Assembly (NCBI GenBank): GCA_907163375.1
Contig: CAJQUW010014367.1
Coordinates: forward strand, 1-64,000
Source of the DNA: Prostheceraeus crozeri
Taxonomy: Eukaryota > Platyhelminthes > Polycladida > Euryleptidae
Direction of reading: 5' to 3'
Length of the DNA: 64,000 nucleotides
Shown: positions 1-64,000 of the stretch, one piece after another
How the letters are laid out: every line of letters starts with the position of its first letter
Position numbering within the stretch: the stretch's first letter is position 1
The notes under the pieces: model-generated
The model's database searches: none
What the model was told of the DNA's origin: nothing
The model's input: only the letters and a program-made list of their open reading frames with translations
Position numbers and translations under genes: made by a program

Positions 1-2795
1 CCGCAAAAAAATTGATTTTGAAAAAATTGCAGTTACGGTGTTCTTTCTTGGTACGGCAGAAGTAGGAACGAAGTAAAAATGGTATTACTATTTTAATTTA
101 CTATTAAAAAATCCTTGAAAGTAATTGATTTTTCGATTAATTATGTCAGAACTTCGCTTTCAGCAATTTAACAACTTCAAGTTACATGTCGTGCTATCAT
201 ATGCTTGAAATTGGATAATTCATTGAAGTGAACACTGTTTCATATGTAGAATTAACTTGTCTCTAAAATGAACGCCTATTTGTATTCTAATTATTAATAT
301 TAAAGTTGCATTTTTTCATTTAACATACGTAGGAAAATGCATACTTCTTGACAAGAAAAATGCATTTCTATGTTCAACAGATGACAATCAGCGGAAATGA
401 ACATTGTTTTCGTAATAAAGGAACAAAATTACATCAGACCATGACAATTTGAAATATTGATCTTGATTTTTTTCCCTTGATACCGAGTTGACCAGGATTC
501 TCATGAACAGCAACCTACTGAATCATCGCTCACAACGACTTTGATGAAGCTCGCAGATTAAACAACGACTGCATCTGTTCCAAGGACTGTCAAAGACTTG
601 GTCAGCTTTGTCAAAGTGGTCTGTTTTTATGATCAGCTCTGTATTACCTTTATTAAAGAGAAAAGATTGTGCTTTAACTGCTTCAAAGCATCAGATCGGT
701 GGCACTTCACCTCAACGCTATTCCATTTCCAGATAGTTATCCAATATGCATGCATTTTGTATTCAGATAGGAAATATACCATCATTTGCTATTTCGTCTC
801 GAAGTTTCGTAGCGATTAATGAGCCTTTGCAAGTTATTGAAAATTCAAAACCTGGTGATAGGGAAAATGAGGTGCCTGCTTCGGTGCCAGCTTGTGATAC
901 TGTGTAATAATTTAATCCATTCACGTTTTAAGTGCTAAGTTTGCTCATTATGAAAATAGATGAATCTGATCATTTGTAAAGATAATATATACAGAAAGAA
1001 AATGATGATTTGCAACTCATTTAATGAGACAGATTGGATTATCATCGAATCAAACAGATATCAGAATGCAAAAGATATGCAAAAGACTTCGACGTACCTT
1101 CTGGCTTAGCAAAATTATCATTAGTAAAATGCATTGTTCGATATTATGAACGTAATTTGATGTTCGTCTTCCCACAATCTTCTATTTTCAATGGTCATTT
1201 TAAGGACAATCTATTTACTGAATCAAGTGCTGTAAAGTACGAAGAAGCATCGTACCACTTAATAAAACACAAAATGCAATAGAAACACCATGAAATCTCA
1301 TATGCGTATTCGAGACGAACCTAATTAAAATGAAATATTGCTTTACTCTGGATTATACCACGAAGGGTCACGCACAAAGGTCGGGTAAATGACGATTCTT
1401 CGCCGCTGATTTGAAATTGACACTGGGATCGCAATTTTCCGTATTTTCTTGGGTGAATTGCGATCCCTGAATTGACACATTTTTGTTGTTTCCTACTGTA
1501 TATCTGGCTTGGAGGGCATTCATTGATTACTTTCCTTTGTGTAGGCAGGGATATGAAATATTTGGCTGGGAGAGTAAAGATTAATTTCAACATCACCAAT
1601 TTATTTATTTTGATTCAAAATTTTGGCAATCAATTAATAGACAACATAACACCGTCAGAATGAGATGTCTGATTATTCAAGGATCATTCATTGCTAAATT
1701 GCAAAATCTAGATTTAAAAGTTTAAGGTTAACTCATGTACTGCACGATGAAAATCAATCTCATCCTAAGTGTATACTTAGCGGTATATCCGTACCAGCGT
1801 ACCCCTTTTATACCGATATTGCACAATCCCTCATAGATAATAATGCGACAATAAATGGAGACAAACTGTGCTATAGATGCTTCATCAAATGGGGTTGCAA
1901 GCCTATTCAGGAGTTGTTTAAAATTCGTTTTAAAAGAACTCGCCTCTTGCTTCTGGAATTTCGTATTAAAGGAGAAAGATGCCAAATCCATCATTGCCTA
2001 TGTACGAATAGATAACTGAGCACCACAGAATAAAAATGTCGTTCTGCACATTATTGCGCACTTTTGACCATGAAGAATTTGTCTGTGAATCCATCCAACC
2101 AAAGTTTTTTTGTTGCGGGATGTGCATTTGCATCTGCAGACGCCGACCGTGCCGCTATGGAAAAATCACTCAAGAAAAAGAAGGTCATATATGATCTCGA
2201 TGACTTTTGAAAATGGATCGCCGAAACTGGGAACTCTTTAGAGCGTCTATCTTTCAGTGACTTTCGTAGTTGGACTGATGATGTTTCCCGACATCAACTG
2301 CAAATACTAGGAGATCGAAGATATTTCTGTCTTCAAGGTGGTGAGAGGCTCATCAGATTTCCACTTCAAAAGAAATTTTAATGATGCAACATTTCAAAAA
2401 TTCAAGCTATTGATGAATTCATTCGATGAAACTCTCCCATCGATCAGAGCAAAGCAAAGAGAAATCTCAAAGGTAAAGAAATCAAGCTGAATTCCTCGTT
2501 ACTCTATCGTTGATTCCAAGTGATCGATGTGGATATTAGTTGAACTTAGTTAAACCGGAAAGATGTGATAGTTGTGATCTGTTGCAAAGTAGAGACAAAG
2601 TACAATGTTGTGTACATTAAGAACTGGTATTTTTTGGCAATCATGTACATGTACAGATTGTACAAGTACATGAGTGGCATAATTACTATACATGTATATG
2701 AATTTCATTTTCGTTAAGCTTCAACTTTCTTTTGAAAGCTACACATTTTGTATAGGTTGTTTTTCATTTATGGAATTTTCGCATAATTTTGCATA
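1..2795. other. Gene-poor AT-rich stretch
   Basis: No coding region can be supported here; open frames are short and look random. A short stretch near 30-55 resembles the start of the BEL/Pao fragment at about 4445 (both contain cagttacggtgttct), so the window may begin inside or beside a related retroelement scrap. No repeats with clear ends were recognised. Confidence 0.4.
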
Positions 2796-2837
2796 TTGCG
2801 TGGTCTGAATTTTTATTCTTTGTCTGTAGCTAAATCA

Positions 2838-2998
2838 AGTACTTCTTTTACAGGTACGTTTATGAATTGTACCTTTGTGAATCTTACAGGTACGTTGTTC
2901 AAAAAATTGAGGCTGAGAAGGACAAATCTGACTCAAACAACTTTTTTGTGTGGTTTTGACATCGAGTTATTATTCACAAACGTACCTGTAAAAGAAGT
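2838..2998. repeat. Short inverted repeat forming a possible hairpin
   Basis: About 20 bases near 2838-2858 (acttcttttacaggtacg and on) recur as reverse complement near 2978-2998. The arms are essentially perfect and about 120 bases apart. The right arm lies over the Penelope-like reverse transcriptase motif, so the left arm looks like an inverted copy of part of that motif. Confidence 0.6.
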
Positions 2999-3005
2999 AA
3001 TTTTA
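2915..3005 (+). pseudogene. Penelope-like reverse transcriptase scrap
   Basis: A frame here encodes GFDIELLFTNVPVKEVI. It resembles the reverse transcriptase motif A region of Penelope-like elements and related retroelements, where a catalytic Asp is followed by SLFTNVP. The Asp is present. Only about 30 residues are recognisable and nothing upstream or downstream continues the domain, so this is a dead fragment. Penelope versus another RT family cannot be settled from so short a piece. Confidence 0.45.
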
Positions 3006-3550
3006 TTCTTTGTATTTCGGAGTCGCACCGTCAACTATGTACATGTAACGGTACATCATTTTGATTAAACACAATAACATGCAATATCTACAGTTTTGAT
3101 AAGCTAAATTGCTGGGTCTATGGAAAACAATATTTCCATTTAAACATGGTCTGCAAGTTACTTTACTTGTCTAGCTAAATGACAGTTTTGGACTTTTTAG
3201 TCTTACGTATGAGTTGTCTTATGTTTTGCAAAGTTTTACTACATGTGTATAAATGCATCTATAAACAACACTATCAATTTTAGAGGGCTTGCTTACTTCG
3301 CTTAAGCATCTGCAGGTCTGAATAGAACAAGTAATTAGTCACATACAAATCTACTTACTATTCTTAGAATTATACGGTGCTTTAGCGTGGTAATTTGCTT
3401 CTATAATGATGAATTTCACCAACAGAAAACACTGCATCGCATTTCATTTGTCAAATAGTATATATGTGTATATAAATTTTGATAAGTAAGGTAAATATGT
3501 TCCTCTGCTATAATCAAGTACAGTAACTTTTCACATATCCAATTCATCAG

Positions 3551-4389
3551 ACATAGAGTAGGGATATGTAGGTAGAGTGTCGACTCAAAAAAGCATCTGT
3601 ATACAGTGAAAATTTTCATATCAAAAGATTCAGTTTTCTGCGGAGATTGCGCTCCCGTGGTCCAAAACAATATTTGAGCATTTTTGAAAAATGTCAAAAT
3701 TTTGTCAATTTAAATACTACCGAGATGACCCCCCGTTGTAAGTAGTATGAAACAAGTTGGATATCAAAAGGAATGAATATTTGCTAATAAGCATCCTAAC
3801 AAAGCGGAAATTAAGCTTATCATCAAGTGAATTTCATCAAGTGTATTATAATGAAAATCTTCATGAAAAAGTCACGATATTATTCGTGCTTTCTTGGCTG
3901 AAAGTTCAAGTTTTCAATTCAATTTTCCTCGGCATGATTTTGTAATTCACTAAATTCATATTTCATTTCTTGAATCTGAATAGTGATGTGGAACCATTTG
4001 CATCTTTCAAATCTAATTGAAATCATTGTCTTTGATTATGTGATTTTGCTCTGCCAGTGGCAGGTTACCTGTGATATGATCACGCTTGATAAAATTCTCT
4101 TGAGATTGAGGAAGAAAGTAGTAGGAACCCATCGAATTGCTAACTTAACAAGCATTAAATCTCCAAGGCTGTCATGAGAATCTGTGAAATGCTATCATGA
4201 TGCATTACAATCATGATCACTCAATTCCGTTGTAATTTCTTCAAAACTGCAAAAATTTGCATATCTCACATTTGGTGACAATACCGCCTGTATCTCCCTC
4301 GAGTTCATTTAATAAAATCGAAAGTGTAAACACATTGGGGATTTAATAAATGCGGAGTTACCACTCTACCTGATATACTTACTCTATGT
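3551..4389 (-). mobile_element. MITE family 'AGGTAGAGTG', full-length copy (inverted)
   Basis: This ~840-bp non-coding element has imperfect terminal inverted repeats of about 25 bases (acatagagtagggatatgt at one end, its inverted counterpart ending tactctatgt at the other), followed inside by aggtagagtg. The same sequence recurs at 6147, 8901, 40311 and 49270 in plus orientation, with a decayed partial copy near 5510. No transposase frame is present, so it is non-autonomous. The superfamily is uncertain because no clean target duplication can be assigned. Confidence 0.7.
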
Positions 4390-4443
4390 GATCAAATTTT
4401 ACAGACATAAACGCGTTTCCCTCTCTCCTGTAAAATTTCCAAA

Positions 4444-4782
4444 TTGTCAGTTACGGTGTTCTTGCTTGGTATAACAAGGCACAGTATAAGGCGTTTTCCA
4501 TCTTCCATTATAACTGACGAGTGTAAAGAAAAGTGGACTCCGTGGACAAATGAATTTTCATTATTAGAAGGCTACTGTATTAAAGGACCCTGCAAGCCGA
4601 GTCAGTTTATCTATGGTAATTGTCAATTGCATATTTTCGGTGGTGCCAGTGAATTAGGCTGCCGTGCCGTTGCGTATGTGCGTTTTGAAGTTGATGGAAG
4701 AGCATATTACACTCTTCTCTTTGCAAAGTCCCGACTGGCTCCAATCAAAAAAATGCAATTAAATGATTGGTTTGTCTTGTAA
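4444..4782 (+). pseudogene. BEL/Pao retrotransposon pol fragment
   Basis: The 112-residue frame contains QLHIFGGASELGCRAVAYVR followed by LLFAKSRLAPIKKMQL. These match the Pao-type region after the reverse transcriptase (Peptidase_A17/RNase H), where the consensus is HxFsDASe, aygavaY and sKsrvAPlk. The normally acidic residue in DASE is Gly here, which suggests inactivity. A tryptophan-containing segment before it (EKWTPWTNEF) also fits the family. There is no protease, integrase or LTR nearby. This is an isolated, truncated fragment, and its stop codon follows the motif directly. Confidence 0.7.
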
Positions 4783-5509
4783 ATGTGCATGTACTTAATT
4801 GACTTATTTACTTGCAATGCGGTCACCACTCAGCATCGCCGGAAAACATCCCATCTTCAATAATTTATTTAGATATGAAGCTGATTTTTGATAGGACTCC
4901 GACTCCTCCGGGTGGCAGGTATATAAAGCCTAGTGTTTAAAAAAAACAGGTATTATAGATTATTATAGGCTTACCTGAACCTATTTTTGGTGATCATTGC
5001 TGCATCAATTATCCATCATTTTCGATGAAAGTTTATCAAATGTCCCTTTAAGTTGGATACATGCGACTCGGCTCCTCCCATCTTGTTGATGTCTGCTTCA
5101 CACGGTCTTTCTCCAGTCTATACCAGGCAGGAAAATCTTCCATCCTCCTTCAAAAAATGTGAGTACACATTCGATTTTAATATGCGCTTTGGAGGAGCCA
5201 TCACATACGATTAACGTGAGGGTAAGAGGCAATGTTCTCAAACAAACTAGTAATTTTAGTAACTAGTAGTATTTCATTTTTGTCTCTCATGTGACCTTTG
5301 GTGCGTAGGTGCGATCGAGACTAGGAAGGCTTGTCTTCTCTACTAAATCACCGAGTGAAACGACAATCCTTTTTCAATATCACGGTTCATTCCCTCAAAT
5401 ATTACAAGCTTTGCATGCACTGCTGTCTCTGTACTTTTTTTGACGGAGAAAGTTGACTGACAGCTATGTACGAGGACAGATAATTTGTTTGTATTAAATT
5501 TTTCATGAA
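4783..5509. other. Intergenic stretch
   Basis: No gene is seen. Near 4893-4915 there is a short stretch (gataggactccgactcc) shared with the hAT-like miniature elements at 13.6, 32.2 and 34.8 kb, probably a worn remnant. The rest is unassigned. Confidence 0.4.
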
Positions 5510-5990
5510 CTGCATTATAATGCAAGAACCCTTCAAGGAAAAGTTGAGATGTCATACTTTTAATTCAATTTTCAACGGCATGATTTTATGATTCACAATT
5601 GGACCCATTTACATCTTTTGAAGTTAATATTGATCAGTTTCTATTATTATGATGCTTTGTTCTTTCAATGGCAGGCAGTTTGTGATATGATCACGCTTTA
5701 GAAAATAATCTGATTATAACAAAGCTGAGCTTTTAGTACTGCTAATTTAACCCATCGAATTGCTAATTTAACAGATTATATTACCGCTCCGAGTTTTATC
5801 ATGACTTAGAGGATTCGTGGAATATTCTGTATTGCTGTATTGCGATCATAATCAGTCAGAGTCGTGCACATTTCTGCAAAAGTGTAAAAATTTGCATATC
5901 TCACATGTGATACTGGGTCTCGACTCATGCTCAGTGAATGAAATCGAAACTGTATGCACACTGGGGATTTAATAAATGCAACTCCATTGA
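5510..5990 (-). mobile_element. MITE family 'AGGTAGAGTG', decayed partial copy
   Basis: The stretch aligns by eye, with many differences, to the inner and one outer part of the copy at 3551-4389 in the same orientation (for example ggcatgattttatgattcac and cactggggatttaataaatg). The other end and the terminal aggtagagtg are missing. It is an older insertion of the same family. Confidence 0.55.
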
Positions 5991-6146
5991 AACACCTAGG
6001 CCGAGGAACTTGAACGATGGATGTTCGTTCAAGCGTTTAGCGGAAGATTCGCACTGATATACAACCAAGGCGAACGATTGAACGGCATTTTTTTCATTCT
6101 TCTGATGAACGAATTATCGAACGGTATGTCTGAGAAGACGATGAAC

Positions 6147-6973
6147 CATAGAGTAAATATATTAGGTAGAGTGGTAACTCCGCATTTATTAAATCCCCAA
6201 TGTGTTTACACTTTCGATTTTATTACATGAACTCAAGGGAGATACAGGCGGTATTGTCACCAAATGTGAAATTTGCAAATTCTTGCAGTTTTGAAGAAAT
6301 TACAACGGAATTGAGTGATCATGATTGTAATGCATCATGATAGCATTTCACAGATTCTCATGACAGCCTTGGAGATTAAATGTTTGTTAAGTTAGCAACT
6401 CAATGACCTGCTATTGTATTCAAGAGTATTTTCTTAAGCGTGATCATATCACAGGTAACCTGCCACTGGCAGAGCAAAATGACATAATCAAGGACAATGA
6501 TTTCATTTAACTTTGAAAGATGTAAATGGTTCCACATCACTATTCAGATTCAAGAAATGAAACATGAATTTAGTGAATCATGAAATCATGCCGGTGAAAA
6601 TTGAATTAAAAACTTGAAATTTCAGCCAAGAAAGCACGAATAATATTGCGACTTTTTCATGAAGAATTTCATTATAATACGGATCGTAAAATTCCCTTGA
6701 TAATCAGCTTAATCTCCGCTTAGTTATGATGCTTATTAGCAAATATTCATCTTATATCAAAAATTTCCATCTGATATCCAACTTGTTTCATTCTACTTTT
6801 TTTACGGGAGTCATCTCGGTAGTATATAAATTTGCAAAATTTTGACTTCTTAAAAATTGCTCAAATAATTTTTTGGACCGGGAACGTAATCTTCGCAAAA
6901 AACTGAATCTTTTGATATAAAAATTTTCACCGTATACACATACTTTTTTGAGTCGATACTCTACCTATATATC
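6147..6973 (+). mobile_element. MITE family 'AGGTAGAGTG', copy
   Basis: It begins catagagtaaatatattagg, continues tagagtggtaactccgc, and ends at actctacctatatatcc. It is closely similar over its whole length to the copies at 8901 and 40311. Its right end abuts the hAT-like element starting at 6974. No coding frame. Confidence 0.7.
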
Positions 6974-7080
6974 CAGGGTTGCCGTGCGGATTGATATTTG
7001 AATCCCCACCCCACCCAATACCCACAGAAAAGCCTGTGGCTATCTCTACAGAATCCTCACACCCCACAGGATGAGCCCTG
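6974..7080. mobile_element. Short hAT-like MITE (CAGGG...CCCTG)
   Basis: A 107-bp block starts cagggttgccgtg and ends gagccctg, rich in ccccac motifs. A related block, inverted, lies at about 23280-23407 and ends cacggcaaccctg. CAGGG-type ends are typical of hAT elements. I could not find a convincing 8-bp target duplication. Confidence 0.45.
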
Positions 7081-8900
7081 ATTAATATATTGCTCTTGTT
7101 CGTATAGAATGATTGATGTCCAATATCTCCATCTCAGTGGAACTTCTGCACAGCATTCAGCGATCCGAAGGCCGTATTTGACTCCAGAGATTCGGAATGG
7201 AAGTCCTTGAAGAAAGTCACCGACTGCGTGTTGTAACTTTTATGACTTTTCTTTGCTATCTTCGGTATAGGCCTATTGCTCTTTAAAATTGTAGTAGCCT
7301 ATTTTCTATCATTATTGAGCCTTGATTCTGACTTGCCACCTACAAATTATTGTATCGAAAATTTAACTAAATGCTCATTCAAGTAAGGAATAGAGCCCAC
7401 TATGCAAACGTATTTGACTTACAAATTTACATTCGCCTGAATCATTTGGCTGCATTAGCAGATAGGTGTTCTTTATCTACAACAACTGCATGTAGACTAA
7501 AGGAAACATGGCCTTATCAAAATTTTGAGATAGTTAAAATAGTACGAGTATGTACTTAGTTCTGCACAACACTCGAGCATTGCATAATACGCTATTTATA
7601 TATTCCGCTATTTTGAAATTTCGATGTTTTGAGATTCGCTGTTATAACACTAATGCAACCGGTCTGCATCAAGGAAAATCAAACCTCAGCTTACATCGCA
7701 TCATGTATACGTGTTATGCGAAGCATTCTCAGGAAATATGCACACAGTCATTTCAAAAAGACTATGCTTAAATTCCTCACTGTGGACAATGGTGATTAAG
7801 TGCAGTAAGTTTCACAAAGGTAAGCATGAATTCTTATCAATATATCTATCGAAATTTTAACTGTTAGTTTAAGTCCTGAAGGACCTTACTGTACACACAA
7901 AATTTTCAGTCAGCTGCTTTTCGTGAAGACTCGATTTTTACTGCAAATAATTTTAAATGCATGAATTTGACTGTTTTGGTAGATTATGCACGAGTTTCAC
8001 GCCTTCCATTTGTGAGAATATAATCCTGGACTGTCTTGTAAGTTGGTATTTGGGGTTCCTAATGTGAGGATTTTTCATTCGTTTGGTTGCTTATAGTGGT
8101 GCTATTTTCAAATAATAGGGAGTCCATCAACATACAAAGACAGGGTTGAACATAAATAAAGAATATTCATATGTTGCTACACTGCCAGTATGTTTCTGCC
8201 TACTTCAAAATGGTCACTCTGTCACAAAATGTCACCTGTCAAAAATTCTTATGTAGGATTTCACTATATGTTTGCGATCTAGCAATGTGTGTTATAGCCA
8301 TCGTTTATTGCTCAGTGTATCATGCCATGTTCATAAATGCATGTGTGAATATTCCCGCTTAATATTCGTTAATTGAATAAATGTAGCAATCATTGATAAT
8401 TCCATCTCCATCGAGTTAAAGGCGAGTTTGGCCTTTATGCATCTCAAGTCTAGAATTGTATCGTAGTAGAAATCGACTGTATACACGTGGTGAAAGAAAA
8501 AGCTTTGAGTCAATCTAATCTACTATTATAGATATAGACTTCGATGAAAATCATCCTGATATTCTCGACCACTCATGTCATCGAATTATTGCACAATAAC
8601 TTGGAGGTATATTGACCCATTTGTGTATGGTGATGAAATGCAGCACAATGAACCATTTATTGAGGTACACATAAGTGTACAGTTAAGGATGCCTATCAGA
8701 TGAAAATGAAAGTTCTGACAAGTCGTGGACAAGTGAAAAATCTGAGCTTTCATTATAACTATGACTGCAATGCGAGTAGATGGCTTGGAGTTGAATGATT
8801 TGGTGTGAGAAATCTTTATCACATTGTTCATGTATCCGACGAAAATCATTCAACATTTTCATGTGTCTTGCTTTGTGGGTTGGACCCAACATGTCTTTCA
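7081..8900. other. Intergenic stretch
   Basis: Only short open frames occur on both strands, without recognisable domains or splice-bounded coding signal. Nothing can be assigned. Confidence 0.4.
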
Positions 8901-9714
8901 TACAGTAAGTATGTTAGGTAGAGTGGTAACTCATCATTTATTAAATCCCCAATGTGTATACAGTTTCGATTTTATTAAATGAACTCAAGGGAGATACAGG
9001 TGGTATTGTCACCAAATGTGAAATATGCAAATTTTTGCAGTTTTGCAGAAATTACAACGGAATTGAGTGATCATGATTGCAATGCAGGAGGAATGATGGT
9101 ATTTCACAGATTCTCATGACAGCCTTGGAGAGGTAATGTTTGTTAAGTTAGCAACTCAATGACCTGCTATTGTATTCAAGAGTATTTTCTTAAAAGTGAT
9201 CATATCACATATAATCTGCCACTGGCAGAGCAAAATGACATAATCAAGGACAATGATTTCATTTAACTTTGAAAGATGTAAATGGTTCCACATCACTATT
9301 CAGATTCAAGAAATGAAACATGAATTTAGTGAATCATGAAATCATGCCGGTGAAAATTGAATTAAAAACTTGAAATTTCAGCCAAGAAAGCACGAATAAT
9401 ATCGCGACTTTTTCATGAAGACTTCCATTATAATACGGATCGTGAAATTCCCTTGCAAACTAGCTTGATTTCTGCTTAGTTATGATGCTTATTGAAAAGT
9501 ATTTTATTCCTTTTGATATCCAATTTGTTTCATACTACTTATATAGGAGAGTCATCTCGGTAGTATATAAATTTGCGAATGTTGACATTTTTCAAAAATG
9601 CTCAAATAATTTTTTGGACCACGGGAACGTAATCTCCGCAAAAAACTGAATCTTTTGATGTAAAAATTTTCACTGTATACAGATACTTTTTTGAGTCGAC
9701 ACTCTACTCTATGG
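8901..9714 (+). mobile_element. MITE family 'AGGTAGAGTG', copy
   Basis: This copy runs from tacagtaagtatgttagg to cactctactctatggg. It is very close to the copy at 6147-6973, including the long shared block beginning gaaattacaacggaattgag. A small deletion affects the right terminal region. Non-coding. Confidence 0.7.
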
Positions 9715-10175
9715 GTCTTCCATATCGTAATTAGTTTAGAATCTATGTTGATAATGATGAATAGCATTTATCACGCAAGTTTAACTATACCGCAAATAAT
9801 TTTATCTGAGCTATTTATACTATTGGAGCTAATATTTGTAAGTCTCCATTCGCCTATGCAGTAAAAGAGACTTGCAGAATTCTTCCACTTCAGACGTCCT
9901 TGACACACCTGGAACTATCCTTATAAGTCATTCAAAATTATTGAACGTGTGTTATTAATGTGAAAATGATCACCATTGATATTTTATGCATTTTAAGTGG
10001 TGAAATGGGTATAGTGATGCAAATGGAAAATTTTGAAATTTTTTTCGGTGATTGACGATTTTGCTCTTGTTATGGAGACTTGTTATAGTCGTTTGAAAAG
10101 ACTATGTAATATTCAAAGACCGAAAACTTCTGTATCATCCCTGCATGTTACCTTTTGGAACCAACTGCACCCATT

Positions 10176-10370
10176 CCATGTCTATTTCAGATCATCCCAA
10201 ATGGATTTCAGATTTCTCTAATTGAATTTCAGATATCTGTCAGAAACCCAACTTGGAAAAGATCTTAAATTCAACTGAAGATCTCCAATTCATCTGAATT
10301 ATATCTGAAATTCATTTGGGCAGATCTGAAATCGATTTGGAACTATCTGAACCATCTGAACTAGAAATGG
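10176..10370. mobile_element. Miniature element built of ATTTCAGAT motifs
   Basis: About 195 bp bounded by ccatgtctatttcagat on the left and its approximate reverse complement on the right (ctagaaatgg end). The interior repeats degenerate tttcagat/atctgaaa words in both orientations. It looks like a small foldback or tandem-repeat-bearing MITE. The family is unknown. Confidence 0.4.
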
Positions 10371-10377
10371 AGGATGT

Positions 10378-10830
10378 GCCCACTGGTAAGAGATTGGTGG
10401 GTCCCATATGGGACCCATATGGGCTAATGGGTTCTATGTGGGGAGCATTTTGTGATATCCAATGTCACAAATTTATCGCTTAATAGTGGGATTTCGATGT
10501 TAAAAAATGTTCAGTAAGCACTAATTTCTTATGGATTTTATTTATAATTTATCCTAATTTACAAAAAATGTGAATACGATTTTGCCGGGCTACCCCACGA
10601 GTATCCCATGTATTGTCCATCTCGATTGCCACGTCAATTTTGTGATGAACTCTTGGACAATATTGATTTTCTGTCTTTGGATTGTTGTCAGCTGATGATT
10701 TATTCATACTTAAATTGAAAGCATACTTGTAAATAAACACATGTAGTATTAATCTGGGCGAATCTGGGCAGCATATGGACTACACCATATGGGTATATCC
10801 AAGTATGACCCATTTATTGCCCACATCCAA
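10378..10830 (+). mobile_element. CCATATGGG-repeat miniature element
   Basis: It starts cccactggtaag and carries clusters of the palindromic word ccatatggg at 10400-10430 and 10770-10800. A second, inverted copy lies at about 22237-22391 and also ends in accagtggg. The shared edge and repeated palindromic word define a family; the right boundary near 10830 is approximate. Confidence 0.45.
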
Positions 10831-12117
10831 GATGACAAAGTGACCACAAAATGTAAATTACATGTAGAAAAAATGTGAATGGAATAGAATTGGAGAAATG
10901 ATGAAGAATATAGAACTTAACTGAAGGGATTCAGAAAGGTTAAGAACGACATACTTCTATCATTCTATTAATATGTTAACGAAAACGGAATTGATGACAA
11001 TAAACCTCGCCTAAATCCTGCTGGTGATAGCATGATCCCTGCAAACACCCGGGAAAGGAGATATCTCAAATGCTTAAAACACTGACAAGAAGTTTCCACC
11101 TATATAGTTTACATATTTATTACAACATATCGATCGATTATCTGCTATTGGTAGAAAAATAAATCTCATCTTATACCTCTATGCCATTCCCACTGTTTAC
11201 TCTGCCATTGGTTATCCCTTTTCAATCATGTTAAAGGCGATTATTTATCAATTAAACATTATGCTAGATCAGTAGCTTATTACACCTTCACGCGGTTGAT
11301 CAATAAAAGAACATGAGAGTTATAATCGAGGAATTTATTTTCAGAAATATTTCCAACACCGTTCATTTACAAACAAATTAAAGAAAGACATTTCCAAATA
11401 ATTATTTATCACTTCGGAGTTTCAAATCGACATTAGGAGTTCTGTAAAATAAAGCGAAAAGAAAATATCACTTTTTTAACTGGCTTTTCAGTAGTTTTTA
11501 ATAAAAATTGCGCAAATTTAAACGCGCGCTGTTATTCTATAAAGCAAAACCATAGCAAAAGAAATTTCATGAATTTAAACGATTTCGTAGCAATGCTAGT
11601 TTGTGGCCATCAGCTGAATATTTATTAGATGTGGCGTATCTGGTCTCGCCCTTGAATGATAATTCGATTTCTTTGCTTAATAACACAATTAAAAATTAGT
11701 TGCTACATATATTGTTTGACAATAAAAACTGCCACAAAATATAATTATATCAACATAAAAAAAGACGATAAATTCTTTCTATATGTCTGTAGTTGGTTGT
11801 CATTACACACCTGAGTACACTGAGGAGTTAGCAGTGATATTTAGAAATTTCTGATGGTCTTGCTAATTTATTCATTACACGTGTGCTGTGCATGCGTCAT
11901 AGAAAAAATATATAAAATTATAGAATATATAAATTTATATAAATATATAAAAATATTACTAGAATCACTACACATTGCTATATATCAATACACCCTAGAG
12001 TAAAGAATACATGCACATGTATTGTACATGTACATGTGCATGTTAAAATGTTATTTGAATGTCATCAATCTTAAGTGCATTTGAAATTACCTATCGCCGT
12101 TTTCATCATATCTTCTT
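10831..12117. other. Very AT-rich intergenic stretch
   Basis: No gene is seen. There is a run of ATATAAA-type low complexity around 11900-11970 and an alternating tgtacatg palindrome-rich stretch near 12010-12040. Confidence 0.4.
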
Positions 12118-13107
12118 ATGTCTCGGCGAGCTGTTAACAAGCGAGCAAGGATACAATTACTCAACGATCTCTCTGTATTGTCTGCTGAAAGAGGTGAGTT
12201 TATTATAAGTATCATTTATTAAACGAGTAATTGTATAGTGGTGTTAAGTCATACATGACTTCTAAGCCATTGACTCTTGACAGTCATCTTGTGAAGTTTC
12301 CTCCCTTAGGAAGAGTAAAGGTCGAAACGTTTGGGTGTTCTGTTTTTGTATTTTATTCGTTGATTTTGTTACTTTGTTTTCGGTCATTAAGCTTATCGAA
12401 AAGGAAGTGTTCTTATCAGTATTACAATACACTGAAAAGTGATAAATTTGTGATTTGTCATACTTCAAAACATCAAATTAATCATTTAACATAAAAAATA
12501 ATGTAACTTTCATAGAAATCAGATATAATTATGATAATATATGGCTATTATAATAACATCTGATTTCTGTGGTAACGATATATTTCTCGGCATTTTGTTT
12601 TATGTCTCTGTTAAAGATTACATCGACATTGTCATGGAAACTACAATTCTTCAATATTCTAGTATGATCAGCTGTCAAGAACTTCTGAGTCTCGAAATGT
12701 TTTTATGAGAATCTGATAGTCAGAATGCTAACAGAAAGAAATATGCTAGTAAAAAATGGCCTTACCATATGGATATAGTTGTTTTAGAATATTTTGTGTT
12801 ATTGTATATAATTTTTGTATAAGTAGCATTGTGATTAATTTAATGAGTTTTAAAAAATGTATATATATAACTATTACATCTGTCAGCATTTTTTGAGCTA
12901 AAGAAGATATTCACGCAAATCGATAGCGGTAATAAGCGAGTCACTGCGAAATCAAAACCGTTCGGTTGCGTGCCGCAGCCTCTACATTACGATTATACAA
13001 TTTTGTATATTAAATACATGTAAAGGACATCAATGAAGGATTCTTCTGCTCTTGTTAATTATTTACTACCAAATTACAACCATCTTCAAGTAGCCTAATG
13101 ATTTCAT

Positions 13108-13230
13108 TATGTCCAACTTAAACATAAATTCTCCGTTTGGGTTACTGCCTCGATAGACAGGACAGCAGATAGGCTAATATCATGTATGTCCAACTTAAAC
13201 ATAAATTCTCCGTTTGGGTTCCAGTCTCTA
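13108..13230. repeat. Local duplication of a ~44-bp segment
   Basis: The segment beginning atgtccaacttaaacataaa at 13110 recurs at 13187, about 77 bases later, with near identity over ~44 bases. It lies in the intron of the transposase pseudogene. Confidence 0.65.
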
Positions 13231-13613
13231 TAAACAGGACATTGGATATTGTTAGATGTTAGAAACGGTGATGGCAAGTTCGAGCGCACATTACCAGTTA
13301 AGTGTAATAGCGCAACCTGATTGATTGATACTCTCCGGCAATCATTTTACTAGTCAATTGACCTCAAGTTTCATGATAATGTAAGAGATCCTTCTTGTAG
13401 TAATGAATAGACGTTTTTTAGCCTCATTTGAAATACATCCAGCCATTAGTAGCTTAGACCCTACAATGTGATAGAACACAGTTCGCGCGTATTTCAATAG
13501 TTGTTCGCAGCAGTGTCTGCAGCAGTGTCTCTACTTTTGTTTGACGGAGAAAGTTGACATCAAGACAGTGACAGCTATGCACAAGGACAAATAATTTGTT
13601 AGTATTCTATTTC

Positions 13614-13712
13614 GGATCTAGTTATAGGCCGGATTCTAGAGTCTTATCATTTGACAGGACTCCGACTCCAGCAAAAATGATAGGACTCCGGGACTCCGAC
13701 TCCGCATCCCTG
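13614..13712. mobile_element. hAT-like MITE remnant (GGACTCCGACTCC type)
   Basis: Contains repeated ggactccgactcc and ends gactccgcatccctg, the same right terminus as the complete copy at 34772-34944. The left terminus is not preserved. Confidence 0.5.
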
Positions 13713-15859
13713 GTTAGAAGTGTCACCAATTCAGTAATATACACGACTTACGTACACAATGCGAAAAATTCCAAAAGTAAAGATTACACTATAGAAAGCT
13801 GAAACATATACACAACTGTGTGATCTTTATTGATACGAGCTGTGGTAAGTGAAGAAATCGCTTCGAAATTCTCTCTGATCTTTATTGCTTTCTTCAAGAT
13901 CGCAGCGAAAGCAGTATCTGTATGGATTGGCCCTAATAACAGAAATCAAGCACGTTAGATAAGTTCTATTCATCTCAGCAGACATCCATTAAAAGTATCT
14001 TAAAGGGAAGTTTACAGTTTTTAGTAACCATCTTCCTCATAGCATACAATTTTAGGGGTAGGAGGCGAATGTGCAACTGTAAACAAATTTAAATGTTCAA
14101 GTTAAAATAACGTAAAATTCAACTGGTCCTACTCCTAAAAGACCGGACGTTTTGCCTGCGACGCTTCAAATAAAGAACAGCAACTGAATGAACATTATCC
14201 TCTTGCAGAATCGTTATCAACTGATGAGGTAGAGGACGTGTCAAGCGAGGTCGTGATTCGATGATCTGCTGGATGCAACGCTCTCATATGGTGAGGTTTG
14301 TGATGATGAAGAAGAGTATAATACCACTGAAGAAATGGAGAAACCTGATGATTTAAAGAAGATGGATTTGAGTGAAGTTCTTCTGTTGTTCATGGTACTG
14401 TTCAACATTAGCAGAAGAGCCATGGATTTTCTTTTGGAAGAACTTAATTCTCGCGGCATGGATGTCCCTAGGTCGGTGTACTTATTGAAGAAGAGGTGCT
14501 CTCCTCAGTCATTCGACTTCGTGAACCAGATAAAAAACCAGATGATAAAAGAATCTAAATATCCTAAACCATTACCATTAGCCGTTTTCTGTGGTGTTGG
14601 CAAGCCCAAACTAGAAGCTTTAATTGAAAAATTTGTCAGTGAAGTTAAGAATTTAAAAAGTTGTGTGCAGAATATATGTGGTTATGACATCATTATTGGT
14701 GAAATAGTATTGTGATGCGCCCGCTAGAGCATACATTCAATGTATTTATGGGCACTCCGCCTCCCTTGGATGCGGATATTGTAGAATCGCAGGTCAAAAA
14801 GAATTCGGAATGATGTTTCCTTATTCAGGATACGAGATCCTTCAGAACTTCAGTCGCACGGACGAGGATTACGCAGTGATGTCAGAAAATAACCAGGTAG
14901 TGCTCTCCCCTGTTGCTACAATATGTTCTTTACGCAGTTCTTTCCTTCCCGAGTTTATGCACAGTGTGTGTTTAGGAGTTGTCCGTAAATTATGTGAGGC
15001 ATACTTTGTTGGTTTCAAGGGTTTGAAGTTGCCATGTAAGTTAAGTTTTAAAATGAAGGATGAAGTATCAGTGCACATTTTGTCTTTGCAGAAATATCTG
15101 CCATCTGAATTTTCAAGAAAGCTAAGACCTCTTAAAGAATTTCCGCATTATAAAGCTGTTGAATTTCGTATTTTAATTTTGTATCTAGGTCCCGTTATTT
15201 TGAAAAATGTACTACCATTTGAATTCTATTCTAATTTTCTGTTACTACATTATGCAATATATTGTTTCTGTTCCCCTACATATTGTCCCTTATTGTATTC
15301 CGAAGCAGAAGGGTGTATTGAAAGATTCAGTGAATCGGCAGAGACATTATTCTGTAGGCGACTACAAACCTATAATACTCATATCATACGGCATCTGCCG
15401 GAGTTCGTGAAAATGTATGGTTGCCTTGATCTTTGGTCATCATTTGTATATGAAAACTATCTCGGTCTCTTGAAACGGCGATTGAAGTGCACTAGTGGAA
15501 TGATGAAGCAAACTATTAATAATCTCAATATTATGACTCGTATTTTTTCTGAAGGGCAAAGTTTTAAATTTACGTACACATTCGACTTTCCTAATAACTG
15601 TGCTATATTGGAAGATCAAACCATTATCATTATCACAAGTGTAGCAGAAAATGGTTTCATAAGTGGATTTAAATTGTGTTTCTCTCACGATCTATATGAC
15701 TATCCTTATCTTTCAGTCAATTTGAATATTGGATTTTATCGACAAACGAACAGTCAAATACGCGATGTAAATCCCCTTGGCAAATGCATTGTGATACCAT
15801 ATCCCAAGGATTTTTTTCTCGTTGTACCTTTGGTCAATTCTGAGTGTTACGTCAATTAG

Positions 15860-16700
15860 TTATTTTTTTGACATCTGAGCTTCCATGAACGATTACTGTA
15901 TTATGTATAGAATTGTGAGCTGCATCGCTGACTTTCTGACATTCACGGCATGTAATTGACATAAAAGAAATTGATAAGCAATTGCTCTCCTTGAATTCTC
16001 AGACATGTACTCTTTTTATGAAACCTGAACAGTGACCGCAGAACGTCATTTGAGATGAGGGGGTCACAGAATTTTAGGGGAAGTATGACTAACAAAATTT
16101 TGTTGTTTTGTGAAGTGCCGCAGACTAAACCTTAAAAGTTTTAGGAGTATGCCTAGTAAAGGTATGATAGTTTCTTAAAACGCCATAGGCGACGAAATTT
16201 TCCGTATTTGAAGGATATGGCGAGTAAATGTTGATGCTTTTAACCCTCATCGGATCAGCAAAATCAGCCATCATACTAGGTCCACCTCTACATATGTAGT
16301 CATATTTTGTTTCGCTGTATTTTTTACTTCCATCAAAGGAAATACATGCTTTATTACTCATTTATGATCACTTTAATCAAATTATCTTATAAATGCATTT
16401 ATTCGAGTCTTTCCAATACCAAAAATATAATACAAATAGAGCAAACAAATTTTAAAAAATTGCGAAAAAATCCGGTTTTTGGAAATTTTGTTAAGTTGAA
16501 AACAAAATGATTCATTTTTCACGATAAGTCACACTAGTGCTCAGTTGATTACTCAAAGTAATTTTAAAAAGGCATTATTGTACCTCACTTGATATATAAC
16601 AACAAATTCAGTACTGTAAAATTGATACTAAAGATCTAACAAGTTTTAGATTAGAGCTGTACTACTTATAATGTACTACTGCTGACTGCTGAATACGAGT
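15860..16700. other. Intergenic stretch
   Basis: No gene is recognised. A minus-strand frame at 16125-16361 (78 codons) has no domain I can name and no clear splice context, so it is not called. Confidence 0.35.
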
Positions 16701-17260
16701 ATACAAATAAAGTATGTGTGTTTTTTACAAGAAGGCTGGTCATCACCAACACGTTCTTATTGTTTGGAGAGATGCTCATGGTTCCACACATCGCGTATGT
16801 CATGGGCAGGGAAACCTTTAGCTGTTTTCATTTTGCTTGGGACGTCACGTCGCGGAGATATGATTGTCCCAGTAACGGTGAAGCCTTTCTACAAAAGATC
16901 CTCACACAAGGCTAAGGAAGTAAAATATCGATCAACGAAGACATTGCGATGAGATTGAGAACATGGCTGTGTCAAATTCATAAAAATTGACATTGCTAAA
17001 CCAGTAGCCCGCATCACATAACCAGAAGACCTTGACACCATATCTGGCAGGTTTCTGTGGCTTATATGCCCTACCAATCCACGGTAGGCATAGAGTTGTT
17101 CGTAGACAGTGATGGGAAGGGCATGTAATACCGTCGCAGAAGCTGTTATACAAGCGTACATCCAATTTGCCATCACTGGCCTGTTCATAAACATCCGGAT
17201 CCGGATTGTCACTACATGTAGTTCTAAGGCTTCAGCTTCCTCCTCTTCTGAATCACTCAT
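16700..17260 (-). pseudogene. piggyBac transposase fossil
   Basis: Read on the minus strand, one frame gives LPITVYEQLYAYRGLVG and another gives KPQKPARYGVKVFWLCDAG. The first frame returns with NVFVDRYFTSLALCEDLL, and after a stop, KGFTVTGTI and VPSKMK. These match, in order, the piggyBac DDE_Tnp_1_7 landmarks: tIDEqlvpfRG, KPhKyGiKv, DnfFTS and GtvR. The first catalytic Asp (IDEQ) is Tyr here, while the Asp before the FTS motif is retained. There are at least one frameshift, one stop, and a loss of the region between the second and third blocks. N-terminal and C-terminal parts are missing. It is a dead fragment unrelated in position to the piggyBac at 35.4 kb. Confidence 0.75.
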
Positions 17261-17299
17261 CTCATCGTCCTCATCTTCTGTGTCATGTTGTAGAGCTAT

Positions 17300-17961
17300 G
17301 TAGTCGTTGAATTATCTCATCGAGCGTCGGTCGCATATTTCCCTATGATTTGAATAAACTGACCCGTGTCATCTCAGTGTACCATTTTCCTCATCACTCG
17401 TGCCACCAATCAATACTTGTCTGAATTTTCAGTTCCAATTCGGTCACTAACTTTTGTAAAGTGACGAAATGTTCAACTCTAGCATTGATACTAACTAATA
17501 TCCTATACACGTTGTTCAGTGTAAGGGAGAGGAAAAGACCGCAGACTTTTCACAGAATAGGTAAGAAACAGTTACTACGAGACTATGACGTAATAAGCTA
17601 ACTCTCCTCTGTGATGATTCAGGAATAGATTTTGGTCGGATTTGGAAAAAAATCTGGCTCCAGCCGGTTCTTGGGAAGGTGTCGAATCCGACCTGAATTC
17701 CGACCGGGTTTGAAATCCGGTGTACCCCTACTAATGATTCTGATTCTAAACAGCACAGTTCAAAAAGAAATATTGAGATCTGTGATACTCTTGGAAGCCG
17801 CAAACATGCTTCATGATTAATACCAATCATCAGTACGACAAACCCTATACTAATAATACTAGTAATGACTGCATTTTTTTGAGCTGAACAATATGTCATT
17901 TATTTTATGGAAAATATGACTTTATTGTCTTCATATAGTTTCGTACAATTTACTTTTCCAG
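17300..17961. other. Upstream region of the DUF4806-type gene
   Basis: No coding exon is identified. A block at about 17627-17735 has repeated tcggat/atccga words and resembles a small miniature element. The last bases before 17962 form a pyrimidine tract ending in ttttccag, a good splice acceptor, so a further upstream exon (coding or 5' UTR) probably exists here or further left. Confidence 0.4.
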
Positions 17962-20900
17962 ATGGTGAAATTTGAGGACATAGTTTCAGCTCTAATTTAT
18001 TTTCTAAAGGAAAAATCCGTGGCAATTTACCCCACTGACGAGTTATCGGGATGGAACGCCAAGATTTTTGAGGAACACATGAATGGTTCGAGAAAGCAAT
18101 TGTTAGTGGATGTTGAAGGTGAAATCACTAAAGTACTTTTGCTTCAAATAAGTACACAATCCTGGGATGATGTGCACGATGGAGATCAGCACGAGTTAGT
18201 CGATACAAGAACTTTCGTGTACGAAATGAAGCAACAAAAGATACATATGGAAGAAATCCGTCAACACATTCAGCCGCTTCGACCGAAATGCAGACAGAAG
18301 TTACCATCTAAGAGGGTGAGAAAAAATAGTGTAACAATCTCTAGACAAATTTCATAATGGTTCTAATGTACTTCGACCTATTGTAATTTTGAGCAATCGT
18401 GAATATCTTAGACAGGATAGGAGACTATCTCTGTCAATGTTTGTTCTAACATTATGGGCTATGCATGTATGATAAAGAAATTAAGTTGGATATCATAGTA
18501 GACTACACTCTAAACCAGCACCTCCTAAATCACACACTAAAGCAAGACACTATTCGTAACTAATAAAAAAATCCTAAAGCAAAGTGTTTTAGGAGGCTAG
18601 CGCACTAGGGTTATTGTTCTCTTTAGTATGTCAACATTCTATTTCACGCAACCTCCTAAAATTCTAGTGTGTCGCGCTTTAGGATGCAGGTTTCTTCGAT
18701 TTTAGGAGGTGCTGGTTTACAGTGTACATCAAACATTCGAAGCGCGAGTGAATGTACCGGACTGGATTTCATGTAACATTGATTGGACCATTGTCAAGCA
18801 ACTTTTTTGACTGCAGATAGATCCTCTCACTTAGATAAGTAGTCGCATTCAATCTACGCATAAATACCATGATAAACTTTAAGCAATTAATCTAGTGAAG
18901 CATATACTCGTACAGTAAGTGTTCAGGTTTATTAACACGCCATCGAGCGAAAATGTTACTCAATCCAAGAAAAATCATGTAATCAATCTAGCATATCTTG
19001 ATGAAATAGTAGTATATAAACGTAATCAAAGGCATGAATGTCACTAAAAGTCTTAAAAGATGGATGAGTGTGAGTATACAAGTAAGCTTACATGTAGTAC
19101 TAGGCCTATAATGTAGTTGCTAGATAAACTCATAATACATGGAATTTCGAACACACATTGTAGATCTTGACACGCTGAATCCAAATATCGATTATTAAGT
19201 GGTATATTTTCACATTCGATTTAAATCGACGCAACTCTAAATATCTTAAACCTTTATGACGTATGTTTTTCGCTTTCAATCCATTGTTGCCTGAAATATT
19301 CAGATGACACTAAATATTTGGGTATCATGATTTGTATTTCCGTTGATGTAATGAGGATTTCATTATATTTCAGGTTTTCCTCCCACAATCTGAAGATAGT
19401 GTATATGAGACTGACACCCCGTCCGTCTTCGATGCGGAATCTCGACCAATCTCCGATGGATCAAGATCGCCTATGAAGGAAGTTCCTCGACGTCCTTTAC
19501 TAATGCCACCCCCTATACCAAAGGATAAATGGCAGCCAAAATATACATCTTCTCCAAAGATAAGACATTTGTCAGGTGCACAATTACTATCGACAGCATC
19601 ACCAGTGTTTTCAGATGGAGACATATCCGACATCCAACTTCCCACCACCTCTGACCAACGGGGCTACAATCAACCTCCCAATGATGATGTGTCACTTCAG
19701 GTGCTGAGAAGGAAACTTGAGAAGTCTTTTGGACATTCCTTGGACAGTCCACAAGGTTCTGTTAACATGCAACTGCTAATTTATCGACAAAATGTCAAGA
19801 TTTTGTCAGAGATGGCATACTTGAGACAAAAATGCTCAATCACAACTACTGCAGTCAATCTACATCCTGAGGACATCTTAACACGGGAGGAACTTGGTCT
19901 TCCCCTCAACTCCGTCGATTCTTTCAGGTAAGAAAGATATCTTATATGATACTAGCCTATTTTTCTAACAATATATATCTATGTATGCAGGTGCAAGTGA
20001 TCTCATGCAGTGTGGCTTTGGATTTTGAGTTGTAATTTTCTGTTATTTGTTTATCGAGGTTTTAATACGTCATGTACTTTGAATTGAAAGTCAATTCAGA
20101 TCTGATGTATTTCTCTAGAACTAAACAATACATACAGGCCAAACCCGAAAATTTACCGTTAATAAAGTAGGACTAACGGCTACAGAAAACACTGTATTTA
20201 TACCATTGCATCTTTCGAAAATTATCTATCAGGGTGTATGCGGCCAGATAAAAGTCAGTAAATTTTGTGAGTCAAAAAGGTTAGATAAATCGGGCAAAAA
20301 TTATGAATAGTCTTGATAGGACGATCAGATAATGGTCAGATAAATTGCATAACGAAAAGTCGCAAACACCCTGCGTATGATTCAAATATCTCAAATTTTA
20401 ACTCTTCCATTCAATTAAGAACTTGAGTAATATTATGTTGTTATAGCTCCATACTTATAATTGTTGTAGGTAAGCCTATAACTAACTACATGTATATGTC
20501 TGCTATAATCTTTATTGCCACAATATTTGATCAAACTGAATCTGGAATGCAAACACTTACAATCAGTGCCGGTCCCTCCCCTGAATTGATGCGGTTAGCA
20601 TTATAAATGTTGCTCCTGAATGCTTTCCTGCATTATTATTAGTCGTTATATATGTGAACGATACTATGCATAAAAATACTTTGATGATACTTGAAATACG
20701 TTTAGATAAGTTTTGTTAATGCTGCAAAGTTACATGTTTCTAATTTACTTTCCAGAGATTTCTGCAAACGTGTGGCAGATCACTCGAATTTCAAAGATAA
20801 GTGCATCAAATTTTTTACGCGTTTGGATGGAAGAACAACAAAGGAAGCCGTCGGAAGATTTATAGACGAGCTGATGCCGTATGAAATTCAACGGCAATTC

Positions 20901-21113
20901 AATAGACTAGGACTGAAAAACCGGCATAAATTCAAGGACATTGAAGATATTCTGTTGAAGCCGGTTTTACTTACATTTCTGTCCACCAACCACAAAGACA
21001 TTGAAGATTGCATAGCAACTCATTTAACCAATTCATGTGACCGAGCAGGTGGGCGAAAGAAAAGGACTTTGGCAAACAATAACGTAGAACCGTTGAGTGA
21101 TGATGACAAATAA
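17962..21113 (+). CDS. DUF4806-like domain protein, three exons
   Basis: The exons are 17962-18315, 19374-19927 and 20756-21113, together encoding about 421 residues. Donors gtgaga and gtaaga pair with acceptors tttcag and ttccag, and both junctions keep the frame (phase 0, then a codon split 2+1). The N-terminal ~40 residues (YFLKEKSVAIYPTDELSGW) resemble the short N-terminal module of many DUF4806 and BEN-containing proteins, where it reads like FLedkSVavVP. The middle is Ser/Pro-rich and probably disordered. Exon 3 carries the DUF4806-like domain (KFFTRLDGRTTKEAVGRFI, then RLGLKNRHKFKDI) and ends in an acidic DDDK tail. The function of DUF4806 is not established; such proteins are often multicopy and transposon-associated. 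The first ATG sits directly after a splice acceptor, so it may be an internal Met. Intact coding with conserved splice sites argues for a live gene. Confidence 0.72.
18506..18724. mobile_element. 219-bp MITE with ~25-bp inverted ends, TA duplication
   Basis: The left end cactctaaaccagcacctcc and the right end (ggaggtgctggtttacagtg) are near-perfect inverted repeats and are flanked by TA on both sides. It sits in intron 1 of the DUF4806-type gene. TA duplication and size suggest a Tc1/mariner-type MITE; other families with CACTG-like ends are possible. Confidence 0.65.
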
Positions 21114-22236
21114 TATGAACTTAAGTGAGTATTTTAGTGTTTTTTACCAATCATAGATTCTAATAAACTATCTGAAACGAAAGCAGTAGATCTACCTGCT
21201 ATTATAGTCCAAATTTCCCACAATCCTTCTTAATGTCACGTACTTTCACCTATTTAATCGGATGTAAGCTGATGTTATCTTACAAGTGTTCACGTGTACT
21301 TACAGGAAATATGCAGTGTATATCGTTGCGATAATGATAAGTATGATAATGATGATGCGATAATGATAAGATCTGTCACATTGTATCATTTGTTGAAATC
21401 AATTCACAGGTAAAATTGGCTCTATGTCGTATATAAAATAATGTAAGAGCAGCCAGGTTTATCAATTATCATTATCACATTCTTTGCTGCTTAAGAAAAA
21501 TACGGTATATCATATCATCCTTCTCCTCATACAGCGCTTTCAGAGTCTGTAGAAAAAAAAAGATTTGCTCTTACAGCCGTTTTATTGAGAAGATTTTCGG
21601 TGTTTATGAAAAGTTATATACAGCTTAAACCTCGAAATCTTATGTATATACGAATTGTTGAAGCCGTCACACAAGCACTATATAATCGTCTTTCATGCAA
21701 TGATTTACATGAATGGACGTTGAATCATTAAAATTCTTTGGAAATTAATACAATTTATGCTTGTGAAGTAGGCCTACTTCATTTACAGATCATTGCATAA
21801 TTGATACTGCATACATAAATTTATATGATATTGTATAAATGTGTGGAGTGAGACTTTACTGTTTAAAATCTTCTACCGCAATCCTTAGCTTAAATTCATT
21901 AGAATATTACATTTAAATGATCATAACATGCTCCATTTTTTACTGCTTCCGTTTCGGCTAATTAAATATGCTAGCTATAGTCGTACAAATACGATTAATT
22001 ATAGTTTAGGTTCTTTGTCTGCACCTTTTAGCTATCAATTTTTACTGATGATGTTTTTCAACGAATTTTTGCATATTTCTTGTATTATATTTCTCGTATT
22101 TGAATATATGAATACATGCATTGACAGTTCCTTGCTTTCTATTTCGTAGTTCCATTACGTGAACAGAAAAAATGCGAACATTCTACTTATTTGATTAGGC
22201 TGTCAGCAATACTTAATTTACTGTAACCATAACAAA
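21114..22236. other. 3' flank of the DUF4806-type gene
   Basis: No gene is seen. A cluster of gataatgat words lies near 21330-21375. Otherwise AT-rich and unassigned. Confidence 0.35.
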
Positions 22237-22391
22237 ATGGGAAGTAAGTGGGGTACCGGTATCCCATATGGGCTGCAAGTGGGCTACCCATATGGGGAAC
22301 ATCTGGGAAGAAGGGGAACCAGTCCCAAATGATGCCCATATGGGCTCCCAGATTATGCCAATATGGGTCCCATATTGGCTTTACCAGTGGG
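22237..22391 (-). mobile_element. CCATATGGG-repeat miniature element, second copy
   Basis: Multiple ccatatggg/cccatatgg words within 150 bp and a terminus accagtggg that mirrors the cccactggt start of the element at 10378. No coding content; frames across it are artefacts of the repeats. Confidence 0.5.
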
Positions 22392-22846
22392 TGTATCCTC
22401 AACGAAGATATCGGACAATACGCCAGAAGTTAGTAACTGTCATAGATATTCTTCTACTCATATCTTTAGTTTCCAATTATCTCACGAGTTTACAGTCATT
22501 ATATATCTTCCAACATGGTCGCTTATGTATAATGCTGCGTGGAATGTGTGCTTATGCTTCACATGTTCATCAACACATGGAGAATTTGCATCATTATAAT
22601 CAAGGCTGCAGAATAAAGCTTAACTTTTAAGCTACAAGCAAACTCCCAAATAAAGTGCATTATTTTTGCTCCAGATCTTTCACATTGCATGAAATTATAA
22701 CTCCTATTGTGAAGGAAAAAAATCACGTTTTCACCAACGGTGTCTGTGCCGATAACATTAAAAATGCGGAGCTAAAACAAGCCACTGGTGACAAAGGAAT
22801 GCTCAAAAATCCGCGGACAGGACTCGTACTACTACGATTGTTTTAA

Positions 22847-23108
22847 TCGAAATAATATAATGAAATCAAGAGTTTTAGAACATCCATTGATGTGTCCATT
22901 CCTCGGCTGTGCATGGTAGTCAACGCAAAAATTATATCATAAAAATTCAAAATTTTCCATTTTTCAAGATCGTTTTATTCGAGATAATGATGAAATCAAC
23001 AGTTTTAGACCCACTCTATCGGTGTGTAGCTGCCTCAGGTGTGGAAGCGTTCAAAGTATAGGGCCCATCACAAAAAATCAAACTTTCAAAATTTTCCAAA
23101 ATTTTCCA
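22847..23108. repeat. Diverged tandem pair, ~131-bp unit
   Basis: A block with gaaatcaagagttttagaac at about 22861 recurs as gaaatcaacagttttagacc at about 22993, with matching but diverged sequence between. It is followed by a degenerate tract of aaaattttcc words to about 23190. Confidence 0.4.
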
Positions 23109-23279
23109 ATTTTACCAAAATTTTTCAATATTTTCCAAAATTTTGCATGGAAAATTTTGATTCAAAATTTTCCGGAAAATTTTCATCACTAGATGGGTAG
23201 GCTGCGTGATACTTTGTAATTCAACATCGAAGTTGGTTGTGTAATATGATGTCAGTTCTGATTGTTTCTAGTGAATGTC

Positions 23280-23407
23280 AAAAATCTTCAGAATCCCCAC
23301 AGAATCCCCATAGAAGCGCTATGGGAGCTGTGGGGATGGCCTCAAAGCCCATTCCCACCCCATACCCATGGGCATTCCCACAGAATTCCCATGCCCACGG
23401 CAACCCT
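23280..23407 (-). mobile_element. hAT-like MITE (CAGGGTTGCCGTG family), second copy
   Basis: Ends cacggcaaccctg, the reverse complement of the start of the element at 6974, with the same ccccac-rich interior. The other end, near 23280, is uncertain. Confidence 0.45.
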
Positions 23408-24777
23408 GTATACATCCCTACTCTATGCGATGAACGGTGATCGGAACGAACGGCTTTTTTGCCTGATTGAACGGAATTGCAACTTAATTTTTACATGTAC
23501 TTATCGAGTGCATTTTGACACCCTAAATCATATGAAATAACATGTGACTAGTATTCAGAATTCACAAGAATAAGACACAATGCCAGAAGCAAAACAAGTT
23601 TGCAGCTTTAACTGAAAAATGCATTGTATGTCTTTATTTTCGAAATGACAGGCAAGCGAATTTTGCATTACTCGGAAATTTCAACGCTCGCCTTGTTACA
23701 CACATTTTCTTCATTCAACGCCCTGATTTATCAGGTAGATAATAAGAAATAACCAGTGAGGAAGAAATACTTTATTAAGCGGTAGTCACACATTCTTACA
23801 TCATACAAAAGTAGATAAGTAGGCCTACTCTACATTTGGGTTCAAATATACATGACACAAATAACTATACAGGCCTAGAGGACTTTAATGGTTATGAAAT
23901 TCATATCTGCAATACCTAGATTTACTTACAAGATTATAAATAGAAATTATCTTGATAAGATTTCATAGGATTTAAAACTATATATGACATTTTATAAACT
24001 GTACAAGTTCCAGATAGTATCTTATTTTGATGAAAGTTCGTTATCTACAATGCAGATTCAAGGCCGACTATAAGCATTCATAATAAATGAATATATAAGT
24101 AAGTAAGTAATTAAGTAAATTGTATATTTCGTAAATCATTGAAAATCAAGACATACACGTAAGATAGACACTGTTTGGGCACAGAATTTCATTGAAGAAA
24201 AGATAAGTAAATTCATAGTGCATTTATAATGTGAATTGACCGAATAAGCATTACCGAAAAAGAGATCTAAAAAACATGAACCGATAGCCGTATTGTTTGA
24301 CAGCATTATGCTCCTTGGAAAAAACGAGTTTCGTCGTCTGGATGAACAAATATAAATGAATGAATATACAAAATATACATGCATGTATAATAATTATCAT
24401 TGATTTAAAGCGCTTTTTCGAAAATATCAAGAAAATTTGAAAGTTTCCCGAACTTCGTATCTTTAATGTTAAAGTTTTAACCTAAAAGAAATTAATTATT
24501 TTTGGCACTACTATTGTACGAGTCACGGCATTACCTTGTCATGAGATTTCGAACAAGATGCCGGTTCTCGATTGTCTGTTTCATTTGCTTTCTATTGAGC
24601 ATTTTCACGACGTTCTTGAAGACTGGCGCATTCCCTACTGCTTTACTGCTTTACTCGATTCAATTCTGGTTTCTGCTGTATATCGGAAATTTCTCGTGAG
24701 CGGTGCAACGTTGGCAACAGAATTACTGCTTTTGAGGAACGTAGCACCATTGCTACATCAATAGTAAATCCCAGTAA
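23408..24777. other. Intergenic stretch
   Basis: No gene can be supported. A 68-codon plus-strand frame at 24558-24764 has a moderately protein-like composition but no recognised domain; it could be a stray exon. A gtaa-repeat tract lies near 24098-24112. Confidence 0.35.
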
Positions 24778-25835
24778 TACAATGTAAATCGCTGGATACG
24801 AAAATTACATACAAACATATACCAAAATTACATACAATTTGAAACTAACATCTGATACGAGATTCTGGTATGTCTACAGAGATTTGGTATGTTTTTCATA
24901 CCACATCTCACTTACTTTAGTATGTGATTGGTATGTAGCGATACGAACTATTCTATCTGTGATTGGCTGTTTTACACTGAAATACGAATTGTTGGTATGT
25001 TTTATATACGAGACCCGATGCAAATTCATCCTTATTCGTACGCCTCTTGTATGTGTGTGGTATGTGCAGCTTTAAGTCACATAGCACAAAAATATGTGTA
25101 TTACACACTACTGTCATAACTTTTTTCAGTAATACCAGTCGCGAATATTTCTTGTTTGAAAGAGTGATATTTAACTAGATTAGATTTATTGTGAATTTAA
25201 TGCTCCACGAATATGTCGTCGTTGCTACATATCTAGCAACATTAAGAAGACGATCAGTTAACTCTACTTTATGACCCAAGTTGATAAACATCATTTCATT
25301 TAAACGATATCTTTAGTGAAATCTTGTTGACTTATATATCTCAAACATGACTATTTTTGCGTCCATGAATTATAATGTGTTTTTATTTCGGATTGATAAT
25401 ATACTTTATTTCAAAATTACATAATGCATAATTGTTGATGGTTGAAATCTTATTGTTTATTCATGAAATGCCTTGGACTTGCGTGCATTAAAATCGAATT
25501 CAGTATTGAAAGTATGACTCTTGAATGTCATTATCTCACTACTTACAAAACAGTAGTAACAGTAGTGTGATCTTTATTGACAAAAGGCCTTAAATCAACA
25601 TACTTAGGACATGATTGATGCTTTCTTTTAACATTGTGCTAGTATGGCTTTAGTATGTAAAGCATACCATATTTGAAATAACATACGAAAAGCATACAAG
25701 AGAGCATATCAAGAGAATACAGAAATATACTAAAATATACTAATATAAAATAATAATAAATATGCTAATATACTAAAATAAATATTTTGGCATGCATCCT
25801 TCGTATGTGATTGGTATTGAGCGCTTTACAGTGTA
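24778..25835. mobile_element. Possible ~1 kb non-autonomous DNA transposon with GTATG/CATAC words
   Basis: The right end (ggtattgagcgctttacagtg) is an imperfect inverted match to the left end (caatgtaaatcgctggatac). Many gtatg/catac words fill both outer parts. It lies just downstream of the TIR gene, and ends and target duplication are not certain. Confidence 0.4.
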
Positions 25836-25909
25836 CACGTGCACATTGGGATAAAATGTACCCCATCGTAAATAGTATAAGTTATTTTTTCCGGAATTTG
25901 AGGTTTAAG

Positions 25910-28900
25910 TTATAGTTCCTGTCTTTTTAACAATCGAATGGACTTTTTCAGATGCTTGATGAATGTTGTATAGGAAGTATTATCTTCATCTCCTGTTGGT
26001 GCATGCAGAACATTTGTAGCAGATAAAGACGTTGGCTTCTCAATATCGTGCTCTCTTGCTAATGGAATTATTGGCTTCTTCAGGAAAGTTGCTAGATCCA
26101 TCTCATGACAGCAGGACGGATCGTTGAGATACTCGGTCGTCAGTACAACAATAATAGTCTTGGCATGCTTCATAAACCGACGTCTGATCTCAATTGGTGT
26201 CCAATAGCCATCATCAGGATTAGGATTATCATAGAAGCTAACAAGGACTGATAGGGATTCGTCGAGATGCGAGTCAGATTTGCATGCATTGATATGAAAA
26301 TTTTCGTTTCGTTCATCTTCCATTTGAGGAACAAGATAAGACACAACCCATGACCGATCATTTTTATGACAAGATATAAAGCAATCAACTGTTCCTTCTG
26401 GCAAAGGTGAGAAGACATTTATGATGTTCTTTTCAAAAGGAATCTTTTCACAGGAAAACCTTTTCGTCACTAAAAGGTCATGAGAATGATAGCAGATGTA
26501 AGACTGATTTCCTCTTGGGAAGTTAATCATGCCACAGCTTCGGTTTTCTAGTCTGTTGAAGATATCAAGGAAATCGATATTCGTAAAATCATTCAATTCA
26601 ATTTGTCTCAACGAACATGGACATACTAGCTTCAAACTGAATTCCAAGTATTCAGAATATAGTTTGATAAGATAATAGACTTGGAAGGTTAGGTGTCTCA
26701 ATGCCTTGAATACATCTGGGGCTTCTGAACTCTTTAATCGAATCCAAATTTCATTTTCCGATCGCTTGATACTGAATGTCACTGATTCAGAATACCAGAA
26801 AACTCCTTCATTTGCAAACAACTCCCATTCCAAGTTGGGAGAACTATGTAATTTCAATTGAAGTGTCTCATTTGAGCATACCGTTAGCAGACGAGCAAAC
26901 AATGACGGGGGACAGAAGTACCCAAAATCAAGAACAGCTATCTCATTTGGATTCGAAATGAATGGATCACTGACAGATCTTGAGGGTAGTTCAAAAGTCA
27001 GATGAAAATTCTCACAGGGCATGTGTAAATCAGCTGCTATTATTATGCCCAATGCATCCATTAATCTACATACAACCTCATTCTCTTTAATCAGCGTCAG
27101 TGCTTCTTCTCGTCTTCTCAAACTGGATTCACTGTGTAGATTGGAATCCATTGGACAAAGTATCCTAATGAATTCAACAAGAGATTTTCTATCCATAACA
27201 ACACAGTTTTGGAGAAGTGGATCATCAGAATTGTAATATATTTCACCACAATCATTGAAATATCGTAGCATGCGATAGAAATCAGATTTTCCTTTTAGGT
27301 AGCATGTATCTTTCACTTCTTCCCATAACTCCGTACATGACCGAATGCAACTTAGTATACAATGATTTTCGACATCTGTTGCACGATAGTTCTTTCTCAA
27401 TACAGACAGAAATGCGAACCAAGACACCCGGTTTGGTAAAGTCACGTATTCAGCCTCATTCGAAATGTCCCAAATCTGACGCTTCAATTCCCTTAAATCT
27501 TCCATGCTGCAGTGGCGATGCATATTATCGATAGCAAAAACAAACGCTTTGTTCAAAGGATTTCTTACAATTCTTCCTTTATACTGACGTCCGACATGCG
27601 TTGACAACTTATTGACGACATCCGTCAGTTCATCGTCATTTTGAACAGAGTGCTTATGAGTTCCAACAAGAAAAATTTTAGCATCCGGATGTCTCGCATG
27701 GCTCAAGGCACTGTTCAGCCAATACAAGATTTCTTTCAGTGAATTCTCAAAATCCTCGCACAAGTCTGTTAAGCGGAAGACGACAAGATAGGAAGCATGT
27801 CGACACATGAATATATGATGAGCCTTTTGATAAAACTTTTGGCCAGCACAGTCAAGGATAGAAAGTTTAGCGATGTTGTCACAGTGTTTTTGATCTCTGT
27901 AGACTTTATTTAGAATTGACTGAAGTGGAACGAGCGAATAATTTGATTTCTTTTGATAATGTTTAGATCGGCACCAAACTAAGAATACACAACCAAGAAT
28001 TGCAGTAATTATGCCAAAGTACGATTGAGACATAGCGAATTCAAGTCCAAATATTTTGCCATAGATTATGCCTACAATTACTCCAAGCACATCAGACTTT
28101 ACTAATTGGAAAATGGGATAAGTGTTCAGAGATATAAATAGCTTTTTTACGATCTCTTTACCGAGAACAAATCCTGTGCCTGTAATAATTCCAAGAACAG
28201 ACATTATGAGAGCAGTTGTCATCCAGGTATTTTCGAAGAAAGCAATTCCAAGAATTAGCAAGTATCCACCAATGATGATGGCAATGCGAAATACTGAATT
28301 ATAATTTTGACATTCTGACATTTCCATTTCATCATTTTCCCTACTATTCAGCCACATTATTAGCAAGAAGCCCACAAAAGATCCCAAGTAGAGTATAATC
28401 AATTGAGTTGTATTTTCACTGTCATCTATTAATGTTGGTTCTTTTGTTAACAAGCAGAGAATAAGCAAGGAGCTTGGACCACATCCTAATGTCAAAAATG
28501 ACCCAATGAAAATTGAGTACGGGGTAAGTGCAAATGATGCGGACAACACAGACCAGCATATATCAGGAAAGGTTTTGACGCTAGATAAGATAACATCAAC
28601 TATTTTCCGATATTGCATATGTAGAATATGATATCCGATCGTCATTCCATAGCCGCAGGCGAATGCATCTAAGAGTTCATATCCAATAAATGTATGAACA
28701 AGAGTTAACAGCAGAAGACTCCATGAAAATGGACAAAGATAATATACGTAGATGAATTTAAATGTCACCAAAAATAAAATGGTTTCAACGATCGTAATAT
28801 AGGCTATTTTGAATCTGTCAATTTCCCGAGGAAGTTTGCTTTTGGGATGTAACTTGCGTGTCAGACAGTTTGCCATTGCCGATTCAAATTCATATTTGTG

Positions 28901-29182
28901 ATCATTGATGTCAACTTCTTTCCATTCTCGGTCCACATTCGTCCAATTCGCTGTCATTACATCCGCATACAAGGTGGGAAAGTGCTCGAAAATGTGAGTT
29001 TTATCCAACAATTGTCTACATGTAGAGGTCTTACCAGCTCCAGTACTACCCAGGAATATTACTTTCGCTGTCGGACATGATACTGTTCCGAATTCAACAA
29101 GCCAACTCTCTGAAATACTTTCAATGGTACGATTTGACATTTCTAAATTTCGCAGATTTTCAAGTATGAAATCCTTAGCCAT
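25910..29182 (-). CDS. Roc-COR-TIR protein with multi-pass membrane insert in the GTPase domain
   Basis: One uninterrupted 1090-residue frame; the ATG has a good context (gcgATGG). A P-loop GSTGAGKTS lies at residues 45-53. Residues 125-405 hold about eight or nine hydrophobic helices. The switch-II motif DCAGQ is at 444-448, followed by HHIFMCRHASYLVVF, typical of Roc domains. The G4 position reads VGTHKH (506-511) rather than the usual THxD, so the base-specifying Asp is missing. Residues ~580-925 look like a COR region (FYRMLRYFNDCGEIYY; FGYFCPPSLFARLL). A TIR domain spans ~931-1083 (VDCFISCHKNDRSWV), with Glu1027 in CCHE at the place of the catalytic Glu of NAD-cleaving TIRs. Basic residues flank the membrane block on both sides, so both halves of the G domain can be cytosolic. 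No LRRs or signal peptide are seen. A role in GTPase-gated TIR signalling from a membrane is inferred. Confidence 0.88.
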   Translation of the reverse strand: MAKDFILENLRNLEMSNRTIESISESWLVEFGTVSCPTAKVIFLGSTGAGKTSTCRQLLDKTHIFEHFPTLYADVMTANWTNVDREWKEVDINDHKYEFESAMANCLTRKLHPKSKLPREIDRFKIAYITIVETILFLVTFKFIYVYYLCPFSWSLLLLTLVHTFIGYELLDAFACGYGMTIGYHILHMQYRKIVDVILSSVKTFPDICWSVLSASFALTPYSIFIGSFLTLGCGPSSLLILCLLTKEPTLIDDSENTTQLIILYLGSFVGFLLIMWLNSRENDEMEMSECQNYNSVFRIAIIIGGYLLILGIAFFENTWMTTALIMSVLGIITGTGFVLGKEIVKKLFISLNTYPIFQLVKSDVLGVIVGIIYGKIFGLEFAMSQSYFGIITAILGCVFLVWCRSKHYQKKSNYSLVPLQSILNKVYRDQKHCDNIAKLSILDCAGQKFYQKAHHIFMCRHASYLVVFRLTDLCEDFENSLKEILYWLNSALSHARHPDAKIFLVGTHKHSVQNDDELTDVVNKLSTHVGRQYKGRIVRNPLNKAFVFAIDNMHRHCSMEDLRELKRQIWDISNEAEYVTLPNRVSWFAFLSVLRKNYRATDVENHCILSCIRSCTELWEEVKDTCYLKGKSDFYRMLRYFNDCGEIYYNSDDPLLQNCVVMDRKSLVEFIRILCPMDSNLHSESSLRRREEALTLIKENEVVCRLMDALGIIIAADLHMPCENFHLTFELPSRSVSDPFISNPNEIAVLDFGYFCPPSLFARLLTVCSNETLQLKLHSSPNLEWELFANEGVFWYSESVTFSIKRSENEIWIRLKSSEAPDVFKALRHLTFQVYYLIKLYSEYLEFSLKLVCPCSLRQIELNDFTNIDFLDIFNRLENRSCGMINFPRGNQSYICYHSHDLLVTKRFSCEKIPFEKNIINVFSPLPEGTVDCFISCHKNDRSWVVSYLVPQMEDERNENFHINACKSDSHLDESLSVLVSFYDNPNPDDGYWTPIEIRRRFMKHAKTIIVVLTTEYLNDPSCCHEMDLATFLKKPIIPLAREHDIEKPTSLSATNVLHAPTGDEDNTSYTTFIKHLKKSIRLLKRQEL

Positions 29183-32147
29183 CGCTTGATAAAGTGACTG
29201 AATCCTTCTCTTCTTGAAAACTACCGCCTCAATGAAACAGCACTAATTGTATGTCGTCTGTACATTTTAGACTTAGTAGCATCGTCTGACAGAACGCTTG
29301 CATCCACGGTCAAGAATTTACTTAAATTCTCACGCTTCATTGCTTTCAGGATGTTGCATCATTGCTGTTATTCACTGCAAGTATATTTAGAATTTAGTGC
29401 TAGCTTAGAGGTGAAAAAAAAGCATTTTTAGCCGTAACGTTTTCAGCGACTGCAGCTGTGTCTCTTTCTTCCAGCTCAATGAAGTATAGCATAAGAATTA
29501 TGCAGACATGGTTCTATCCTTGTTACCAACGCAAATAAGCAATCGAATTCTGCGATATTGACGTATTTGACAACTTAGTCACACAGTTTTCGCGAAAATG
29601 AAATCACGTTCAAGCTATGCCATTAAGTGTCAACTGAGGCAAGGACGTCTATATTTAGTATTATGGCCACTCTTTCACTTAACTATCGACGCTGAGACAT
29701 CATTCATTTTGTCATAAATCGTCATGAAGAATAGACGTAAGCAAGCCGCTGCGGTTATTGCCTTTCTTCGTAAAAGAAAAAGAACGGGAACACGCAGCTG
29801 TTGGCAGTGATGCGCTCGGGGGGGGGATGCCCGTGGGGGAGGGCTGAGCCTGCCCACTTTTTTGAGAATCTCATTCCGGGAGGTCCCTAATTTTGTACGG
29901 TTTATTGATAAAAATGGACACCGTCTTAAAATATCTACCCATACACATTTATCATCCGTTGTGTATCTGTTTGCATGATGAGTATTAGGGTGTGAGTATT
30001 TAACCACGAGACACGATAGTGGCATGGCGTTGCCATTATTTGAGAGTGCACCCGGCGCATGAAATCTCACCAGTCTTCACTTTGTGAACGAACAGAATAT
30101 TCTCACTTACTACATTCTTGATGATTGCAAGCTGTCAACCGATTTCTATGTCAGGTGTTTAACTTCAACTAAGGACTGTTTCACACAAGCAACTTTTCGC
30201 CGCACGGTTGTCGCTGAAATTAGGAATTGGCTTTTCACTTTGAACTTCGATCTCTGCGACTGTCAATCAGCAGACAAACCATTTCGATCTCTCGATCTCA
30301 TAAGACATAGAAAGTGGATGCGTCTTAGCCTATTTGAGAAGGGCATGAACCAAAATTACTCTGAAGGCAGGTTTCAGTTGTATTTGTTCTTGTTTTCATT
30401 AAAGTCACTAGGTTTTTTGCTATCAGAATATCTAAAATTTATTACATAGTTCGCTATAATATTCAAACTCAGCATAAAACATTCCTATTTCCTATTTTTG
30501 TCTCGCCGTCTGCTCTTTGTAATAGACATGAAAGCTCATTTGATAGACATAGAAATCTCAGCATCCTAGTCAATCAGCTCATTGATAAAAGTGGTCGATT
30601 GCGTCATCTATTCATAGCACAAGTCAACAAATTTTCATGGAGCGACCACTTTCGGAATTGAAAATTTGACTGAATAATATCTCAATTTACAATTTTAGGT
30701 GCGAGTTATACATATGAAATCTATAGTTAGGGTTTCTCGCAACCTCATTCTTGCGTAAAATATTCGGCAGGTCTTCCTTTTTGACCAATTTTAAGACCTA
30801 ATGAATGCTAATTGACCTTAATAGACATTCTATCTATAAGCCTACTGGTACTCGTGAAATATTCTACGTAAACAGGTCATCAACTTGTCTACTTAAATTG
30901 TTTAATGCCTTGTTATTTTACATAATGAATTATTTTGAAAATTTTTACTCAATTGATATCCTTTGGAATAAAGCAACAAATCTCAGGCCTATTAATTATA
31001 TATTGCTCCTTCTCGTCAACTTATTTCAGCACACGTTTGAAATGCTCAATAAGCCTACTGGGCCTATAGGCCTGTTTCCAAGCAATACAAAAAATCAAGC
31101 AAACGAAGACTTCTGAAATGCTTACCAGTCTAGAAACTATAGCACATGTAGTAAGGAAATCTCCACAGACATTTATCAAATTCATCAATTGCAAAACTAT
31201 CGAGGTGGTCTATGGCAAGATGTATTAGTGTTTCCTTTCCCTACGCTCTATGCCTCTTTCAAAATATTTACCAGTAGTAGATAGCCTACTACGAAAGTAG
31301 TCTACATTTTACATAGTCTAGAAGTTTTTCTAACTTCCCTCTCTTGCGCGAATCTCTTGAACAACCTAGTTCAACCTCTCTATGTTGATTAATCCTATCT
31401 TAATCAATCCTATGTTTTTAATTTTCTTCTTGGGGTCATGTATCTAGATGGTGAAATGACTCATCCTCTTCCCTCAAACTTTGATGAAAAAGCTCTCGAT
31501 TGAAGCGCTTATAAAATATACCCCAACAATAATCAGTTTCTGATGGATTAGGCCTACTGGTGCATTTTTCTTTTTGTACCCGAGTTATCCGAGTTTTGTT
31601 GGAGTATTTTAGTGAGTTTAGAAAACTCAGCATGCCGAGTTTGACTTAATTTGGTTAATTCCGGCGAACTCGGTTAACTGAGTTTATTGAAAAACTCAAT
31701 TGACAACACATGTTCTCGTTCGGCATGCACGTGGGAATGTATACTATCCGACGAAATCCCAATGAAAAGATTCCTGCTTGTCACCACAGTAATTTTATGC
31801 GCGTCGTGATTCAACAACGCATTGACATTATGTTAAATATTGCGCATCTTTAGAAACATGTAAATGCAAGTCCGTTGTTTTTCATGTTTCTGTGCCTCAT
31901 CAAGTAAAACGTGGACATATTTATAAATATCATAAAAAGCGTAAATATCATCAAATGAATCACTAGTTCAAACTGAACTTAACTGACTTGGGCAACCAAC
32001 ACAGACACATGAACACAAAATACTATTCCGCGTATATGTATATGAAATGAATGATTGCTGAATACACAATCCAGTTGGATATTGATAACAAGGAAGTCTC
32101 AGAAAAGTTGAAACGCATATAAATTTTGCTGAGACATGGTCGTTGTC
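29183..32147. other. Upstream region of the Roc-COR-TIR gene
   Basis: No coding gene is recognised. A G-rich block near 29815-29850 (cgggggggggatgcccgtgg) stands out from its AT-rich surroundings. Open frames at 29675-30070 (minus) and 30084-30449 (plus) have no recognisable domain and are not called. The promoter of the TIR gene must lie at the left part, but no clear elements are visible. Confidence 0.35.
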
Positions 32148-33077
32148 TCAGTTGAAGGTCTCAGGGTTGTTCACACTTGAGACCAGGGATGCGGAGTCGG
32201 AGTCCCGGAGTCCTATCAAAAGCCGGAGTCCTATCAACTCCCAGAGTCGGAGTCGGAGTCGGAGTCCTATCACAATGATAGGACTCTGCATCCCTGGTAT
32301 GTAGTCATAGACACAATGAAGACGAGTACTGTTGTTGTCTTCGCTTTTGTTGAAAGCAACTTTCGGCTGTATTACTATGGTCAAGTGATCACTCGTAGAC
32401 ACCGCAGCGTTGTAGGTTACGGAGTCTTTGTTATATATTGCACTCATAGAAGTAGAAAGCAGTGCATGATTGAGAATTTTCGATGAACGAGTCGGCAGAC
32501 TGATAATATCATTCAAATATAATTCCTGAAACAGTTTATCAGTATTGAAGTTATTAAAGTCGCCAAGGATAACAGCATGAAAGGATGAAAAAAAGTTCAC
32601 TGTTTATGGCATCATGAAGCCAAGTCTCAGTTAAGCAAACCAATTGAGGCCTTTGAGTTTAACATAATAATTGTAATTCGTCAATCTTTTTGAGCAGTGA
32701 CCGGACATTTGATAACAGAAAAGAAGGGAAGAGAAATTTTGCAGGACGCCGTAATCCATTCGCGTTTCTAGTCATAAACGATTGATTTAAAAACCGTCCA
32801 GAAAATCCTGCTCCCTCTCTGCAATTTCCCCCTTACAAATAATGAATTCCTTGTCAGGGTCATGTAATCTCCGAACCCGCAATTCTTGACGAAGTTCATG
32901 CGCAAGTTTGCGCTGCAAAATTGGAAGATCTGGTGGATTCAAGATCACATTTCTCAGTTCTGGAATTAGATTTAACTGCTTCGATCGTCGCAGTAATGGA
33001 TTCTTATCTTCCTCATTGTCTAGAGTTGCACGCAGCAAACGCTTTCTATCATCTATTTTCTTGCCAATTCTCATCAC
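32148..33077 (-). pseudogene. LINE 5' fragment: ORF1 end and endonuclease start
   Basis: On the minus strand, 33077-32787 encodes a basic segment (ELRNVILNPPDLPILQRKLA; ELRVRRLHDP) like the end of ORF1 in Jockey/CR1-type LINEs. Next comes an apurinic-like endonuclease start (FLLSNVRSLLKKIDELQLL, then VCLTETWLHD with its catalytic Glu). Then 32600-32300 gives AVILGDFNNFNTDKLF, an LPTR motif and TSDH. A stop and frame changes break it. A hAT-like miniature element is inserted at 32184-32296. No reverse transcriptase follows, so it is a truncated dead copy. Confidence 0.75.
32184..32296. mobile_element. hAT-like MITE (CAGGGATGCGGAG), 113 bp
   Basis: Starts cagggatgcggagtc and ends gactctgcatccctg, inverted ends matching the copies at 34772 and 13614. 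The interior is almost entirely ggagtc/gactcc words. It interrupts the LINE fragment. An 8-bp target duplication is not evident. Confidence 0.65.
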
Positions 33078-34771
33078 CTGCTTAATGGAGACACTTGAGC
33101 ACAGAATTAATTATTTTGTTTATCTGCTTCGGTTTGCTAGAAGTGTGATTAATACGAAATCGCCGGCACATCGAGGAACCTATTAAGTGGACAAAAAGGA
33201 ATTCCTAATACCTTACAGAGATAGGAAAAAAGTCGTGCGTCGCTTGCGGATTACTGTGAGTTCCAGCAAAGTGCTTCGATTGCCAAAATTCCTTCAGATT
33301 CGAAGAATTCAGATCATTGCGCACAAGTTTTCTCCATAATGTTGGCCCTTCCGATCATTATTAAAAAAAGTAGCAGGCGTACGAAAATTAGTTCACTTGA
33401 TGATTTCACATCCTCTCCTCGGCATTGCTCATTGTATAGTGCATACATTGAATCGAAGCCACACAGCGATGCGTGTTTTGGTGTCTGCGAAGTGATATCA
33501 CAACACGCACGCATCTCTCACTGGCTCTGGTTCCTCTGCTGACAGCTTATTGTTTGCCATTTCCAATAGTAAGCGATGCACAAATTATCCATTCGAGAAG
33601 GAGCAGGTTGTCAATTCTGTGATGTGCCATTTCGATATTAAGGTTGCATATAACTCTTCCTTTCTAGGAAACCGAAGCGCGCGCAGATGAATCTAATTCT
33701 GTGCACTTCAGATATTCAATGCCTGGAAGATCTTCCTGCATTTCTCCATGTCATGTTGGTTTCTCTCGCAAAAAAATTGTTGACCGACAAGAACTGAACC
33801 TCAGACCACATAAGCCGTTGACACACTAGCCAGACATGTCAGATACACTACGGCAGCGAACGTGGATATCAGTCCGAGATACCTAGTCTGCATCCTAGAT
33901 TTGCGAAAACGAGGTCAAATAATTATCCGTTCAATGGCGTTGTTGTCGCACCAGAGGCATGGGATTCAACTCACTATGAAGATGTCGAAATCGTTGGATA
34001 ATCACAATTTTACGGAGAAAATCGGCGATAAGCGATGATATCGAATAATCCAAGAGCACAGTGAAATGAATGACGACGCGAGGAACCGAGGGACACAAAA
34101 ATCGACGAAAACGGACCAGATAAAGTCTTAAAAATGACCGAAGAAACAATCACTGACCGGAGCACGACAACAATACGACCGACCTTTGCGACCTTGACCA
34201 GTCGTGTCGGATAAAAGACGAATTCTCACTGAAACAAACTTGAAAAAGCTTATGATTTGTTATTGCAATAGGAGATTTTAAGTACGTTGACTGAACTTTC
34301 TCTTTCATGAAACCTAGCAGTTAATGTAATTTCCATCCGTCCTACAAGTTATGTCATTGCAACGGTTTAAAATACATTTGATATTAATCTTTTGATAGTT
34401 ATAAAGACATGTTTTTCTGACCCTAGGTATTATTATCAACCAAAAACTCACATTCATGCCTACTGGACTACGTCACTGATCATCAAACAGCAGGTCACCC
34501 GCCTTAGTTTTTCCAGAGATTTGCTAGTCATAGCACAATTTACTATGACAACAAGTCAATTCTACATGTTCTATTCCCAGTAGGCTTTACTTAACTCATG
34601 AGGACTCAATTAGCCTACTGAATGGATGAAATATTTTTCTAAAAATCGGCTTTCATTGCCTTATTCTAATATGCATTAAATAATTGTGAATCTATCAAAA
34701 AAATCATACTATGTACTTATATAATAGTATATAACTGCAGGTGTGCATCTATATACCCATAGGCCTACAGT
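33078..34771. other. Intergenic stretch
   Basis: No gene or clear repeat is recognised; open frames on both strands near 33314-33542 overlap each other and look random. Confidence 0.35.
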
Positions 34772-34944
34772 CAGGGATGCGGAGTGCTATCATTTTGATA
34801 GGACTCCGACTCCGGGGGTTGATAGGACTCCGACTCCGGCCTAGTTTTTTGAAAAATTAACTGGTAACCTACGTCATAGATCATTATACGACTCCGACTC
34901 CAGCAAAAATGATAGGACTCCGGGACTCCGACTCCGCATCCCTG
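34772..34944. mobile_element. hAT-like MITE (CAGGGATGCGGAG), complete, 8-bp TSD
   Basis: The 173-bp element starts cagggatgcggag and ends ctccgcatccctg. It is flanked on both sides by cctacagt (34764-34771 and 34945-34952), an exact 8-bp target duplication as expected for hAT transposition. The interior is made of repeated ggactccgactcc words. Non-autonomous. Confidence 0.85.
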
Positions 34945-34952
34945 CCTACAGT

Positions 34953-35420
34953 CATGTTAGCATAGTTGTAAACTCCATTTCATGCATCGTAATATGTGAG
35001 ATTTATTTGAAATTGATAATTAGTTCGCGTGACATTTCATGCTTATTTGGCTTTTACATAGTGCAGACATGTGAAATTACAATTACTGTACTTAGCCGTG
35101 TAATTGAAAAGCACTTGCAATTACTTTGCAGTCAGCAATGTTGCATATTCAACATCGCATTCAATAAGTGGAAGTGATGGCAGATTTTCAATATTTTGTT
35201 CACGCATCGGTAATCGTTCTGCTGTCATGGTCGGGTTGAAACACGATTTAATCAAAAGTCGTCTACCACAGATCTACATGTATTACATGTTTCCTTAGAC
35301 TCTCATCATGAAAATTGATGTGAAATCTAATTTTCCAATTAGATTTTGACTTAAGAAATGCCAGCTGACGTTCCTGTTTGATCAGATTACAGAGTGGTTC
35401 CTATATGTAGTAGATCATGT
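34953..35420. other. Intergenic stretch
   Basis: Nothing recognised. Confidence 0.35.
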
Positions 35421-36116
35421 TTAACCTTCCGATACCGCTGGGTGTCCACAATGGACCCCAACTAGTTTTCGAAGCAATTGCAAACATCTAATGCTTTCAC
35501 ATTAGCCTCCGACAGTCTGTGACTTTGTTGCTGATACGCAGTAATCCTAATTGCTCGTAGTCCTTGCAATGTACGGATACTGGATTATTACCTAGAATTG
35601 ACAATATCAAAAAATCACAACTTTCCCGCATGGGGTTCAGGTTGGACCCTAGTCGAAATTATTCATAATAATGACATATAAAATGTTTCAAAGTTGTGTT
35701 GAGTGTTGAAGCAACAACTTCTTGAATCATTTACTCTATTTGGATCGTTATAGAATATTCCATTGACGTGACGGCCCTATAGGCCTAGTACACCTCATAG
35801 CCTGTAAATAGGCCTATATTTGCACTATTGAGATCGGTTGTGATCATGCTCTCTTTTCTAGACTATGTTTATGCGTGACTGCCTGAGTATGGAAACTGTA
35901 TGCATTTTCTTCATGCAGTGCATCATTTTTCAAAATGTCATTGTCCAATTTGAAAATCCGGCAAAGATATTATGGCATACAACTGCCTTTTGTACATTGT
36001 TTTTGTACATGAATAAATGGAATGAAGTTCTGCATGACAAAGATGATGCATTCACGTTCAATCCCTTCGTCAATCGCAGTGTCTGCGGTGCATATCGGCG
36101 GTATCGAGGGGCTTGT

Positions 36117-37075
36117 ACGTGTGTGAAGTTAGCGGAACCACTCAGCGGAACCATTTTTTATTATAGCTTAATTCTATTCGAAACAGATGCTAGTTTGTCA
36201 ATTTCAGTCTCCTGATTACGAATCTGAGCTCAGATTTCACAAATTCACAGACGTTTTTGAGAAATTCAAGTTTAAAGATAAAAAAGTGGTTCCGCTGTGA
36301 AGTTAGCGGAACCAATTGCTGAGTCTCGCTGATAGACGCAGTAAATCAATTTGTTTTGGTCGCTACCCGATTAATTTTGTTGTGCTGATTACGAATATGT
36401 GCTAACTTCACAATCAGCTTGCAGAAAGGTCCATGAAAACCGTAAAATCAATTTTTCTCGGCAAGTACTTTTCCTCCCGTGAAATCGGACGGCAAACCGT
36501 GTCTATTGCAGTGATTCTCTGCAAAAATTAGAATTTGAAATTGTAATGCCAGTAGGTGGTTCCGGGCACTTCACAGCGGACCCAGATAGAGGAATATCTT
36601 TGCAATGCGGGCGAGTTTTGCAAATCTAATTACATATTTGTGATTAGGAGCTTCAAATTAGTAGGAGAGGATGGATTTTGCTGAAAAATTCTTTGTATTG
36701 AAAAATGGTTCCGCTAACTTCACAATCAGCTTACAAAAAAAGTGAAATTCACATTTCCGGGTGAAATCTGCATTGTTTTGAAAGATGAGGCACATATTCG
36801 TGATCAGCACAACAAAATTGATCGGGTAGCGACCAAAAGAAATTGATTTACTGCGTCAATCAGCAAGACTCAGCAATTGGTTCCGCTAACTTCACAGCGG
36901 AACCACTTTTTTATCTTTAAACTTGAATTTCTCAAAAACGTCTGTGAATTTGTGAAATCTGAGCTCAGATTCGTAATCAGGAGACTGAAATTGACAAACT
37001 AGCATCTGTTTCGAATAGAATTAAGCTATAATAAAAAATGGTTCCGCTGAGTGGTTCCGCTAACTTCACACACGT
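36117..37075. mobile_element. Long-TIR foldback element nested in piggyBac, 9-bp TSD
   Basis: Begins acgtgtgtgaagttagcgg and ends in its exact reverse complement. The inverted arms extend over roughly 300 bases each with a few mismatches, and ggaacc/ggttcc words recur inside. It is flanked by identical 9-bp copies of ggggcttgt (36108-36116, 37076-37084). A 9-bp duplication with long inverted repeats fits MULE-type non-autonomous elements. It holds no transposase. Confidence 0.85.
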
Positions 37076-37189
37076 GGGGCTTGTCTAATCATAACAGCCA
37101 ATGAGATTTCTACTAATTTGTCATGACCCGAGTATTAAAAAACACTCTTTGGATAAAGTTCGAGCCAAAACAGTGATGGAAAGTACGGC

Positions 37190-38330
37190 GTCAGAATACG
37201 GCCGCAAATGCAATAGAATAAATCTGCTGATGATGATGAGCAACCATCCGACATGGATGAAGATTCAGATGAAAGCAGCTAGATGTTTGCGATGGGCCTA
37301 TAGCAGCCAAAGCAGCAGTGGTTGCTCAGCGTCTGACGACGATGAACCGGTAAGCCTATAAAACGGTGAACGTCACTTGCAGCTGGGATTTCGGATCTTC
37401 GTGGAAAGCATGTTGAAGAGTACATGACAGATCCATCAGCGAATTACAGAAGCTGAAGCATTCAATTTCATTAGTAGAAGGACTGGACCTACATCGGATT
37501 GCAGAAATGCAGTAGAGTCACAAACTTCTTGGCGATTGCTGATGGACATCATGGTAACGTACACAAGCGAGGGGAAAGAAAAGAAGAGGAATGATAACAG
37601 GGGTAAGAGTATGGCAGCAGCCGACGAAGCTTATAAGTCTGTCGGACTCATTGGAATTCTCTACTTTGGTGGCAGTCAACTGAAGATTCGATTCGCTGCA
37701 AAGCTTTTGGAACAAGGGAGACATGACTACAGGGTAGTCTTCGCTACTATGAGTCTACACAGAATGAGAGAACTGCTACAGAATCTGAGATTTGAGTGTA
37801 AAGCGGAACCCGTGAGTACACGAAAAATAGATAAGATGGCTGCGATAATGGAATTCTTGCTTTTTCGAAAACCAATTGCCGAAATTTTCAAGCCATGATT
37901 CTGTAACATTGGTCTCATTCAGAGAGCGGTGTTGTTTTAGGCAATATTCTAAACTATGTGGACTGTAAATTCTTTTTGAGGTACTGCAGGAGAGAACTTA
38001 TTGTATGATAGAAATCATATCATATTGTGGAAAGGTTAATGACACAATCACTTTCATTCGATGCCGTTTGTAAACTTATCTGCTCAGTAGAAGACAGTGG
38101 CAGCATGGAAAATATAAGCCTCTTTTGCCTCTTCCAGCTTCTACACATGTTTGTCTTTCGTAAGATGACGGAGCTTACTCTGGTTGTAACGATGAAATCA
38201 AGTAAAAGAGAATGGCCATACGCTATGTTTTGCAGATGGCTGATCGAGAAGATGATGCAGATAAGCAGCACCAGATTTTGCTACAAAGAAGGAGGCCACC
38301 TTCTTTTTGGAGGAAGTCTGTAGGAGTAGG
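37190..38330 (+). pseudogene. piggyBac transposase remnant
   Basis: An acidic N-terminal piece (DMDEDSDESS) near 37220-37290 is followed by a frame at 37536-37898. That frame holds SVGLIGILYFGGSQ, then VVFATMSLHRMRELLQNLRF and TRKIDKMAAI, matching the piggyBac region just before the catalytic core (aFiGll..G, aTMs..Rf..ll..LRF, DKlapir). A later frame at about 38160-38270 carries MTELTLVV and SSKREWPYAMFCRWLIEK, resembling the end of the domain (gVDxlDq, trRWPlaiFy). The central core with the catalytic Asp residues is not readable, and stops occur, so this copy cannot encode an active transposase. Confidence 0.7.
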
Positions 38331-39270
38331 ATGTATTTTAGACGCGAATCTAATGTGATAGATCAGGGACAGATAGACCAAACTATTCATGACATAAGCT
38401 TATCAATGTCCCATGTATTTTCGAACTTGCTTATATTTCTGCAGGAGTATCTTGTCAGTTCGATAGTCTTGAGCTGTCATAAGTCGAGTCGCTACCGTCG
38501 ATAAATGTGCTTCAACATTCACAGTGAAGGGAGCAATGGTCAATGTTGACTTTCAGTAGGCCTAACGTCCTTGATTTAGCAGGCAAAAGCCTAATACGTT
38601 GTTTTAGGCTTTAGTAAGTACAGGATCTTGATTTTCTTATATAAATAGCTTGTCTAGTTTTCAGGAATCAATGCGTATGTGATTCAATGTTCATTTACCT
38701 TCCTCTCGAAACAGAGTCGATTTTTCTTAATGCACAGGTCTCTCTTTTGTAGATTATCAGTCTGTCGATTAAACAGTGTCTTTTCCCGGAAGGATGGTCA
38801 TCGAAGGACAATCAAAATATACTATAGAACATTTAAAGAAGAAGTTTTGACTTTTCAATTGATCTCTGCTACTGATATAATGATCATAAAGACTTGGGGT
38901 CCACAGTGGACCCCATGCGTTAAACTTGTAAGTTTATATCTGCGGTATCGGAGGGTTAAGGATTGATGCTTTAATTTAGCAAAGGCCCTATAAATGACAT
39001 TTTGATGAGAAAACTTAATTCTTGTCTCATCACGAAAAGAAGCTTTGAGCCATTTATATGCCTATTAAGGGTAGATGTATTCATTAAACATCTAACATCT
39101 CGTAAAATATTGATATTGCTCGACGTAGGCACAGTTTGCTCACTCTTTTCTATGGAACATTCTCTTTCTATTCTTTTGGTTCATTGACCTAAAAGTGTGC
39201 ATGGGAGCAGCAAAATAAGGAATTTTTGTAATAATTCCAGTAAAACAAGGTTGATAAATATTATTGCATT

Positions 39271-39448
39271 CACAAGTCAAAACAGCAAAACTCCCCAAGT
39301 TTGGTCGAGATTTATTTTTTTAACGAAGGTTGCCATCAACCGATAGGAGGCGCAGAACGCCGAAGGCCCATCTGGAGCGTGTTTTACTTTTTGACTTTAA
39401 AATAATCTCGACCAAACTGGGGAGTTTTGCTGATTTGACTTGTGAAAA
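39271..39448. mobile_element. 178-bp foldback MITE
   Basis: The left arm (tcacaagtcaaaacagcaaa, then actccccaagtttggtcgag) is the near-exact reverse complement of the right arm ending gatttgacttgtga. The arms are ~43 bases. A target duplication could not be assigned. It lies ~10 bases from the left border of the 3.18 kb direct repeat. Confidence 0.65.
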
Positions 39449-39459
39449 CATAAAATGAT

Positions 39460-42400
39460 CTCCCGTCGACTGGTCAGTTATGAATATTATCGTAACTCAA
39501 ATTCAGTGAACAAGAGTCTTCTGACTGATGAAAGGATATGTAAGAGGGCCGCCCCTGACCTGACATGATTATGACAAAATTGCATAATGTTGAATAAGAA
39601 AGCGATTACTAAAACTAAGTATTTTGCTAAGGTTTTACTAAAACTTGGATAAAACTGAGTTTACTGGGATACAGATTAAGTTTACTTACTTACTGTTACA
39701 AGACCTCTAATGAAACTAATCGATTGTCAGTTTAATTTTATTTCAGAAATAGTTCAGCTTAGTTTTCTTTGACTGGGTTGTATACCATGTCATGGAGCTC
39801 ATTTGCTGCTTCATTCTTGCTGAACAATTTGCAGATAAGGATCGAATCAGGATCCTACTCCAAACCAATAGAATTAGTGCTGCCTATCCATCTACTTATA
39901 TGATTAACTACAGTAGCATAATTTTGTACTAATATTGTGCCTAAGCAATTGAATACATCCGTAGTTTACCATGACCATGAACATTTCATGTAGAATGCAT
40001 GCGGATCGCTTATCATTTGATTCCTGATTATGAATATTATTGTAATTCAAATTTAGTGTACAAGAGTCTTCTGACTGATGAGAAGGATATGAAAGAGGAA
40101 AGTTGTAACTTAAACAGACTAATAAAAGGAAAACGAAGTAAATAAAATTCCAACAAAGTCAATATATTTACAAAAATACTAAAATATTTATCTTGCAATG
40201 ATATTTAAGTAGCCTATCACTTATAAGTAGGCCTATGCTAAAAATCGGATTCGATATATAATGGCAACACATCAAAATAAATAAATTCGTCTATATAATA
40301 ACAGAAAATAACATAGAGTAGATATATTAGGTAGAGTGGTAACTCCGCATTTATTAAATCCCCAATGTGTATACACTTTCGATTTTATGAAATGAACTCA
40401 TGGGAGATACAGTCGGAATTGCTTCCAAATGTGAGATATGCGCATTTATGTAATTTTGAAGAAATTACAACGGAATTGACTGATCATGATAGCAAAAAGC
40501 AGAAGGAAATGATATCATTTTACAGATTGTCCGTGTCTGACAGCCTTGGTGAGGCAATGTTTGTTAAATTGGCAACTCGATGACCTGCGCTATTGCTTTC
40601 CTGCTGAACATCAAGAGAATCTTCTTAAGCGCGATCAGGCAACAGCTGCCACGGGCATGGCAAAATCACATAATCAAAGACAATGATTTCAATTAACTTT
40701 GAAGGATGTAAATGGGTCCACATCAATTCAGATTCAAGAAATGAAACATGAATTTAGTGAATCATAAAATCAAGCCGGTGAAAATTGAATTAAAAACTTG
40801 AAATTTCAGCCAGGAAAGCACGAATAATATCGCGACTTTTTCATGAAGACTTTCAATATAATACAATTCATGAAATTCTGTCGACAATTAGCTTGATTTC
40901 TGCTTAGTTATGATGCTTATTAGCAAATATTCATTCTCTTTGATGTCCGTCTTGTTTCATACTACTTATATAAGAGAGTCATCTCGGTAGTATATAAATT
41001 GGCAAATTTTGACTTTTTTCAAAAGTACTCAAATGCTTTTTTGGACCACGGGAACGTAATCTCCGCAAAAAACTGAATCTCTTGATATAAAATTTTTCAC
41101 TGTATACAGATACTTTTTTGAGTCGACACTCCATCTATATATCCCTACTCATGGTAAATAATGATTACAACTTTTAGCGAATTGACATTTTTCTTCAATG
41201 TTTATTTCCCGGGAACCACCGAAATTTTGGAAATCGTGTAATTGGGGACCTTACCGCATCGAAGCAGGGATCCAATTCCACGTATTGGCCTGTTTTCATT
41301 TCTTAATGCAACATAGTTCATTATGCAACATGCAATATCATGCAAATATCATGCAACAATAGTTCGTTATTGACTTTAGCTTGTCCCCCACTCCATAGAA
41401 AACGAAAACCTTGAACGCCCTTGAACATCAGTGAAAAATGTCAGCTGAACTTGAAGATCCTACAACTTATAGCATCCCCTCTCAAAAGAGAAGGAGTTTG
41501 GATGTCAGAGGAATTCTCAGTCAATTGCTACAGCCCTTCAATCCTGCCCTTGACTTTGATCACCATCCTGCTTAGATGGTTGGTCGACTTTAAGTTTGTA
41601 TATGCAATCAAGTCTCAAGTCAGTCAAGTAGTTTCATTGATTTGACACATTTTGAGTGGTAGAAGTGGCGCTGGATAAACATATAAGTCAACATCATCTC
41701 AATTTGATGGCTTGTTTATCGGATAGATTTTCTATTATTGTCAATCTTCATTTGTGCCACTTAGCAATGCTTTTGCGCCTCAAAAATCACGCATTGTTTT
41801 GAAACTGTGTAAATTCTCTTATTCATCATTGTATAATCAAATATGGCATTTTTATGTAATGCAATCGTTTATGCCTAATAAACTTACTACAATTTTAACG
41901 ATGGTCAATTGGTAAACAAATAAAAAATATATAAGTTGGTTTCTTGGGTTGATCACTGGCTTACTTTATTGGAACAGTCTGAATGTAATTAAATAACCGG
42001 CAAATTAAATAGCAGATATCATAATAAATAGATATCAGGCTAGGACGGGAACTACTGACACTTTCTTCCAAAATTCTAGCACAAAGGGCTTAATAGCATG
42101 GATTTGTAGATCTAACTGATCAAACGCTGAATACGAAAATCAAATTCTTCATTGTCACAGCCAGTTGCTTTCGGTTATAGGTAAGGTTAAAGGATTCCAA
42201 TTGGAATCCAATGGCAAAATTCAAGAGATATCTATGGATTGTGAAACACTTGACAATTTTCGCACATTTTCTTTTGCAGAAAAGAAACTATTTGCAAGAA
42301 TTTTCAGATCTCTCCTCAATCTTTGTGAAATTCAAGGCTATATTAAAGTAAATATCAGAACTTGATGTTCAAGCTAACATAATGTTATTAACTGTACCTA

Positions 42401-42636
42401 CATGTAAATATGACTTAACATGGAAGAATACATCCAACTATGGATCTATGACTCGGCATTATTCATATGCAATGCACATGCAATTCTTATAACGGACAGA
42501 ATATTTTGGACTTAGATCGATTTCACATGAAATCACAGCTGCTGTACGATGTTTCCAGAGGATTATCAATAATTAATTGCAATTTATTTGAACAAAGAAA
42601 TTAATTAATTGAAATTGGAAAAAAACATCAATTAAT
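39460..42636 (+). repeat. Left copy of the ~3.18 kb direct repeat flanking the satellite
   Basis: From ctcccgtcgactggtcag to the aacatcaattaat end, this segment matches 48420-51594 with only scattered differences (about 99% by eye) at an offset of 8958-8960 bases. It contains one full copy of the 'AGGTAGAGTG' MITE and an internal ~70-base repeat (39478 and 40028, with caagagtcttctgactgatg). No convincing gene is present. A 45-codon frame at 41438-41575 (MSAELEDPTTYSIPSQ start) has protein-like composition but no known domain. Confidence 0.85.
40311..41153 (+). mobile_element. MITE family 'AGGTAGAGTG', copy in left direct repeat
   Basis: Runs from acatagagtagatatattag to tatatatccctactcatgg, with the same order and orientation as the copies at 6147 and 8901. 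Two inner segments are shorter or more diverged. It predates the duplication, since the copy at 49270 sits at the same place in the other repeat. Confidence 0.75.
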
Positions 42637-45600
42637 GTTGAAAATTTTTCTCTCCGATTGACTTGAAACTCTCCGATTGACATGAAACTCACCATACAGA
42701 TAAAGAATTTGACGCTGATTTCAAATCTGAAATCCGTTTTCCCATCCGATGCTTCGTTTTGAAGCTACAGCCCAAAACGTCCCAAATTCTAACTCTGTCG
42801 TTTTTCGCCAATGTCCCAAAATCTTAAATGGCGTCTCACATCTAAACGAAGACAGATAGGAACAAGCCGATTCTTTCAGTGAATTTGTCTCACTCTTAGC
42901 TTTCAAACGAGCTATAGCACGACTAAATCCGTTCACTGGAAGCCAAAATCGAAGCAAGCTGTCCAGAGGGGGGGGGACGAGAGCAAAAATTTTTCTCGCC
43001 GATTGACTTGAAACTCACCATACAGATAGAGAATTTCACGCTGATTCCAAATCTGAAATCCGTTTTCCCATCCGATGCTTCGTTTTGAAGCTACAGCCCA
43101 AAACGTCCCAAATTCTAACTCTGTCGTTTTTCGCCAATGTCCCAAAATCTTGAATGGCGTCTCACATCTAAACGAAGACAGATAGGAACAAGCCGATTCT
43201 TTCAGTGAATTTGTCTCACTCTTAGCTTTCAAACGAGCTATAGCACGACTAAATCCGTCCACTGGAAGCCAAAATCGAAGCAAGCTGTCCAGAGGGGGGG
43301 GGGACGAGAGCAAAAATTTTTCTCGCCGATTGACTTGAAACTCACCATACAGATAGAGAATTTCACGCTGATTCCAAATCTGAAATCCGTTTTCCCATCC
43401 GATGCTTCGTTTTGAAGCTAGAGCCCAAAACGTCCCAAATTCTAACTCTGTCGTTTTTCGCCAATGTCCCAAAATCTTAAATGGCGTCTCACATCTAAAC
43501 GAAGACAGATAGGAACAAGCCGATTCTTTCACTGAATTTGTCTTACTCTTAGCTTTCAAACGAGCTATGGCACGACTAAATCCGTTCACTGGAAGCCAAA
43601 ATCGAAGCAAGCTGTCCAGAGGGGGGGAGACGACAGCGAAAATTTTTCTCGCCGATTGACTTGAAACTCACCATACAGATAGAGAATTTCACGCTGATTC
43701 CAAATCTGAAATCCGTTTTCCCATCCGATGCTTCGTTTTGAAGCTAGAGCCCAAAACGTCCCAAATTCTAACTCTGTCGTTTTTTCGCCAATGTCCCAAA
43801 ATCTTAAATGGTGTCTCACATCTAAACGAAGACAGATAGGAACAAGCCGATTCTTTCAGTGAATTTGTCTCACTCTTAGCTTTCAAACGAGCTATAGCAC
43901 GACTAAATCCGTCCACTGGAAGCCAAAATCGAAGCAAGCTGTCCAGAGGGGGGGAGACGACAGCGAAAATTTTTCTCGCCGATTGACTTGAAACTCACCA
44001 TACAGATAGAGAATTTCACGCTGATTCCAAATCTGAAATCCGTTTTCCCATCCGATGCTTCGTTTTGAAGCTAGAGCCCAAAACGTCCCAAATTCTAACT
44101 CTGTCGTTTTTCGCCAATGTCCCAAAATCTTAAATGGTGTCTCACATCTAAACGAAGACAGATAGGAACAAGCCGATTCTTTCAGTGAATTTGTCTCACT
44201 CTTAGCTTTCAAACGAGCTATAGCACGACTAAATCCGTCCACTGGAAGCCAAAATCGAAGCAAGCTGTCCAGAGGGGGGGAGACGACAGCGAAAATTTTT
44301 CTCGCCGATTGACTTGAAACTCACCATACAGATAGAGAATTTCACGCTGATTCCAAATCTGAAATCCGTTTTCCAATCCGATGCTTCGTTTTGAAGCTAC
44401 AGCCCAAAACGTCCCAAATTCTAACTCTGTCGTTTTTCGCCAATGTCCCAAAATCTTGAATGGCGTCTCACATCTAAACGAAGACAGATAGGAACAAGCC
44501 GATTCTTTCACTGAATTTGTCTCACTCTTAGCTTTCAAACGAGCTATGGCACGACTAAATCCGTTCACTGGAAGCCAAAATCGAAGCAAGCTGTCCAGAG
44601 GGGGGGGGACGAGAGCAAAAATTTTTCTCGCCGATTGACTTGAAACTCACCATACAGATAGAGAATTTCACGCTGATTCCAAATCTGAAATCCGTTTTCC
44701 CATCCGATGCTTCGTTTTGAAGCTAAAGCCCAAAACGTCCCAAATTCTAACTCTGTCGTTTTTCGCCAATGTCCCAAAATCTTAAATGGCGTCTCACATC
44801 TAAACGAAGACAGATAGGAACAAGCCGATTCTTTCAGTGAATTTGTCTCACTCTTAGCTTTCAAACGAGCTATGGCACGACTAAATCCGTTCACTGGAAG
44901 CCAAAATCGAAGCAAGCTGTCCAGAGGGGGGGGGAGTCAGCGAAATTTTTGTCTCCGATTGACATGAAACTCACCATACAGATAAAGAATTTGACGCTGA
45001 TTCCAAATCTGAAATCCGTTTTCCCATCCGATGCTTCGTTTTGAAGCTACAGCCCAAAACGTCCCAAATTCTAACTCTGTCGTTTTTCGCCAATGTCCCA
45101 AAATCTTAAATGGCGTCTCACATCTAAACGAAGACAGATAGGAACAAGCCGATTCTTTCAGTGAATTTGTCTCACTCTTAGCTTTCAAACGAGCTATGGC
45201 ACGACTAAATCCGTCCACTGGAAGCCAAAATCGAAGCAAGCTGTCCAGAGGGGGGGAGACGACAGCAAAAATTTTTCTCGCCGATTGACTTGAAACTCAC
45301 CATACAGATAGAGAATTTCACGCTGATTCCAAATCTGAAATCCGTTTTCCCATCCGATGCTTCGTTTTGAAGCTAGAGCCCAAAACGTCCCAAATTCTAA
45401 CTCTGTCGTTTTTCGCCAATGTCCCAAAATCTTAAATGGCGTCTCACATCTAAACGAAGACAGATAGGAACAAGCCGATTCTTTCACTGAATTTGTCTCA
45501 CTCTTAGCTTTCAAACGAGCTATGGCATGACTAAATCCGTTCACTGGAAGCCAAAATCGAAGCAAGCTGTCCAGAGGGGGGGGACGTCAGCGAAAATTTT

Positions 45601-48000
45601 TGTCTCCGATTGACATGAAACTCACCATACAGATAGAGAATTTCACGCTGATTCCAAATCTGAAATCCGTTTTCCCATCCGATGCTTCGTTTTGAAGCTA
45701 CAGCCCAAAACGTCCCAAATTCTAACTCTGTCGTTTTTCGCCAATGTCCCAAAATCTTAAATGGCGTCTCACATCTAAACGAAGACAGATAGGAACAAGC
45801 CGATTCTTTCAGTGAATTTGTCTCACTCTTAGCTTTCAAACGAGCTATGGCACGACTAAATCCGTCCACTGGAAGCCAAAATCGAAGCAAGCTGTCCAGA
45901 GGGGGGGAGACGACAGCAAAAATTTTTCTCGCCGATTGACTTGAAACTCACCATACAGATAGAGAATTTCACGCTGATTCCAAATCTGAAATCCGTTTTC
46001 CCATCCGATGCTTCGTTTTGAAGCTAGAGCCCAAAACGTCCCAAATTCTAACTCTGTCGTTTTTCGCCAATGTCCCAAAATCTTAAATGGCGTCTCACAT
46101 CTAAACGAAGACAGATAGGAACAAGCCGATTCTTTCAGTGAATTTATCTCACTCTTAGCTTTCAAACGAGCTATGGCATGACTAAATCCGTTCACTGGAA
46201 GCCAAAATCGAAGCAAGCTGTCCAGAGGGGGGGGGACGTCAGCGAAAATTTTTCTCGCCGATTGACATGAAACTCACCATACAGATAGAGAATTTCACGC
46301 TGATTCCAAATCTGAAATCCGTTTTCCCATCCGATGCTTCGTTTTGAAGCTACAGCCCAAAACGTCCCAAATTCTAACTCTGTCGTTTTTCGCCAATGTC
46401 CCAAAATCTTAAATGGCGTCTCACATCTAAACGAAGACAGATAGGAACAAGCCGATTCTTTCAGTGAATTTGTCTCACTCTTAGCTTTCAAACGAGCTAT
46501 GGCACGACTAAATCCGTTCACTGGAAGCCAAAATCGAAGCAAGCTGTCCAGAGGGGGGGGGAGTCAGCGAAATTTTTGTCTCCGATTGACATGAAACTCA
46601 CCATACAGATAAAGAATTTGACGCTGATTCCAAATCTGAAATCCGTTTTCCCATCCGATGCTTCGTTTTGAAGCTACAGCCCAAAACGTCCCAAATTCTA
46701 ACTCTGTCGTTTTTCGCCAATGTCCCAAAATCTTAAATGGCGTCTCACATCTAAACGAAGACAGATAGGAACAAGCCGATTCTTTCAGTGAATTTGTCTC
46801 ACTCTTAGCTTTCAAACGAGCTATGGCACGACTAAATCCGTCCACTGGAAGCCAAAATCGAAGCAAGCTGTCCAGAGGGGGGGAGACGACAGCAAAAATT
46901 TTTCTCGCCGATTGACTTGAAACTCACCATACAGATAGAGAATTTCACGCTGATTCCAAATCTGAAATCCGTTTTCCCATCCGATGCTTCGTTTTGAAGC
47001 TAGAGCCCAAAACGTCCCAAATTCTAACTCTGTCGTTTTTCGCCAATGTCCCAAAATCTTAAATGGCGTCTCACATCTAAACGAAGACAGATAGGAACAA
47101 GCCGATTCTTTCAGTGAATTTATCTCACTCTTAGCTTTCAAACGAGCTATGGCATGACTAAATCCGTTCACTGGAAGCCAAAATCGAAGCAAGCTGTCCA
47201 GAGGGGGGGGACGTCAGCGAAAATTTTTCTCGCCGATTGACTTGAAACTCACCATACAGATAGAGAATTTCACGCTGATTCCAAATCTGAAATCCGTTTT
47301 CCCATCCGATGCTTCGTTTTGAAGCTACAGCCCAAAACGTCCCAAATTCTAACTCTGTCGTTTTTCGCCAATGTCCCAAAATCTTAAATGGCGTCTCACA
47401 TCTAAACGAAGACAGATAGGAACAAGCCGATTCTTTCAGTGAATTTGTCTCACTCTTAGCTTTCAAACGAGCTATGGCACGACTAAATCCGTTCACTGGA
47501 AGCCAAAATCGAAGCAAGCTGTCCAGAGGGGGGGGGAGTCAGCGAAATTTTTGTCTCCGATTGACATGAAACTCACCATACAGATAAAGAATTTGACGCT
47601 GATTCCAAATCTGAAATCCGTTTTCCCATCCGATGCTTCGTTTTGAAGCTACAGCCCAAAACGTCCCAAATTCTAACTCTGTCGTTTTTCGCCAATGTCC
47701 CAAAATCTTAAATGGCGTCTCACATCTAAACGAAGACAGATAGGAACAAGCCGATTCTTTCAGTGAATTTGTCTCACTCTTAGCTTTCAAACGAGCTATG
47801 GCATGACAAAATCCGTCCACTGGAAGCCAAAATCGAAGCGAGCTGTCCAGAGGGGGGGGACGTCAGCGAAAATTTTTCTCTCCGATTGACTTGAAACTCA
47901 CCATACCGATGCAGAATTTCACGCTGAATCCGAATCTGGAATCCGTTTTCTCATCCGATGCTTCGTTTGGGCTCTACACACCAAAACGTCCCAAATTCTA
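42637..48000. repeat. Satellite array, ~326-bp monomer, 16 full copies
   Basis: The marker tcgaagcaagctgtccagag recurs every 323-327 bases from about 42947 to 47830, giving sixteen near-identical monomers. Each has a poly-G run of 7-10 bases after the marker, then a variable spacer, then a conserved body (ttgaaactcaccatacagat; cgttttcccatccgatgctt). Spacer types recur in order, pointing to multi-monomer higher-order units in the right half. Each monomer keeps an open minus-strand frame of 100-123 codons (MLRFWLPVNGF start). Recent homogenisation explains this, and frames shift with poly-G length, so I do not call them genes. The first monomer at 42637 is partial, with a small local duplication. 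Confidence 0.93.
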
Positions 48001-48419
48001 ACTCTGTCGTTTTTTCGAAAAATGTTGAAAATTTTTTCTCGCCGATTGACTTCAAATTCACCATACCGATGCGGAATTTTACGCTGATCACGAATCTAAA
48101 GTCCGTTTCACCATTCCACCACGCCAACCTAGACGGTCGCCCACGTCAACCTAGACGGTCGCCCGCGTCAACCTAGGCGGTCGGCCACGTCAACCCATAC
48201 GAGACCAACACATCCGAGTCTCACACTCTGTCGTTTTCGAGGGGGGGGGGAGTCAGCGAACATGTTGTGAACGTGAACCAACCTGGCCGGCACACCACGA
48301 CAGACCACAACCTCTGTCGTTCCAGAGGGGGGGGGAGGGGAGGGGGAGGGGAGGGGGAGGGGAGGGGGAGGGGGAGGGGGAGGGGGCGCGCCGGTCGAGT
48401 GTTTGTCACTTGCTTACTA
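48001..48419. repeat. Diverged array edge with minisatellite and G-rich tract
   Basis: After 47880 the monomers become much more diverged (second edge monomer near 48020-48110). Then follow about 3.5 copies of a 22-base unit (cacgtcaacctagacggtcg, 48119-48196), two truncated monomer scraps carrying ctctgtcgtt and poly-G, and a 60-base tract of gggggagggg repeats at 48326-48386. The tract could form G-quadruplex structures. Confidence 0.8.
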
Positions 48420-51400
48420 CTCCCGTCGACTGGTCAGTTATGAATATTATCGTAACTCAAATTCAGTGAACAAGAGTCTTCTGACTGATGAAAGTATATG
48501 TAAGAGGGCCGCCCCTGACCTGACATGATTATGACAAAATTCATAATGTTGAATAGGAAAGCGATTATTAAAACTAAGTATTTTGCTAAGGTTTTACTAA
48601 AACTTGGATAAAACTGAGTTTACTGGGATACAGATTAAGTTTACTTACTTACTGTTACAAGACCTCTAATGAGACTAACCGATTATCAGTTTAATTTTAT
48701 TTCAGAAATAGTTCAGCTTAGTTTTCTTTGACTGGGTTGTATACCATGTCATGGAGCTCATTTGCTGCTTCATTCTTGCTGAACAATTTGCAGATAAGGA
48801 TCGAATCAGGATCCTACTCCAAACCAATAGAATTAGTGCTGCCTATCCATCTACTTATATGATTAACTACAGTAGCATAATTTTATAGTAATGTTGTGGT
48901 TAAGCAATTGAATACATCCGTAGTTTACCATGACCATGAACATTTCATGTAGAATGCATGCGGATCGCTTATCATTTGATTCCTGATTATGAATATTATT
49001 GTAATTCAAATTTAGTGTACAAGAGTCTTCTGACTGATGAGAAGGATATGAAAGAGGAAAGTTGTAACTTAAACAGACTAATAAAAGGAAAACGAAGTAA
49101 ATAAAATTCCAACAAAGTCAATATATTTACAAAAATACAAAAATATTTATTTTGCAATGATATTTAAGTAGCCTATCACTTATAAGTAGGCCTATGCTAA
49201 AAATCGGATTCGATATATAATGGCAACACATCAAAATAAATAAATTCGTCTATATAATAACAGAAAATAACATAGAGTAGATATATTAGGTAGAGTGGTA
49301 ACTCCGCATTTATTAAATCCCCAATGTGTATACACTTTCGATTTTATGAAATGAACTCATGGGAGATACAGTCGGAATTGCTTCCAAATGTGAGATATGC
49401 GCATTTATGTAATTTTGAAGAAATTACAACGGAATTGACTGATCATGATAGCAAAAAGCAGAAGGAAATGATATCATTTTACAGATTGTCCGTGTCTGAC
49501 AGCCTTGGTGAGGCAATGTTTGTTAAATTGGCAACTCGATGACCTGCGCTATTGCTTTCCTGCTGAACATCAAGAGAATCTTCTTAAGCGCGATCAGGCA
49601 ACAGCTGCCACGGGCATGGCAAAATCACAGATTCTAAGACAATGAATTCAATTATCTTTGAAGGATGTAAATGGGTCCACATCAATTCAGATTCAAGAAA
49701 TGAAACATGAATTTAGTGAATCATAAAATCAAGCCGGTGAAAATTGAATTAAAAACTTGAAATTTCAGCCAGGAAAGCACGAATAATATCGCGATTTTTC
49801 ATGAAGACTTTCAATATAATACAATTCATGAAATTCTGTCGACAATTAGCTTGATTTCCGCTTAGTTATGATGCTTATTAGCAAATATTCATTCTCTTTG
49901 ATGTCCGTCTTGTTTCATACTACTTATATAAGAGAGTCATCTCGGTAGTATATAAATTGGCAAATTTTGACTTTTTTCAAAAGTACTCAAATGCTTTTTT
50001 GGACCACGGGAACGTAATCTCCGCAAAAAACTGAATCTCTTGATATAAAATTTTTCACTGTATACAGATACTTTTTTGAGTCGACACTCCATCTATATAT
50101 CCCTACTCATGGTAAATAATGATTACAACTTTTAGCGAATTGACATTTTTCTTCAATGTTTATTTCCCGGGAACCACCGAAATTTTGGAAATCGTGTAAT
50201 TGGGGACCTTACCGCATCGAAGCAGGGATCCAATTCCACGTATTGGCCTGTTTTCATTTCTTAATGCAACATAGTTCATTATGCAACATGCAATATCATG
50301 CAAATATCATGCAACAATAGTTCGTTATTGACTTTAGCTTGTCCCCCACTCCATAGAAAACGAAAACCTTGAACGCCCTTGAACATCAGTGAAAAATGTC
50401 AGCTGAACTTGAAGATCCTACAACTTATAGCATCCCCTCTCAAAAGAGAAGGAGTTTGGATGTCAGAGGAATTCTCAGTCAATTGCTACAGCCCTTCAAT
50501 CCTGTCCTTGACTTTGATCACCATCCTGCTTAGATGGTTGGTCGACTTTAAGTTTGTATATGCAATCAAGTCTCAAGTCAGTCAAGTAGTTTCATTGATT
50601 TGACACATTTTGAGTGGTAGAAGTGGCGCTGGATAAACATATAAGTCAACATCATCTCAATTTGATGGCTTGTTTATCGGATAGATTTTCTATTATTGTC
50701 AATCTTCATTTGTGCCACTTAGCAATGCTTTTGCGCCTCAAAAATCACGCATTGTTTTGAAACTGTGTAAATTCTCTTATTCATCATTGTATAATCAAAT
50801 ATGGCATTTTTATGTAATGCAATCGTTTATGCCTAATAAACTTACTACAATTTTAACGATGGTCAATTGGTAAACAAATAAAAAATATATAAGTTGGTTT
50901 CTTGGGTTGATCACTGGCTTACTTTATTGGAACAGTCTGAATGTAATTAAATAACCGGCAAATTAAATAGCAGATATCATAATAAATAGATATCAGGCTA
51001 GGACGGGAACTACTGACACTTTCTTCCAAAATTCTAGCACAAAGGGCTTAATAGCATGGATTTGTAGATCTAACTGATCAAACGCTGAATACGAAAATCA
51101 AATTCTTCATTGTCACAGCCAGTTGCTTTCGGTTATAGGTAAGGTTAAAGGATTCCAATTGGAATCCAATGGCAAAATTCAAGAGATATCTATGGATTGT
51201 GAAACACTTGACAATTTTCGCACATTTTCTTTTGCAGAAAAGAAACTATTTGCAAGAATTTTCAGATCTCTCCTCAATCTTTGTGAAATTCAAGGCTATA
51301 TTAAAGTAAATATCAGAACTTGATGTTCAAGCTAACATAATGTTATTAACTGTACCTACATGTAAATATGACTTAACATGGAAGAATACATCCAACTATG

Positions 51401-51594
51401 GATCTATGACTCGGCATTATTCATATGCAATGCACATGCAATTCTTATAACGGACAGAATATTTTGGACTTAGATCGATTTCACATGAAATCACAGCTGC
51501 TGTACGATGTTTCCAGAGGATTATCAATAATTAATTGCAATTTATTTGAACAAAGAAATTAATTAATTGAAATTGGAAAAAAACATCAATTAAT
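48420..51594 (+). repeat. Right copy of the ~3.18 kb direct repeat
   Basis: Near-identical to 39460-42636. Differences include a one-base deletion in aaattcataatg and a small cluster near 48885-48900. At the right end it continues into several aattgaaattgg units (51560-51690) that the left copy lacks, because there the satellite begins instead. Confidence 0.85.
49270..50112 (+). mobile_element. MITE family 'AGGTAGAGTG', copy in right direct repeat
   Basis: Counterpart of the copy at 40311-41153, offset by ~8959 bases and nearly identical. Non-coding. Confidence 0.75.
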
Positions 51595-51695
51595 TAATTG
51601 AAATTGGAAAAAAGCATCAATTAATTGAAATTGGAAAAAATATCAATTAATTAATTGAAATTGGAATTGTGAACCAATCAATTCATTGAAATTGG
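51555..51695. repeat. Short tandem tract of AATTGAAATTGG units
   Basis: Irregular repeats of attaattgaaattggaaaa with catcaatt between, about four units. It marks the right border of the duplicated segment. Confidence 0.65.
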
Positions 51696-51735
51696 AATCC
51701 AAAATTCGACCAGATTCTGTAACTTGATGGCATTA

Positions 51736-52352
51736 CAGTACGCGACAGCAAGTTGTCATACACCATAAAAACACAGGCTATTTGTCCATTTAAAATGCAT
51801 TGTATTGAAATGAGTGCAGATTGATAGTAAAAAAGCAATTGCTTACCAAACTTTGCATCAGTAACTGTTTGAATAGCCTAGTACTTCGTCCATCCACCTT
51901 TTGAATCTATGACTGATTGAATTCTCCTTGGCATTGATTCCACCAATTTTGTACACATTTCCTTTATTTCTTGGTCATGATGCCACATCCTGAAGAAATT
52001 TGAGACCTGCTCTTGCTTTGATTTGCAGTGAGCTTTATTCATACGCATTTTTGCAATGGCCCACAAATTTTCGATAGGGTTAAGGTCTTCGTGTGAATCC
52101 ATCTCAACGCAATAAAGATCAATGACTGAATGTGCGCTTTGCATTGAATAGTAAATGTGATGAATCAATTACAGTAGTATCCAAGCAAGACAAGATATCA
52201 CTCCCTAACCATGAATTGACAGATTTTGAACAACAATAAAGGAACATAGAAATTGGCGTAATTCATTATCTTAGCGTCATAGTATTCTAACCAAGTTCAA
52301 AGCGCAAATATCAATATGGAATAGATGTATGACAACTTGCTGTCGCGTACTG
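51736..52352 (-). mobile_element. Tc1/mariner deletion derivative, 617 bp, TA-flanked
   Basis: Ends cagtacgcgacagcaagttg and (caacttgctgtcgcgtactg) are exact inverted repeats extending to about 26 bases, with TA on both sides (51734-51735, 52353-52354). A minus-strand transposase piece lies within. At ~0.6 kb it is well short of a full Tc1 element, so most of the transposase has been deleted. Confidence 0.88.
51878..52168 (-). pseudogene. Tc1/mariner transposase C-terminal fragment
   Basis: The 96-codon frame contains DLNPIENLWAIAKMRMNK, with the Glu of NPIE that is the third catalytic residue in Tc1-type transposases. It ends LVESMPRRIQSVIDSKGG, followed by WTKY, the classic C-terminal signature. 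The helix-turn-helix domains and the first two catalytic Asp residues are missing. It cannot be an active transposase on its own. Confidence 0.85.
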
Positions 52353-52373
52353 TATCTATTAATTCACCGTAGT

Positions 52374-52601
52374 TTATTCGACCAAGATGATTAGTACGTT
52401 ATCTGGTTTACTGTGATTAGTCAGACAATCAGACAAGCGGATAATATCCTTGGATCCTCTCTCACAGATGCCTGCATGAAATGAGATGTCTTTGGCATGT
52501 AGTTCATACAGCTGTTCGTGATTCTGTCCATTGTTTTCATCAGTGACGATTGAGTGGAGAAAGTTTTGGGCTGCGTGGTCTACTCTGGTTGAAACAAACA
52601 T
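52374..52601 (-). CDS. Unassigned 75-codon frame
   Basis: I do not recognise this frame. It is rich in charged residues, with a composition like a real protein (HAKDISFHAGICERGSKD), and it lies directly beside the Tc1 element. It has no visible domain, membrane segment or signal peptide. It could be a piece of an older mobile element or a single exon of a decayed gene. No splice partner was found. Confidence 0.25.
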   Translation of the reverse strand: MFVSTRVDHAAQNFLHSIVTDENNGQNHEQLYELHAKDISFHAGICERGSKDIIRLSDCLTNHSKPDNVLIILVE

Positions 52602-52619
52602 GAATTTGTGACTACTGAT

Positions 52620-55400
52620 GAATCTTGAAGTTATTGCTGCCTGACAACCTGAAATGCAGGGCTGAAATGCCTATTATAATTGTGAATTGTGAAAAGTAAA
52701 AAAACTACAAAGGGGAAATTAGATAAACAATCTAGTCAACTAACAGATAACAATTAATTGATTGGAATTCGAAAATCCCTGGATGTGTCTCATAACTCAA
52801 GATGGGTGTTGGTGGAGCACTTGACTCGGGTAGAGAATGCTCCAGGTTGCTTCGTGCAGACATCTAATGAAATATCATGCGCTTATGAACCCGTTGCACA
52901 AGGATTTCAGTGATAGCAGTCAAAATGAGTCAATAAAATTTTGTAGCCTATTATTAACTTGATGAGAATAAGAGGACCTGAATCTCCAATTTCGTTGTTT
53001 GAGTAATGAGAAAGTCCTGAGTATTCAGGAAAGTCAGGGTTATAAAGCCTTTCATTTATCTGTCACGGATTGAAATGATTGACGTTGTTTATGAGATCTC
53101 ACTAATATAGGGATTATCATCATCGTCATGAATCATTTAGAATAATTGCAAGCAATGACGTTTGAGTACTTGTGAAGCAGTATTGACTATGACTGATATT
53201 CTATTCATGAACGAATGAAAATCAAGCTAGAGCCTCTATAGCTACATGCATCTGTTTTCTTGGCGTACGTCAGAGAACGATAGTTGATTCAGATTAAGCT
53301 GCTGTCTTGAACAACAGAGTCCCAGGAGAGTGATGTGCACAAATTTCGTTCAACTATTTTCTCCACCATACATTTCAGGCATATTTTTGAGGCGAAGACT
53401 TTTTAGGGGTTCTGATTTTCCAATCAGGCCTTGCACGTAAAGCAAAATGAAAGTGATGCAACTGCATGATTATTAACTTTTGTAGAAAAAGTCCTAAGTA
53501 ATAAAATGAAGTTGGCAGTCAACGAGCTTTACTGTTAAAGCATCATAAAATGTCAAAATTTTCCGAGACGCAGCTTCACTGCATCACCGGGTAGGTCTAT
53601 TAAACACGATAGGCTATAACGTCGACCAGATACATTCGACAGCTGTGTCGACATCCATATCGTTGTGATATCGGATCCAATTTCATAACCCTACTCGATG
53701 CATTAATCTGGCAAACCAACTTAATATTTATTGGTGATGACTAGACAGCGACAATTTAGGTTCATTACCTAAAATTAATGTTTTACGTAAATTCTGGATA
53801 TTTTGTAAAAACACCTGAATCACCTAAATATTGTCATTACGACAAAACTTGCCATTTGATTAGCTCATTTACTCACACTGGAAAACATTGAGAAAATAGT
53901 GGCAACGAATTACTTTTATAATCGGAATAATCAATCTGATGAGTGATTCTGGACATTGCCAAATGTTTCTAATCATAATTTCTAATTCTTTTATATACAT
54001 TTATAGAGTTTTATAGAGTTTATATTACATTTGAAATACGAGTAATTTTGATCTGTTTGACACTTACACAATTGTACAATTGAATTATCAACATTCATTT
54101 TGAAACATGCATACTTAGTTGTTAATGTTTGATCTGTGCAGTTGTTAGCTTGAAACAAAATCGTTCCGAATCGCGATTAAATCTAGGACTTGTCATTTTC
54201 TTTTCCCTGATTAACATTTTTAAAATTATACGTAGATTTAATTATTGTCGTGGTATTTGTTTACAAATTAGTTACCGAAAAAAACACAATTCATGAAAAT
54301 AAACAAAGCCATTGCTCTCAATGAATCTAGTTTTATAATGAATTTTTGATTCACCTATAAAAAACCTAAAATGACAAAAATATTCGCCAAAGATGCTGGT
54401 GTCTAGTGATGACAATCTTTTGCGCTTTAAAACATCGTCGCCGAAGCTCGAATATAAGGTCAAAATACAGACCTGTCATCTGACCCGTCCGCTGCCTCGT
54501 CGGCATCATGAAACGAAAGTAGGTAATTGTCAATCAGCTCTCCTCTCAAGACGCACTGATACACTCCACACATGCATGCGCTGAAAGAGATGAGGACAGT
54601 AGGCATGCATCTAACTGAAGGTGACCGGATTTTTCTCCTAACAAATCTGGTAACCTTGTAATGCACGAAAATGTTCTATACAAAGTGTGTAGGTAAGGTC
54701 CATCATGTTTCCAACATACATTCATGAATGGAAATCTAAAACTGATCAATGAATGTATGTACAACTGGTTATCAATAAGAAAATGAAGTATTTCTAGATT
54801 CGATACAAAGATTTTCAGATGTTCAGTGGGCAAAAGTTTGTAAACACGTTCATACACAGTACATGAATGCAATCATAAGTACCCACCCCCCCCCCCCTCC
54901 TTAAATCGTATAGAGTGGTTTGTAGTCGTCTATTAAGCACCTCAATAATCAATTAATTTCCATGCCAAATCGAATCTAGCATTTTAACCACAGAAATGGA
55001 TCTTCATCTCATGTTTGTGTCCTCCAGATGTCTACGGATAACTATGTAATTTTTCACTACTTCATAGCTTTGACATAGCTATTCAGTCCCTTCCATTCAA
55101 TATTTCAATACTATTCTGTTGTCAATTGCGATATCAAATAAAACTGCTTATAAGAGGTGGCGAAAAAGTAATATCATAGCTGTCGCCACAAATCAACCAT
55201 TGATTCCATACTTCCCTTACATACTTACTTTGGTTCTATATTTGCAGATGCCCAAATGACGGGAGATCATCTTTTTGAGAATGTAAGATAGAGAAATAAA
55301 ACCTCCCTTTTTTCAAATTAAAGGCCAATATAATAAAGTAAAAGATGCGTTTCACAGACATGTGCTGGACGCCGAAGGTCTGTTTGCGAAACATCGTAAC
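52620..55400. other. Intergenic stretch
   Basis: No gene is recognised. A poly-C run lies near 54887-54898. Frames at 54272-54872 overlap on both strands without domain content. Confidence 0.35.
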
Positions 55401-56470
55401 CAGGGATTGCAGCGGGTCAGGATCCGGAATCCGGCGGATCCGGTTGTGAATCTCCGGATCCGGGATCCGGTATGAGATCCGCCCGAATCCAGCGAAGAGC
55501 GTGATGAGATGTCAATGCTGTGGAAAATTCTATTTAACGATAGAAGTTATAAAAGTAATAGAACCTCAAACCTGTTTTTCTCATTACTCACTTAGAGTTG
55601 GGAGTGGCAGCCAAGCGAATATACACTGTACATGTAAATCTTAATAGAAATGCTTTATCCAGGAATATCTGTAGCTCGGTATTGAATGACCATCTATTAA
55701 TGTTCAAAAAAGATGAAGTAACTTTTTCATGCTTTGTTCATTCTAATTGTCATGTTACCGTTGTAGACTTGTGACCACTCCGCCCGCTTTACTAATCCAC
55801 ATGGACATCCATGACTTTAAAAGCCAATAACAAAAAAGTTCCATTGTGCTTAACTCCACATACATGATATTGATCCGACAACCTTACACTTACAATGAAC
55901 AATAGCTGTAATTATCAATAAGTCAACAACAGTTGGATATGCGCATATTAGTTAAATGAACACAGATAAATGCAAGTTTGCTGTCTTTCCTTTCTTTTAA
56001 TTAAATGCACTTGTTTATCGTTGTTGAAATTGTTATTTTGATTGACAATCATGGCAAATGCAAACTTAATTAATTCAGAAATTCAGTTACAGTTATCATG
56101 TCTTAAGAAAGAGTACACATTTCTCTATGCTCAGTCTCAGATAGCATTACTGATATTTTAGATACTTGTGATCATCTATTGATATTTAGTGATGATATTT
56201 TGTAAAAACGCTAATGACAACTGAGAACCAGTGACAACTGCAAATGGCGATAGCAAAATCCTAGGATTTCAATATCACTTCATTAGTATGTTTTTATGCA
56301 TTATGAAACGCATAATTTAAACTTTATCTCAAGAACCATACTATTCAATGTTTCATGATAATGAAAACGAATCACATGCAATTTAATCACTTTTGATTAT
56401 AGGATCAGGGATCCTCCGGGGTACCCGAGTCTAGGATCCGCATCCGGGATCCGGGTATTTGCAATCCCTG
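55401..56470. mobile_element. hAT-like non-autonomous element, ~1.07 kb
   Basis: Begins cagggattgca and ends tgcaatccctg (inverted). Just inside both ends are many ggatccgg/ccggatcc words. The flanks atcgtaac and gtcctaac agree at six of eight positions, consistent with an aged 8-bp target duplication. No transposase frame is seen in the AT-rich interior. Confidence 0.6.
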
Positions 56471-56478
56471 GTCCTAAC

Positions 56479-57913
56479 TTTTGTTCTGTATATTAGAAAT
56501 TCACCTGTATATTGCTTTGCAAAACGTGATCGTTGTAAACATAGGCAACGATGAATTCAAACAACACCGCGCTGATCCCTGCCATGAGCAAGAGCGTCGA
56601 ACTAATGAATACCACTTTTCATGCGCTCGATGTCTCGAGATTGTAGTGCCAAGATCTTCATTATTCGCGATTAAAACTTTTCGTTATACATCATGAAGCC
56701 TGTTTCCACGAATAATATTAATTACCATAGTGAATTAGTTTTCAATCTTTTCGAATTTTTCCACACTCAAATTTAGACCTACAGAATGACTTGTTAATCA
56801 AGCACAATAGTCGATCACATAATAAGGTTATTATACAGGCTTTAGACAAAGGCATACATGCATGTAGACTTTCAATAAGAGCTAAGTAGATATTTTTCGC
56901 TGAGTAGTCAACTTTTAATTCAGGCTGTTCTCATATCTCTGTTGAAGAAGTATTCTAATGAGTGACATCACGCAAATCTATTCTCCGTAGCTTTATCAAG
57001 AATCCGGTAAGAATATTCTCCTAGGCTTTGCGTGATTAAGATGGATATGTGGAACTTAGATTTGTAGTTATCTTTCCACTTGAGATAAAGAAAAGCAAAA
57101 TATGAGCGCATCATTCTTGTCGTATTTGCATGAGGATCGCTGTTCTTCATTTATCAGAAATCAAGCATTTCTCCAAGGAAGGAATAAAGACGGATGTACA
57201 CAATTGAATTTGTGATGTTAGATTGTCGAAAACTTTTTGTTTGGTTATTATTGGTAACTATCACCAAAAATCACGTTATGATTCCGGTAATAATTTCCAT
57301 CATTTGTATCTCGTGATGTACATTTACCTGCAATTATTTGTTTGGGTAAGTAATGCCAGTAATAATTACCGGAAATATTACCAGGACATTACCGCTTACA
57401 ACGCTGTATTAAATCAACCAATGTCGAGCATATACATCTTGAGTACCTGTCATGCATATTGCATTTATGATTAATTGTATTCATGGATAAAGATAAAATA
57501 GTTTTTCATTTATGAGTTGTTATATACATGTAGTACATTTGCATGCGATTTGTACGCGATATCCTGATGGACAAATGATATTCCAAGTTTGCGAAGCGTC
57601 AGTCTCATGACGGTTAAGTTTCAGATATTCAAGAGACTGGAACATTCAACGTTTCCGCACGTTTAGAGGAATTCACATGTATGCTTGAAATATTACTTTA
57701 ATTGCATTCGTAGAAATGTATAAACGTTAGCCATTGAGCGGAAAATCCTTAGAAAATCAATTTTATCGGCCAGAGCTTCGATAATTGCATTTCAAGTGAT
57801 CGAGTGGCCGCTCCGCAACAAAGCTACTAGGTAGACAACAGACATCTTGAGTTAACTCTATATTAAACTTCAAGCAACAATCATATCCTTGAAGAGAATC
57901 AGAATTTTCGTGA
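56479..57913. other. Intergenic stretch
   Basis: Nothing assigned. Words with ggtaataatt/aattaccgg recur near 57285-57390 and may be a worn repeat. Confidence 0.35.
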
Positions 57914-57929
57914 TTAGGCAGCTGTAACG

Positions 57930-59341
57930 AATCTCACCATAAACACTGCAAAGTCAAAGTGTATCGTTATGCGCAAATCCTTTTGTAACCCAGTCTGTGT
58001 TCCAGGAATCGATTTTGTGACGGAACATAAGATCCTCGGGATTGTGTGGAGTGATGATCTAAAATGGCATAAACATATTAGGTGTGTTGAGAAATTGTTC
58101 GTGCAGCGTCTCCATAGTCTTAGAGTGCTGAAGTGTTTCATAAGTAAAGTAGATCTTATTTGTGTTTACAACTCTCTGCTGCGCTCTTAGTCCGACAGCC
58201 AGAACGAGTTTCTGCAGGGAACGAGGCCGAAAATGAGACTTTCACAGAATGATGTACACCCTATGCTTACTTCGAATTCGCGCGTCTGCCGAATTCTAGT
58301 GAGTTCCTCTTCTTGTCAGACAGGATCAAAGAAAAACACATGTATATCCAATAGGACGCAGATTGCAGTTTTTCGCTAAAATGAAATTTTCTATGTTTTC
58401 TCTGATCAAACGAAAAGTGCTAAGCCCAGAGTCATCATTTTTGACATGGAATATCTTCAGGTCATTTCCGATGATGTGCATGTGCTATTATCATGTTTCT
58501 GATCGGCAATATATGTGATAATGGGGTTGAATGTGGATAATGTTGCTCAAAATGTTTGTGTTTGTCGATATTAAGAGACTCGCCAAATCGAAATGTGTCT
58601 AGCTTTATAGACAGGGGTACATGAACATGAAAGGAAATGACCTAAAGACATTCCATGTCAAAAATTATGACTCCGGGCTAAGTACTTTTCGTTTAATCAG
58701 AGAAAACATAGAAAATTTCATTTTAGCGAAAACCTGCAATCTGCGTCCTATTGGATTTGCATGTGTTTTTCTTTGATCCTGTCTGACAAGAACAGGAACT
58801 CACTAGAACTCGGCAGACGCGCAAATTCGTAGCAAGCATAGGGTGTACATCATTCTGCGAAAGTCTCATTTTCGGCCTCGTTCCCTGCAGAAACTCGTTC
58901 TGGCTGTCGGACTGTCTCTTCTTGAATAATGTTCCCCACTTTTTGTTTCAATGCCTGTGTATTTATGCAAGTGGTCAGAGAAATTACAACGCCGAGCTCA
59001 TCAAGTAATTTGTGTATTTGCTTTAAATGTGACTGCTTACCATCCTTGTCTTCAAGACGACTTGAAAATTCAATTCATTTTTTCAGAAAATGTGCTTCTC
59101 CAGATCATATCTTGCATGGTAAAACATTACCAACCAGCAAACGATCAGGTCGAACAATTTTTGATTCATACAAAATCAAACGCCGATGTGATGCTTTCTT
59201 TGTGTTTATGTCATTGTATTTAAATGGGTACATTGATCTGTCAAGCTGATTTCTAATGTGATTTGATTGTAAATTTTGACTTATGACTGATGTTATCATT
59301 TGATTTCTATTTATGGAAATAAAAAAATTCTATTCTATTCT
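57930..59341 (+). pseudogene. LINE 3' fragment: reverse transcriptase end and (ATTCT)n tail
   Basis: The left part encodes the RT C-terminal region (KSKCIVMRKSF; HKILGIVWSDDLKWHKHI; DLICVYNSLLRS). After a 725-bp insertion at 58189-58913 the protein resumes with EKLQRRAHQVIC. After a frameshift near 59040-59050 it gives SSRRLENSIHFFRKCASPDH and SGRTIFDSYKIKRRCDAFF, the typical end of Jockey/CR1-like LINE ORF2. The element ends with a short (attct)n tail at 59327-59341. The 5' end is truncated. Insertion and frameshift make it inactive. Confidence 0.8.
58189..58913. mobile_element. 725-bp foldback element inserted in the LINE
   Basis: The left arm 58189-58468 and right arm 58634-58913 are inverted copies of ~280 bases with a modest number of mismatches (start agtccgacagccagaacga). 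The ~165-base centre is unique. It splits the LINE coding sequence. A ctctt word near both outer borders may be the remains of a short target duplication. No coding content. Confidence 0.82.
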
Positions 59342-59679
59342 AAACTTAGTTCAATTTGATAAAACTTTATTGATGATCCAAGCTTCATGAGTTATCTTTA
59401 CATCAACACGTGTTCACTCAAGTTTTTGATGTTGCATGTGAATGATTCACTACCACAGCAATGTTACATAAACATACTAAATTTACGGGTAATTTATAAT
59501 GATTACATGATTGATATTATCGAGAGCATAGATGATGTAGTATGCGTGAGACAAAAACTAAGTTGCTCTTAGTAATTAGGTGGACTTAAATCACAAAAAT
59601 CTAACTGCTCGTAAAAGTATATCAAATTCACATGAAGTAATAAATGAAAAAAATGAGAAAATGAACGTTGTTTATACTC
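59342..59679. other. Intergenic stretch
   Basis: Nothing recognised. Confidence 0.35.
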
Positions 59680-59885
59680 GGAAGCACATTAGGCACGGAG
59701 CCTTTCTTCCATGTGGCCGAGTTGTCATTTACCACTCTCATTCTTTTTCGTGCTGAGTGTTTAGCAAGAATGCAGAGTGTACCTATTTCAAAAGTCTTAG
59801 GTTTGACCAGACCAAGATTTGAACCAAGGTCTCCCGGACGCAGAGCGAACACTCTACCACAAGGCCACACCGCCGGTAACAACGC
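59680..59885 (-). repeat. tRNA-derived SINE
   Basis: On the minus strand the head reads like a tRNA gene. It has an A-box-like tggccttgtggtagagtg, and about 35 bases later a B-box-like ggttcaaatc. It is followed by a non-tRNA body (actcagcacgaaaaagaatg) towards 59680. Spacing and order fit a polymerase III promoter of a SINE. A complete cloverleaf is not preserved, so it is not a functional tRNA. Confidence 0.65.
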
Positions 59886-61607
59886 CAATAAAACAGTGTC
59901 AAACATATTTGGAGATAGACCTACAAAAATAGCTTGGGCGCATATTTCAATTAGAATATCACAAAAATAAATACTAAACGATGAAATATTCTGTAGATAA
60001 TGTGTTATGAAACATCATTTGCTGATCCTATTTACAACACTAACACAATGATTATAAAATTGATGAGGTCCACGATATGGCCGATGTCTGTAATAATTGA
60101 GTCAAAGCGAATCTTATCACTTTTATTATTACCGTATTAGTCTTGTAATAAAAGACGGTGGATGATGTTTCGTAGCATTGTTATTATAGCATTATATTAG
60201 CGATCGGATGTCTACAGACTTCAGATCGCGGATGCCGATAGCTCTTTTCAATGAATCAAAGAGTTTTTTCACTTGTCTTGTGCTTTCTTCAAATTGGATA
60301 TGGTTTAATCTTCACACAATCCAATTCCGTACTTTGCAGGCTAATCGTATTCCATATGTGCGATAATTCGCTAACAACTCATCCGGTCGAAGTGGTCCGC
60401 TAAATCAGTTTTAATCTCTTCATGGCGACTGTTAAATGTTTGTGCACGAATTTGACGCTGAAAGCAAACATTGAGCTGTTCGCTATATAATTAACATCGG
60501 ACTTCACCTTGGCGACTGATTATATTCTCCCACGTGCTTTGTATCATTCCAACACTTGATCGTCTGACGACCCTACGCGATCACCAGTCCATCCGAAAAC
60601 TTTCTGTCATTGGTTACTTCAAAGTGTCATCTGTACTGTTAGACTTATATAACAAAACACGCAGAGACAATGAACACCACGTGCTAGTTACCTGCATGCA
60701 TGCATGAATTCTCACACTTCCTAACAGTCAACCAACAAGAGCAACGACAACAACGCAGCAGCAACTCACAGTTCCCAACATCTCTCTCTCTCTCTCTCTT
60801 CCTCCAAGTTGAAATTACTCCCAATCCACTCATCTCCTGAGCAAATACAGCCGTATACTGTACAACATCATTCAGAACTTCAGTTCTTGATTACATGCGT
60901 TTGAAGAAGAGAAGCCTTCCAGTGTACATCGCTATTTTACCGCAGTTAGCAACTTATACGAGTAGGCAGATATATTGTCTTGACACTGCACCGCTTTGCT
61001 CTCTATAGGAAGCGCGTTGATGGATTTAACGGCGACAGAAGTGAGGGAATATTAAAATTTAAAAGCTTCTTCCTTCTTCTACTCGTCATTTGTTCCGTAA
61101 CACCAAGTCCAATCCGATATTAATCGGAGCAACCAGTACATTGGTGCACATGCTCTATCAATCGCATCGACGCTTGAGTTTGGAATGCGTCCATTCTGGC
61201 ATGTGTTTTTGGTAAATTTTTTGGATACGGATAAGAAGAACGACGGACAATAGAATTAAAATGCTTCATCATTATAGAAAATGATCGCCAACGAGTTTTA
61301 TTGACGTCACTCGCCGTGCGTTGGAGAAAGGAAAAAGTGATAGAGAGTGAGATAAAGACCTCAGTGACTTATCAACACACGCTATTCTCACTAGAGTGAC
61401 TCCCCGCGCATTTTCTCTACTCTTTCTCTTTTTGATCGCGGTCTGGTGCTTACGAGATTGTTAACCGCTCTCTACATCAATTATGCATGGGATGAGATGA
61501 TTGAATTCTGAATAAAACAGCAACCAGGATTGATGCAGACCTGTTTCCTTCGTTGGCGCTATCTATATTGATGTAGTGACTTTTATTGATCTGCTTTCAC
61601 ATCACAG
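59886..61607. other. Upstream region of the ankyrin gene
   Basis: No coding gene is seen. A (TC)n tract lies at 60781-60799. The bases just before the start codon (ctttcacatcacag|ca) look like a splice acceptor, so an untranslated first exon probably lies somewhere in this stretch. Confidence 0.4.
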
Positions 61608-61609
61608 CA

Positions 61610-64000
61610 ATGGTCAGCAAAAGTCCTGAAGAAGAGGCAAGGTCCATTCTTGAATCTGGCAGTTTGTTCAAGTTGAAGACATTCGTCGATCATCAGCGTG
61701 GAGAATTTAATTGGGAAGTTTCTTACGATGAAGGAGGAAACATTTCATTACCGATCGTCCTTGTTCAAACATTTAGGCGAATTGAAGCTTCGAAATTGGA
61801 CAGACGACCCATGCCTGCTCATGACTACATCGAATGTCTCAGATGGATGAGTCGTCATGGCGTGAATCTGAACCATCAAGATACACTAGGACGAACAGTG
61901 TGCCACTGGGCTGTACTACTTCAAGCCATTGAGCTGTTAGCTGAAAGTTTGGACCTTGGTTGTGATCCATTACTGCAAGATGCCGAGGGGCAAACAATCG
62001 TTCATCTCGCCGTTCGCATGGGCTGTACATCGACATTGGATATAGTGAGGAAACATGCCCGACAAGATGCATTGGAAGAAGCATCGTCTTGCAGTGGAGC
62101 AACACCTCTTATTTATGCTGTTCAGATAGGGTCAATAGAGATGTGTAAGAAACTTGTGGAACTATCAGTGAATCCGAATAAAGCGGAGGATAATAAATAT
62201 CGTCGAACTGCCCTTCATTATGCATTGTTCACAAGTCGTGTTGACATCTACGAGGCATTGATAAGAGGTGGCGCTCTCGCAGACATCCCGGACTACAAAG
62301 GGAAATCCGTGCTCGATCGTGTTGGCGACCATCCAAATGAGCATTTTGTCAGAGTGACCGCACTTTATTCGTCCTCCGATGTGTTTGCATCAGAAATAAA
62401 TCAGATCGTCAATAAGATGACACCACTTATGTCCGCCTGCCAATCCGGTGATGCTGTTACAGTAAAACGTCTTCTGGACAAAGGTGTTGATCCTCACGCC
62501 ACTGATGAGGATGAAAGAACTGCCCTGCATCACTGCGCTGAAAACAGTGACGCCTCCTGTGCCGAAATGTTGCTTCATCACGACTTGAGTCTTGCCGATT
62601 TGTGTGATAGCGATGGATTTACTGCCCTTCATCTCTCCGTTATTGCTGGAAATGTTCCACTGACGAGATCTCTGCTGCGTCACGGAGCACATCCAGGCTG
62701 CTTAGACAATGAACAACATACGTGTGTCCATTGGGCGGTTGTATGTGCTCATATCGATGTGTTGGACATTCTCATCGAGTATAAATCTCCATTATCCTCT
62801 CCAGATGTCCATGGAGCTCACCCTCTACATTATGCTACTCAAGCCTTTTCTCATCCTTCAAGTGGTGGTTTAACAGGACCAGCGTTAACTCGGCGACTTT
62901 TAACAAATGGTGCAGACGTTGACTGTCGTGATAAAGAAGAGAGATCGCCACTACTGTGGGCTTCAAGTATGGGTGTTCATGAAGCCTGTCAAGTACTACT
63001 TGAGGCAGGGGCATATCTTGAACTGTCTGATCGATGCGGCCTCACTGCCCTTCACTGTGCAGCCAGTAGAGGCCACACCGAGACAATGCGGCATTTAATT
63101 GACAATTGGGATATGCTTGTTGATAACTGTGATAACAATGCTTGTACTCCTTTGTTCTATGCTGTGACGCTCAATCAAGAGACAGCATGCAAAGTACTAT
63201 TAGATCGTGGATCTGATCCGAATAGAAGTGATAAGAAGGGGCGAACTCCTGGACATTGTGCTGCTATGAAGGGCCATCTTGAGCTTTTGGATCTTTTGCA
63301 CCATTCAGATGCCAATCTGTGGACGCAAAACCAACAGGGCGATCTCCCATTGCACGAGGCATGTACAGCAGGGAACAGGGAAGTGATGCGATATTTACTA
63401 AAGCGCGCAAAACCAACCGATATCTCCATGATAAACACAATGAACAAGCAAGGCATGTCTTCGCTACACATTGCAGCAAAATCAGGAGATCATCGTGCTT
63501 GCGAAATTTTGCTATCTGCTGGAGCTGATCCGCTTCTCAAGGTGAATGGAGACAAAGAAACTCCTCTGGAGCTATCGACTTCTAGCAAATGCCGACATGT
63601 TATCTCACGCTACTTAAACCAAGATGGTTCAACTCCAAGAGAGGAGATCACAGAAGAAAGTGAGGCAAATGAAACTGATTTGAGCTCATCTGAGGACGAG
63701 CAAAGAGAAGGAAAAAGAGAAAGTGAAGATGAGAAAGAAAATAAGAATAAAAATTTCAAGGATGACAGCACAGAAAAGACAATGGAAGATAAAATTGTGG
63801 AGGAGAAAGAAAATTCATTGAATGAAAAGGAAGGAGCACGACCGCCTGATGCTTTCAAGAAGGGATCTCATGCTGTTATTTTGCACTCATCAGTGTCATC
63901 AAGTCGACCGTCTTCTGCCAGAACTTCTACTCCGACGTCGATGACAGTTGACGGTGATGAAGTTGATAATGACAAAACGCCGAGACTCGATGAAAGTGAC
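61610..64000 (+). CDS. Ankyrin-repeat protein, open at the right edge
   Basis: One frame of 797 codons runs from an ATG (MVSKSPEEEARSILESGSLF) to the window end without a stop. After ~90 N-terminal residues there are roughly fourteen ankyrin repeats, visible by motifs such as GRTVCHWAVL, RTALHYALF, RTALHHCAE, FTALHLSVIAGN, RSPLLWASSMG, LTALHCAASRGH and MSSLHIAAKSGD. From about residue 670 an acidic, Lys/Glu-rich segment follows (SSSEDEQREGKRESEDEKE), then a Ser-rich stretch (SVSSSRPSSARTSTPTS). No enzymatic or membrane domain is visible in the part present. The repeat pattern is inversin-like, but I cannot assign an orthologue. It is probably a cytosolic scaffold protein; partners are unknown. 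The single long exon is preceded by a splice acceptor. Confidence 0.9.
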   Translation, partial: MVSKSPEEEARSILESGSLFKLKTFVDHQRGEFNWEVSYDEGGNISLPIVLVQTFRRIEASKLDRRPMPAHDYIECLRWMSRHGVNLNHQDTLGRTVCHWAVLLQAIELLAESLDLGCDPLLQDAEGQTIVHLAVRMGCTSTLDIVRKHARQDALEEASSCSGATPLIYAVQIGSIEMCKKLVELSVNPNKAEDNKYRRTALHYALFTSRVDIYEALIRGGALADIPDYKGKSVLDRVGDHPNEHFVRVTALYSSSDVFASEINQIVNKMTPLMSACQSGDAVTVKRLLDKGVDPHATDEDERTALHHCAENSDASCAEMLLHHDLSLADLCDSDGFTALHLSVIAGNVPLTRSLLRHGAHPGCLDNEQHTCVHWAVVCAHIDVLDILIEYKSPLSSPDVHGAHPLHYATQAFSHPSSGGLTGPALTRRLLTNGADVDCRDKEERSPLLWASSMGVHEACQVLLEAGAYLELSDRCGLTALHCAASRGHTETMRHLIDNWDMLVDNCDNNACTPLFYAVTLNQETACKVLLDRGSDPNRSDKKGRTPGHCAAMKGHLELLDLLHHSDANLWTQNQQGDLPLHEACTAGNREVMRYLLKRAKPTDISMINTMNKQGMSSLHIAAKSGDHRACEILLSAGADPLLKVNGDKETPLELSTSSKCRHVISRYLNQDGSTPREEITEESEANETDLSSSEDEQREGKRESEDEKENKNKNFKDDSTEKTMEDKIVEEKENSLNEKEGARPPDAFKKGSHAVILHSSVSSSRPSSARTSTPTSMTVDGDEVDNDKTPRLDESD

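Follow-up and report, generated by a model that had tools for sequence, protein, structure and literature searches.

A Roc-COR-TIR-like protein family of Prostheceraeus crozeri predicted to carry a multi-pass membrane block between beta2 and beta3 of its Roc domain

In a window of 64,000 nucleotides from the polyclad flatworm Prostheceraeus crozeri (positions 1 to 64,000 of contig CAJQUW010014367.1, assembly GCA_907163375.1), one long gene raises the question of whether a single GTPase domain can be split by a multi-pass membrane region and still be one domain. The gene is an ATG-TAA frame of 1090 codons, read from 29182 to 25910. The initial annotation gave the correct coordinates but not the strand, which is minus; it also made no mention of the absent G4 Asp, the family of paralogs or the KAP NTPases as a precedent. 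On the opposite (plus) strand, no overlapping ORF of at least 80 aa was found, and stop codons were abundant in plus frame 1. An Rfam scan of the window gave no match at gathering scores, a tRNA scan of L029 found none, and a bacterial-type promoter scan was uninformative. The following features were assigned:

25910..29182, minus strand: whole ORF, 1090 aa, with the N-terminal half of Roc, the membrane block, the C-terminal half of Roc, a COR-like region and TIR (ORF and homologs)
28871..29077, minus strand: Roc N-terminal half, residues 36-104, with beta1, P-loop, switch I and beta2 (Pfam Roc positions 1-47)
29027..29050, minus strand: P-loop GSTGAGKT, residues 45-52 (G45, G48, G50, K51 and T52 invariant in the four single-ORF copies)
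27953..28825, minus strand: multi-pass membrane block predicted to have 8 to 10 helices, at about residues 120-410 (hydrophobicity, topology score)
27458..27889, minus strand: Roc C-terminal half, residues 432-575, beta3 onward (Pfam Roc positions 54-117; match to LRRK2 Roc)
27842..27853, minus strand: DxxG (G3) motif DCAG, residues 444-447 (invariant in five of five homologs)
27650..27661, minus strand: G4 position THKH, residues 508-511, usual Asp absent (alignment of five homologs)
26429..27457, minus strand: COR-like region, residues 576-918 (COR-A weak in the window protein, above cut-off in the homolog C2632)
25913..26428, minus strand: TIR domain, within residues 919-1090 (TIR_2 at 29.7 bits when scanned alone; weak matches to SIGIRR and TLR structures)
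26102..26104, minus strand: Glu 1027 in CCHE (invariant in the four single-ORF copies, not in C3017)

The Roc domain is interrupted by about 330 residues, among which is a hydrophobic block of 280 residues. The wide spacing of P-loop and DxxG noticed at the outset was confirmed, with G45-T52 and D444-G447 at the places given for them. With the full window protein, Pfam Roc matched in two stretches at 48.3 bits (cut-off 27). Scanned alone, residues 30-110 matched model positions 1-47 at 24.0 bits, which does not reach the cut-off, and for residues 425-600 the match was to positions 54-117 at 34.7 bits; the window protein without the block scored 55.5 bits. Since the two halves fit complementary stretches of the model and nothing matched twice, they correspond to a single profile cut at about positions 48-53, between beta2 and beta3. 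A G-domain profile of five homologs, with the block omitted, gave one collinear alignment with LRRK2 Roc over profile positions 5-160 (best E 6.4e-10) and matched 55 distinct PDB sequences at E up to 1e-3; among the best 25 rows, 24 were named LRRK2 and one was an unnamed kinase of equal length. The uncut profile matched LRRK2 Roc at E 7.4e-5, with 19.9 bits for the C-terminal half and 2.0 bits for the N-terminal half. The results support a predicted architecture in which a multi-pass block is inserted between beta2 and beta3 of one Roc domain, with a COR-like region and TIR after it. The insertion point at the beta2-beta3 hairpin had been proposed in the initial annotation, and it agrees with the complementary Roc halves, the collinear LRRK2 match without the block, the same layout in five genes and the exon structure of one of them (C3017). 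We regard this anatomy, a Roc split around a membrane block and followed by COR and TIR, as highly probable.

The initial annotation had suggested a search for proteins with P-loop, multiple transmembrane helices, DCAGQ, COR and TIR in this order; a homology search of the window's own genome yielded four more loci. The genome (2,048,925,868 bases in 14,165 contigs) was searched in six frames. At E up to 1e-3, the search with the window protein returned eight matches, namely the window gene, three full-length single-ORF copies and four exons of C3017; the copies on C5844, C5062 and C2632 were 65%, 63% and 33% identical to the window protein, respectively. The C2632 protein gave 11 matches at E up to 1, which comprised the same five loci and two weak Roc-only places. 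The three other single-ORF copies have open frames of 1083, 1084 and 1096 codons. The four single-ORF proteins (P0001, the window protein, and P0002-P0004) could be aligned end to end with the block at the identical place, the three copies being 31-65% identical to the window protein. All four homologous loci besides the window gene share its part order and insertion point, which makes the arrangement more than chance. The family of five loci is a lower bound, because a six-frame search can miss divergent or multi-exon members. In prokaryotic and viral contigs, the pattern search gave 2 and 4 matches, respectively, none of which encoded a relative.

For the fusion to COR and TIR, which the initial annotation had also claimed, the TIR part was upheld by a TIR_2 match above the cut-off for the C-terminus alone, and the COR-A match of the window protein, at 14.5 bits, stayed below its cut-off of 35.3. 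COR-A scored 14.0, 13.6 and 31.9 bits in P0002, P0003 and P0004, respectively, and 29.5 bits in a C3017 exon. C2632 was the only homolog over the COR-A cut-off, at 36.4 bits, and this in the genome search only; it scored 31.9 bits in the whole-protein scan. A profile of the COR region matched nothing in the PDB up to E 5. TIR_2 (cut-off 28) scored 23.8 bits with the full window protein and 29.7 bits with its C-terminal 170 aa alone, and 29.1, 28.9 and 24.4 bits in P0002, P0004 and P0003, respectively. A genome-wide TIR_2 search at E up to 0.01 contained three of the homologs and lacked the window gene. The profile of the TIR region matched SIGIRR and TLR structures weakly (best E 0.0011). Judged by its motif, Glu 1027 in CCHE presumably corresponds to the catalytic Glu of TIR NADases; it is kept in all four single-ORF copies but not in C3017.

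In the block, nine hydrophobic segments were found at the first threshold (residues 126-402, not counting the P-loop strand), and with a lenient cut-off ten segments lay in matching columns, within about ten columns, of the five homologs; C3017 has an eleventh, weak one. Topology was evaluated by a dynamic-programming score written for this analysis, not by a trained predictor. The best model had the N-terminus inside and 8 helices for P0001 and P0002, and the N-terminus inside and 10 helices for P0003 (with 8 nearly tied), P0004 and C3017. In all five homologs, the two top-scoring models had an even number of helices and both ends inside. The helix number is thus 8 or 10 and not fixed, and a predicted topology with both ends cytosolic is favoured. 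The earlier estimate was of roughly eight or nine helices. Its further proposal, that basic flanks place both halves in the cytosol, fits the predictions: the model with both ends inside was the best for each homolog, and 72 Lys and Arg residues were counted on predicted inside segments versus 16 outside. Counting only loops within the block, the bias was modest (30 inside versus 16 outside), and P0004 had 6 versus 6. In these charge counts, the greedy loop assignment misplaced helix 5 or 10 in three close copies, and the helix number was taken from the topology score.

We consider the most likely reading to be a membrane-embedded ROCO protein acting as a putative switch or sensor with TIR output, a reading that, with its mechanism included, falls slightly short of an even chance; given the anatomy, the sensor-switch mechanism has about an even chance. 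The order of the parts comes from the sequence, and the fold and topology are predicted or inferred. The nascent chain would start with beta1, P-loop and beta2 of Roc and would then cross the membrane 8 or 10 times; back in the cytosol, it would finish the same Roc from beta3 and DCAG and continue into COR and TIR. Because the block would leave and re-enter the G domain between beta2 and beta3, beside switch I and switch II, the bundle and the nucleotide state may well be coupled. Movement of the bundle would bias the nucleotide state, the nucleotide state would be felt by the bundle, and a rigid helical bundle between the switch elements could pass strain either way. By analogy with the respective families, COR would serve for dimerisation and TIR would relay the signal, either through TIR-TIR assembly or through NAD cleavage. 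The missing G4 Asp, the loss of the TIR Glu in C3017, the weak COR-A, the modest charge bias of the loops and the unfixed helix number were counted against the sensor-switch reading.

The first alternative, possible and appreciably below an even chance, is that Roc has retained its fold in the role of a scaffold and no longer binds GTP selectively, and it arises from the G4 motif. This motif was THKH, THKH, THRH, THSG and THKM in the five homologs, so that TH is kept, the usual Asp is found in none, and the fourth residue is His, His, His, Gly and Met, respectively. THCD stood at this place in both ordinary ROCO genes of the same genome for which G4 was seen. With the Asp absent from all five homologs, GTP binding or specificity may be altered or lost. 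The missing Asp is the main result opposing a plain GTPase reading, and guanine specificity may be relaxed or lost. However, Gly-Lys-Thr of the P-loop, one Thr in the switch I region and DCAG were invariant in all five homologs, and a dead domain need not keep them. This alternative and the next two overlap in part.

An unlikely alternative is that the block is a mere membrane anchor or targeting device in a tolerant loop, with Roc-COR-TIR under cytosolic control, as is the case for other ROCO proteins. Roc does tolerate insertions, since insertions described, in the available text, as non-conserved extend the Roc domains of brown algae to as much as 467 aa (PMC11378527). The block also evolves faster: between P0001 and P0002 or P0003, amino acid identity was 52-57% in the block and 71-87% in the Roc halves. 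The ratio dN/dS, calculated in the style of Nei and Gojobori with our own implementation for the three pairs of the three closest copies, was 0.23-0.31 for the whole frame, and 0.04-0.23, 0.19-0.30, 0.26-0.40 and 0.32-0.41 for the Roc halves, COR, TIR and block, respectively; values for P0001-P0004 were saturated except in TIR and were left out. Every segment had a ratio <1, below 0.42, in the three pairs. All segments are constrained; constraint is lowest in the block for two of the three pairs, and for the remaining pair it is lowest in TIR, with the block next. Against a mere anchor, one or two helices would suffice instead of 8-10, and 18 block columns, nine of them Gly, were invariant across the five homologs, in two of which, including C3017, the block is only 18% identical to that of the window protein.

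Less likely still, the block would itself provide the output, as a channel or transporter that Roc-COR gates, with TIR as the assembly or input domain. The ten hydrophobic segments in matching columns and the conserved Gly motifs, GxG and GxxxGxxxG among them, would suit such a function; however, none of the invariant block columns is charged, and the block has no convincing relative in Pfam, where four stray families each matched one of the five members (best E 0.065, SNaCT12), or in a PDB sequence search up to E 5. With the C3017 block as query, the genome search returned only the block itself, and NCBIfam gave only matches below the cut-offs for P0001 and P0004.

C3017, the multi-exon homolog, was examined over 200 kb, with splice sites read by eye without transcripts. 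Its minus strand carries, in order, a P-loop exon, a long block exon, and Roc, COR-like and TIR exons, and the splice sites are of the GT-AG consensus. A gtaaat donor closes the P-loop exon. The predicted block exon (122014 to 120922, 1093 nt) follows a tttcag acceptor and opens at the equivalent of W80 of the window protein; it contains the later part of beta2, the entire block and LHILDCA, and ends at a gtgagt donor inside the Gly codon of DxxG; the following exon restores LDCAGNSIYHNTHHIFM. In the joined sequence, the stretch between the switch I Thr and the WKEV Trp has the spacing of the window protein. Because 1093 nt is 3n+1, skipping of this exon would shift the frame and would also remove most of the G3 motif, which makes a retained intron very unlikely. 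Most simply, the four single-ORF copies would be retrocopies of a C3017-like multi-exon gene. The initial annotation had argued from the intact frame against a retained intron or chimera; the frame is present, and the same layout recurs at five loci, one of them multi-exon. The published Prostheceraeus crozieri assembly is described as having 2,065,465,794 bp, a GC content of 37.64% and a mean intron of 5,263 bp in the text available (PMC9469890). An artefact, that is, a retained intron, an assembly chimera or a pseudogene, would account for a one-exon gene in a genome in which long introns probably abound, but it is extremely improbable in view of the identical layout at the five loci, the C3017 exon, the open frames of the other single-ORF copies and the purifying selection in three pairs.

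Provided that the fold follows what the sequence suggests, a Ras-like G domain would be completed around a multi-pass membrane bundle, and the sensor-switch reading, if true, would provide a direct mechanical link from membrane to switch. Four natural variants of the window protein are available within the genome. According to the portions of a review consulted here, Platyhelminthes lack TLR orthologues and have TIR proteins (PMC7958881). This combination leaves a possible role for the sensor reading, under which the protein would be a candidate TIR receptor for a phylum that reportedly has no TLRs (PMC7958881); an immune function is putative. That the family represents a new receptor class, with a bundle between two GTPase switches whose sensing sets the nucleotide state and with TIR output, and that it could replace the missing TLRs, is a doubtful proposition. 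Whereas Toll-like receptors have an extracellular LRR, one transmembrane helix and TIR, the window protein has no Pfam LRR and has a predicted multi-pass block.

Like the ROCO proteins (LRRK1/2, MFHAS1 and DAPK1), the window protein has Roc and then a COR-like region, and LRRK2 Roc is its closest solved structure; unlike them, it has a Roc interrupted by a multi-pass block, a missing G4 Asp and a C-terminal TIR, and its N-terminus is short, with no LRR among the nine Pfam matches up to E 1. KAP P-loop NTPases include Kidins220/ARMS and PifA. To judge from the title of a paper of 2004 by Aravind and coworkers, transmembrane segments are reportedly inserted within the P-loop NTPase domain of the KAP NTPases. 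The window protein would be, if the predicted fold is true, a further case of helices inserted in a P-loop domain. It differs from the KAP proteins in that Roc is a Ras-like GTPase, and the KAP family was absent from its nine Pfam matches up to E 1. In heterotrimeric G-alpha, a soluble helical domain is inserted in the Ras-like fold between alpha1 and beta2, near switch I; the two inserts are alike in lying near switch I of a Ras-like fold and differ in that the G-alpha insert is soluble and lies at alpha1/beta2. KAP ATPases have been grouped with AAA+ and STAND, in the excerpt of the literature at hand.

Animal proteins with Roc, COR and TIR_2 are already known: the sea-anemone protein NG1, as outlined in the accessible part of its description, has LRR, Roc/Ras, a low-threshold COR and TIR_2 (PMC5094078). 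NG1 thus resembles the window protein in combining Roc, a low-scoring COR and TIR_2, and differs in having LRR; no membrane block is mentioned for it in that part of the description (PMC5094078). Actiniarian NLRs are a further invertebrate case of a cytosolic immune NTPase family made into a membrane protein, but their 3-5 transmembrane domains are, by the same partial source, N-terminal and not inside the NTPase (PMC5094078). Brown algal ROCO proteins share the long Roc insertions, which the available text describes as non-conserved sequence and not as membrane blocks (PMC11378527), and in Ectocarpus some of the C-terminal regions of ROCO proteins are similar to transmembrane proteins, in the portion of the report at hand (PMC4104024). 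Among the open-licence literature matches listed, as represented by titles and abstract openings, no membrane block inside a Roc or Ras-like G domain was found. Roc-COR-TIR animal proteins, Roc insertions and helices in a P-loop domain are known, and their combination here would be a variant of the ROCO architecture.

Three further loci, C10406, C7094 and C1971, were considered as family members and rejected; they have exons of the second half of Roc without an attached block in the stretches read, a reading that took in only frames of at least 100 codons or bearing a motif. P-loop exons were found in two of these three ordinary ROCO loci. Two frames in C10406, 121 and 122 codons long and with one hydrophobic stretch apiece, are located between the two Roc exons. 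C457 had both COR-A and TIR_2 matches, and no membrane block was seen there in 7.5 kb of one strand. In COX1 of this genome, TGA is read as Trp, AGA is read as Ser and AAA stands at the Asn of the consensus DRNxNTTFFDP, as in the echinoderm and flatworm mitochondrial code.

In two ordinary ROCO genes of the same genome, those in the C10406 stretch (L030, G000:C10406) and the C1971 stretch (L032, G000:C1971), the Roc domain was apparently split by an intron between beta2 and beta3, close to the position of the membrane block in the other family. It is possible that the beta2-beta3 intron of the ordinary ROCO genes was an entry site for an exon.

Further loci with matches to COR-A and TIR_2 or to the Roc model were found on other contigs of the genome.
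G000:C457:388626-447602, matches to COR-A and TIR_2, both on one strand and separated by about 59 kb
G000:C9482, G000:C5149 and G000:C748, clusters of several Ras-like matches each to the Roc model, with open frames of 196-299 codons
The pair on C457 possibly represents a second kind of ROCO-TIR gene, and the clusters on C9482, C5149, and C748 suggest local GTPase expansions.

The window itself contained a transposase fragment, a possible transposon frame and a satellite-like array.
14708-15856, plus strand, 383-codon open frame with weak similarity to DUF4218 (16.6 bits, below the cut-off)
16892-17311, minus strand, piggyBac-type transposase fragment (DDE_Tnp_1_7, 21.4 bits, slightly below the cut-off of 22.4)
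42669-48014, satellite-like tandem array (326-bp unit, 16.4 copies, 96% match)
The 383-codon frame perhaps encodes a transposon protein. Open frames traversed the array, and the GC skew was about -0.14 along most of its length.

The genome search yielded a sole COX1 match, in the C6227 stretch (L029).
G000:C6227:14436-18782, COX1 match
This 100.7-kb contig would represent a mitochondrial genome of very large size, unless it is chimeric. COX1 adjoined COX2 on it, and the COX1 frame, consisting of 612 codons, extended beyond both usual COX1 ends.
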